Assembly: GCA_017962315.1 (NCBI GenBank)
Contig: JAGCVN010000090.1
Location: 1-33,680, forward strand
DNA length: 33,680 bases
Direction: 5' to 3'
DNA from: Kiritimatiellia bacterium
GTDB lineage: Bacteria; Verrucomicrobiota; Kiritimatiellia; RFP12; UBA1067
In this document: piece after piece, positions 1 to 33,680 of the stretch
How positions within the stretch are numbered: position 1 is the first letter of the stretch
Layout of the letters: every line of letters begins with the position of its first letter
Program-made: the position numbers and the translations under genes
The notes under the pieces: model-generated
Database searches by the model: none
What the model saw: only the letters and a program-made list of their open reading frames with translations
Told to the model about the DNA's origin: nothing

Positions 1-573
1 AGCATGAAGCTCGGCGCGGCCGAGTTCGGCGACTTCGGCGCGATGGCGCTGGACATATCCCACTTGCATGCCTCCATCGGGGCGAAGGTGGACGGCATTC
101 TGGGCATGAGTACGCTTGGGCGCGTGCCGTGCATCGTCGCGTTTGGGTCGGGCGAGATCGTGTTCGCGCCCGGCAAGGAGTCGGTTGCCGGATTCGGACG
201 CCCCGTGCAGAGGTCGCTTTCCGATCCGATGAGCGTTCTCCTGCCCGTGAAGTTCGGGGAACGCACCTTCGAGGTGCTGGTGGATTCGGGCGCGTCCTTC
301 ACGTTCCTTTCGCGCGAGACGGGGTGGCCGACGACGGGCGAGGCCGCGAACGTTCCGGCGGTGGACATCAACGGAAAGGCGAAACTTGCGCCGCTTGTCG
401 GCAAGAAGGGCGTGCTTCCAGTAGGCGATGGCATCGAAGTGTCCCCGCTCGTCATTTCTGTCCCGATGAACCGCATCGGTTCGGACGTCCTCACCGCATA
501 CGACATGCTCATCGCCGGCCGATACGTGAGCGTTAGGCGCTGCACCAACCACGTTCCGCTTGCCACCCGTTAA
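1..573 (+). CDS. Retropepsin-like aspartyl protease, 5' end cut by window edge
   Basis: C-terminal part of a probable two-lobed pepsin/retropepsin-like protein; the reading frame is open to the first base, so the true start lies outside the window. Near residues 30-34 (counted from the ATG at 4) is a GILGM segment, typical of the end of a retropepsin lobe. A second lobe follows, with the active-site signature VLVDSGAS (Asp94-Ser95-Gly96) and a closing IGSDVLTAYDMLIAG segment resembling the usual I-G-x-D-x-L end of these folds. The first-lobe Asp would lie upstream. Known family role: periplasmic or secreted proteolysis; the substrate cannot be inferred. The gene ends about 120 bases before the next one, which has its own promoter. 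The fold call is fairly confident; the function is not. Confidence 0.7.
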   Translation, partial: SMKLGAAEFGDFGAMALDISHLHASIGAKVDGILGMSTLGRVPCIVAFGSGEIVFAPGKESVAGFGRPVQRSLSDPMSVLLPVKFGERTFEVLVDSGASFTFLSRETGWPTTGEAANVPAVDINGKAKLAPLVGKKGVLPVGDGIEVSPLVISVPMNRIGSDVLTAYDMLIAGRYVSVRRCTNHVPLATR

Positions 574-615
574 AACGTGTTTTTTGACAGTGGCTGAGGT
601 CGCGAGTTTTAGAGT

Positions 616-645
616 TTGACTTAGTGGAAATGAATATGATACACT
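616..645 (+). promoter_or_regulatory. Putative sigma70-type promoter for the secreted glycoside-hydrolase-like gene
   Basis: TTGACT at 616-621 and TACACT at 640-645 are separated by 18 bases, giving an untranslated leader of about 40 bases before the ATG at 693. The match is moderate (5/6 and 4/6). The position, directly between two genes, supports it. Confidence 0.4.
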
Positions 646-692
646 GGCCTCGTATTGCCAGTTGACTTTCTATCTGAAAGAACAAATCAAAG

Positions 693-2252
693 ATGAACGC
701 TAACAAATTGAAGACATTCGCGGTGGTCGCCGTCGTGGCCATGGTCAGCAGTATTTTCGCGGTGGCGGACGCACCGACGCCGGGCGGGACGTGGAAGATC
801 GTCTATTCTTCCGCCGAAGGTCCGCAGGGACGCGCCCTTGAGGTGCTGACCGAGCGCATCGGCTTCCATTTGCTGCGCGAACGGCATCTGGCGATTCCGC
901 TTGTGCTGCCGATCGAGCAGGACGGCGGCGAGCCGGTGAAGGGCAAGCGTGACATGATCGTGGTCGGGCGCGTGCAGGAGAACGCCACGCTCCGCAAGTA
1001 CCTCGGCAAGGACGCCGAGAAGCTCGTGCCGAAGGACGGCTACCTCATCCGCACGCTGCACGACGGCGAGCACGACGTGGCGCTTCTCGCGGGCGACACG
1101 CCGGAGGCGGTGCTCTGGGCCGCGTTCGACTTCCTCGACGTACAGGTGCCGCTGATGGAGGGCGCGATCGCCCCGCCGCGCGGACGCTACCCCGGCACGT
1201 TCTTCCGCGCCAACAAGCGCGACCTCGCGAAGTTCGACAAGGACAAGGAGAAGCGCATCCCCGTGCGCAACATCGTCTGCGCACCGCAGACGCCCGTGCG
1301 CAGCGTGTTCTCGTGGGGGCACGAGATGGACGACTACCGCGCCACGTTCCGCGAAATGGCGCGCGCGCGCTTCAACCGCGTCATCATCTGGAACAACCAG
1401 CGCGTCATCAACGCGCGCGACGTGGTGGAGGAGGCGCATGCGTGGGGCATCAAAGTGTTCTGGGGCTTCGCGTGGGGATGGTCGCTCCAGTGCGACAAGG
1501 CGGACATCCACAATCTTGAAAAGATGTCCGACGCCATCATCGACGAATGGCACCGCATCTGGAAGCCGATGGGCGGCGACGGCATCTACTTCCAGAGTTT
1601 CACCGAGACGGACCGGCAGGAAATCGCCGGGCGTTCCATCGCGGAGGCCGTCGTCGAGCTCGTCAACATGACCGCGAAGCGCATCCAAGCGGAAGCGCCG
1701 GGGACGGACATCGTGTTCGGGCTCCACTCGAACTCGATCAAGAAGCCCGGTGCGACGGACTTCATCGCGAAGACCGATCCCTCGCTTGAAATCCTGTGGG
1801 AGAACTGTGGCGGTTTCCCGTTCTGGGACGGACAAGGACGGACCGGCGGACCGAACAACGAGTTCTGCGAGAAGATCCTCGCGCTCACGCCGTCCGTCGG
1901 ATTCGTGTGGAAGGCGCAGCTGTACCTCGACTGGAAGAACTGGATCGAGCCGGCTGGCCCGTTCATGCTCGGATGCGCCGGACGGAGGATGCGGGAATAC
2001 CACCAGTCGATCATGAAGCCGATGCAGTGGCAGTTCGACAACGATTGGATCCAGAACGGCAAGTTCGCGTGGGAATCGATCCGCCGCCTGCGTACCGCGA
2101 AGCGTCCGCCGAAGGAGTTCAACGCCGTGCCCTACAATAATCCCCCGTTCGGGTTCTCGACGCTCTGTGCGGCCGAGCTTTTCTGGAACAGCGATGACCC
2201 GTGGGAGAAGATCATGATGCGCGCCCGCATGAGGGCATTGTCCGAACGGTGA
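693..2252 (+). CDS. Secreted glycoside-hydrolase-like protein (TIM-barrel, GH67/GH20-type N-terminal domain)
   Basis: A 519-residue protein with a Sec signal peptide (residues 1-27, cleavage likely after ADA). Residues about 30-165 look like the small alpha/beta domain that precedes the barrel in GH67/GH20-type enzymes: a polypeptide read-out of 'VVGR', then 'DGYLIRT', then 'LWAAFDFLD'. Residues about 195-500 look like a (beta/alpha)8 barrel with aromatic-rich strand ends (WGFAWGWS). Glu305 (in SFTETD) and Glu370 (in LWENCGG) sit at the ends of predicted strands and are candidate catalytic acids. The ribosome binding site is weak. The gene stands alone, followed by a repeat-rich intergenic region beginning 18 bases after the stop. 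The substrate is unknown; an alpha-glucuronidase- or hexosaminidase-like activity is inference only. Confidence 0.6.
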   Translation: MNANKLKTFAVVAVVAMVSSIFAVADAPTPGGTWKIVYSSAEGPQGRALEVLTERIGFHLLRERHLAIPLVLPIEQDGGEPVKGKRDMIVVGRVQENATLRKYLGKDAEKLVPKDGYLIRTLHDGEHDVALLAGDTPEAVLWAAFDFLDVQVPLMEGAIAPPRGRYPGTFFRANKRDLAKFDKDKEKRIPVRNIVCAPQTPVRSVFSWGHEMDDYRATFREMARARFNRVIIWNNQRVINARDVVEEAHAWGIKVFWGFAWGWSLQCDKADIHNLEKMSDAIIDEWHRIWKPMGGDGIYFQSFTETDRQEIAGRSIAEAVVELVNMTAKRIQAEAPGTDIVFGLHSNSIKKPGATDFIAKTDPSLEILWENCGGFPFWDGQGRTGGPNNEFCEKILALTPSVGFVWKAQLYLDWKNWIEPAGPFMLGCAGRRMREYHQSIMKPMQWQFDNDWIQNGKFAWESIRRLRTAKRPPKEFNAVPYNNPPFGFSTLCAAELFWNSDDPWEKIMMRARMRALSER

Positions 2253-2269
2253 GGTGTTTGTAAAACCGA

Positions 2270-2355
2270 GCGGCGTTTTCATAACCGCGCATGGTTGTGC
2301 GCGGAAGAAGTAAACGTTGTTTTGAATTGTTCATGTTGTCTCCAGAAACTTACCC
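2270..2355 (+). repeat. 86-bp dispersed repeat, copy 1
   Basis: Matches 3032-3117 at 83 of 86 positions with no gaps. It contains a perfect hairpin, CCGCGCA-TGGTTG-TGCGCGG, at 2285-2304. It starts 18 bases after the stop codon of the upstream gene. A GC-rich segment (2367-2415) follows whose reverse complement recurs near 17560-17600. Confidence 0.9.
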
Positions 2356-2435
2356 TCATCTACATTCCCGCGCGAAGCGCGGGCGGGGGGCTTGCCTATA
2401 ACTTCACCCCCACAACAGGGGTGGATTGTTTATGG

Positions 2436-2465
2436 ACGCAGAGACGCGGAGAGCACAGAGGCGAG
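2436..2465 (+). repeat. 'cgcagagacgc' type low-complexity repeat, forward copy
   Basis: Purine-rich array built from cgcagag/cgcggag/cacagag units. An inverted copy lies at 2788-2826 and a forward relative at 17660-17690. Arrays of this kind occur between genes in many bacterial genomes (general knowledge); their function is not established. Confidence 0.65.
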
Positions 2466-2650
2466 GGGGGGAGAAAATGGAAAGTGTAAAGTGTAAAGGG
2501 GTGGCGCCGTTGTCTCAAGTCATCCGTGTTGTCTCCAATCATCAGGGGAAAATTGCAAAACATCGCGACAGTTGTGTTTTCAACGGTACGCCTTGGAACC
2601 GGAGACAACCGTGACAACAATTTGAAGAGGCGCGGCGGTCACGAAAGAAG

Positions 2651-2729
2651 AACAAACGGATTTGCTTACGCCTAACGGCGTTCGCAAGGAGGAAGTGAGC
2701 CGCGTTAGCGGCGAACAAATCCGTTTGTT
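2651..2729. repeat. 79-bp imperfect palindrome (long hairpin)
   Basis: The outer arms AACAAACGGATTTG (2651-2664) and CAAATCCGTTTGTT (2716-2729) are perfect reverse complements. Inside, CGCC-TAACG-CG (2669-2680) pairs with CG-CGTTA-GGCG (2701-2713) through single-base bulges, leaving a loop of about 20 bases. No T tract follows on either strand, so it is not an ordinary intrinsic terminator. It resembles a REP- or MITE-like palindrome. Confidence 0.7.
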
Positions 2730-2787
2730 AACCCCAAAACGCCTGTGTAAAGTGTAAGATGGAGGGGGGGCTCCTGCCGTTGCCATT

Positions 2788-2826
2788 TCTCTGCGTCTCT
2801 GCGCCTCTGCGTTAATTTTTTTACAC
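2788..2826 (-). repeat. 'cgcagagacgc' type low-complexity repeat, inverted copy
   Basis: On the minus strand this reads as a T/A-rich lead (taaaaaaattaa) followed by cgcagaggcgcagagacgcag. The same order, T/A run then gaagaggcgcagag, is seen at 17660-17690 on the plus strand, so the two are copies of one composite element. Confidence 0.65.
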
Positions 2827-2921
2827 ACGTACCTTCCGTCCGGCTTGCCGCGCACCGCAAGGGCGGTGGGGACGCCGTCTTTCCCTTCTCCGTGCCCCCG
2901 TGGCTCTGTGTGAGACAAAAA

Positions 2922-3046
2922 GTTATCCACATCTACATTCGAAGCGTGGGCGGGGGTCTTGCCTATAAGTTCGATTGGTGACAACTGAAACAACTTGTAA
3001 AGACAACATCCTTCTTTCGCTGCGCAACAGCGCGGCGTTTTCATAA
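2922..3046 (-). repeat. Dispersed composite repeat, related to 17488-17620
   Basis: Its reverse complement aligns along its whole length with 17488-17620. Shared blocks in the same order are aaaacgccgcgc, atgttgt-tttacaagttgttt, tatagg-aag, ccgcccacgctt and a terminal ggataac/gggtaac. It overlaps the start of the second 86-bp repeat, sharing the ggcgttttcat core, so the two elements form a tail-to-tail palindromic arrangement. Confidence 0.7.
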
Positions 3047-3117
3047 CCGTGCATGGTTGTGCGCGGAAGAAGCAAACGTTGTTTTGAATTGTTCATGTTG
3101 TTTCCAGAAACTTACCC
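3032..3117 (+). repeat. 86-bp dispersed repeat, copy 2
   Basis: Second copy of the repeat at 2270-2355, differing at three positions. The repeat-like sequence (agcgaggacggggggg, then cttgtcacta) continues up to the stop codon of the GH20 gene on the opposite strand (3148-3150), so the 3' end of that gene abuts the repeat. Confidence 0.9.
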
Positions 3118-3147
3118 GTACGAGCGAGGACGGGGGGGTGCTTGTCA

Positions 3148-4896
3148 CTAGCGTAGCCGCTCGTTTGACCGGGGAATTAACTTGGCGAGGCTGTCCGACA
3201 ATCCCCCCGGACGGTTTTCGTTCAGCCAGATATGCCGGAAAAGGGTCTCCGTTGCCGCCCGTTCGCTCTTGCTCCAGCGGTATTCCGCCGGTGTCGCGGC
3301 GAGTTTGAGCAACTTGCGCAGATAGGCCTGTGTTTCCGTTCCCGCTTCCGGGCGTTCAAGGAACCGTCGATAGGCACGTTGAAAGGCGGGCGACGGAGCA
3401 AGCGGTTTATTGAAACGGAGCGCGTTGAAAAGTGGGCTTGCGTTTCCGATCGGCGGAAACAAACGGTAGAGGTCGGCGAGTCGCAACAGTTCCCGTTCGT
3501 ATCCAATCGGGCAGAATCGGCACAACGTGGCGCAAAGGTCGAATCGGCGGTTGGTTTCCGCGCACCAGGAGACGGCTCCGGCATAGAGGTAGGCGGGGTA
3601 ACTGACGGCGAGCGGTTGCCAGTGACCTTCGTCGCCCCAGTCGGTCAATAGAAAGCCCGCCGCGCCGTTGTCGCGCCCGTGCCGCGCGGCGGATTCGATG
3701 TTTGCGATCATGTTTGTGTGCCGCCCGAAAAGGGATCGCCACGACGACGTGCCGGGGCAGACGTAGAACGGGACTCCGCTTTTTCGGAACAGTTGGGTGT
3801 GTTCTTCAAACGGATGGTTCGCCTCGTAGCCCCATTCCAGCACGGTGAGGCCTTCGGGCAGTTCAGGCACGAGTTCCGGATGGTGAAGGATGATGTCACC
3901 CCAGCACATCATTTCTCGCCCGCGCTCTGTAACAAGGTGGTGTACCTGTTTCAAAAAGTCCAGGTAGACGCGCCCGGTGTCTTTTCCCTCTCCGGGCGAA
4001 CCGGGGGCGAAACTCCGTCCCTTCCCGCAGAGGTCGAATGTTTCATCGCAGCCGACATTGAAACGGCACGAGGAGAAATTCGGCAGAAGTGCGTCATATA
4101 GGCCACACAGGAAATCAAGCGAGCGGGAATCGGTCGGGCAGAGCGCGGAACAGTACGCTCGCGTACCGCCCCACGGTAACGGCGCCCCGCCGCCCGGCAG
4201 TTCGGCGAGTGGGCGGTAACGCGGGTGCGCGAGCCAGCGTTCCAGATGTCCAAAGGAATTCTGGTTCGGAACGAGTTCAATACAGCGTGCGGCGCAGTAG
4301 GCATCCAGTACGCGGATCTCCTCTGGCGTGAAGGGGGAAGCGTTCTGCCAGATCTCCTCGTGGCCGGGATAGGCGAATGTGTGTTCAATGTAAAGTTGCA
4401 ACTGGTTGTAGCGGAGCGAGGCGAGGAGATCGATTAGCGTGAAGAGTGTGCGCATCGTGGGGACTTTGTCACGGCTGACATCCAGCATGAGTCCCCGGAC
4501 GGGGAAGTCTGGCGCGTCTTCGGCGGTCAGGCAGGGCATCCGGTCTGCTGCTTTCCCGGCACAGAGGCTTCGGAGTGCCTGCACGGCGTAAAACAGTCCG
4601 GCCCGGTCTTCCGCCTCGACCCGCGCTCCGTCCGGGCGGATACGGAGGCGGAAGGACTGCGGACCGAGGACGCGCCCCCTGCGGAAGCGGAACGCGACTT
4701 TGTGGCGTGCGTCTGCGAACGTGTGGCGCGGAAGGCGGCTGCCGAATAGCGTGTCAAACGCCTGTTTCGCGGGTAAGACGTCCGGCGACGAGAACCCCGT
4801 CCAGCAGACATCGAATCCGTCGGGCGCGGGGATACGGAAACACCCGTCCAAGGGACGGAACTTTCGTGGCGCGGGGAAAAGTTGTGCGGACGTCAT
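3148..4896 (-). CDS. GH20 family beta-N-acetylhexosaminidase-like glycoside hydrolase, cytoplasmic
   Basis: A 582-residue protein without a signal peptide. Residues 1-125 form the GH20b-like N-terminal domain, ending in a 'GLFYAVQALRSL' helix. The catalytic barrel begins with FPVRGLMLDVSRDKVP (about 131-146). The GH20 acid/base pair appears as NVGCDETFDL (Asp284-Glu285), after the usual 'LVPNQNSFGHLERW' strand. A 'TVLEWGYEANHPF' segment and 'GFLLTDWGDEGHW' give further barrel motifs with the expected tryptophans. Known role: hydrolysis of terminal beta-GlcNAc/GalNAc; here probably intracellular trimming of imported oligosaccharides (inference). It starts 14 bases after the purB stop, so it is likely the second gene of a purB operon. 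Its stop codon abuts a dispersed repeat. Confidence 0.85.
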   Translation of the reverse strand: MTSAQLFPAPRKFRPLDGCFRIPAPDGFDVCWTGFSSPDVLPAKQAFDTLFGSRLPRHTFADARHKVAFRFRRGRVLGPQSFRLRIRPDGARVEAEDRAGLFYAVQALRSLCAGKAADRMPCLTAEDAPDFPVRGLMLDVSRDKVPTMRTLFTLIDLLASLRYNQLQLYIEHTFAYPGHEEIWQNASPFTPEEIRVLDAYCAARCIELVPNQNSFGHLERWLAHPRYRPLAELPGGGAPLPWGGTRAYCSALCPTDSRSLDFLCGLYDALLPNFSSCRFNVGCDETFDLCGKGRSFAPGSPGEGKDTGRVYLDFLKQVHHLVTERGREMMCWGDIILHHPELVPELPEGLTVLEWGYEANHPFEEHTQLFRKSGVPFYVCPGTSSWRSLFGRHTNMIANIESAARHGRDNGAAGFLLTDWGDEGHWQPLAVSYPAYLYAGAVSWCAETNRRFDLCATLCRFCPIGYERELLRLADLYRLFPPIGNASPLFNALRFNKPLAPSPAFQRAYRRFLERPEAGTETQAYLRKLLKLAATPAEYRWSKSERAATETLFRHIWLNENRPGGLSDSLAKLIPRSNERLR

Positions 4897-4910
4897 CGGC
4901 GTACGCTCTC

Positions 4911-6395
<1,485 letters not shown>

Positions 6396-6471
6396 TCAGC
6401 CCGCCGAATTCCTCTGCAATCGGCGGTCGCGAGGCGATCCAAGAATTGCCCAATTGCCGCAAGAGAAAGGC

Positions 6472-6500
6472 TAGACACGGCGGAGGGAATGGGGTATAGT
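6472..6500 (+). promoter_or_regulatory. Sigma70-type promoter of the lipoprotein-Kdo operon
   Basis: TAGACA (6472-6477), a 17-base spacer, and TATAGT (6495-6500): 10 of 12 consensus matches with ideal spacing. Transcription would begin near 6507, giving a leader of about 28 bases before the ATG at 6535. The 208-base divergent region (6291-6498) otherwise holds only the purB ribosome site; no clear purB promoter was found. Confidence 0.65.
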
Positions 6501-6534
6501 GGGGGTGTCTCCGATGACAAGTCAAGGTGGGGCT

Positions 6535-7659
6535 ATGGCAAGGTTTTTCTTACAGGTAGCAATTGTGCTGGTGTTGCTTGCGACCGGATGCGGACGGGCA
6601 AAGCGGCTGGCGGATATTGAGGCGAAAGAACGGAACTCGGTTCGATTCCGGCAGGCGCACGCTGCTGAGCAGGCCGGGAATTTGGATGATGCCGTCACGC
6701 TTCTGAACCGTGTCCTGATTGAGCAGCCTAAGGACTATTCGGCGCACTTCCAACTGGCGACGTTGTTGCACGATCATGTGCAGGACTACATCGGCGCGAT
6801 TTACCATTACAGACGCTACATCGAGTTGCGTAACGATTCCGAAAAGACGCAGCTGGCGAAAGACCGGCTCCGTGTTGCCGAGCAGATGCTCGCCCCGCAG
6901 ATTCTCAAAAAAGTCGGAGATTCCGTAGAAGGGATTTCGCAAGTCCGCTTGATTAAAGAGGTGGAAAAGCTGAACGGCGAGATCGCCGCGCTGACGGGTG
7001 AAAAAGCCGCCATGAAGGAACAGATGGATGCGCAGTCGGCGAAGATGAAAGAGGTCGAGTCGGACAATGCCCGCCTTAGGAAAATCCTCGACAAGATGCG
7101 CGAAGCACCTGCACCTGCCGTTACCGCCTCCGTGGTGAAACGCGAAATGCCCGCGCCTGCCGCCGAATCCCGAAAAACCATCCCGAAGCGAGAGAAGCCG
7201 GTCGCGTCATCCAAGAAGCCGCTGCCGAAACGCGAGAGTGTACCGAATCCAGACACCCGTTTGACTTCGGAAGAGCTGCGCCGCCTCCGTGCCGAGGCCG
7301 CCCAGCTTTCCAGCGCCACGGCGCGGAACCGGAGTGACGGCGGGGCGAAAACCGTCGTGGAACCGCCGAAAGAAACATCGCCCGCTTTGGCGGAAGAGGA
7401 TGACGGGAGCAAGAGTGATGAAGAATTCCTCTCCCGGTTCATCAAGCGCACCACCCGTATCAAGGATACGGAAGGCGGCGGGAAAAGCCAGCCAGAACGG
7501 AGACGGACATACGTCGTCAAGCCGGGTGACACCCTGGTGCAACTCTCGGTGAAGTTCTACGGGTCGAAGACCCAGTGGAAGAAAATACGCGATGCGAACC
7601 GCGCCACCATCGACCCCGACGGGCGCATCCGTCCCGGACAGATTATCGTTGTGCCATGA
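6535..7659 (+). CDS. LysM-domain lipoprotein with TPR-like and coiled-coil regions
   Basis: A 374-residue predicted lipoprotein. The ATG at 6535 is chosen because it has an AAGGTGGGG ribosome site and gives an ideal lipoprotein signal (hydrophobic core, lipobox LATGC, lipidated Cys19). Upstream in-frame starts would put polar residues before the signal. Residues about 35-115 resemble TPR repeats (AEQAGNLDDAVTLLNRVL, then HYRRYIELR). A coiled coil (about 140-185), a Pro/Lys/Ala-rich linker and a C-terminal LysM domain follow (YVVKPGDTLVQLSVKFYG ... IRPGQIIVVP, about 325-374). Known role of LysM: binding peptidoglycan GlcNAc. Probable role: tethering the outer membrane or organising cell-wall machinery (inference). 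First gene of the operon; its stop overlaps the next start (ATGA). Confidence 0.85.
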   Translation: MARFFLQVAIVLVLLATGCGRAKRLADIEAKERNSVRFRQAHAAEQAGNLDDAVTLLNRVLIEQPKDYSAHFQLATLLHDHVQDYIGAIYHYRRYIELRNDSEKTQLAKDRLRVAEQMLAPQILKKVGDSVEGISQVRLIKEVEKLNGEIAALTGEKAAMKEQMDAQSAKMKEVESDNARLRKILDKMREAPAPAVTASVVKREMPAPAAESRKTIPKREKPVASSKKPLPKRESVPNPDTRLTSEELRRLRAEAAQLSSATARNRSDGGAKTVVEPPKETSPALAEEDDGSKSDEEFLSRFIKRTTRIKDTEGGGKSQPERRRTYVVKPGDTLVQLSVKFYGSKTQWKKIRDANRATIDPDGRIRPGQIIVVP

Positions 7660-7934
7660 ACGGGCGGAAGCGACTCAAACCGATCCATGACGTTTTCCTC
7701 GGAAAAGTTCCCGTGCAGACGGAATTCCAGTTTGAATTCCACGATGACGCGGAGGCGTCCGGGGGGTGGTTCAAAAAGAACCGTCTTTTCCGCTACATCA
7801 CGGCCGGCGGTTTGAGCCAGACGCGGCGGACATCGGACGACGACCTTGCAGACGATCGAGCGCGTCGGTTCTGGTTGATTCTGCTGGCGGTCTCGCTCGT
7901 TTGGATTGTTTTTTATTTTATGCCTTGCAACTGA
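7656..7934 (+). CDS. Small membrane protein of unknown function
   Basis: A 92-residue protein whose ATG overlaps the stop of the upstream LysM lipoprotein gene (ATGA), which suggests translational coupling and fixes the start. The N-terminal two thirds are polar and charged (KRLKPIHDVFLGK ... FQFEFHDDAEASGG); a single hydrophobic segment spans about residues 71-89 (FWLILLAVSLVWIVFYF). The likely topology is a C-tail anchor with the N-terminus in the cytoplasm. No family was recognised. Its fixed place between two LysM lipoproteins suggests a membrane partner for one of them. It ends 12 bases before the next gene. Confidence 0.75.
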   Translation: MNGRKRLKPIHDVFLGKVPVQTEFQFEFHDDAEASGGWFKKNRLFRYITAGGLSQTRRTSDDDLADDRARRFWLILLAVSLVWIVFYFMPCN

Positions 7935-7946
7935 GAAGGGGTGAAC

Positions 7947-8576
7947 ATGAAGTCTTGTCTTGTTTTTGCTGTTTTTGCGAGTGTGTTGGTTTCGGGATGC
8001 GAGAACATGATGTTCGACGGGGCGTCCTATCAGCGGCAACCATCCCGGCAGTCGCTGGAGATGTCTCGGATGCAGAGTTCACAAGACCAGCTCACCGCTT
8101 CAATCCAGCGATTGTCTGGACAGTTCGATGAATTAGAACGCACAAACCAGCAACTGGAGAAGCGCCTCTCCCGTTTGGAGTCGCGCCTCTCCAGCGTCGC
8201 GGAATCCAAATCAAGCGCCTATGAAAGCGACATTGCGTCGTTGCGCCGCGACATCCAGGCCGCACGTCAGGAAACCCAACAGATGCGGAAACAGGTTGCG
8301 AACGATCTCGCGGCGCGGATTGAGCAGATTGCCAGGCAGGATGAAGCGGCCCGCAAGGCGGCAGCAGCCAAGGCGACGAAAACGCCGACGACCGCCGCAC
8401 CCTCGGCAGCCGCCCGCGGTTCCGGTTACGAACATACCGTCCAGAAAGGGCAGACGTTGCTTGAAATCGCCCGTGGTTACGGAGTTCCGATGGCGACCAT
8501 CATGAAAGCGAACAGCATTAAGAACGCCTCCAATATCCGCGTCGGGCAGGTGTTGTTTATTCCAGACGCGAAGTAA
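7947..8576 (+). CDS. LysM-domain lipoprotein with long coiled coil
   Basis: A 209-residue predicted lipoprotein. The ATG at 7947 is preferred over the in-frame GTG at 7941 because GAAGGGG then lies at normal spacing. The lipoprotein signal ends in LVSGC (lipidated Cys18). Residues about 45-130 form a coiled coil rich in Gln, Arg, Leu and Glu (RLSGQFDELERTNQQLEKRL and following). A Lys/Ala/Thr linker leads to a C-terminal LysM domain (HTVQKGQTLLEIARGYG ... IRVGQVLFIPDAK, about 163-209). Same plan as the lipoprotein at 6535, but without TPR-like repeats. It lies 12 bases after the small membrane protein and 17 bases before kdsB. Probable role: peptidoglycan-binding envelope protein (inference). 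Confidence 0.87.
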   Translation: MKSCLVFAVFASVLVSGCENMMFDGASYQRQPSRQSLEMSRMQSSQDQLTASIQRLSGQFDELERTNQQLEKRLSRLESRLSSVAESKSSAYESDIASLRRDIQAARQETQQMRKQVANDLAARIEQIARQDEAARKAAAAKATKTPTTAAPSAAARGSGYEHTVQKGQTLLEIARGYGVPMATIMKANSIKNASNIRVGQVLFIPDAK

Positions 8577-8593
8577 AGACGGAGGAGAACGAT

Positions 8594-9334
8594 ATGCAGA
8601 CGATAGGTGTGATCCCTTCGCGTTGGGGATCGACGCGGTTTCCAGGGAAGAGTCTCTTCCCGTTGTGCGGCAAACCGCTTGTCCGCTGGGTCGTGGAGGC
8701 GGTGAAACGGGCGCGTACGTTAGACCGCGTGATTGTTGCGACGGACGATGAACGGATTGCGAAGGCGGTCGATGATTTATGCGAGACCGCGATGACCGAT
8801 CCCGACCTACCATCGGGGACGGACCGTGTCGCCGTCGCCGCGAAGCCGGAACCGGATGACGTTGTGATCAACATCCAGGGCGACGAGCCGTTGATCAGTC
8901 CCGCGTTAATTGACGCATTGGCAGGGCGGATGCGCGAACAGCCTTTTGAGATGGCGACAGCCGTGACGCCGATTCGTTCGATGACGGATCTTCAGGCGCG
9001 GGCAGTCGTGAAGGTCGTGTTGACGGAGAACGACGAGGCATTGTATTTCTCGCGACTCCCGATTCCTTGCCGACGTGACGGAGAGTCAGATCTCGCGTCG
9101 GGACTGTATTTCCGGCACCTCGGAATTTATGCCTATCGGGGCGCGTTCTTGAACCGGCTGGTGAAAACGCCGCCCTGCCTGCTGGAACAGACAGAAAAGC
9201 TGGAGCAGCTCCGTGCCCTTTACATCGGGGCGAAGATCGCGGTGATCCGGACGGAAGAGCCGGGCGTAGGCGTGGACACGCCCGCTGACGCGGCGGCAAT
9301 GGAAAAACTTTTGCAGGAAAGGGGAACGGTATGA
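8594..9334 (+). CDS. kdsB: 3-deoxy-manno-octulosonate cytidylyltransferase (CMP-Kdo synthetase)
   Basis: Activates Kdo with CTP to CMP-Kdo for lipopolysaccharide inner-core synthesis in the cytoplasm. The 246-residue length is normal for the family. Signatures: the nucleotide-binding start IGVIPSRWGSTRFPGKSL, then VRWVVEAVKRA, VIVATDDERI, the substrate loop PSGTDRVAVAA, the metal site VVINIQGDEPLI, YFSRLPIPC and the HLGIYAYR segment. A GGAGGA ribosome site precedes the ATG. The last codons overlap the kdsA start (ATGA). Gene order kdsB-kdsA with a glycosyltransferase marks an LPS core operon and shows that the host has an outer membrane. Confidence 0.96.
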   Translation: MQTIGVIPSRWGSTRFPGKSLFPLCGKPLVRWVVEAVKRARTLDRVIVATDDERIAKAVDDLCETAMTDPDLPSGTDRVAVAAKPEPDDVVINIQGDEPLISPALIDALAGRMREQPFEMATAVTPIRSMTDLQARAVVKVVLTENDEALYFSRLPIPCRRDGESDLASGLYFRHLGIYAYRGAFLNRLVKTPPCLLEQTEKLEQLRALYIGAKIAVIRTEEPGVGVDTPADAAAMEKLLQERGTV

Positions 9335-10146
9335 ACAAGGTGAAAGTCCGTAACGGGATTGTTTTTGGGGCGAAGCCCCTTGTGTTTATCGCGGGTCCGT
9401 GCGTGATTGAATCGCCGGAGGTCACCTTCGACCTCGCGGGGCGGCTGGTCAAGCTGGCGTCTTTGCTGGGTGTGCCGTACATTTTCAAAGCCTCGTTCGA
9501 CAAGGCAAACCGTACTTCGCTGACCTCCTATCGAGGACCCGGTCTGACGGAGGGGCTTGCGGTCCTAAAGGAAATCCGCGATCGGTTCAACGTTCCGGTG
9601 TTGACGGACATCCATGAACCGTCTCAGGCGGAACCTGTCGCAGAAGTCTGCGAAGTGCTACAGATTCCGGCCTTTCTTTGCCGACAGACCGACCTGCTGG
9701 TCGCCGCCGCGAAGACGGGGCGTGTTGTCAATGTGAAGAAAGGGCAGTTCCTTGCGCCGGAAGACATGGTGAATGTGATTGATAAGATTCGGGCTTCCGG
9801 GAACGACCGCATCGTGTTGACGGAACGCGGCGCCAGTTTCGGGTATCATAACCTCGTCGCGGATATGCGTAGCCTGCTGATCATGCGCGAAGAAGGGGTC
9901 CCGGTCGTATTCGACGCCACGCACAGCGTGCAGCGTCCCGGCGGAGCCGGAAAGATGAGCGGCGGCGACGGGCGTTGGGCTCCCGCTCTTGCCCGTGCGG
10001 CGGTTGCGACTGGTTGCGACGGCGTGTTTATGGAAACCCATGTGAATCCCGAACAGGCGCTTTCCGACAAGGCAAACGCGATCGCGTTTAAAGACCTTCG
10101 GAAACTTTGGCAGACGCTGATCCAGATTCACGAGCTAGTCGGGTAG
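9331..10146 (+). CDS. kdsA: 3-deoxy-8-phosphooctulonate synthase (Kdo-8-phosphate synthase)
   Basis: Condenses phosphoenolpyruvate with arabinose 5-phosphate to Kdo 8-phosphate. It is 271 residues, the usual length. Seen: the PEP-binding IAGPCVIESPEVTFDLA, the FKASFDKANRTS loop, LTDIHEPSQAEPVAEVCEVLQIPAFLCRQTDLL, VNVKKGQFLAPEDM, TERGASFGYHNLVADMRSL, and the DATHSVQRPGG and ETHVNPEQALSD segments. The QIPAFLCRQTDLL and DATHSVQ pattern fits the family well. The start overlaps the kdsB stop by four bases, so translation is probably coupled. Eight bases separate it from the glycosyltransferase that follows. Confidence 0.97.
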   Translation: MNKVKVRNGIVFGAKPLVFIAGPCVIESPEVTFDLAGRLVKLASLLGVPYIFKASFDKANRTSLTSYRGPGLTEGLAVLKEIRDRFNVPVLTDIHEPSQAEPVAEVCEVLQIPAFLCRQTDLLVAAAKTGRVVNVKKGQFLAPEDMVNVIDKIRASGNDRIVLTERGASFGYHNLVADMRSLLIMREEGVPVVFDATHSVQRPGGAGKMSGGDGRWAPALARAAVATGCDGVFMETHVNPEQALSDKANAIAFKDLRKLWQTLIQIHELVG

Positions 10147-10153
10147 ATCCCGC

Positions 10154-11176
10154 GTGGTCCCGGTCCATATCCTCTATGTGCTGGAAGCGACGGAAGGCGG
10201 TACGCGCCGCCACCTCCGCGATTTGGCGTGCGGATTGCCGGACGGTTTTTCCGCGACCGTCGTTGTTTCGCCGTTGCGTGATCCCGCGTTTGTCCGGGAA
10301 GACCGCACCGCATATCAGGATGCCGGGGTGCAATGGATCGAACTCCCGATGCGACGGGGCGCAGGGGCAGGGGACATCGTCGCCGTCCACCGTCTTCGGG
10401 AAATCCTCCGCCGTCTCCGTCCCGACCTTATCCATGCGCACAGTTCCAAGGCGGGGGCTGTTGCCCGTCTGGCGTCGCGAGGCGATTTCCCGGTGGTTTA
10501 CACACCACACGGTTTTTCTCTTCTGATGCCGGGGGTTGTTTGGCCGTACCGTCTCTTTGAAGCGTTCGCCGTGCGTTGGACGGAGGCGGTGATCTGCGTC
10601 ACGGAAGAGGAGATCCGTCTCGCCGAAAGGCTTGGCTATCCAGCTGGGCAGATCCACTTGATCCGGAACGGGATTGCGCATTCTGCCCCGTCTCCTTGCG
10701 TTGCGGCGAATCGCGAAGGAATCGGTTTTTTCGGACGCGACGCTCCGCAGAAAGGGATTGACGTTTTGCGCGCGTGCCGCAGTCTTCCCATCCGTTTCTT
10801 CACGGACTATCCGCAGAGCGAGGCAATTGCCCTGATGCGTACGGTTGCCGTCGCGGCGATGCCGTCGCGCTGGGAAGGGTGTCCGTACACCCTCCTCGAA
10901 GCCTGGGCAGCAGGGACACCTGTCGCGGCATCGGCGATAGGCGGGTTTAAAGAGTTGATCCGGCATGGCGAAAACGGCTGGCTACTGCCGCCGGACGCCA
11001 CGCCGGATGCATGGGAACGCGAACTCGGAAACCTTTTGCGCGATCTCCCCTTGCGCGAACAGCTTGCACAAGGTGGCAGACGTTCCCTTGCGGCTTACAC
11101 GCTTTCAGGGATGATTGACAAAACCCTTTCCATCTATCGTGCCGTCTTAGGCGGCAGGGGCGCGTCTCTACGTTGA
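10154..11176 (+). CDS. Family 4 glycosyltransferase
   Basis: A 340-residue GT-B enzyme starting at GTG 10154, eight bases after kdsA. The N-terminal domain has ILYVLEATEGGTRRHLRDL (acceptor-side Gly-rich loop) and LIHAHSSKAGAVARLA. The C-terminal domain carries the nucleotide-sugar site MPSRWEGCPYTLLEAWAAGTPVAASAIGG, with the E-x7-E type pair typical of GT4. No membrane segment is seen, so it is probably a cytoplasmic peripheral enzyme. Its position directly after kdsB-kdsA suggests that it adds a sugar to the lipopolysaccharide core or a related surface glycan (inference). It ends 115 bases before the next gene; no clear terminator was seen. Confidence 0.9.
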   Translation: MVPVHILYVLEATEGGTRRHLRDLACGLPDGFSATVVVSPLRDPAFVREDRTAYQDAGVQWIELPMRRGAGAGDIVAVHRLREILRRLRPDLIHAHSSKAGAVARLASRGDFPVVYTPHGFSLLMPGVVWPYRLFEAFAVRWTEAVICVTEEEIRLAERLGYPAGQIHLIRNGIAHSAPSPCVAANREGIGFFGRDAPQKGIDVLRACRSLPIRFFTDYPQSEAIALMRTVAVAAMPSRWEGCPYTLLEAWAAGTPVAASAIGGFKELIRHGENGWLLPPDATPDAWERELGNLLRDLPLREQLAQGGRRSLAAYTLSGMIDKTLSIYRAVLGGRGASLR

Positions 11177-11235
11177 AAACCGAAAGTGGAAAGGTCGCGC
11201 AGACGTGCGGACGGAAACGGCCGGGAAAATACCCC

Positions 11236-11265
11236 TTGCTTTGTACGGAAACCATGTGGTATAAA
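11236..11265 (+). promoter_or_regulatory. Putative extended -10 promoter of the DUF4838 cluster
   Basis: TATAAA at 11260-11265 is preceded by TGG (an extended -10, TGnTATAAA). A weak TTGCTT -35 lies 18 bases upstream at 11236-11241. It sits 27 bases upstream of the ATG at 11292, which has a good GGGGAG ribosome site. A promoter leaning on an extended -10 fits a regulated cluster. Confidence 0.5.
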
Positions 11266-11291
11266 GTCCGCAGATTTTACGGGGAGAACAA

Positions 11292-13769
11292 ATGGGGTTC
11301 ATCGATCGACACGTTGGCTGGCCTATTCTGCTTATCGCGTTCCTTCATGTATGGAGCGTTTGGGCGGCGGAGGTCGTCATTGACAGAGGTTCCGAGATCG
11401 TTCTGCCCGAAGGTGCGCCGTATGCCACGCGGCTGGCGGCGGAAGAATTGAACTTTTTTTTGAAGGGCGTGTTGGGGGAACCGCTTCCCGTTGTTACGCG
11501 GTGCGCGGTGGACAAGACATCGATTATACTTGGCGGTCAGAACAGGTATGTAGATGGTTATCTGGTTGACGTACGCGGCGGTGTCGTACGAATCATCGGA
11601 AATGACGCCGACGTCGCCGACGTCGCGGTAACATCGCATCTCCCTGACGAGGCACCTTGGCAACCCTGCTTTCAAAGAGGCACGCTTTTTGGCGTGTACG
11701 CATTCCTGGAACGTTTTGCCGGTGTGCGGATGTATTTTCCCGGCGAACTCGGAACGTGTGTACCCAGGGCGGAACGGATCGTTGTGCCTGAGGGATGCAT
11801 TGAAGAGACGCCTGTGTTTGCGGTACGCCGGTACGGCTATGCCGATGGTACCGTCGCAAAAGAGATGCTCTCCGGTATGGACGAGATTTCCTTCAAGCGG
11901 CTCAATTGGTATCGTCTTAGGATGGAGACGGAGCATCTCGCCTGTTGTCACGGCGCGAAGACGCACTGCCTTTCCCCGGCGACGTGGGAAGCAATCTACA
12001 CAAACGCCTGTATGCTGTTCGCGGAAGGGAAGGGAACGGTGTTCGATGCGATGCCGAAAGACGGTTTCACATGGCTTCGTCACTGTACATGCGCGTGGTG
12101 TGAAGCGAACATTCCGTTTTCCGATACGGACACCGGTTTTGCGACCGATCTTGTCTGGCGGCGCACAGTCGAACTTGCGAACCGGCTCAAGGCGAAGTTC
12201 CCTGCGGCCCGCGTCTCGCAGATGTCGTATATTCCATACGTGCGTATCCCGACAAACGAGATCCCCGATAACGTCGATGTGTTTGTTGCCCGCCGCGGAC
12301 CGTGGGCGGAGGGGACAGAAATCGGCGAACGCGAGAAGGCGGATGTTCGCCGCTGGTACACGAAACTCGGACGAAAGGTCTCACTTTGGAACTATCCTGA
12401 CAAGGTAGACTGCTGGAATCTGGCGATGAAAGACATTCCGCAAGTCGCTCCACGCGCATGGGCGCGATATTATCGAGCCGTCGCACCGTATGTCACGGGG
12501 GCGTTCGCCGAGAGCGAGTCCGACCATTGGGTCTACAACTATCTCAACTACTATGTGTTCTCGCGCCTGTGCTGGAATCCGGAATTGGACATCGAAACGA
12601 TGCTTGCCGAACATCACCGTCTCATGTTCGGTGCGGCATCGAACGAGATGGCGGAGTTCTTCGACACGCTGGAGTCATGCTGGATGGAGGTTGTTTCAAA
12701 GCCGTACGACACGCCGCTCGGTCCGGGTGTTTGCAAAGCGCCGACAGAAGAAGAATTGCGCGAAAAGATCTACCCGCCTGCCGTGCTTATGCGATTGGAT
12801 TCGCTCCTCCGCGAAGCAGAGGCGAAGGTCGGACGCGGGTCTGTGGAGGCTCGGCGTATCGCGCTCTTCCGGCGCGAATATTTCGCGCCGCTTGCCTCCA
12901 GAATGTCGCCGATCCTGCGCGTAGGACTCATCGCCGACATCCACATCGGCGACAACAACGATGCCGCCGGCCTTCGACAGGCATTGCGTTTTTTCGATGC
13001 GAAGAAAGCCGATGTCGTACTCGCGTCGGGGGACTTGACCGACCTCGGACTTCTCTCCGAACTCAAGGAAATCGCAACCGCGTGGAATGAAGTGTTTCCC
13101 GATAACCGCCGTTCAGACGGCGGAACGGTTTTACGGCTCTTCCACTATGGCGATCACGACACGGAACTCAATTTCAAGGTGCGTCAACGCGAAGTCGTCG
13201 CCAAGGGGCGCTGGGTGGACTATATCCCGCATATTGGTGTCGATATCGCGTGGGAACGAGCCTTCGGCGAACGTTTTGAACCGATCGTGCGTCGTACGGT
13301 GAAAGACTGCGAATTTACGCTCGTTCATTTTCTGCCTGAAAATCTCAAAACCCGTTTCCCACAACGGATTCCGCCGCCCGGAAAGGCGAGAATGCACATT
13401 TTCTCTCAGCATCGCGTTTATCGCGGTTTTTTCGCTCGTTCCGGTTGTGGTGACGAAATGTCGTGGGATGACGGAACCTCGCTCGCCTTCGTCACAAATG
13501 TTCCGAACCTTGTTGCCGTCTGTGGGCACGCCCATATTTCGGCCGGCAATGACACGTCCTTCCATCGTGGCGAGAATGGTTTTGCCGCAATGGCGGTTCC
13601 GTCGCTGTTCTACCAGATCGAGACGTGGCTTCCGAAGGTGAAGACCGACCACGGTTCGCATCAGGCTCTTTTCCTGACGGCAGCCGGCGATAGAATCGTG
13701 GTCGAACGTCTGGATGTCAGGAATGACAGGAAAGTGGGAGGGGATTTCGTACATGTTTTTAACGACTGA
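11292..13769 (+). CDS. Exported DUF4838 glycoside-hydrolase-like protein fused to a metallophosphoesterase domain
   Basis: An 825-residue protein with a signal peptide or membrane anchor (residues 1-26, ending VWAA). Residues 27-175 resemble the GH67-type N-terminal domain (ATRLAAEELNFFLKGVLGE ... GVYAFLERFAGVRMYFPGE). Residues about 195-460 match the DUF4838 pattern: the Cys cluster HCTCAWC at 264-270, then VELANRLKAKFP, and a terminal YVFSRLCWNP...EHHRLMFG. From residue 542 a calcineurin-like phosphoesterase begins: Asp549/His551 (ADIHIGD), Gly580-Asp581 (ASGDLTD), then YGDHD at 619-623 where GNHD/E is usual, and GHAH at 745-748. Replacement of the Asn ligand by Asp621 is notable. It is the first gene of a cluster with a regulator 11 bases downstream and a transporter further on. 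Domain calls are by motif; substrates are unknown. Confidence 0.8.
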   Translation: MGFIDRHVGWPILLIAFLHVWSVWAAEVVIDRGSEIVLPEGAPYATRLAAEELNFFLKGVLGEPLPVVTRCAVDKTSIILGGQNRYVDGYLVDVRGGVVRIIGNDADVADVAVTSHLPDEAPWQPCFQRGTLFGVYAFLERFAGVRMYFPGELGTCVPRAERIVVPEGCIEETPVFAVRRYGYADGTVAKEMLSGMDEISFKRLNWYRLRMETEHLACCHGAKTHCLSPATWEAIYTNACMLFAEGKGTVFDAMPKDGFTWLRHCTCAWCEANIPFSDTDTGFATDLVWRRTVELANRLKAKFPAARVSQMSYIPYVRIPTNEIPDNVDVFVARRGPWAEGTEIGEREKADVRRWYTKLGRKVSLWNYPDKVDCWNLAMKDIPQVAPRAWARYYRAVAPYVTGAFAESESDHWVYNYLNYYVFSRLCWNPELDIETMLAEHHRLMFGAASNEMAEFFDTLESCWMEVVSKPYDTPLGPGVCKAPTEEELREKIYPPAVLMRLDSLLREAEAKVGRGSVEARRIALFRREYFAPLASRMSPILRVGLIADIHIGDNNDAAGLRQALRFFDAKKADVVLASGDLTDLGLLSELKEIATAWNEVFPDNRRSDGGTVLRLFHYGDHDTELNFKVRQREVVAKGRWVDYIPHIGVDIAWERAFGERFEPIVRRTVKDCEFTLVHFLPENLKTRFPQRIPPPGKARMHIFSQHRVYRGFFARSGCGDEMSWDDGTSLAFVTNVPNLVAVCGHAHISAGNDTSFHRGENGFAAMAVPSLFYQIETWLPKVKTDHGSHQALFLTAAGDRIVVERLDVRNDRKVGGDFVHVFND

Positions 13770-13780
13770 GAAGGGGTACT

Positions 13781-14869
13781 ATGGATAACAGTTTTCTGGA
13801 TCGTTTTCAATTCACACCGAATGGTACCATGACATTTGCAGATGCGTTGTGCACGTTCCTCAAAGAAGAGATCGCCTATGGACATCTCAAGGCGGGTGAT
13901 CCCTTTCCGACGATTAAGGAACTTGCGGCTATGACCGGGCTTTCCTTCCGTGTGGCGCGCGGCGTGGTTGAGGAATTGGCGCGGGAAGGGTATGTCCATT
14001 CGCGTCCTCATGTAGGGACGATCATTCTGCCGCGAGAATTCACCGCCCTACACGGTCGTGTGCTTTTCGCATTGCCTGATGTGGATGCGTGCAGTTATCA
14101 CGTCACCATGATCGCGGATGTGCTCCGGCACAGGTTGGGCGCTGCGGGATATGCCTTTTCAACGGTCGTGTTTTCTTCGGACGAACAGATCGGACTCACG
14201 TTCCTGAAGCATGAATTGGTCCGTATCCCTGATGTCGTTATTGTCATCTATGGCACGAAAGCCGTCGGGAAGTGCCTTCGCGAGGCGGGCGCGAAAGGCG
14301 TGTTCATCTACGGGGATCCCCCGAAGGGAGAGGAAAGTCGATGGATTCGGTTTTCAGCGGAAGAAGCTATTTCAAATTTTTCCCGGCATTGTGTCCGTAA
14401 TGGCGTTAAGCGTGTCGTGCAGGTACGTTTCGTCGGGAACGAAACGCCTGATGCGTGCCGGATGCTGGAACGAAATCGAATCAAGTGTACGTGGATGACG
14501 GTTCCTCGCATGGACGGCCTTGGTCGGTATGAAGGCATCGAGCGTTCCGCCTACAATATGTTCTTGAAGCTGTCTCGCGCCAGTTATCCCGATGTTTTCC
14601 TGTTCTGGGACGACTTCGTTGCCCAAGGTGCACTTACGGCATTTCTCAGACGGGGAGTGCGGATACCGGAAGACGTAAAGGTCGTGACGTTATCCAACAG
14701 GGGACTCGGCCCCGTCTATTCTGAACCGCTCACGCGCTTTGAGTGCGACGCTTCGGAGGCCGGTGAAAAAATATCCGCCTACGCGCTTTCTCTTCTTGCG
14801 AAGGGAAGGGTGCCGCCGACACCCGTTATCACGCCGTACTATATTTTTGGATGTACGTTCCCGTACTGA
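13781..14869 (+). CDS. GntR-type transcriptional regulator with LacI-like sugar-binding domain
   Basis: A 362-residue regulator. Residues about 18-85 form the GntR winged helix-turn-helix: LCTFLKEEIAYGHLKAGDPFPTIKELA, then GLSFRVARGVVEELAREGYVHSRPHVGTII. From about residue 92 (GRVLFALPDVDACSYH) to the end it looks like a periplasmic-binding-protein/LacI-type effector domain, with the late PDVFLFWDDFVAQGALTAFLRRGVRIPEDVKVV segment typical of such sensors. This is the AraR-like architecture, in which a sugar or glycoside releases the protein from its operator (family knowledge). It starts 11 bases after the DUF4838-phosphoesterase gene, so it probably controls its own operon. No clear operator palindrome was identified near 11240-11290. 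Confidence 0.88.
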   Translation: MDNSFLDRFQFTPNGTMTFADALCTFLKEEIAYGHLKAGDPFPTIKELAAMTGLSFRVARGVVEELAREGYVHSRPHVGTIILPREFTALHGRVLFALPDVDACSYHVTMIADVLRHRLGAAGYAFSTVVFSSDEQIGLTFLKHELVRIPDVVIVIYGTKAVGKCLREAGAKGVFIYGDPPKGEESRWIRFSAEEAISNFSRHCVRNGVKRVVQVRFVGNETPDACRMLERNRIKCTWMTVPRMDGLGRYEGIERSAYNMFLKLSRASYPDVFLFWDDFVAQGALTAFLRRGVRIPEDVKVVTLSNRGLGPVYSEPLTRFECDASEAGEKISAYALSLLAKGRVPPTPVITPYYIFGCTFPY

Positions 14870-14885
14870 GAGCGTTTTGCACGAT

Positions 14886-14914
14886 TTGACAACGACAGGA
14901 ATTTCGAGTAGAAT
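14886..14914 (+). promoter_or_regulatory. Near-consensus sigma70 promoter upstream of the Rpn-family gene
   Basis: TTGACA (14886-14891), a 17-base spacer, TAGAAT (14909-14914): 11 of 12 consensus positions, the best promoter match in the window. A leader of about 78 bases precedes the ATG at 14999. It lies 17 bases after the regulator stop and would also drive the downstream transporter gene. Confidence 0.75.
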
Positions 14915-14998
14915 TAAATCGTTTTTGGTTGTGAAACCCTATCGACGGCAGGCGTGCTGTGTGCGGGAATGTCTGTCGAAAGAGAAAGGAGACTTGAC

Positions 14999-15976
14999 AT
15001 GGCAAGATATCTTGATCCGAAGGCCGATTTGACCTTCAAGAAGATTTTCGGCGAACATTCTGACCTGCTGGCGAGCCTTTTGAACGCGCTTCTGCCCCTT
15101 CCGCAAGATAGCAGGATTGACTTCGTCGAATATCTCACGCCCGAAGTCGTGCCTGATGACCCTCTCCACAAGGACAGTATCGTGGATGTCCGTTGTAGGG
15201 ATCAGTTGGGACGGCAGTTCGTCGTGGAGATGCAGATGATCTGGACGGCTGACTACAATCAGCGTGTCCTATTCAACGCGGCGAAGGCTTACGTAAGGCA
15301 ACTTCCCGCGGGAGGCGAATATCGTGATCTTAAGACGGTCTATTCGCTGAACCTCATCAACGAAGTCATCAATTCCGACATCCCGGATTATTACCATTAT
15401 TACCTGCTTGAACATAGCAAATACAAGGGTAGAACGATAGACGGAATGCAGATTATCTTCGTCGAGCTTCCAAAGTTCACCCCAAAAAACTATAGCGAGA
15501 AGAAGATGAAGGTACTGTGGCTGAGGTTTCTGACCGAGATTAACGAGACTACGAGGAAGGCACCGGCGGAACTTGAAGCAGACCCCGATGTGAAGAAGGC
15601 GCTCGACATGGTTGAAGAATCTGCGCTGGATGACGCCGAGAGGGCACGATACGACGGGTTCATCGACTGGCTTCGCCGAGAACGTGGACGGGCTAGACGC
15701 GAGAAAGAATACAACGAAAAGGTTGCGCAACTTAAAACTCTGGAAGCGGAACGCGACGCGGCTACGGCGGAACGCGACGCGGCTACGGCGGAACGCGACG
15801 CGGCTACGGCGGAACGCGACGCGGCTACGGCGGAACGCGACGCCGAAAAGAAACGTGCTGATATGGCGATGGAGAAATTGCGAAAGACGGCCCGCAATTT
15901 GAGGGCGATGGGGCTGGACACCGAACAGATTTCGATGGCGGTCGGGTTGACAGCCGCCGAAATCGATGCCCTTTAA
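14999..15976 (+). CDS. Rpn-family PD-(D/E)XK nuclease / putative transposase with heptad-repeat coiled coil
   Basis: A 325-residue member of the Rpn (recombination-promoting nuclease, transposase_31/PD-(D/E)XK) group. Typical features: the N-terminus ARYLDPKADLTFKKIFGEH, the nuclease core with Asp of SIVDVRC and the VVEMQM strand (the D...ExQ pattern), and the late ARNLRAMGLDTEQISMAVGL helix-turn segment seen at the end of many family members. The start at 14999 is set by AAAGGAG seven bases upstream; an in-frame ATG at 14954 lacks a ribosome site. Residues 250-282 are four exact AERDAAT heptads plus a partial fifth, encoded by identical 21-bp units, followed by a charged coil. It sits inside a sugar-use cluster with its own strong promoter, 24 bases before the transporter. 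No terminal inverted repeats were seen around it. Confidence 0.87.
   Translation: MARYLDPKADLTFKKIFGEHSDLLASLLNALLPLPQDSRIDFVEYLTPEVVPDDPLHKDSIVDVRCRDQLGRQFVVEMQMIWTADYNQRVLFNAAKAYVRQLPAGGEYRDLKTVYSLNLINEVINSDIPDYYHYYLLEHSKYKGRTIDGMQIIFVELPKFTPKNYSEKKMKVLWLRFLTEINETTRKAPAELEADPDVKKALDMVEESALDDAERARYDGFIDWLRRERGRARREKEYNEKVAQLKTLEAERDAATAERDAATAERDAATAERDAATAERDAEKKRADMAMEKLRKTARNLRAMGLDTEQISMAVGLTAAEIDAL
15746..15844 (+). repeat. 21-bp in-frame tandem repeat (minisatellite), about 4.7 copies
   Basis: Four identical copies of a 21-bp unit (GCG GAA CGC GAC GCG GCT ACG) followed by a partial fifth, GCG GAA CGC GAC GC. Each unit encodes one heptad (AERDAAT) of a predicted coiled coil in the Rpn-family protein. 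Exact identity at the DNA level, including synonymous positions, indicates recent expansion. Confidence 0.97.
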
Positions 15977-15999
15977 AGTCAAGAACCACCCTGAAACGA

Positions 16000-17433
16000 A
16001 TGGATGTGGACAGGTTGACGTGGACGGACCGTATCGGATTCGGCGCGGGGGATTTCGCGCAGAACCTCGTGTATGCGGCGGTCGGCAGTTATCTGCTTTT
16101 TTTCTACACGGACGTAATAGACCTTCCCCCGGCCATTGCAGCGTCGGTGTTTTTTGTTGTGCAGATTGTGGATACAGCTTGTGAGCCGTTTGTCGGCGTG
16201 TTTATCGACCGGGTCAATCCGCCTTGGGGCAAGTACCGGTCGTATCTCCTTCTTGCCGGATTGCCGCTCGTACTCTCCGCCGTGTTGTGTTTTACCCATC
16301 TGCCCGTGGAAGGTGTCTTCGTGTGGAAAATCTTGTACGCCTACGCGGCATATGCGGGGTTCAGTCTGCTATTTGCAGTCGTGAATGTCGCTTACGGGGC
16401 GCTCAACGCCTCGCTTTCGCGAGAGACGGACGAGATCACCCTTCTCACTACCGTTCGAATTTTTATGGCGAATGCCGGTTGTCTCGCCGCGATGGTGGGG
16501 ATTCCTCTCTTTGTCGCTTCGTTCGCGAGTGAAAGGGTGTTGCCCTGGCGCATGATGCTGTTCATGGGGTTTGGGATGTTGCCATCCTTCGTCTTTATGC
16601 CGTTCCTTCCGGCACTCAGACGGTTTTTCGGTAAAAGAAACCTTTTTTTCGTGTTCGCATCCGTCGCCGTCGCCGGTATGGCCGCACTCTACGTCTTGAG
16701 CCGGTTATGGCGTGTTGCGGATCATCCTGGACTGATTTATGCCGCACAGTTTGTAAAGGCATCGGGTATTATCGTTGCAACGGGGTATATGTGGACGTTT
16801 GTCCCGGAGGTGATCGCGTATTCGGAACATCGAACGGGGCGGCGTATGTCGGGGATCGTGAATGCCGTCATGGGGTGCTTCTGCCGGCTTGGAATGGCGT
16901 TCGGTAAAGTTCTTTCGGGGGGTGTCCTCGCCTGGACGGGATATCGAGCCGCCGTTGCAGAAGGGAAGATTTCTCTGCCGACAGAACCCCGCGCCTGGTT
17001 CTGGACGATGGTGGGACTCGCGACGCTTGCCGCCGCGTTACTTGTCTTTTCTTTTACTCGGATCCGGGAACGTGTGGTGATGGACGCGGCAGAGTCCGCT
17101 CTGGTGAAGGTGGGGGACTTGTGGCGGGAATTCTTCCGGAACGCGCCTCTTCGGCTTCTCTCGCTCTTCTTTGTGGTGGTGTTCGCCATGTTTTCGGTCG
17201 GTAACGCGGCGGGTGTGTATTTTATGAACGGGTTGGAAGAACAGCCACCGTCCGCAGGGGAGGGGATACGTTGGCTCGTCTGCATCATTCCTTCCCTCCT
17301 CCTTGCCGTTGCTGCGGCCGTCATCGCCCGTTATCCGCTTAGCGACGACCTTGTAGCCCGTCTTAATCGCGAAATCAGCGGCAAGTCCGCAGCCCGCGCC
17401 TTGCACGGGAATGAAAATGAGGATACGTTTTGA
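16000..17433 (+). CDS. GPH-family (MelB-type) sugar:cation symporter
   Basis: A 477-residue integral membrane protein with about 12 hydrophobic segments. It begins like the glycoside-pentoside-hexuronide:cation symporter family: DRIGFGAGDFAQNLVYAAVGSYLLFFYTDVI, then DTACEPFVGVFIDRVNPPWGKYRSYLL, matching the MelB motif in which the Asp and Arg/Lys residues of helices II-IV bind the cation. The central EVIAYSEHRTGRRMSGIVNAV is also family-typical. Known role: uptake of sugars, glycosides or uronides with Na+ or H+; the substrate here is unknown but probably the product of the DUF4838 protein (inference). The ribosome site is weak, so expression may depend on the Rpn gene 24 bases upstream. Confidence 0.88.
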   Translation: MDVDRLTWTDRIGFGAGDFAQNLVYAAVGSYLLFFYTDVIDLPPAIAASVFFVVQIVDTACEPFVGVFIDRVNPPWGKYRSYLLLAGLPLVLSAVLCFTHLPVEGVFVWKILYAYAAYAGFSLLFAVVNVAYGALNASLSRETDEITLLTTVRIFMANAGCLAAMVGIPLFVASFASERVLPWRMMLFMGFGMLPSFVFMPFLPALRRFFGKRNLFFVFASVAVAGMAALYVLSRLWRVADHPGLIYAAQFVKASGIIVATGYMWTFVPEVIAYSEHRTGRRMSGIVNAVMGCFCRLGMAFGKVLSGGVLAWTGYRAAVAEGKISLPTEPRAWFWTMVGLATLAAALLVFSFTRIRERVVMDAAESALVKVGDLWREFFRNAPLRLLSLFFVVVFAMFSVGNAAGVYFMNGLEEQPPSAGEGIRWLVCIIPSLLLAVAAAVIARYPLSDDLVARLNREISGKSAARALHGNENEDTF

Positions 17434-17444
17434 CTGGAAACGAT

Positions 17445-17573
17445 ATGAACAACTTTTATGAGGAGCCGGACGGAATTCGAGACCCGGATGCAAAACGCCG
17501 CGCGGTTGTGTGGCGAGAAACAAAAAATGTTGTTTTTACAAGTTGTTTCTGTTGGTTTCAATATAACGTATAG
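17445..17573 (+). pseudogene. Possible 5' stub of a lost gene downstream of the transporter
   Basis: An ATG lies 12 bases after the transporter stop with GGAAA before it, as expected for the next gene of an operon. It opens a 42-codon frame whose first 14 or so residues (MNNFYEEPDGIRDP) look protein-like. From about 17488 the DNA belongs to a dispersed repeat, and the frame ends at TAG 17571-17573 in low-complexity Cys/Phe-rich sequence. This fits a gene cut off by repeat invasion or a deletion, but a chance frame is possible. Confidence 0.3.
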
Positions 17574-17620
17574 GTAAGCTCACCGCCCACGCTTTACACG
17601 GGAATGTAACTGTGGGTAAC
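17488..17620 (+). repeat. Dispersed composite repeat, distant copy of 2922-3046 (inverted)
   Basis: Aligns end to end with the reverse complement of 2922-3046: aaaacgccgcgc at 17492-17503, atgttgt-tttacaagttgttt, tatagg-aag, ccgcccacgctt and gggtaac. The copies have diverged but stay collinear. The rest of the gap, 17621-18069, holds one more shared block (17660-17690) and no credible gene. Confidence 0.65.
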
Positions 17621-17659
17621 TTTGTGGCTCTTCAGTGTTTTTGCGGCAAGGGAGCTGCA

Positions 17660-17690
17660 ATTTTTTAACGAAGAGGCGCAGAGAAAGGAG
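17660..17690 (+). repeat. 'cgcagagacgc' type repeat, third copy
   Basis: A T-rich run, then aacgaagaggcgcagagaaagg; it matches the reverse complement of 2788-2826 in both sequence and internal order. With 17488-17620 it shows that the same set of repeats, in the same relative order, occupies both large intergenic gaps. Confidence 0.55.
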
Positions 17691-18069
17691 GGACGCGCCC
17701 CGTCGCGTCCGATGCGGGGAGGGCAATGTCTCCGACGCCTTCGTTGCGGCAGGGCAGTCGTTTTATCTCTGGGCCTACGCGTTCAAAAACGAACGGGATT
17801 TCCTCCCGTCGCTTTTCCGGGAAAACCGTCGTTTCACACCTCGAAAATGCCCTTTACTGGTTGGATCAGGCCCACACTCATGCACGAAGTCCCCATCGCG
17901 ATTGCAAAAATTGTTCGCAGATCGCGAGGGCTACTAATCCACATTTGTATGTATGCAGTTGTGAACATGAATGAATAGTATCTTCCCGTTTATGTTGTAT
18001 CTATGCCGTTTTGTCAACAGAAATGGAGGTGCTACGGAAATAAAACTTGGCTGTTTACACCGAAATACA

Positions 18070-18098
18070 TTGACTTACTTGGGAAAATGGGGGAAAAT
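18070..18098 (+). promoter_or_regulatory. Putative promoter of the DUF1846 gene
   Basis: TTGACT (18070-18075), 17 bases, GAAAAT (18093-18098). The -35 is good and the -10 moderate. It lies 38 bases before the ATG at 18137, which has AGGAAAGAG as its ribosome site. The same pair of hexamers and spacing occurs upstream of thrS. Confidence 0.4.
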
Positions 18099-18136
18099 TC
18101 AATTCCGTTCTTAGTAAAACAGGAAAGAGTGAGACT

Positions 18137-19654
18137 ATGCAGCGGATCGGTTTTGACAACGAGAAGTATCTGGCGGAACAGACGGCGGAAATTCTTCGTC
18201 GTGCGGAGAAGAACGGGAACAAGCTTTATCTGGAGTTCGGCGGGAAACTGATGCAGGACCTCCATGCCGCAAGAATCCTTCCGGGCTACGACCCGAACGT
18301 GAAACTGCGGTTGCTCCAACAACTCAAAGACAAGGCGGAGATTTTACTCTGCATCTACGCAGGTGATATCGAACGCAAGAAGATGCGCGCCGATTTCGGG
18401 ATTTCATACGAGAGCGACACGTTGCGTCTGATCGACGGGTTGCGCGGTCTCGGCCTTCTTGTACGCGCAGTGGTCATCACCCGTTACAACGGACAGAAAC
18501 CGGCTCAACAGTTCCGCGCCAGGCTGGAACACCGCGGCATCAAGGTTTACTACCATTACGCCACGCAGGGATATCCGGCGGATGTGGATACGATCGTCAG
18601 TGAAAAAGGGTACGGTGCGAACGAATTCGTCCAGACGGAACGCCCCATCGTTGTGGTCACTGCGCCTGGCCCGGGAAGCGGGAAACTCGCCACCTGCCTG
18701 ACCCAGCTCTACCATGAACACAAGCAGGGGCGCATGGCGGGATACGCGAAGTTCGAGACGTTTCCTGTCTGGGACTTGGCGCTCGAACATCCCGTCAATA
18801 TCGCCTACGAGGCGGCTACGGCCGATTTGAAAGATTACAACATGGTCGATCCCTACCACCTCGAAACCTACGGCATCGAGTCCATCAACTACAACCGTGA
18901 CGTCGCCGCCTTCCCGTTGCTCCGCGCGATCTGGGAGAAAATGACGAACGACGCCTGTCCGTACAAGTCGCCCACGGACATGGGCGTGAACAAAATCAAG
19001 TGCGGGATCATCGATGACGAGGTTGTCCGCGAGGCTTCCTGCCAGGAGGTCATCCGTCGTTATTTCCGCCATCTCTGCGAGTATACGGCGGGGCAGGGGG
19101 AGCAGTCCACGCTCGACCGAGCCGACGAATTGATGCAGAAACTGGGGCTCCATCCGGAAGACCGTCCCGTTGTCAAACCGGCGCGTGAGGCGAGCCTCCT
19201 CTGTAAGAAACAGGGCAAAGGGCATAACGGGATTTTCGTCGGAGCCGCGTTGAAACTACGCGACGGGCGCGTCGTGACCGGTAAGAATTCAGATGATGTC
19301 CATGCCGCTGCTGCGGTTGTCTTGAATGCGGTCAAGGTGCTTGCCGGGATTCCCGATTCTCTCCACCTCCTCGCCCCGGAGATCGTGCAGTCCATCATCC
19401 ATATGAAACACGAGATTCTGAAAAGCAAGTACAGCAGCTTGAACCTGGACGAGGCGATGATCGCCCTCGCCATCGGCTCGCCCAGCAACCCGGCAGACCA
19501 GGTCGCGATGGAGAAGATGATAGAATTACGCGACTGCGAGATGCACATGACGCATATGCCGACGCCCGGCGATGCAGCCGGTCTGCGGCGGATCGGGATC
19601 CGTTGCACGACGGATCCGTTCTTCGCCTCTTCCGACCTTTTCATCGACGCTTAG
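18137..19654 (+). CDS. DUF1846 domain-containing protein
   Basis: A 505-residue protein matching the DUF1846 family over its full length. Recognisable segments: RIGFDNEKYLAEQTAEI at the start, LYLEFGGKLMQDLHAARILPGYDPN, LLCIYAGDIERKKMRADFGISY, VVITRYNG, YATQGYPADVDTIVS, the P-loop-like TAPGPGSGKLATCL (about 177-190), FETFPVWDL, and IIDDEVVREASCQEVIRRYF. Structures of this family exist, but to my knowledge its biochemical role is unproven; the Gly-rich loop suggests nucleotide or phosphate binding. No signal peptide, so cytoplasmic. It is a single gene with its own promoter, convergent with nnr, and no functional hint comes from its neighbours. Confidence 0.93.
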   Translation: MQRIGFDNEKYLAEQTAEILRRAEKNGNKLYLEFGGKLMQDLHAARILPGYDPNVKLRLLQQLKDKAEILLCIYAGDIERKKMRADFGISYESDTLRLIDGLRGLGLLVRAVVITRYNGQKPAQQFRARLEHRGIKVYYHYATQGYPADVDTIVSEKGYGANEFVQTERPIVVVTAPGPGSGKLATCLTQLYHEHKQGRMAGYAKFETFPVWDLALEHPVNIAYEAATADLKDYNMVDPYHLETYGIESINYNRDVAAFPLLRAIWEKMTNDACPYKSPTDMGVNKIKCGIIDDEVVREASCQEVIRRYFRHLCEYTAGQGEQSTLDRADELMQKLGLHPEDRPVVKPAREASLLCKKQGKGHNGIFVGAALKLRDGRVVTGKNSDDVHAAAAVVLNAVKVLAGIPDSLHLLAPEIVQSIIHMKHEILKSKYSSLNLDEAMIALAIGSPSNPADQVAMEKMIELRDCEMHMTHMPTPGDAAGLRRIGIRCTTDPFFASSDLFIDA

Positions 19655-19717
19655 CCGCCGATGCGGGGCGGGTGAGGAGCGGCTTGTTTTGTTCTTGAAG
19701 CGCAAGTTTCAAGCGTT

Positions 19718-21250
19718 CTAGATCGCCTGTCTCTTGTAGTTGTAAAGCCCTCTCTTGGTCAACGATAGGGCAGAGGCGAGGGAAAGCGGCGTGACCGCGC
19801 GCGGACCGTCCTGCCAGGCGACGAGATTGCCTGCGTGTCCATGTGCCCAGACGGCGAGACAGGCAGCGTCAAAGGCGTCCATCCCTTGTGCAAACAATCC
19901 GCCGACAAGCCCGGCCAGTACGTCGCCCGTTCCTCCTGTCGCCATACCGGAATTGCCCGTCAGGTTTAACCAGGGCTCTCTCTTCGGGCGGCAGACGAGC
20001 GTACCTGCACCTTTGAGGACGGCGACGGCGTTGTAACGGTCGGCGAGTTCACGAACGGCTTCTGTTCTGTTGTCCTGGATTTCCGACACTGCACAACCGA
20101 GCAGCCGGGCCGCCTCTCCGGGATGGGGCGTGAGGATGGCGCTCCCGTCATCGAAACGGAATCCCGGCGTCTGCGCGAGCAGATTCAAACCGTCTGCGTC
20201 GACTACAGCCCGCTTGGCTTTGAGTTGGAAACGATTTCCCGGCACGGGGGGGCCGAGCCCCGGACCGTAGACTACGGCGTCAAATGCGGAGAAATCGGAG
20301 AGTTCTCTATATACTATGGCTTCTGGGACATGGATTGACGCCGCGACACGGCTCGTCTCTGGAACGGACAGCGACAGAAGTCCGACACCGCTTCTTGTCG
20401 CACCGAGCGCAGCGAGTATCGGCGCATGCGGATAACGTTCGCTCCCGCCCCGTATGCAGAGTTTTCCGAATGTTCCCTTGTTCGCGTGCCAGAGACGAGG
20501 CGGGATTTTTCGGAGAATTTCCGGCGCGGCGATGAAGCCGCCGATGCCACCGAACCCGGTGGTGGTCGCGGCATCGGCGATTTCATCCGGCATCCCGATG
20601 TCGGCGACTGTGACTTCGCCGAACACACTTGCGTTCGCAGGGTTGGAGAAGCCGGTCTTCGGTCGGGCAAAGGTGACTGTCAGGTCGGCCCGGACGAACT
20701 CGCCGTCACCTGTTCCCGTGTCACCATTGATTCCCGACGGGATGTCTGCCGCGAGAATAAACGAATGGTCGCGCTGCGTGTTGATCCAGCGGATTGCAGA
20801 AGCGACGGTTCCGTGCGGAACGCCCTTGCAGCCGGTACCGAGCAACGCATCCACGAGAATGGCGTCGAGCGATATCGCCCCCGTCCGCTGTTCTGGAGAA
20901 TTCCAGTCATCCGGTCTGGGAAGGACGGAGTAGGGGATGTCTGCGTTTTTCATCCAGCTGAAGGCCTCGAGTGCGTCACCTTTGAGGGTGTCGGGATACG
21001 TGACCATCCAGATTTCGGATAAAAAACCGGCGAGGCGCAAGGCTTTGGCCGCGACGAAGGCATCGCCGCCGTTGTTTCCTTTCCCCGCCAAAAGAAGGAC
21101 ACGCCGCGTACCTTTCAAACGGGCGATGGCTGCGACATGGCGCGCCAATTCCGTTCCGGCCCGCAGCATGAGGGCCAGTCCATCCGTCTGCGGACGTTGC
21201 TGGGCTGCACGATCGGCGGCTTGCATCTGGGCAACGGAAACAAAACGCAT
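19718..21250 (-). CDS. nnr: Bifunctional NAD(P)H-hydrate epimerase / ADP-dependent NAD(P)H-hydrate dehydratase
   Basis: Repairs hydrated NAD(P)H: the N-terminal YjeF_N domain interconverts the R and S hydrates and the C-terminal carbohydrate-kinase-like domain dehydrates the S form using ADP. The length, 510 residues, is normal for the fused form. Seen: VAQMQAADRAAQ, the dinucleotide loop LLLAGKGNNGGDAFVAAKAL (about 52-71), DALLGTGCKG and AADIPSGINGDTG in the epimerase half; WHANKGTFGKLCIRGGSERYPHAPILAA, ILTPHPGEAARLLG and the catalytic GMATGGTGDVLAGLVGGL in the dehydratase half. It is the last gene of a tkt-GYF-nnr group, starting 9 bases after the GYF gene, and is convergent with the DUF1846 gene. 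Confidence 0.95.
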   Translation of the reverse strand: MRFVSVAQMQAADRAAQQRPQTDGLALMLRAGTELARHVAAIARLKGTRRVLLLAGKGNNGGDAFVAAKALRLAGFLSEIWMVTYPDTLKGDALEAFSWMKNADIPYSVLPRPDDWNSPEQRTGAISLDAILVDALLGTGCKGVPHGTVASAIRWINTQRDHSFILAADIPSGINGDTGTGDGEFVRADLTVTFARPKTGFSNPANASVFGEVTVADIGMPDEIADAATTTGFGGIGGFIAAPEILRKIPPRLWHANKGTFGKLCIRGGSERYPHAPILAALGATRSGVGLLSLSVPETSRVAASIHVPEAIVYRELSDFSAFDAVVYGPGLGPPVPGNRFQLKAKRAVVDADGLNLLAQTPGFRFDDGSAILTPHPGEAARLLGCAVSEIQDNRTEAVRELADRYNAVAVLKGAGTLVCRPKREPWLNLTGNSGMATGGTGDVLAGLVGGLFAQGMDAFDAACLAVWAHGHAGNLVAWQDGPRAVTPLSLASALSLTKRGLYNYKRQAI

Positions 21251-21259
21251 TGCGTTCTC

Positions 21260-22504
21260 CTATTCAAGCGGGACGAGGTCTTTACGCCACTGGTGGATGA
21301 AGGCGAGCGAATAGCCCCGGAAAAAGAACGTGGCGGGCAGAAGGAGAACGGTGCCGACATACGGCAACGCCAAGAGGATGCCACCGATGAACAGCGAACC
21401 GACGATGGCTAGTAGATAGACGAAAAACCACACCAGAAAGAGAACGTACATCAACAGATAATAGCCGAGAAGCCGGAAGGGGCGCTGCCAACAGAGGGAG
21501 AAGAACGAACGCCAGGCCGCATTTGCCGGGCATCCCTGCCAGTACATGACGGGAACGATGAATTCGCGGATGACGCTCCGGACGGCAGCGTAGGTCAACA
21601 GCTCGACGCTAAGGAAGCTTGCGAACCAGATGAACGGGATAACGAACTTTACATCCCACGCCTTGCCGTTCGCCAGATAAGGTTGGAGGATGTTTCGGTA
21701 TCCGTATACCAATGTGAGTCCGAGCACGATTAAGGAGAGGAAGTAGAAACCGACTTCCCAGCGAAAAAGATGGTGTGCGGCATAACGGGAATTCCGCCAG
21801 ACCGTCTGGATGCTTTCGTCCGGATGGTACCAGCGGTGGAGAAACATAAACTCTCCCCGGCATCGAAGAAAGAACGAAATCAGCGTGAAAACCAGAAAGA
21901 AACAGAGTATGCAGAAAAGGACAATCAAACCCGTCCGTGTATGAAGGTGCTGCATGGCCGTGTCGTATGCGGTATTGAACATTTGTTGAAGTTCCTTAAA
22001 CACGGCATCGGGGGACTGCCCGCCGGAATGGGCGACGGATCCGATTCCCAAATCACTCTTCGCCGGATTCGGCAAACGCAACGAGAAATTGAATCCGCAA
22101 AGCCAGGTACAGAAGGCGATACCCAGCCAGCGCGTAAAACGGCAGGAGACGAAAAGGACGTCCCGCATCCGGCGGAACGCCAGCACGGCCGATCCGAAAA
22201 CGGAGGGTACTTCCCCCTTTACCCCGCTCAACGGGACACGGTTGTGCGCAGATTCCATAAGGCGGTCGAGCGCCGGTTCGGGGGTGGGTGGGATGTCGGG
22301 CGGCAGCTCATTCACGTTGTCCACCGCATCTGGGAAGAGGTCTTCCACACCCCCCGCGTTCCGCCAGCGGTTTCCGAACCCCGGTTCCCAGACGAGATCT
22401 GTCCGGGAGAAACGGCCTTCCTGTGCGAAAGCTTTCATTTCTTCAAACGTGAAAGGACCGTGTTGCACGTTGTTCGTTGCGTAATACCAGACGCTTTCTG
22501 CCAT
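21260..22504 (-). CDS. GYF-domain (GYF_2/DUF4339) multi-pass membrane protein
   Basis: A 414-residue protein. The ATG at 22504 is preferred over an in-frame GTG at 22510 because GGAGGTGG then sits at normal distance. Residues 4-58 fit the bacterial GYF_2 domain: SVWYYATNNVQHGPFTFEEMKAFAQEGR, then DLVWEPGFGNRWRNAG. A Pro-rich linker (DIPPTPEPALD) leads into six or so hydrophobic segments: near 115-135, 190-215, 253-275, 300-320, 345-375 and 378-400. GYF domains bind proline-rich peptides in eukaryotes; in bacteria GYF_2 is often fused to membrane domains of unknown role. It lies between tkt (49 bases upstream) and nnr (9 bases downstream). Function unknown. Confidence 0.8.
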   Translation of the reverse strand: MAESVWYYATNNVQHGPFTFEEMKAFAQEGRFSRTDLVWEPGFGNRWRNAGGVEDLFPDAVDNVNELPPDIPPTPEPALDRLMESAHNRVPLSGVKGEVPSVFGSAVLAFRRMRDVLFVSCRFTRWLGIAFCTWLCGFNFSLRLPNPAKSDLGIGSVAHSGGQSPDAVFKELQQMFNTAYDTAMQHLHTRTGLIVLFCILCFFLVFTLISFFLRCRGEFMFLHRWYHPDESIQTVWRNSRYAAHHLFRWEVGFYFLSLIVLGLTLVYGYRNILQPYLANGKAWDVKFVIPFIWFASFLSVELLTYAAVRSVIREFIVPVMYWQGCPANAAWRSFFSLCWQRPFRLLGYYLLMYVLFLVWFFVYLLAIVGSLFIGGILLALPYVGTVLLLPATFFFRGYSLAFIHQWRKDLVPLE

Positions 22505-22553
22505 CTCCACCTCCGAAAAAGAACCCCGCCGGGAATCCGGCGGGGGCGATACG

Positions 22554-24572
22554 CTAACGCTTGAAAAGCTCGCGCGCTTTTGCGATCACGTTCTCAACGG
22601 TGAAACCGAACTTCTCGGCCAGTTTCTTGTAAGGACCGGAGGCACCGTAGGTGTCGAGCGTAATCGTCGCGGACGCACGGCACCCGATGAGGAACTTCTC
22701 CCATCCGAAGGAAGTCCCCGCTTCGATGACCAGACGTCGCGAGCAGTTCACGTCAATGACGCGGTCGCGGTACCCCTGGTTCTGCTTGGCGAAAAGCTCC
22801 CAGCTCGGCATGGAGATGACGCGGACGATCTTGTCGGTGATCTTCTGCGCGGCTTCAAGCGCGAGTTCCACTTCGGATCCGCTCGCGATCATCAAGAGGT
22901 CGGGCGTGTTGGCCACGTCGTTCGACTGCCAGAGGATGTAGGCCCCTTTTTCAAGGTTCGAGGCGGACGGCGCGTGCGCCCGCTCGATCACCTTCATGTT
23001 CTGGCGCGTGAGCAGGATGGCCGTCGGCCCCTTCTTGTTCTTGAGGGCGGCAACCCAGGCGGCCGCAGTTTCCGTCGGGTCTGCCGGACGGATCACCGTC
23101 AGACCCGGTATACAGCGGAGCGCGGCGAGCTGTTCGACGGGTTCATGCGTCGGTCCGTCTTCTCCGACATAGAAACTGTCGTGCGAGAAGACGTAAATGA
23201 CGGGAAGCCGCATCTGGCAGGCAAGGCGTATCGCGGGACGGCAGTAGTCGCTGAACACGAAGAACGTACCGCCGAAGACGCGGAATCCGCCGTGCGCGGC
23301 AATCCCGTTCATCATGCAGGACATCGCCAGTTCGCGGATGCCGAAGTGGAAGTTCCGTCCGCCGAACGCTCCCGCCGCGATGTCGCCCATCTCCTTTAGG
23401 TAGGTCTTGTTGGAGGGGGCAAGGTCGGCAGAACCACCGACGAGTTGCGGTAGGACTTTCGCCAATGCGTTCAATACGGTTCCGGAGGCATTGCGCGTGG
23501 CGACCGGTTTGTCGGGGTCGAACGAGGGAAGAATGTCGGCGATGTTTTCGGGGATGACATCCTCGTAACACTGTTTCCAGAGTTCCGCTTTCTCTGGTAC
23601 GGCCTTTTGCCATTCCCGGAATGCCCGCTTCCATTTGTTGTGGGCGGAGCGTCCTTTTGACTTTCGTTCGGCGAAGAGGGCGTAGACCTCCTCCGGCACG
23701 TAGAACGGCTGATCGACCGGCAGGCCGAGAGTCTGTTTGGTGAGGGCGACTTCCTCCACGCCAAGCGGGGCGCCGTGCGCTTCGGCTGTGTCGTGTTTGT
23801 TGGGTGATCCTTGCCCGATGTGCGTGTTGCAGACGATCAGCACGGGATGCCCCGTGAGCTTCATCGCCTTGCGAATCGCCTTGTCGATCTGGTCCGGATC
23901 GTGTCCGTTGATTTCCAGTACGTGCCAGTTGTAGGCTTTGAAGCGGAGTTTGACGTCGTCGCTGACGGAAAGGTCTGTCCCTCCTTCGATGGTGATGTGG
24001 TTGTTGTCGTAGAATACGACGAGTTTGTCGAGTTGCAAGTGCCCGGCGAGAGAACAGGCTTCGTGGCTGACGCCCTCCTCTAGGTCGCCGTCGCCGCAGA
24101 AGACCCACGTGCGATGGTCTACGACGTCGGGTTGCCCCTCAACGTTGAAACGCGCGGCGGCCATCCGTTCGGCGACGGCCATGCCGACGGCAGAGGCGAG
24201 TCCCTGCCCCAGCGGCCCCGTCGTGATCTCCACGCCTGGCGTGTGACCGCGTTCCGGATGTCCGGGGGTGAGGCTGTCGAGCTGGCGAAACTGCTTTAGG
24301 TCGTCGAGCGAGACCGGGTATCCCGCGAGGTGAAGCAGGGAATACAGGAGCATGGATCCGTGTCCGCCGCTCAGGACGAAACGGTCGCGGTCTTCCCACG
24401 TTGCGTCCGTGGGATCGATTTTGAGGTATTTCAGCCAAAGGACGGCGGCGATGTCCGCCAGGCCCATCGGTGCCCCGGGGTGGCCGGAATTCGCCGCCTG
24501 GATGGCGTCGATCGCCAATCCGCGGATCGTGTTCGCGGCGAGGAAAATCTGTTCGTTGGTCGGTTTTGTCAT
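22554..24572 (-). CDS. tkt: Transketolase
   Basis: Thiamine-diphosphate enzyme of the pentose phosphate pathway that transfers two-carbon units between sugar phosphates. It has 672 residues from the ATG at 24572, chosen for AAAGGAA upstream and the family N-terminus (FLAANTIRGLAIDAIQAANSGHPGAPMGLADI). The TPP site is GDGDLEEGVSHEACSLAGHL ... DNNHITIEG. Further segments: HDTAEAHGAPLG, FVFSDYCRPAIRLACQM with the preceding GIRELAMSCMMNGIA, the substrate motif YVFSHDSFYVGEDGPTHEPVEQLAALR, and the C-terminal SMPSWELFAKQ. The gene follows infC, from which a hairpin terminator separates it. No separate promoter was found in the 98-base gap. Confidence 0.97.
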   Translation of the reverse strand: MTKPTNEQIFLAANTIRGLAIDAIQAANSGHPGAPMGLADIAAVLWLKYLKIDPTDATWEDRDRFVLSGGHGSMLLYSLLHLAGYPVSLDDLKQFRQLDSLTPGHPERGHTPGVEITTGPLGQGLASAVGMAVAERMAAARFNVEGQPDVVDHRTWVFCGDGDLEEGVSHEACSLAGHLQLDKLVVFYDNNHITIEGGTDLSVSDDVKLRFKAYNWHVLEINGHDPDQIDKAIRKAMKLTGHPVLIVCNTHIGQGSPNKHDTAEAHGAPLGVEEVALTKQTLGLPVDQPFYVPEEVYALFAERKSKGRSAHNKWKRAFREWQKAVPEKAELWKQCYEDVIPENIADILPSFDPDKPVATRNASGTVLNALAKVLPQLVGGSADLAPSNKTYLKEMGDIAAGAFGGRNFHFGIRELAMSCMMNGIAAHGGFRVFGGTFFVFSDYCRPAIRLACQMRLPVIYVFSHDSFYVGEDGPTHEPVEQLAALRCIPGLTVIRPADPTETAAAWVAALKNKKGPTAILLTRQNMKVIERAHAPSASNLEKGAYILWQSNDVANTPDLLMIASGSEVELALEAAQKITDKIVRVISMPSWELFAKQNQGYRDRVIDVNCSRRLVIEAGTSFGWEKFLIGCRASATITLDTYGASGPYKKLAEKFGFTVENVIAKARELFKR

Positions 24573-24608
24573 GGTTGTGTTCCTTTCGTCAGGATTTCGG
24601 ACGGACAT

Positions 24609-24649
24609 AAAAATCGATGAAGTCCGACTCGCGCCGACTTCATCGATTT
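24609..24649 (-). terminator. Intrinsic terminator after infC, before tkt
   Basis: Perfect 14-bp inverted repeat, AAATCGATGAAGTC (24611-24624) with GACTTCATCGATTT (24636-24649), and an 11-base loop. On the minus strand the stem runs into TTTTTATG, so it has the form of a Rho-independent terminator for the thrS-infC transcript. The stem is AT-rich at its base. It ends about 36 bases upstream of the tkt ATG, so tkt transcription must start within or through it. Confidence 0.7.
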
Positions 24650-24670
24650 CATCCCTTCTGTCGGGGCGGG

Positions 24671-25234
24671 CTATTCTTGGGGCTTCTCCTTTTCAGGGGT
24701 CGGGGCCGGCTTCTGTTTCTGCTGCTGCGGGCGCGGGGTGAGCAGACAGCTCAACGTGCGGCCGAAAAACTTCGGCTGCTGTTCGAGCGTCGCGTACTCT
24801 GCGGTGGCTTCGATCACTTTCTTGATCACCTCCATGCCGAGGTCCTTGTGGGCGTTTTCGCGCCCACGGTACTGCAGGGTGACTTTGACTTTGTGTCCCG
24901 CCTTGAAGAACTCCGTCATTTGGCGCAGCTTGTGTCCGAGGTCGTTCGTATCCACGCCGGGGTGGAATTTGATCTCCTTGACCATCGTGACCTTCTGGCT
25001 CTTCCGCTGTTCTTTGCGCTTGATGCTCTCTTCATAGCGGTACTTACCGTAGTCCATGATCTTGCAGACCGGCGGTTTTGCGTTCGGGGAAACCTCGACA
25101 AGGTCGAGACCCTGGTTGTCCGCCATGCGCTGGGCGTCGCGTGTCGCCATGACACCTAACATTTCGCCCGTCTGGCTAAGTACGCGGACTTCCGGTACGC
25201 GGATTTTGAAGTTGACTCGAATGAACGAAGCGAT
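24671..25234 (-). CDS. infC: Translation initiation factor IF-3, probable AUC start codon
   Basis: IF-3 binds the 30S subunit, prevents 50S joining and checks the start codon. From ATC 25234 the protein has 187 residues (E. coli: 180) and the complete family N-terminus (FIRVNFKIRVPEVRVLSQTGEMLGVM). Then come the linker and C-domain: LDLVEVSPNAKPPVCKIMDYGKYRYEE, VKEIKFHPGVDTNDLGHKLRQ, FKAGHKVKVTLQYRGRE. The first in-frame ATG (25162) would remove 24 conserved residues and has no ribosome site, whereas GGAGGTG (25239-25245) lies ideally for the ATC. Infrequent start codons in infC are the basis of IF-3 autoregulation in E. coli (AUU). The C-terminus carries a Pro/Gln/Lys-rich tail. It lies 97 bases after thrS; rpmI and rplT do not follow. 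Confidence 0.93.
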   Translation of the reverse strand: MASFIRVNFKIRVPEVRVLSQTGEMLGVMATRDAQRMADNQGLDLVEVSPNAKPPVCKIMDYGKYRYEESIKRKEQRKSQKVTMVKEIKFHPGVDTNDLGHKLRQMTEFFKAGHKVKVTLQYRGRENAHKDLGMEVIKKVIEATAEYATLEQQPKFFGRTLSCLLTPRPQQQKQKPAPTPEKEKPQE

Positions 25235-25245
25235 AGCTCACCTCC
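25232..25245 (-). promoter_or_regulatory. infC translation start: strong Shine-Dalgarno with non-canonical AUC
   Basis: GGAGGTG (25245 down to 25239), four bases, then ATC (25234-25232). No ATG, GTG or TTG in this frame lies at a usable distance from the Shine-Dalgarno sequence. An ATT at codon 5 is 18 bases from it, too far. The layout fits discrimination of the start codon by IF-3 itself. Confidence 0.75.
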
Positions 25246-25331
25246 ATTGTTCGACCGCTCTTGCGGCCACTGTGTGGAATTGTTTTTCCGTTGGTTTTCT
25301 CAATCAGGCGATCGGCCACACGGCCGGGCCT

Positions 25332-27065
25332 TTAAGCTTTTAACGACTCCTTGAACTTCGCCAGGAAGTCCCCGTAGGACATCGCGCCGAGATCGCCCGC
25401 CTCGCGGTTGCGGACGGAGATGACGCCGGCTTCGACGTCGCGTTTGCCGAGGATCAGCATGAACGGCACTTTTTCCAGCTGGGCACGGCGGATCTTCGCG
25501 CCGAGCTTGTCGTTCTCGTCGTCGATCTCGACCCGGACGTTCTCGTCCAGCAGCTGGTCGCGCAGTTTCACGGCAGCGTCCATCTGTCCGGACGTGATCG
25601 GGAGGATGCGGACTTGTTCCGGCGCGAGCCACGTCGGGAACGCCCCGCCGTAGTGCTCGATCAAGATGCCGAAGAAACGCTCCAGGCTGCCGAGCAGGGC
25701 GCGGTGTACCATGTAGGGCTGGTGTTCCTTACCGTCCTCTCCGACGTAAGTCAGCTTGAACCGTTCCGGCAGGTTGAAGTCGAACTGCACGGTGCCGAGC
25801 TGCCAGGGGCGTCCGAGTGCGTCTTTGATCTTCAAGTCGATCTTCGGTCCGTAGAACGCGCCGCCGCCCTCGTCCACCTCGTAGCGGATACCCTCCGCAT
25901 CCAGCGCGGCGCGGAGGGACTCCGTAGCCTGCTCCCAGCGTTCTTGCGGACCGACCGAATGTTCCGGACGGGTGCTGAGGTACGCCGTGATGTCGGTGAA
26001 CCCGAAACGGTGCAGGATGCGCAGCGCGAAGTTGACCGTGAACTTGATCTCTTCGACAATCTGTTCCGGGGTACAGAAGATGTGCGCATCATCTTGAGTG
26101 AAGCCGCGTACGCGGAGAAGCCCGTGACGGACGCCCTCTTTCTCGTAGCGGTACACCGTCCCCAGTTCCGCGAAACGCAGCGGGAGGTCACGGTAACTGT
26201 ACCGGCGCGTGCGGTAGATTTCGATGTGGAACGGGCAGTTCATCGGTTTGACGTAGTAAGGTTCGACGACACGCGAGTCGCCTTCCCCTTCCGCCACAGA
26301 CATCTGCGGGAACATGCTTTCCTTGTAGAAGCCTAAATGTCCGCTTGTCTCCCACAGGTAACTGCGGCCGATGTGCGGGGTGAAGACCATCTGATACCCT
26401 GCCTTGAAATGCTCTTTGCGCCAGTAGTCCTCGATCGCGATACGGATGCGCGCACCTTTCGGGTGCCAAAGGGCAAGTCCCGGGCCGACCGCGTCGCTGA
26501 CGCTGTAGAGGTCCAGCTCTTTCCCGAGACGCCGGTGGTCGCGCTTCTTTGCCTCTTCCAATACCGCAAGCTTGTCGTCGATGTCTTTCTGCGTCGCCTC
26601 GGCCATGCCGTACAGGCGCTGCAGCATCTTGTTGTTCTCATCGCCACGGTAGTACGACCCCGCCGTGGAAAGGATCTTGACGGCGCCGATTTTCCCGGAA
26701 CTTTCGACGTGCGGCCCCCGGCAAAGGTCTACGTAGTCGCCCGTTTCGTAGATGGAGACGGTGGCGCCTTCGGGGATGTCTGCGAGCCGTTCCAGCTTGA
26801 AAGGCTGGTTCTTGAATATTTCCTTCGCTTCTTCGCGCGTCACTTCTTTGCGCACGAACGGCAGATCCTCGGCAATGATTTTTCGCATCTCCGCCTCGAT
26901 GACCGCGAAGTCGTCCGGCGTGAAGCGGTGCTCCAAGTCGAAGTCATAGTAAAAACCGTCCGCCGTGGCGGGCCCGATGTCAATCTTCACATCCTTGTAC
27001 AAACGGCACACGGCCGCGGCCATGACGTGGGCCGCGCTGTGGCGCATAGTCTCAAGATCGTTCAA
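25332..27065 (-). CDS. thrS: Threonyl-tRNA synthetase lacking the N-terminal TGS domain
   Basis: Charges tRNA-Thr with threonine. The TTG at 27065 is taken as start because GGAGG lies exactly six bases upstream; an in-frame ATG at 27095 lies upstream of that ribosome site. The protein is 577 residues, about 60 short of typical bacterial ThrRS, because it begins directly in the editing domain (DLETMRHSAAHVMAAAV, the HxxxH site, with DLCRGPHV as the second half). The catalytic domain is intact: VKPMNCPFHIEIY (zinc Cys), motif 2 FAELGTVYRYEKEGVRHGLLRVRGFTQDDAH, HRALLGSLERFFGILIEHYGG (motif 3), and the anticodon-binding domain from about residue 475. It is followed by infC, as in many bacteria. 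A putative own promoter lies at 27131-27159. Confidence 0.95.
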   Translation of the reverse strand: MNDLETMRHSAAHVMAAAVCRLYKDVKIDIGPATADGFYYDFDLEHRFTPDDFAVIEAEMRKIIAEDLPFVRKEVTREEAKEIFKNQPFKLERLADIPEGATVSIYETGDYVDLCRGPHVESSGKIGAVKILSTAGSYYRGDENNKMLQRLYGMAEATQKDIDDKLAVLEEAKKRDHRRLGKELDLYSVSDAVGPGLALWHPKGARIRIAIEDYWRKEHFKAGYQMVFTPHIGRSYLWETSGHLGFYKESMFPQMSVAEGEGDSRVVEPYYVKPMNCPFHIEIYRTRRYSYRDLPLRFAELGTVYRYEKEGVRHGLLRVRGFTQDDAHIFCTPEQIVEEIKFTVNFALRILHRFGFTDITAYLSTRPEHSVGPQERWEQATESLRAALDAEGIRYEVDEGGGAFYGPKIDLKIKDALGRPWQLGTVQFDFNLPERFKLTYVGEDGKEHQPYMVHRALLGSLERFFGILIEHYGGAFPTWLAPEQVRILPITSGQMDAAVKLRDQLLDENVRVEIDDENDKLGAKIRRAQLEKVPFMLILGKRDVEAGVISVRNREAGDLGAMSYGDFLAKFKESLKA

Positions 27066-27130
27066 AACAAACCTCCTTACCCCGGAAAGACACACAAACG
27101 TCCGCCGGGTTTAGTAGCAAAAACACGGTT

Positions 27131-27159
27131 ATTTTCATGGATTCCGTGATCAAAGTCAA
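27131..27159 (-). promoter_or_regulatory. Putative promoter of thrS-infC
   Basis: On the minus strand, TTGACT (27159-27154), 17 bases, GAAAAT (27136-27131). It lies in the 212-base trpD-thrS gap, giving a leader of about 60 bases. The leader shows no T-box signature and no obvious tRNA-like operator. Confidence 0.4.
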
Positions 27160-27277
27160 GCGGAAGTGTGAGAATATTCGTATCCGGTTAGCGTGGCGGG
27201 CTGTCGAGCGCAATTCGGTTGCGGCCGATGGCAAGACACTCCGTATTTTCTTACCCCGGTATTCCGCCCCGACGGCC

Positions 27278-28294
27278 TTACCCTTTCGAGAACTCGACGA
27301 GCCGTTCGAGTTTTTCAAGGGCGGTCCCGCTGTCGATGGATTCGGCCGATTTCGCGATGCCCGCCCTCAGGTCGGGGACCAGTCCTGCCGCGAGGAGCGA
27401 GGCCGCGGAATTGATCAGCACGATGTCTCGCTTCGGTCCTTTGCACGTCCCGGACAGGATTTCCCGTGTGATTTCCGCGTTCCTCTCCGCATCCCCGCCT
27501 TCCAGTTCCTCCGGGGTGCAGGTATCTTCGAAATACTGCAACGGGTCGATGTCGTAGGTCTTCACCAATCCGTCTTTCAATTCTGAACACCGCGTCGGCC
27601 CCGTGAGCGTGATCTCGTCCATGCCGTCGCTGCCGTGTACGACTAGGACGCGGCGCGAGCCGAGTCGTTTCAACGCCTGGGCGAATGTTTCGGTTAAATC
27701 TGGCGCGAAGACGCCGATGAGCTGACACGCCGCCCCTGCCGGATTCGTTAACGGTCCCAGCATGTTGAAGAGGGTACGGACGCCGAGCTGCTTGCGAACG
27801 GGGCCCGCGAAACGCATCGCCTTGTGGAACGAGGGGGCAAAGAGGAAGGTGATGCCGAGTTCATTCAACGCCTCCTCCATCCGTTCCGGATCGGCGTTGA
27901 GGTTGAATCCCAGTTTTTCAAGGCAGTCCGCGCTGCCGCTTTTCCCCGAACTGGCCCGGTTCCCGTGTTTGGCGACGACGGCGCCCGCGCCGGCGGCGAC
28001 GAACGCGACGGTGGTGGAAATGTTGAAGGTGATGCCGCCGTCGCCGCCCGTGCCGACGGTGTCGAGTGCGTTCGCCACAAGGCACTGCACGCGTGTCGCC
28101 GCCGCCCGCATCGCCGCTGCGCCGCCGCAGATCTCTTCGACCGTCTCGCCCTTCGCCGCCAATGCGGCGAGAAAGGCCCCGATTTGCCCTTCGGTCATCC
28201 GCCCGGAAAGGATCTCTTCGACCGCTTCGAACGCTTCACCCTCCGTCAAATCCATTCCTGCGATCAACTTCTTCAAAACCTGCGCATACACCAT
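27278..28294 (-). CDS. trpD: Anthranilate phosphoribosyltransferase
   Basis: Second step of tryptophan synthesis: anthranilate plus PRPP to phosphoribosyl-anthranilate. The protein is 338 residues from the ATG at 28294 (GAGGT eight bases upstream); upstream in-frame starts add non-family sequence that overlaps the preceding gene. Family motifs: the N-terminal helical domain (VLKKLIAGMDLTEGEAFEAVEEILSG), DTVGTGGDGGITFNIST (anthranilate/PRPP site), KHGNRASSGKSGSADCLEKLG, NMLGPLTNPAGA and VHGSDGMDEIT. The SSGKSGSAD variant replaces the more usual SSKSGSAD by one residue but keeps the loop. No other trp gene is present. It lies 40 bases after a glycoside-hydrolase-like lipoprotein and 212 bases before thrS. 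Confidence 0.96.
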   Translation of the reverse strand: MVYAQVLKKLIAGMDLTEGEAFEAVEEILSGRMTEGQIGAFLAALAAKGETVEEICGGAAAMRAAATRVQCLVANALDTVGTGGDGGITFNISTTVAFVAAGAGAVVAKHGNRASSGKSGSADCLEKLGFNLNADPERMEEALNELGITFLFAPSFHKAMRFAGPVRKQLGVRTLFNMLGPLTNPAGAACQLIGVFAPDLTETFAQALKRLGSRRVLVVHGSDGMDEITLTGPTRCSELKDGLVKTYDIDPLQYFEDTCTPEELEGGDAERNAEITREILSGTCKGPKRDIVLINSAASLLAAGLVPDLRAGIAKSAESIDSGTALEKLERLVEFSKG

Positions 28295-28334
28295 CTTTGT
28301 TACCTCGCTGTTAGAGTCTAAGTTCCAAACTTTT

Positions 28335-30365
28335 CTACCGCGTTTCCCGTTCCGGGAAGAAGATGTACCCGCCATTCCACGCGGGAACGGGGGGCAACGT
28401 GACGAGGACATCGGTGTCGTCGCGCACAATGTCGATCGTCACGTCTTTCGTGTCGAATGATGACCAGACGGCTTTTTTAACATCCGCCGGTACGCCGCGT
28501 AGACGCAACTTCACGGGTGGCGTGCGGCCGATCGACGTGTTCACGAACACGACGGAAGCGAGCGTGCCGTCTTTGCGTACACGAGGCTGGACGAACGAGA
28601 GCGTGGGCGTTTCAAGAAGAACCGGCGACTTGCCTTGCGAAGCCCAGTCGCAGAGCCGGTGCAACTGGATCACGCGGTCGCCTGAGGCTCGCGAGAGCGT
28701 CGCCGTGAACGCATGGGTCCCGAACACCACGCGGCGGCGTCCGTCCTTCGCCTCGGACATCACCGCCGCATATCCCGGCAGGTCCAGCGGCTCGTTGTTC
28801 GCATCGCTGTAGTATTCGGAAATGGCAATTGCCCCCGGCGCAGGCTTCAGAAAGAGCGTCTGCCCCGAGGCCGGCGTCTCGCGCGCCTTGAAACCCTCGT
28901 TCACGGGAACGGGCAGAAAACGTTCGCGCAGGTTCCCGTTGGCCGCGACGCAGCCCGTGATGCCGATTTCCGCACCGTAGCCGGCCTTGAAGAGCATTTC
29001 CGCCGCCGCGCCGTCGATCAGTATGTCTTCGGAAAGAAGTCGTGTCACAGCCTCCTTCCCTGCATCGACGGCCTCCTTCGCGGCGGTCGTGGTGACGATA
29101 CGCGCAAGGTCTGACCGCGCACCGGGTATGAGCGGTTTGAGCGGAAGCGAAGACGTCTGCAACTGGATGGGGGGATCGCCCGCAAACCCATAGCCGCACC
29201 GCGCCGCGCCTTCGTTTAACGCCACGTAACGCTTCATCATCGCCGCGTTACGGGCAAGCGGGGCGAGCAGCTCGTCGCCGTACCATTCCGGCGTCTCGAA
29301 TCCGGCGTCCATGATCAGCGCGGAGATGGCGTTCATGCCCTGTGCAAGCGCCTCCAGCGCTTCCAGAAGCACGCCCTGTCCCGTGCGGCAGGCGAAGGAA
29401 CGCGGAGACGACTCGATTTCCGGGCAGATGCGGTCGATGAACGGCAGCGGACCAATCGTGTCGATCTGGAGCGCCAGCGTGTACGCTTTGCCGATTTGGG
29501 CGCGTGCGTCGTGGTCGTAGTACGCGCCCGCACCGGGGCGCATCCCCACGGGGAGCCCTGTCGCCGCATAGTCTGCCTCGTAAAGGAGCCGGTGTTCGGG
29601 GAAGTAGCGTCCCGGCTGCTGCTGGCACATGCGCGTCTCCGGCGATGCGGCGTGGACGGCTTCGGCGATCACGCGCACGAGTTCGGCCTCGCCCTCGAAC
29701 GCGAACGAGCGCCAGCGCGCGGCAAGCGCGTCGTCGTCCTTCATTTCCGCGATTAGTTGCTTGCGCGTGCGTGCCTTCCCCTCCTTCTTCGCGAACTGTC
29801 CAAGGCAATATTCGCAGTGGCATCCCCAGCCGGGACCTCCGTGGTTGACGATGCGGATGTCGTCGTCGATCCACACGGAGTAGGGACGCATGGCGGCGGC
29901 ATAGAGCGTGGCCATCTCTTTCATGTACGCGAGGAAGCCCGGCGCACGGAAACAGTTGCAACCCTTCGCCACCGCCCCGTTCGCCGACGTGAATCCTTGC
30001 CACGTCATCCCCGTGTTGTCCGCGTAACGAAGGAAGGCGTCTCCGTGGCCGATCGTGGCCTGAATCTGGAGCGACGGCAGAATGCCGATCTTGCGCAGTT
30101 CCGCTGACGCCTTCGCAAGGCGGGCGACGGAGGCGCGGTGTTCCTCCATCTTCGGGAAACTGATACCCGTGGAGAACCACACCTCGTCAATGCCGGCGCG
30201 GTGCTTCGCGAATTGCGCAAGCAACCCGTTCCACACCTCTTCCCTGTCGGTATGCGGCTTCCGGAGGCGGATCGCGGAGAACGGGATGTCGGCGGTCGCG
30301 GGCGTAGACGAAAAACATCCGCACAGCACCGAAGCCGCGATGGCAAATCCAAGTGTCGGTTTCAT
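28335..30365 (-). CDS. Predicted lipoprotein with glycoside-hydrolase-like barrel, family not recognised
   Basis: A 676-residue protein with a lipoprotein-like signal (LCGC, lipidated Cys17; Cys at -2 is unusual, so ordinary secretion is possible). The middle reads like a TIM barrel: IDEVWFSTGISFPKMEEH (about 59-76), ILPSLQIQATIGHGD, SVWIDDDIRIVNHGG (about 163-177), then a Cys cluster CHCEYC (182-187) also typical of DUF4838-like enzymes, and PGAGAYYDHDARAQIG. The Asp run at 167-169 is a candidate catalytic or metal site. The last 200 residues look like beta-rich accessory domains ending WNGGYIFFP. It starts 15 bases after the glutamate symporter gene, so the two are probably co-transcribed. 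Substrate unknown. Confidence 0.6.
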   Translation of the reverse strand: MKPTLGFAIAASVLCGCFSSTPATADIPFSAIRLRKPHTDREEVWNGLLAQFAKHRAGIDEVWFSTGISFPKMEEHRASVARLAKASAELRKIGILPSLQIQATIGHGDAFLRYADNTGMTWQGFTSANGAVAKGCNCFRAPGFLAYMKEMATLYAAAMRPYSVWIDDDIRIVNHGGPGWGCHCEYCLGQFAKKEGKARTRKQLIAEMKDDDALAARWRSFAFEGEAELVRVIAEAVHAASPETRMCQQQPGRYFPEHRLLYEADYAATGLPVGMRPGAGAYYDHDARAQIGKAYTLALQIDTIGPLPFIDRICPEIESSPRSFACRTGQGVLLEALEALAQGMNAISALIMDAGFETPEWYGDELLAPLARNAAMMKRYVALNEGAARCGYGFAGDPPIQLQTSSLPLKPLIPGARSDLARIVTTTAAKEAVDAGKEAVTRLLSEDILIDGAAAEMLFKAGYGAEIGITGCVAANGNLRERFLPVPVNEGFKARETPASGQTLFLKPAPGAIAISEYYSDANNEPLDLPGYAAVMSEAKDGRRRVVFGTHAFTATLSRASGDRVIQLHRLCDWASQGKSPVLLETPTLSFVQPRVRKDGTLASVVFVNTSIGRTPPVKLRLRGVPADVKKAVWSSFDTKDVTIDIVRDDTDVLVTLPPVPAWNGGYIFFPERETR

Positions 30366-30380
30366 GGTTTCGTTGTACTC

Positions 30381-31739
30381 CTAGGTTTCGTTGTGCCGCC
30401 GGGCCATGAAGAAGGTCAGGATGCCCCAGACGATCAGCATGACGCAGCAGAAACACCAGATCGGGAACCAGCCGAGGTTGAAGACGAGCGTCAAGGCGAG
30501 TGCCGTCCAGATGCCGCCCCCCATGAAGGGTTCGTGGATCAACTGTTTGTAACCGAAGGAGGCCGCGGCTGGGGTCTTGCCTTCGGGATCGACCGTTCGC
30601 AACAACAGAAGACCGGTCGCTGTCACGCCGAGGCTTTGCCCGAACTCCGCGATGGCGCGTTCAAACCAGGCTTCCTTGAAAATGCGCGGCGCCAGGAAGA
30701 CCACGCCCAGCACGCTCCACGCCGCCCCCGCGACGGCCATGATCAGCAGGGGCAGCCCGTTTCGGACGACCACCGTGAGCTGGATCGTCGCGACGGCGGA
30801 GACGACGAGAAAGTCAAGCGCGGCCCCGGAGATCCGCTGCATCTGGGTTTTGTCGATGAGCGGGTGGACGCGGAAACGCTGAGCCGTCTGCTGGAGGAGT
30901 ACGCCGCCGATCATGCAAAGCGGGAAAAGCGGAAAACCGTTGAAGATCCGGTTTTTTGCGTTCGGAAAGAAGTAAACCTCGGCCGCCTGAAATCCTTTCA
31001 ACATCCCGAATCCAATACACACGGCGAAACCCACGAGGGCGATATGCCAGGCGAGGGAGTCGATGGAATCGCAGAAGACCGTCTGCTTGCCCGCGTGGGG
31101 ACGGTCCCGCAGACGGTAGACGCCGATTCGCTCCAGACGGTCGCGTGTCTTGAAGGAGCGCACGTTCACGATAGCCTGTTTGCCTTGTGCCCAGTTCACA
31201 AGCGCCATGCCCAGAACGATGCCGAGTACCATCCCGATGGTGGCCAGGGTGTACCCCAGCGCGATACCGTCTTCCCAGCCGAACGCCATGAAACTCTCCG
31301 TCATGCCGCCGACCGTCCCGTGTCCGCCTTCAAAGCCGATTTCCAGCAGGTTCCCGAACGCGGGGGGGACACCGAAACAAGGTGCGAGCAGAAACCCCGC
31401 AAGACCGAGTCCGATGACGTACTGCCCCCAGCCGAGAAGCTGTCCCATGCAGAGTTGCGGAAAGGCGAGACGGAACACTTTCCCCAGTTTCGGCGTGACG
31501 CTGCCCATGAAGAGCGTCGCGAAGATGACGTTGATCAGGAATCCGGGCACCTTGCGCATCCCCGTGATGTATTCCTGCGGGATGATCTCTCCGCAGCACG
31601 AAATCACGGTGAGCCCCAGAATGCCACCGATTACGGAACTGGGCAGGTAGAGCCGTTGCAGGAGTGGAAACATGACGCGCACGCCTTTTCCGAGGATGAG
31701 CAGAAGAGAAAGGACGCAGAATATGGGGATTGCAGTCAT
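30381..31739 (-). CDS. gltS: Sodium/glutamate symporter family protein
   Basis: A 452-residue membrane protein with about ten hydrophobic segments in two halves. The first half has the GltS re-entrant signature in GNLLEIGFEGGHGTVGGMTESF, preceded by LYLPSSVIGGILGL; the second half repeats the fold with FERAIAEFGQSLGVTATGLLLLRTVDP. Known role: Na+-driven glutamate uptake. It is longer than E. coli GltS (401 residues) because of a loop of about 60 residues between the halves (ARNKQ-rich, around residues 188-250) and a longer C-terminus, so the true substrate may differ. It follows apbC at 56 bases and precedes the glycoside-hydrolase-like lipoprotein at 15 bases. Confidence 0.85.
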   Translation of the reverse strand: MTAIPIFCVLSLLLILGKGVRVMFPLLQRLYLPSSVIGGILGLTVISCCGEIIPQEYITGMRKVPGFLINVIFATLFMGSVTPKLGKVFRLAFPQLCMGQLLGWGQYVIGLGLAGFLLAPCFGVPPAFGNLLEIGFEGGHGTVGGMTESFMAFGWEDGIALGYTLATIGMVLGIVLGMALVNWAQGKQAIVNVRSFKTRDRLERIGVYRLRDRPHAGKQTVFCDSIDSLAWHIALVGFAVCIGFGMLKGFQAAEVYFFPNAKNRIFNGFPLFPLCMIGGVLLQQTAQRFRVHPLIDKTQMQRISGAALDFLVVSAVATIQLTVVVRNGLPLLIMAVAGAAWSVLGVVFLAPRIFKEAWFERAIAEFGQSLGVTATGLLLLRTVDPEGKTPAAASFGYKQLIHEPFMGGGIWTALALTLVFNLGWFPIWCFCCVMLIVWGILTFFMARRHNET

Positions 31740-31795
31740 GTTGTCATTCCAGAGGGGTAGAGGTGTTCAAAACAACGTGGTTACGTAACGACTCC

Positions 31796-32653
31796 TTAAA
31801 GGACTTTGGATACGATGTCGCGGAACGCGGACGAAACCGGTGAATCGCCCTTCGCGTCGCTTGCGAAAGGTGTGCCGTTGTCGCCTGCGTCGGTCACGGC
31901 GGGGTCGAGCGGGATGCTGCCGAGGAACGGCACGCCCATGTCTTCCGCCAACGCCTTTCCCCCGCCCTGGCGGAGGATCGGTGTAAGTTTACCGCAGTAC
32001 GGACAGACAAAACCGCTCATGTTTTCGATTACCCCTAGCACGGGGATTTCGAGTTGCTTGCAGAAGCTGACCGACTTGCGCACATCGACCGAGGCGACGC
32101 GCTGCGGCGTCGTCACGATGACCGCGCCCGCCATGTCACGAGGGACGAGCTGGAGAACGGTCAACGGCTCGTCGCCTGTTCCTGGCGGCGCGTCGATGAC
32201 GAGCAGGTCGAGGTTGCCCCAGGCGACACTCTCCAGAAACTGCCGGATCACGCTGATCTTCATCGGGCCGCGCCAGACGACGGGATCGTCCAGATTGTCC
32301 AGCAGGAAACCGACGGAAATGACGCGGATGCCCTCCGTCTCGATCGGTTCGATCCCCGTCTCAGTGGAAAACAGCTGTTTACCCTCCAGTCCGAGCATCG
32401 TCGGGACGCTGGGACCGTGGACGTCGATGTCAAGCAACCCGACGCGCTTCCCCGCTTTTGCGGCCGCGACGGCGAGGTTCACGGCTACGGTGCTTTTCCC
32501 GACGCCGCCCTTTCCGGACATGACGAGGATGACTTTCTGGATATGGCTTAGCCGCTCGGCGAGGCGAAGATCCGCTTCGCTCGGGCCGTGCTGATGCGAA
32601 CAGCCTCCCGCACTGGAACAGCTGGAACAGGAACCGGAACAAGATTCGCTCAT
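31796..32653 (-). CDS. apbC: Mrp/NBP35 family ATP-binding iron-sulfur carrier protein
   Basis: A 285-residue P-loop ATPase thought to carry and deliver [4Fe-4S] clusters. The deviant Walker A is SGKGGVGKST (46-55), followed by LLDIDVHGPSVPTMLGL, the ENMSGFVCPYCG segment whose CxxC pair binds the bridging cluster, and LLVIDAPPGTGDEPLTVLQL. The N-terminus (C5, C9, C12, C18 in a Ser/Gly-rich stretch) resembles the extra ferredoxin-like Cys motif of NBP35-type proteins, but spaced irregularly. The N-terminal DUF59/MIP18 domain of E. coli ApbC is absent, as in many anaerobes. It lies 19 bases after ahcY; a 10-bp palindrome, GTTACGTAAC, at 31780-31789 precedes gltS. Confidence 0.94.
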   Translation of the reverse strand: MSESCSGSCSSCSSAGGCSHQHGPSEADLRLAERLSHIQKVILVMSGKGGVGKSTVAVNLAVAAAKAGKRVGLLDIDVHGPSVPTMLGLEGKQLFSTETGIEPIETEGIRVISVGFLLDNLDDPVVWRGPMKISVIRQFLESVAWGNLDLLVIDAPPGTGDEPLTVLQLVPRDMAGAVIVTTPQRVASVDVRKSVSFCKQLEIPVLGVIENMSGFVCPYCGKLTPILRQGGGKALAEDMGVPFLGSIPLDPAVTDAGDNGTPFASDAKGDSPVSSAFRDIVSKVL

Positions 32654-32672
32654 TTTTCTCTCTCTTCGACTG

Positions 32673-33680
32673 TTAATACCGGTAGTATTCCGGCTTGAAC
32701 GGACCGTCCACCGGGACGCCGATATAGTCCGCCTGTTTCTGCGTGAGTTTCGTGAGTTTCGCGCCGAGCTGTTCGAGGTGCAGGCGGGCGACCTCTTCGT
32801 CCAGCTCTTTCGGAAGGCGGTAGACGGCGGTTTCCAGTTTCTCCTGCCACAGTTTCATCTGGGCGAGACACTGGTTGGTGAAACTGTTCGACATCACGAA
32901 CGCCGGGTGCCCGGTCGCACAGCCAAGGTTGACGAGCCGGCCTTCCGCGAGCAGGTAGATGCAGTGGCCGTCAGGGAAAATCCACTTGTCCACCTGCGGC
33001 TTGATGTTCACGACGCGGATACCCGGCCACTTTTTCAACTCCGCGACGCGGATCTCGTTGTCGAAATGCCCGATGTTGCAGACGATCGTCTGGTCCCGCA
33101 TACGGCTCATGTGTTCGGCGGTGATGATGTCGCAGTTTCCCGTCGTCGTCACAAACAGGTTCGCGTAGGGAAGGGCGTCTTCGACCGTCGTGACCTTGAA
33201 CCCCGCCATGCACGCCTGAAGCGCGCAGATCGGGTCGATTTCGGAAACCCAGACCTGCGCGTGGCTTCCGCGAAGCGCCTCGGCGCACCCTTTCCCGACA
33301 TCCCCGTAGCCGCAGACGAACGCGAGCTTCCCGGCGAGCATCACGTCGGTCGCGCGCTTGATACCGTCCACCAGCGACTCGCGGCATCCGTAGATGTTGT
33401 CGAACTTCGATTTCGTGACGGAGTCATTGACGTTGATCGCGGGGAAGAGGAGTTTCTTCTGCGCTTCCAGCTGGTAGAGCCGGTGAACCCCGGTCGTCGT
33501 CTCCTCGGAACACCCCCGGCATTTCGCGACGGCTCGGTGGAAGAATCCGGGCTCCTCGGCGAGCGTCTTTTTGATGAGGGCGCGGATGACGCGCTCCTCC
33601 TCTACCTCTGTCGGTTCATCCAGAAAGGCGGCGTCCTCTTCGGCGCGATAACCGAGGTGGAGCAGGAGCGTGGCGTCGCC
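32673..33680 (-). CDS. ahcY: Adenosylhomocysteinase, N-terminal part beyond the window
   Basis: Hydrolyses S-adenosylhomocysteine to adenosine and homocysteine, removing the inhibitor of methyltransferases. The frame is open to the right edge, so only the C-terminal 335 residues are visible. Seen: [15 protein letters not shown] followed by the insertion of about 40 residues of the bacterial/plant type ([16 protein letters not shown]), [33 protein letters not shown], the NAD site [30 protein letters not shown], and the family C-terminus KPEYYRY. It leads a minus-strand series with apbC 19 bases downstream. Confidence 0.97.

Follow-up and report, generated by a model that had tools for sequence, protein, structure and literature searches.

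The window analyzed here, a stretch of 33,680 nucleotides that constitutes the whole of contig C21 in a draft genome (G000; 3.26 Mb in 157 contigs, 84.6% complete), contains two nearly identical sequences of 86 bp in direct orientation, which raise the question of whether they bracket a block of duplicated DNA or belong to some larger mobile structure. The copies, located at 2270–2355 and 3032–3117, differ at 3 of their 86 positions (97% identity, E 5e-35 in the search of the own genome), in agreement with the 83/86 identity reported in the initial annotation of this DNA. Such identity is far above chance expectation, and the pairwise similarity extends leftward to 2264 and 3026, respectively (95% over 92 nt). 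The CCGCGC..GCGCGG hairpin that had been noticed in each copy is indeed present in both, with one C-to-T change in copy 2. The locus is enclosed by two convergent genes, and the block between the copies (2356–3031, 676 bp), previously described as gene-free, has a single open reading frame (ORF) of more than 100 aa mostly within it (2580–3044, minus strand), for which no Pfam match was found at E 0.001. The additional statement that the pair is far better conserved than the other repeats of the window holds in comparison with the dispersed repeats, the identity of which is 63–84%, but not with a 21-bp tandem repeat at 15725–15850, five in-register copies of which lie inside ORF 14954–15976 and are more exact than the 86-bp pair.

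The 86-bp Copies as Parts of a Dispersed Unit

When the own genome was searched with the 86-bp copy, 40 scored matches were obtained from 95 candidates, with 91–100% identity, and the left arm of the unit gave 82 matches as opposed to none for a reversed control pattern. This count of genome copies, which had been recommended, shows many others besides the two in the window and upholds the proposal of a dispersed non-autonomous element. We then aligned 30 copies with their flanks; copy 1 of the window is contained twice in this alignment, copy 2 having been read separately from the sequence and from the comparison of repeats within the window. One common unit is apparent amid unrelated flanks, and the 86 bp that had been considered as the unit correspond to the right half of an element of ~210 bp. 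In the alignment, the unit starts near CTTGCCTATAAGTTCGATTGG and terminates in AAACTTACCCTCATCTACATTCCCG-hairpin-CGGGCGGCGGGC, with ACAAC-rich arms and two GC hairpins in between. Its conserved ends can be written as TTGCCTATAAsTT ... AAsTTAyCCTCATnTACATTCCCG-hairpin-CGGGCGGCGGGCT, the cores between them being interchangeable. Many contigs begin or finish at these repeats.

Both ends can be read in 71 distinct units, and in 66 of these the variable base of TATAAsTT on the left is complementary to that of AAsTTA on the right; since related copies are not independent, this count is descriptive. The complementary pairs comprise 40 of the C...G and 26 of the G...C combination, G...C ends being found mostly with core B and C...G ends with other cores. 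Among the five exceptions, L004 and L005 contain cores of 362 and 740 nt and probably cover more than a single unit.

Layout of the Arrays

The locus is a head-to-tail array with the order half B, A1, core E, A2, B and A3. The A modules were located by a profile search with a model of module A, and all have the plus strand in the array at 2264–3144 and the minus strand in a second array of the window. The features of both arrays are listed below, with the evidence for each in parentheses.

2264–2345, plus: right half of a B core in a truncated unit, first part of copy 1 (30-copy alignment with flanks; repeat D2)
2346–2401, plus: end-module A1, the conserved right end with GC hairpin (profile E 1.9e-20, 69.1 bits)
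2402–2918, plus: core E, a core of ~515 nt (own-genome matches, mapped on fetched stretches)
2919–2968, plus: end-module A2, right end of the E unit, hairpin with internal deletion (profile E 1.2e-11, 40.9 bits)
2959–2971, plus: left end TTGCCTATAAGTT of the complete B unit, overlapping the end of A2 (read from the sequence; conserved in the 30-copy alignment; pairs with the right end)
2972–3107, plus: complete B core with ACAAC/GTTGT-rich arms around GC hairpins 3019–3038 and 3047–3066, most of copy 2 (sequence, alignment, fold, consensus structure)
3108–3144, plus: end-module A3, partial and diverged (profile E 0.018, 11.6 bits)
17380–17430, minus: end-module A of the second array, in the last codons of ORF 16000–17433 (profile E 1.5e-10)
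17492–17568, minus: left half of a B core, second array (inverted repeats I1 and I8; pattern match 17529–17556)
17569–17623, minus: end-module A, second array (profile E 1.3e-13)

Copy 1 lacks the left half of the unit and starts 11 bp past the stop codon of ORF 693–2252; copy 2 is nearly whole, complete on its left side and ragged on its right side. In the second array, the homology of ORF 16000–17433 to its orthologue in G003 ends at 17376, where a module A begins, indicating that the last codons of this ORF are derived from the element.

The dispersal of core E was followed with a 19.9-kb query against four genomes of the genus and with twenty stretches of the own genome, which were fetched and mapped. 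Parts of 2264–2972 are matched with ~81–90% identity on contigs C46, C113, C97, C84, C138, C125, C98, C132, C104, C37, C131, C28, C23 and C47, and the neighbors of the block differ at its other positions in the own genome. Contig C28 (L266) contains an end-bounded miniature, the interior of which resembles core E from 2577 onward. Judging from these sequence matches, the 676-bp block is itself a second dispersed element of the same system, forming one unit with core E. The core also contains, at 2651–2729, an inverted repeat of 27 nt with 81% complementarity and 25 nt between the arms; similar stretches were matched at several sites of the own genome as well as in G001.

Each 86-bp copy is thus the right half of a unit whose hairpin core is B, and the block between them is one unit with core E. 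The initial interpretation, a duplication bracketing a block, resembles the alternative in which the pair arose by local duplication of a single 86-bp sequence, or in which the bracket was produced by insertion of the 676-bp block. Although copy 2 is the nearest relative of copy 1, with 3 differences, an unlinked copy on contig C79 is equally near to copy 2, and 57 of the 561 pairs that can be formed among 34 distinct copies differ by 3 or fewer positions. Copy 1 is moreover truncated and the block recurs elsewhere with different neighbors, so that a local origin of the pair is extremely improbable and already largely refuted. The bracket around the block is an accident of an array. Deletion between the direct copies would be possible, but none was seen.

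Distribution among Relatives and Variation between Species

A query of 211 bp found matches in 18 of 41 genomes, and among the matches listed outside the own genome most cover only the right end, namely module A. Core B was found in 16 of 60 genomes; all 16 are among the 37 that represent the window's family, whereas the 23 from the order's other families gave no instance. A 21-base pattern of module A was recognized in 74 stretches of public genome contigs, the corresponding metagenome-assembled genomes (MAGs) being titled Kiritimatiellae, Verrucomicrobia, Lentisphaerae or 'uncultured bacterium' and many of them coming from ruminants. The same pattern had 0 matches in IMG/VR, and a phage origin was rejected on this basis. 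Both the sequence and the type of the core vary freely between species, A ends being found around unrelated cores in other species, and the neighbors of the window sit on other contigs in the three other genomes of the genus.

The genomes G020 and G060 (UBA1200, the genome of L131) share about 95–97% identity over most of their common stretches. Contig C26 of G020 has two units in inverted orientation, and the segment of ~2.1 kb between them runs in the opposite direction in G060, which has other filler instead of module A at both junctions. Comparison of three G020 stretches with UBA1200 revealed neither a clean empty site nor a target duplication for the A-ended form, the orthologous places being occupied by other filler. 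Homologous recombination among the many units would probably lead to inversions, such as the one seen in this relative, and to deletions.

Module A is adjoined by degenerate tandem words of 5–10 nt in named MAG loci (L067–L140). Of 73 cases, 36 have words above the 99% shuffle level upstream of A and 13 have them downstream, compared with 2 of 69 in DNA 500 nt away, and the corresponding values for the own genome are 6/62 upstream and 0/62 downstream. A slipping polymerase might leave such errors, and the tandem words beside the fixed end in related species would then be consistent with spread by copying.

Folding of the Units

The unit of the window (2957–3150) folds better than all of its 200 shuffles, with a z of -4.34, and the fold of another unit copy is likewise better than all shuffles (z -2.54). 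The consensus structure of core B, obtained with 17 cores from five genomes, contains 36 predicted pairs, 5 of which show two-sided changes, 4 of these in the second inner hairpin. Conversely, two-sided changes are absent from the 4 predicted pairs of the module A hairpin in 63 sequences, and the structure of this hairpin is therefore without covariation support here.

The strength of the predicted folding and the two-sided changes in core B, together with the position of the site between two convergent genes, could be expected if the units were structured RNAs or transcription terminators under selection, retained for their function and not mobile as such. We consider this explanation very unlikely, because the core changes freely between species in sequence and even in type, and the copies have unrelated surroundings and are missing from orthologous junctions of a relative. 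Furthermore, Rfam has no match in the window at gathering scores.

Core B in ISKra4-Type Ends

Elements with GGGCGCATCTGCGTnnTTCACC ends enclose core B or related filler in G001, G002, G004, G010 and G042. Such ISKra4-type ends were found in 12 of 41 genomes, each of them from the window's family; there are 12 in the own genome and 207 in G002. Among the loci examined there are 41 facing end pairs, 38 of which were testable for a 9-bp direct repeat; this was exact in 10, had one mismatch in 6 and more mismatches in 22. The forms in relatives thus are miniature elements with the 22-bp ends of the insertion sequence and 9-bp target duplications, the features of ISKra4-derived MITEs, and since core B is enclosed in them an ISKra4-like transposase is the probable mover of this form. 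Contig C42 of G004 (L272) contains identical 22-bp ends in the form of terminal inverted repeats, 1,804 bp apart, and encodes between them a protein of 438 aa that scores 148.8 bits (E 2.5e-43) with the ISKra4 transposase model NF033572, below its curated cut-off of 205. The right end of the L272 element coincides with the end of the contig. Copies of the end-bounded element in G004 (L204–L208) include, between the hairpins, the first part of a GxxExxY-type (PD-(D/E)XK-like) gene, which is interrupted by the ends of the contigs.

A strict test of 110 B-arm contexts in the loci examined assigned 64 to an ISKra4-type end within 60 nt, 8 to an A-type left end and 38 to neither; many of the latter are right arms that face a module A, while some (on G009 contig C17 and G002 contig C9) have neither end. 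Given this split between end types, core B is associated with at least two kinds of ends, and it may constitute a third, nested element. In the window's form, A-type ends replace GGGCGCATCTGCG in the 30 aligned copies, the flanks of which, inspected for target duplications as had been suggested, did not reveal any, and this form consequently lacks the defining features of an ISKra4-derived MITE.

The abundance of ISKra4-type ends around core B (64/110 contexts), the 12 such ends in the own genome and an end-bounded copy of 236 bp on its contig C152, which has a 9-bp duplication with one mismatch, are also compatible with a different history, in which the window's form would be a decayed ISKra4-type miniature. 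The B unit would then have been spread by an ISKra4-like transposase and have lost its outer ends, the A modules being bystanders. However, the A-bounded form is commoner here and its copies are 91–100% alike, which suggests spread with the present ends, and A ends also enclose unrelated cores in other species; we thus judge such decay to be unlikely, though not negligible.

Search for a Putative Mover of the A-ended Form

The own genome yields 2 matches to the transposase family Y1_Tnp, which is also represented in 19 of 25 relatives. No module A was found within about 1.5 kb of Y1_Tnp genes at 30 loci, a result that led us to discard a RAYT origin. The Y1_Tnp gene of contig C41 in G000 (L032, 1257–2350) lies between palindromes of its own, TCGCAAGGGCAAGCCCTTGCGA, and is likely a RAYT with its own repeats, unrelated to the A and B units. 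Y2_Tnp (PF04986) is present in 3 of 41 genomes and in none of G000–G005, an absence on the basis of which an IS91/Helitron partner was rejected. The GxxExxY nuclease was rejected as the mover on three grounds: the own genome, G009, G010, G013, G020 and G042 all contain core B yet gave no match to this family; many genomes have the family without core B; and 0 of 30 GxxExxY loci have an A module. The GxxExxY piece in the G004 copies amounts to 37 residues and 22.2 bits, under the cut-off of 35.

No gene recurs beside module A in the fetched loci, in which clusters correspond to ORFs overlapping the repeats or to orthologous neighborhoods; with 84.6% completeness of the draft genome, partners may be missing from it. 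The titles and abstract openings retrieved by a literature search, which included the motif TTACATTCCCG, ISKra4 with MITE and insertion sequences of Kiritimatiellae, contained no description of these repeats.

Interpretation

The results of our analysis make it likely that the window carries an array of small non-autonomous mobile elements, the unit of which consists of TTGCCTATAAsTT, an interchangeable core and a right end of ~50 nt with a GC hairpin (module A). Dispersal, head-to-tail arrays, complementary ends, a right end spread across the lineage and differences between species are all observed. It is from their spread that we infer movement of the A-ended units, which would have been dispersed by an enzyme supplied in trans that recognizes their ends. 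The view of the locus as mobilized, non-autonomous DNA rich in hairpins, already contained in the initial annotation, is therefore supported. It is rather doubtful, on the other hand, that A-ended units represent a new class of non-autonomous bacterial element, in which a putative enzyme would read the fixed hairpin right end, the ends would be kept complementary and the cores freely swapped, including a hairpin core in common with an unrelated transposon family.

The intergenic DNA of a group of uncultured bacteria, largely from the rumen, is filled with such repeats, which coincide with assembly breaks, replace gene ends and flank an inverted segment. Should their ends prove to be of a new mobile kind, a novel mobilizing enzyme would be indicated; if not, the repeats still provide a clear case of one hairpin core on two different end systems.

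Comparison with Known Systems

The units share with MITEs of the ISKra4 family their short length, the lack of genes, the many copies and the palindromic structure, and core B of relatives lies in ISKra4-type ends with 9-bp duplications, whereas in the window's form such ends and duplications are missing and the right end is of the A type. Similarly, REP, REPIN and BIME sequences associated with RAYT are intergenic, bear hairpins and occur in high copy number and in series, but the unit of the window measures ~210 bp and more, its cores are swapped and 0 of 30 Y1_Tnp loci have module A. IS200/IS605-derived PATEs and non-autonomous elements of the IS91/Helitron type have a hairpin near one end, no clear target duplication and an arrangement in head-to-tail series. 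The A-ended units exhibit these same three properties, yet no linked Y1 or Y2 transposase was found for them. Integron attC sites, finally, have end boxes RYYYAAC at 5' and GTTRRRY at 3'. Module A differs from them by its opposite polarity, with GTTA at the 5' end and TAAC at the 3' end (AAGTTAyCC ... CCTATAACTT), and the segments between A modules differ from those of attC arrays in being without recognized genes; what the two kinds of array have in common is a series of folded sites with variable segments in between.

Follow-up and report, generated by a model that had tools for sequence, protein, structure and literature searches.

A DUF4838 glycosidase-like protein fused to a metallophosphoesterase with a GDHD motif in a family of Kiritimatiellae

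Introduction

Does an open reading frame that joins a glycoside-hydrolase-like DUF4838 part to a calcineurin-like phosphoesterase encode a genuine fusion protein, and if so, what would such a protein do? The question is raised by a gene in a 33,680-nucleotide stretch of Kiritimatiellia DNA (hereafter the window), which makes up all of contig C21 in a draft genome of 3.26 Mb. The nearest named relatives of this genome are Kiritimatiellae MAGs, several of which are labelled rumen. A preliminary description, made from the sequence alone, had proposed that the protein might release sugar and phosphate together from a phosphorylated glycan. I found no description of a DUF4838-metallophosphoesterase (MPE) fusion in a literature search that was thin on subscription journals, and no paper in that search that linked calcineurin-like phosphoesterases to polysaccharide utilization and glycoside hydrolases.

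Architecture of the fusion protein

The fusion gene is a single reading frame (11292–13769; all coordinates are on the + strand unless stated), open over 825 codons, and encodes the whole 825-residue protein. A putative sigma-70-like promoter (TTGCTT-18-TATAAA, 11236–11265), near-identical in the same-genus copy L035, precedes it, as does a GGGGAG that may serve as ribosome-binding site (11281–11286); an operator palindrome common to the loci was looked for upstream of the gene, and none was found. The protein begins with a predicted Sec-type signal peptide (residues 1–26, 11292–11369), a hydrophobic stretch with a VWA-AE end, followed by a GH67/84/115-like DUF4838 part at residues ∼27–537 and the MPE at residues ∼542–808.

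The first part opens with an alpha/beta domain of the GH67/GH84/GH115 kind (residues 27–176, 11370–11819), assigned from secondary structure, Foldseek and a weak family-profile match to the GH67 structure 1k9d (E 1.8e-4). The Pfam family DUF4838 (PF16126) matches residues 226–458 (11967–12665) with 54.7 bits against a curated cut-off of 26.6, covering only profile positions 95–325, and the part ends in C-terminal helices (residues 434–537, 12591–12902). The MPE domain (residues 542–808, 12915–13715), identified from Pfam, alignment, model and Foldseek, matches Metallophos (PF00149) over residues 542–749 with 25.0 bits against a curated cut-off of 21.5. The preliminary description had placed a GH67-type domain ahead of these two; both DUF4838 and Metallophos exceed their cut-offs, but Glyco_hydro_67N gave no Pfam match to the fusion protein, and the GH67 resemblance is weak. 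GH67C scored 24.4 in Pfam, under its cut-off of 27. The protein is therefore like the GH67 alpha-glucuronidases (PDB 1k9d, 1mqq) in a weak profile match of its N- and C-terminal parts and in fold, but lacks a GH67N match and has GH67C under cut-off, and GH84 and GH115 rank above GH67 among the Foldseek matches of the N-terminal part.

The full-length model has a mean pLDDT of 87 and a pTM of 0.83, is confident in each of the two parts and shows no long stretch of disorder between them; the signal-like start (residues 1–23) is a low-confidence segment. Modeled alone, the MPE reaches a pLDDT of 89.6 and a pTM of 0.91, so that the C-terminal 280 residues do fold as a phosphoesterase in the prediction. 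Foldseek relates this domain to GpdQ, purple acid phosphatase, Rv0805 and Mre11, all with probability 1.00, and sequence identity to the Foldseek matches is 9–16%. When the MPE profile was searched against PDB sequences, the sole match was the phosphodiesterase MJ0936, over the first 57 positions. Pfam, models and Foldseek together bear out the proposal of one exported polypeptide with two enzyme-like folds.

Occurrence and history of the fusion

I searched for full-length homologues in 192 related genomes, and complemented this with a peptide-pattern scan of the genomes of 84,980 species, which is sensitive to close relatives only. The same fusion recurs in no fewer than 11 further MAGs, all from this Kiritimatiellae family. 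Nine of the homologues align end to end by tblastn, in one frame and at 66–74% identity, while one copy (L017/L046) is broken by Ns and another (L018) is truncated at a contig end. That two genes were joined here by an assembly or sequencing error had been a concern, and every relative found is itself a MAG; however, the recurrence of the same join in 11 or more further genomes, in nine of which it is seen over the full length, excludes chance or a local error, and the full-length model is confident in both halves. This explanation was rejected, its probability being practically nil, and the fusion is real. Nor do sister genomes carry the two halves as adjacent genes, as an erroneous join would have it: sister loci lack the MPE altogether.

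These sister loci comprise nine orthologues (L012, L014–L016, L019, L020, L023–L025) that are 65–72% identical over the N-terminal part and stop near residue 538, at the domain border. Where enough flanking sequence is available, the regulator gene begins within tens of bases downstream, and a search of these same loci found no separate MPE gene nearby. In a tree of 59 MPE rows, the fused MPE domains form one clade with support of 100/100. In the tree of the N-terminal part, fused and unfused rows are interleaved, such that four changes of the fused label are needed, at least three of them forced by well-supported branches. A single fusion followed by repeated loss or swap is consistent with both trees, and a single fusion with repeated loss is the simplest account of these sequences. 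Synonymous distances of the two halves can also disagree within a pair (0.70 and 0.30 for L037/L039), and the MPE domain may therefore have been moved by recombination between species as well as lost.

As many orthologues do without it, the MPE half is, on this distribution, a dispensable accessory and not a requirement. Joint release of sugar and phosphate, as first proposed, thus cannot be required for the sugar unit in which the gene lies. Both domains are under purifying selection, with dN/dS in five pairs of 0.10–0.16 for the N-terminal part and 0.14–0.27 for the MPE, the pair of the window and L035 having a dS above 1.2 and giving a rough value.

The phosphoesterase site and its GDHD motif

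Every motif residue listed for the MPE in the preliminary description is at its claimed position. In an alignment of 33 MPE domains, D549xH551 (12936–12944), GD580-581 (13029–13034), and G620, H622 and D623 of the GDHD motif (620–623, 13149–13160) are invariant; His707 (13410–13412) is present in all rows that cover the position, and GHAH 745–748 (13524–13535) was located in the same alignment. All 12 aligned fusions retain the metal-ligand motifs. The exception to the usual pattern is Asp621, at the place of the metal-ligand Asn of GNHD, where 29 of the 33 rows have Asp and four have Asn.

The altered motif is indeed there, but it is not peculiar to the fusion protein. In the MPE tree all D621-type rows group together, the branch that separates them having moderate support (85/90), and near relatives carrying GNHD fall outside this group. 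Most MPEs of the GDHD clade are stand-alone exported genes, and the whole clade has Asp, from which it follows that the Asn-to-Asp change is, on this phylogeny, older than the fusion. These stand-alone Kiritimatiellae proteins share ∼33–41% identity with the fused domain, and differ from it in being encoded separately, as proteins of ∼465–520 residues with an extra C-terminal region or of ∼920–940 residues. The window's own genome contains only one other GDHD member that could be found (contig C6, locus L050), alongside some ten other relatives from the subfamily that have GNHD or GNHE.

Judging from the motif, Asp621 would be the equivalent of N97 in Rv0805. The Rv0805 N97A variant has been described as catalytically inactive (PMC3776917), and the Asn position therefore matters, although Ala at this position is not the same replacement as Asp. 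The signature of class III phosphodiesterases consists of D-x-H, GD, GNHD, H and GHxH (PMC4320098), of which the fusion MPE has everything except the Asn of GNHD. It thus resembles GpdQ glycerophosphodiesterase and Rv0805 in fold and in the motif order DxH-GD-GxHD-H-GHxH, but differs from these class III enzymes by its GDHD, by an identity of 11–15%, and by being fused, its activity being putative. A search of the literature on GDHD together with metallophosphoesterase or GNHD found no tested natural GDHD enzyme.

Asp621 might be taken to render the MPE weak or dead, the domain then being a binding or structural module that replaces the C-terminal extensions of other DUF4838 proteins. Other DUF4838 homologues do carry different C-terminal extensions, by eye like carbohydrate-binding beta-sandwiches, the MPE is dispensable, and its top fold match in the PDB is GAP50 (3tgh), titled an inner membrane complex anchor. 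GAP50 is not known to be active. However, the GDHD clade has diverged for long and still retains every other metal-ligand and catalytic motif, and the MPE dN/dS of 0.14–0.27 argues against a dead site. A degenerate site is accordingly disfavoured, as a single clade has fixed the substitution and retains the remaining ligand motifs in full, and I regard a binding or structural role as improbable.

A few further observations concern MPEs of this kind. Twelve distant MPE-profile matches in the phylum (L095, L096, L098–L102, L105–L109) yielded no GxHD motif in a pattern search. Four GDHD MPEs (L057, L058, L059, L060) make up the group of ∼920–940 residues, and in L057, the only one scanned, PHP matches the C-terminal region weakly, under the cut-off, so that the fusion there may include a further domain like a metal-dependent phosphoesterase.

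The DUF4838 half

The fusion protein is related to DUF4838 (PF16126) by a Pfam match over the cut-off, by CxCxxC and DG motifs and by a barrel-like fold, but the match is partial and low-scoring, and an MPE is fused to it. Compared with other DUF4838 homologues, the whole clade, fused or not, also lacks a segment of ∼50 residues at the HPEY loop. Its glycosidase site may consequently be altered or absent, and its substrate may be unlike that of other DUF4838 homologues. A DUF4838 protein has been labelled CAZy GH163 in one paper (PMC9870897), and a GH163 enzyme from B. thetaiotaomicron acts on complex N-glycans, in which it cleaves GlcNAc-beta1,2-Man (PMC10154615); PDB sequence searches returned nothing recognisable as GH163.

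Two acidic residues are candidates for catalysis: Asp257 (12060–12062), which follows a barrel strand and is invariant in 18 homologues, and Glu407 (12510–12512), located where a barrel strand ends in the model and near-invariant in the same set. Their conservation speaks against a DUF4838 part that is a non-catalytic glycan-binding scaffold with the MPE as sole enzyme, as does the fact that many orthologues consist of the N-terminal part alone in the same kind of sugar unit. The missing segment would fit such a scaffold, as would the far higher score of a full-strength DUF4838 protein in the same genome (354 bits, compared to 56 for the fusion protein); taken together, a scaffold seems quite improbable. 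Elsewhere in the window, a 676-residue protein (28335–30365, − strand) without a Pfam match has a CHCEYC motif reminiscent of CxCxxC in DUF4838.

Genomic context

The gene next to the fusion gene, conserved in the locus comparison, encodes a regulator with a GntR helix-turn-helix and a Peripla_BP_3 sensor (13781–14869). It is followed by a PD-(D/E)XK (PDDEXK_2) transposase-like gene (14954–15976), found otherwise only in the same-genus locus (L035/L070) among the loci compared, and by a GPH-type sugar symporter (MFS_2, 16000–17433), a usual member of the unit. The combination of enzyme, GntR/Peripla_BP_3 regulator and, usually, GPH symporter is common to fused and unfused species. It is not universal, as the symporter is unmatched in L036, L041, L042, L044 and L046, with L041 also lacking a regulator match. 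No phosphoglycan-indicating gene was found among the neighbours of the fusion gene.

Large repeat proteins, by eye resembling BspA-type leucine-rich repeat surface proteins, lie near the unit in six loci (L069, L070, L073, L077, L078, L079). Just upstream of the fusion gene, four loci (L071, L072, L073, L078) have a secreted FGE-sulfatase (SUMF1-like) protein, Pfam-confirmed in L072 only.

Several of the stand-alone GDHD MPEs, in a raw listing of neighbours, adjoin genes for the following: GH20 in the window's own genome (L050), GH31 (L064), GH2 (L057), GH127 and GH39 (L067), a GH5/GH2-like protein (L066) and a GlcNAc-epimerase-like protein (L055). Two others have, respectively, an enolase-superfamily gene (L054) and a GDPD gene (L061) nearby, and in L051 a DUF4838 gene is 38 bp away on the same strand. 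It is tentatively suggested that, in rumen Kiritimatiellae, MPEs of the GDHD clade may have come to dephosphorylate glycans in partnership with glycoside hydrolases, and that in one lineage such an MPE would have been fused to a DUF4838 glycosidase as a single phosphoglycan-degrading enzyme. Near three stand-alone MPEs, membrane-protein-like reading frames (L052:1085–2326, L054:6147–7190, L065:1923–2648) by eye recall HGSNAT-type acetyltransferases; the first, the only one scanned, has no Pfam match.

The context also bears on whether the MPE, if active, acts on glycans at all. It could be a phosphate-scavenging nucleotidase or phosphodiesterase, tethered by chance to a surface or periplasmic glycosidase. 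The nearest solved folds include the broad phosphodiesterases GpdQ and Rv0805, and the window genome (G000, 3.26 Mb) has 34 Metallophos loci, suggestive of broad phosphate-ester use; family members have 2 to 46 per genome, and genomes in a survey of the phylum mostly 3 to at least 25. However, the fusion sits in a sugar regulator-symporter unit, no phosphate-uptake gene was seen beside it in the window, and stand-alone relatives adjoin several glycoside hydrolase genes. Scavenging is therefore rather unlikely.

Proposed function

I propose, with a probability of about 0.5, that the protein is exported and works as a bifunctional enzyme within a sugar-catabolic unit, where it would both detach a phosphate (di)ester from a glycan and cleave that glycan. 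Its N-terminal part would be a GH67/84/115-like glycosidase of the DUF4838 family, as profile and fold indicate, and its C-terminal part a binuclear metallophosphoesterase akin to GpdQ, Rv0805 and the purple acid phosphatases, as indicated by fold and ligand motifs. The MPE would remove a phosphate ester or diester substituent, allowing the glycosidase to cut an otherwise resistant glycan, and the released sugar would be sensed by the GntR-type regulator and imported by the GPH symporter. Asp621 would serve as a metal ligand in place of Asn, as in the whole clade, with an active two-metal site kept. The MPE would be an accessory, joined once and then lost or exchanged on several occasions, presumably where no phosphate is carried by the substrate. 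Its presence in about a dozen species, with sisters repeatedly lacking it, suggests that phosphate removal is an optional step when glycans are digested.

If this is correct, the fusion protein would provide a testable enzyme for phosphate-substituted rumen glycans, open a divergent branch of DUF4838 to functional study for the first time, and offer a test from nature of Asp replacing the metal-binding Asn in binuclear phosphoesterases. The sister species with and without the phosphoesterase are ready-made pairs for a comparison of substrates.
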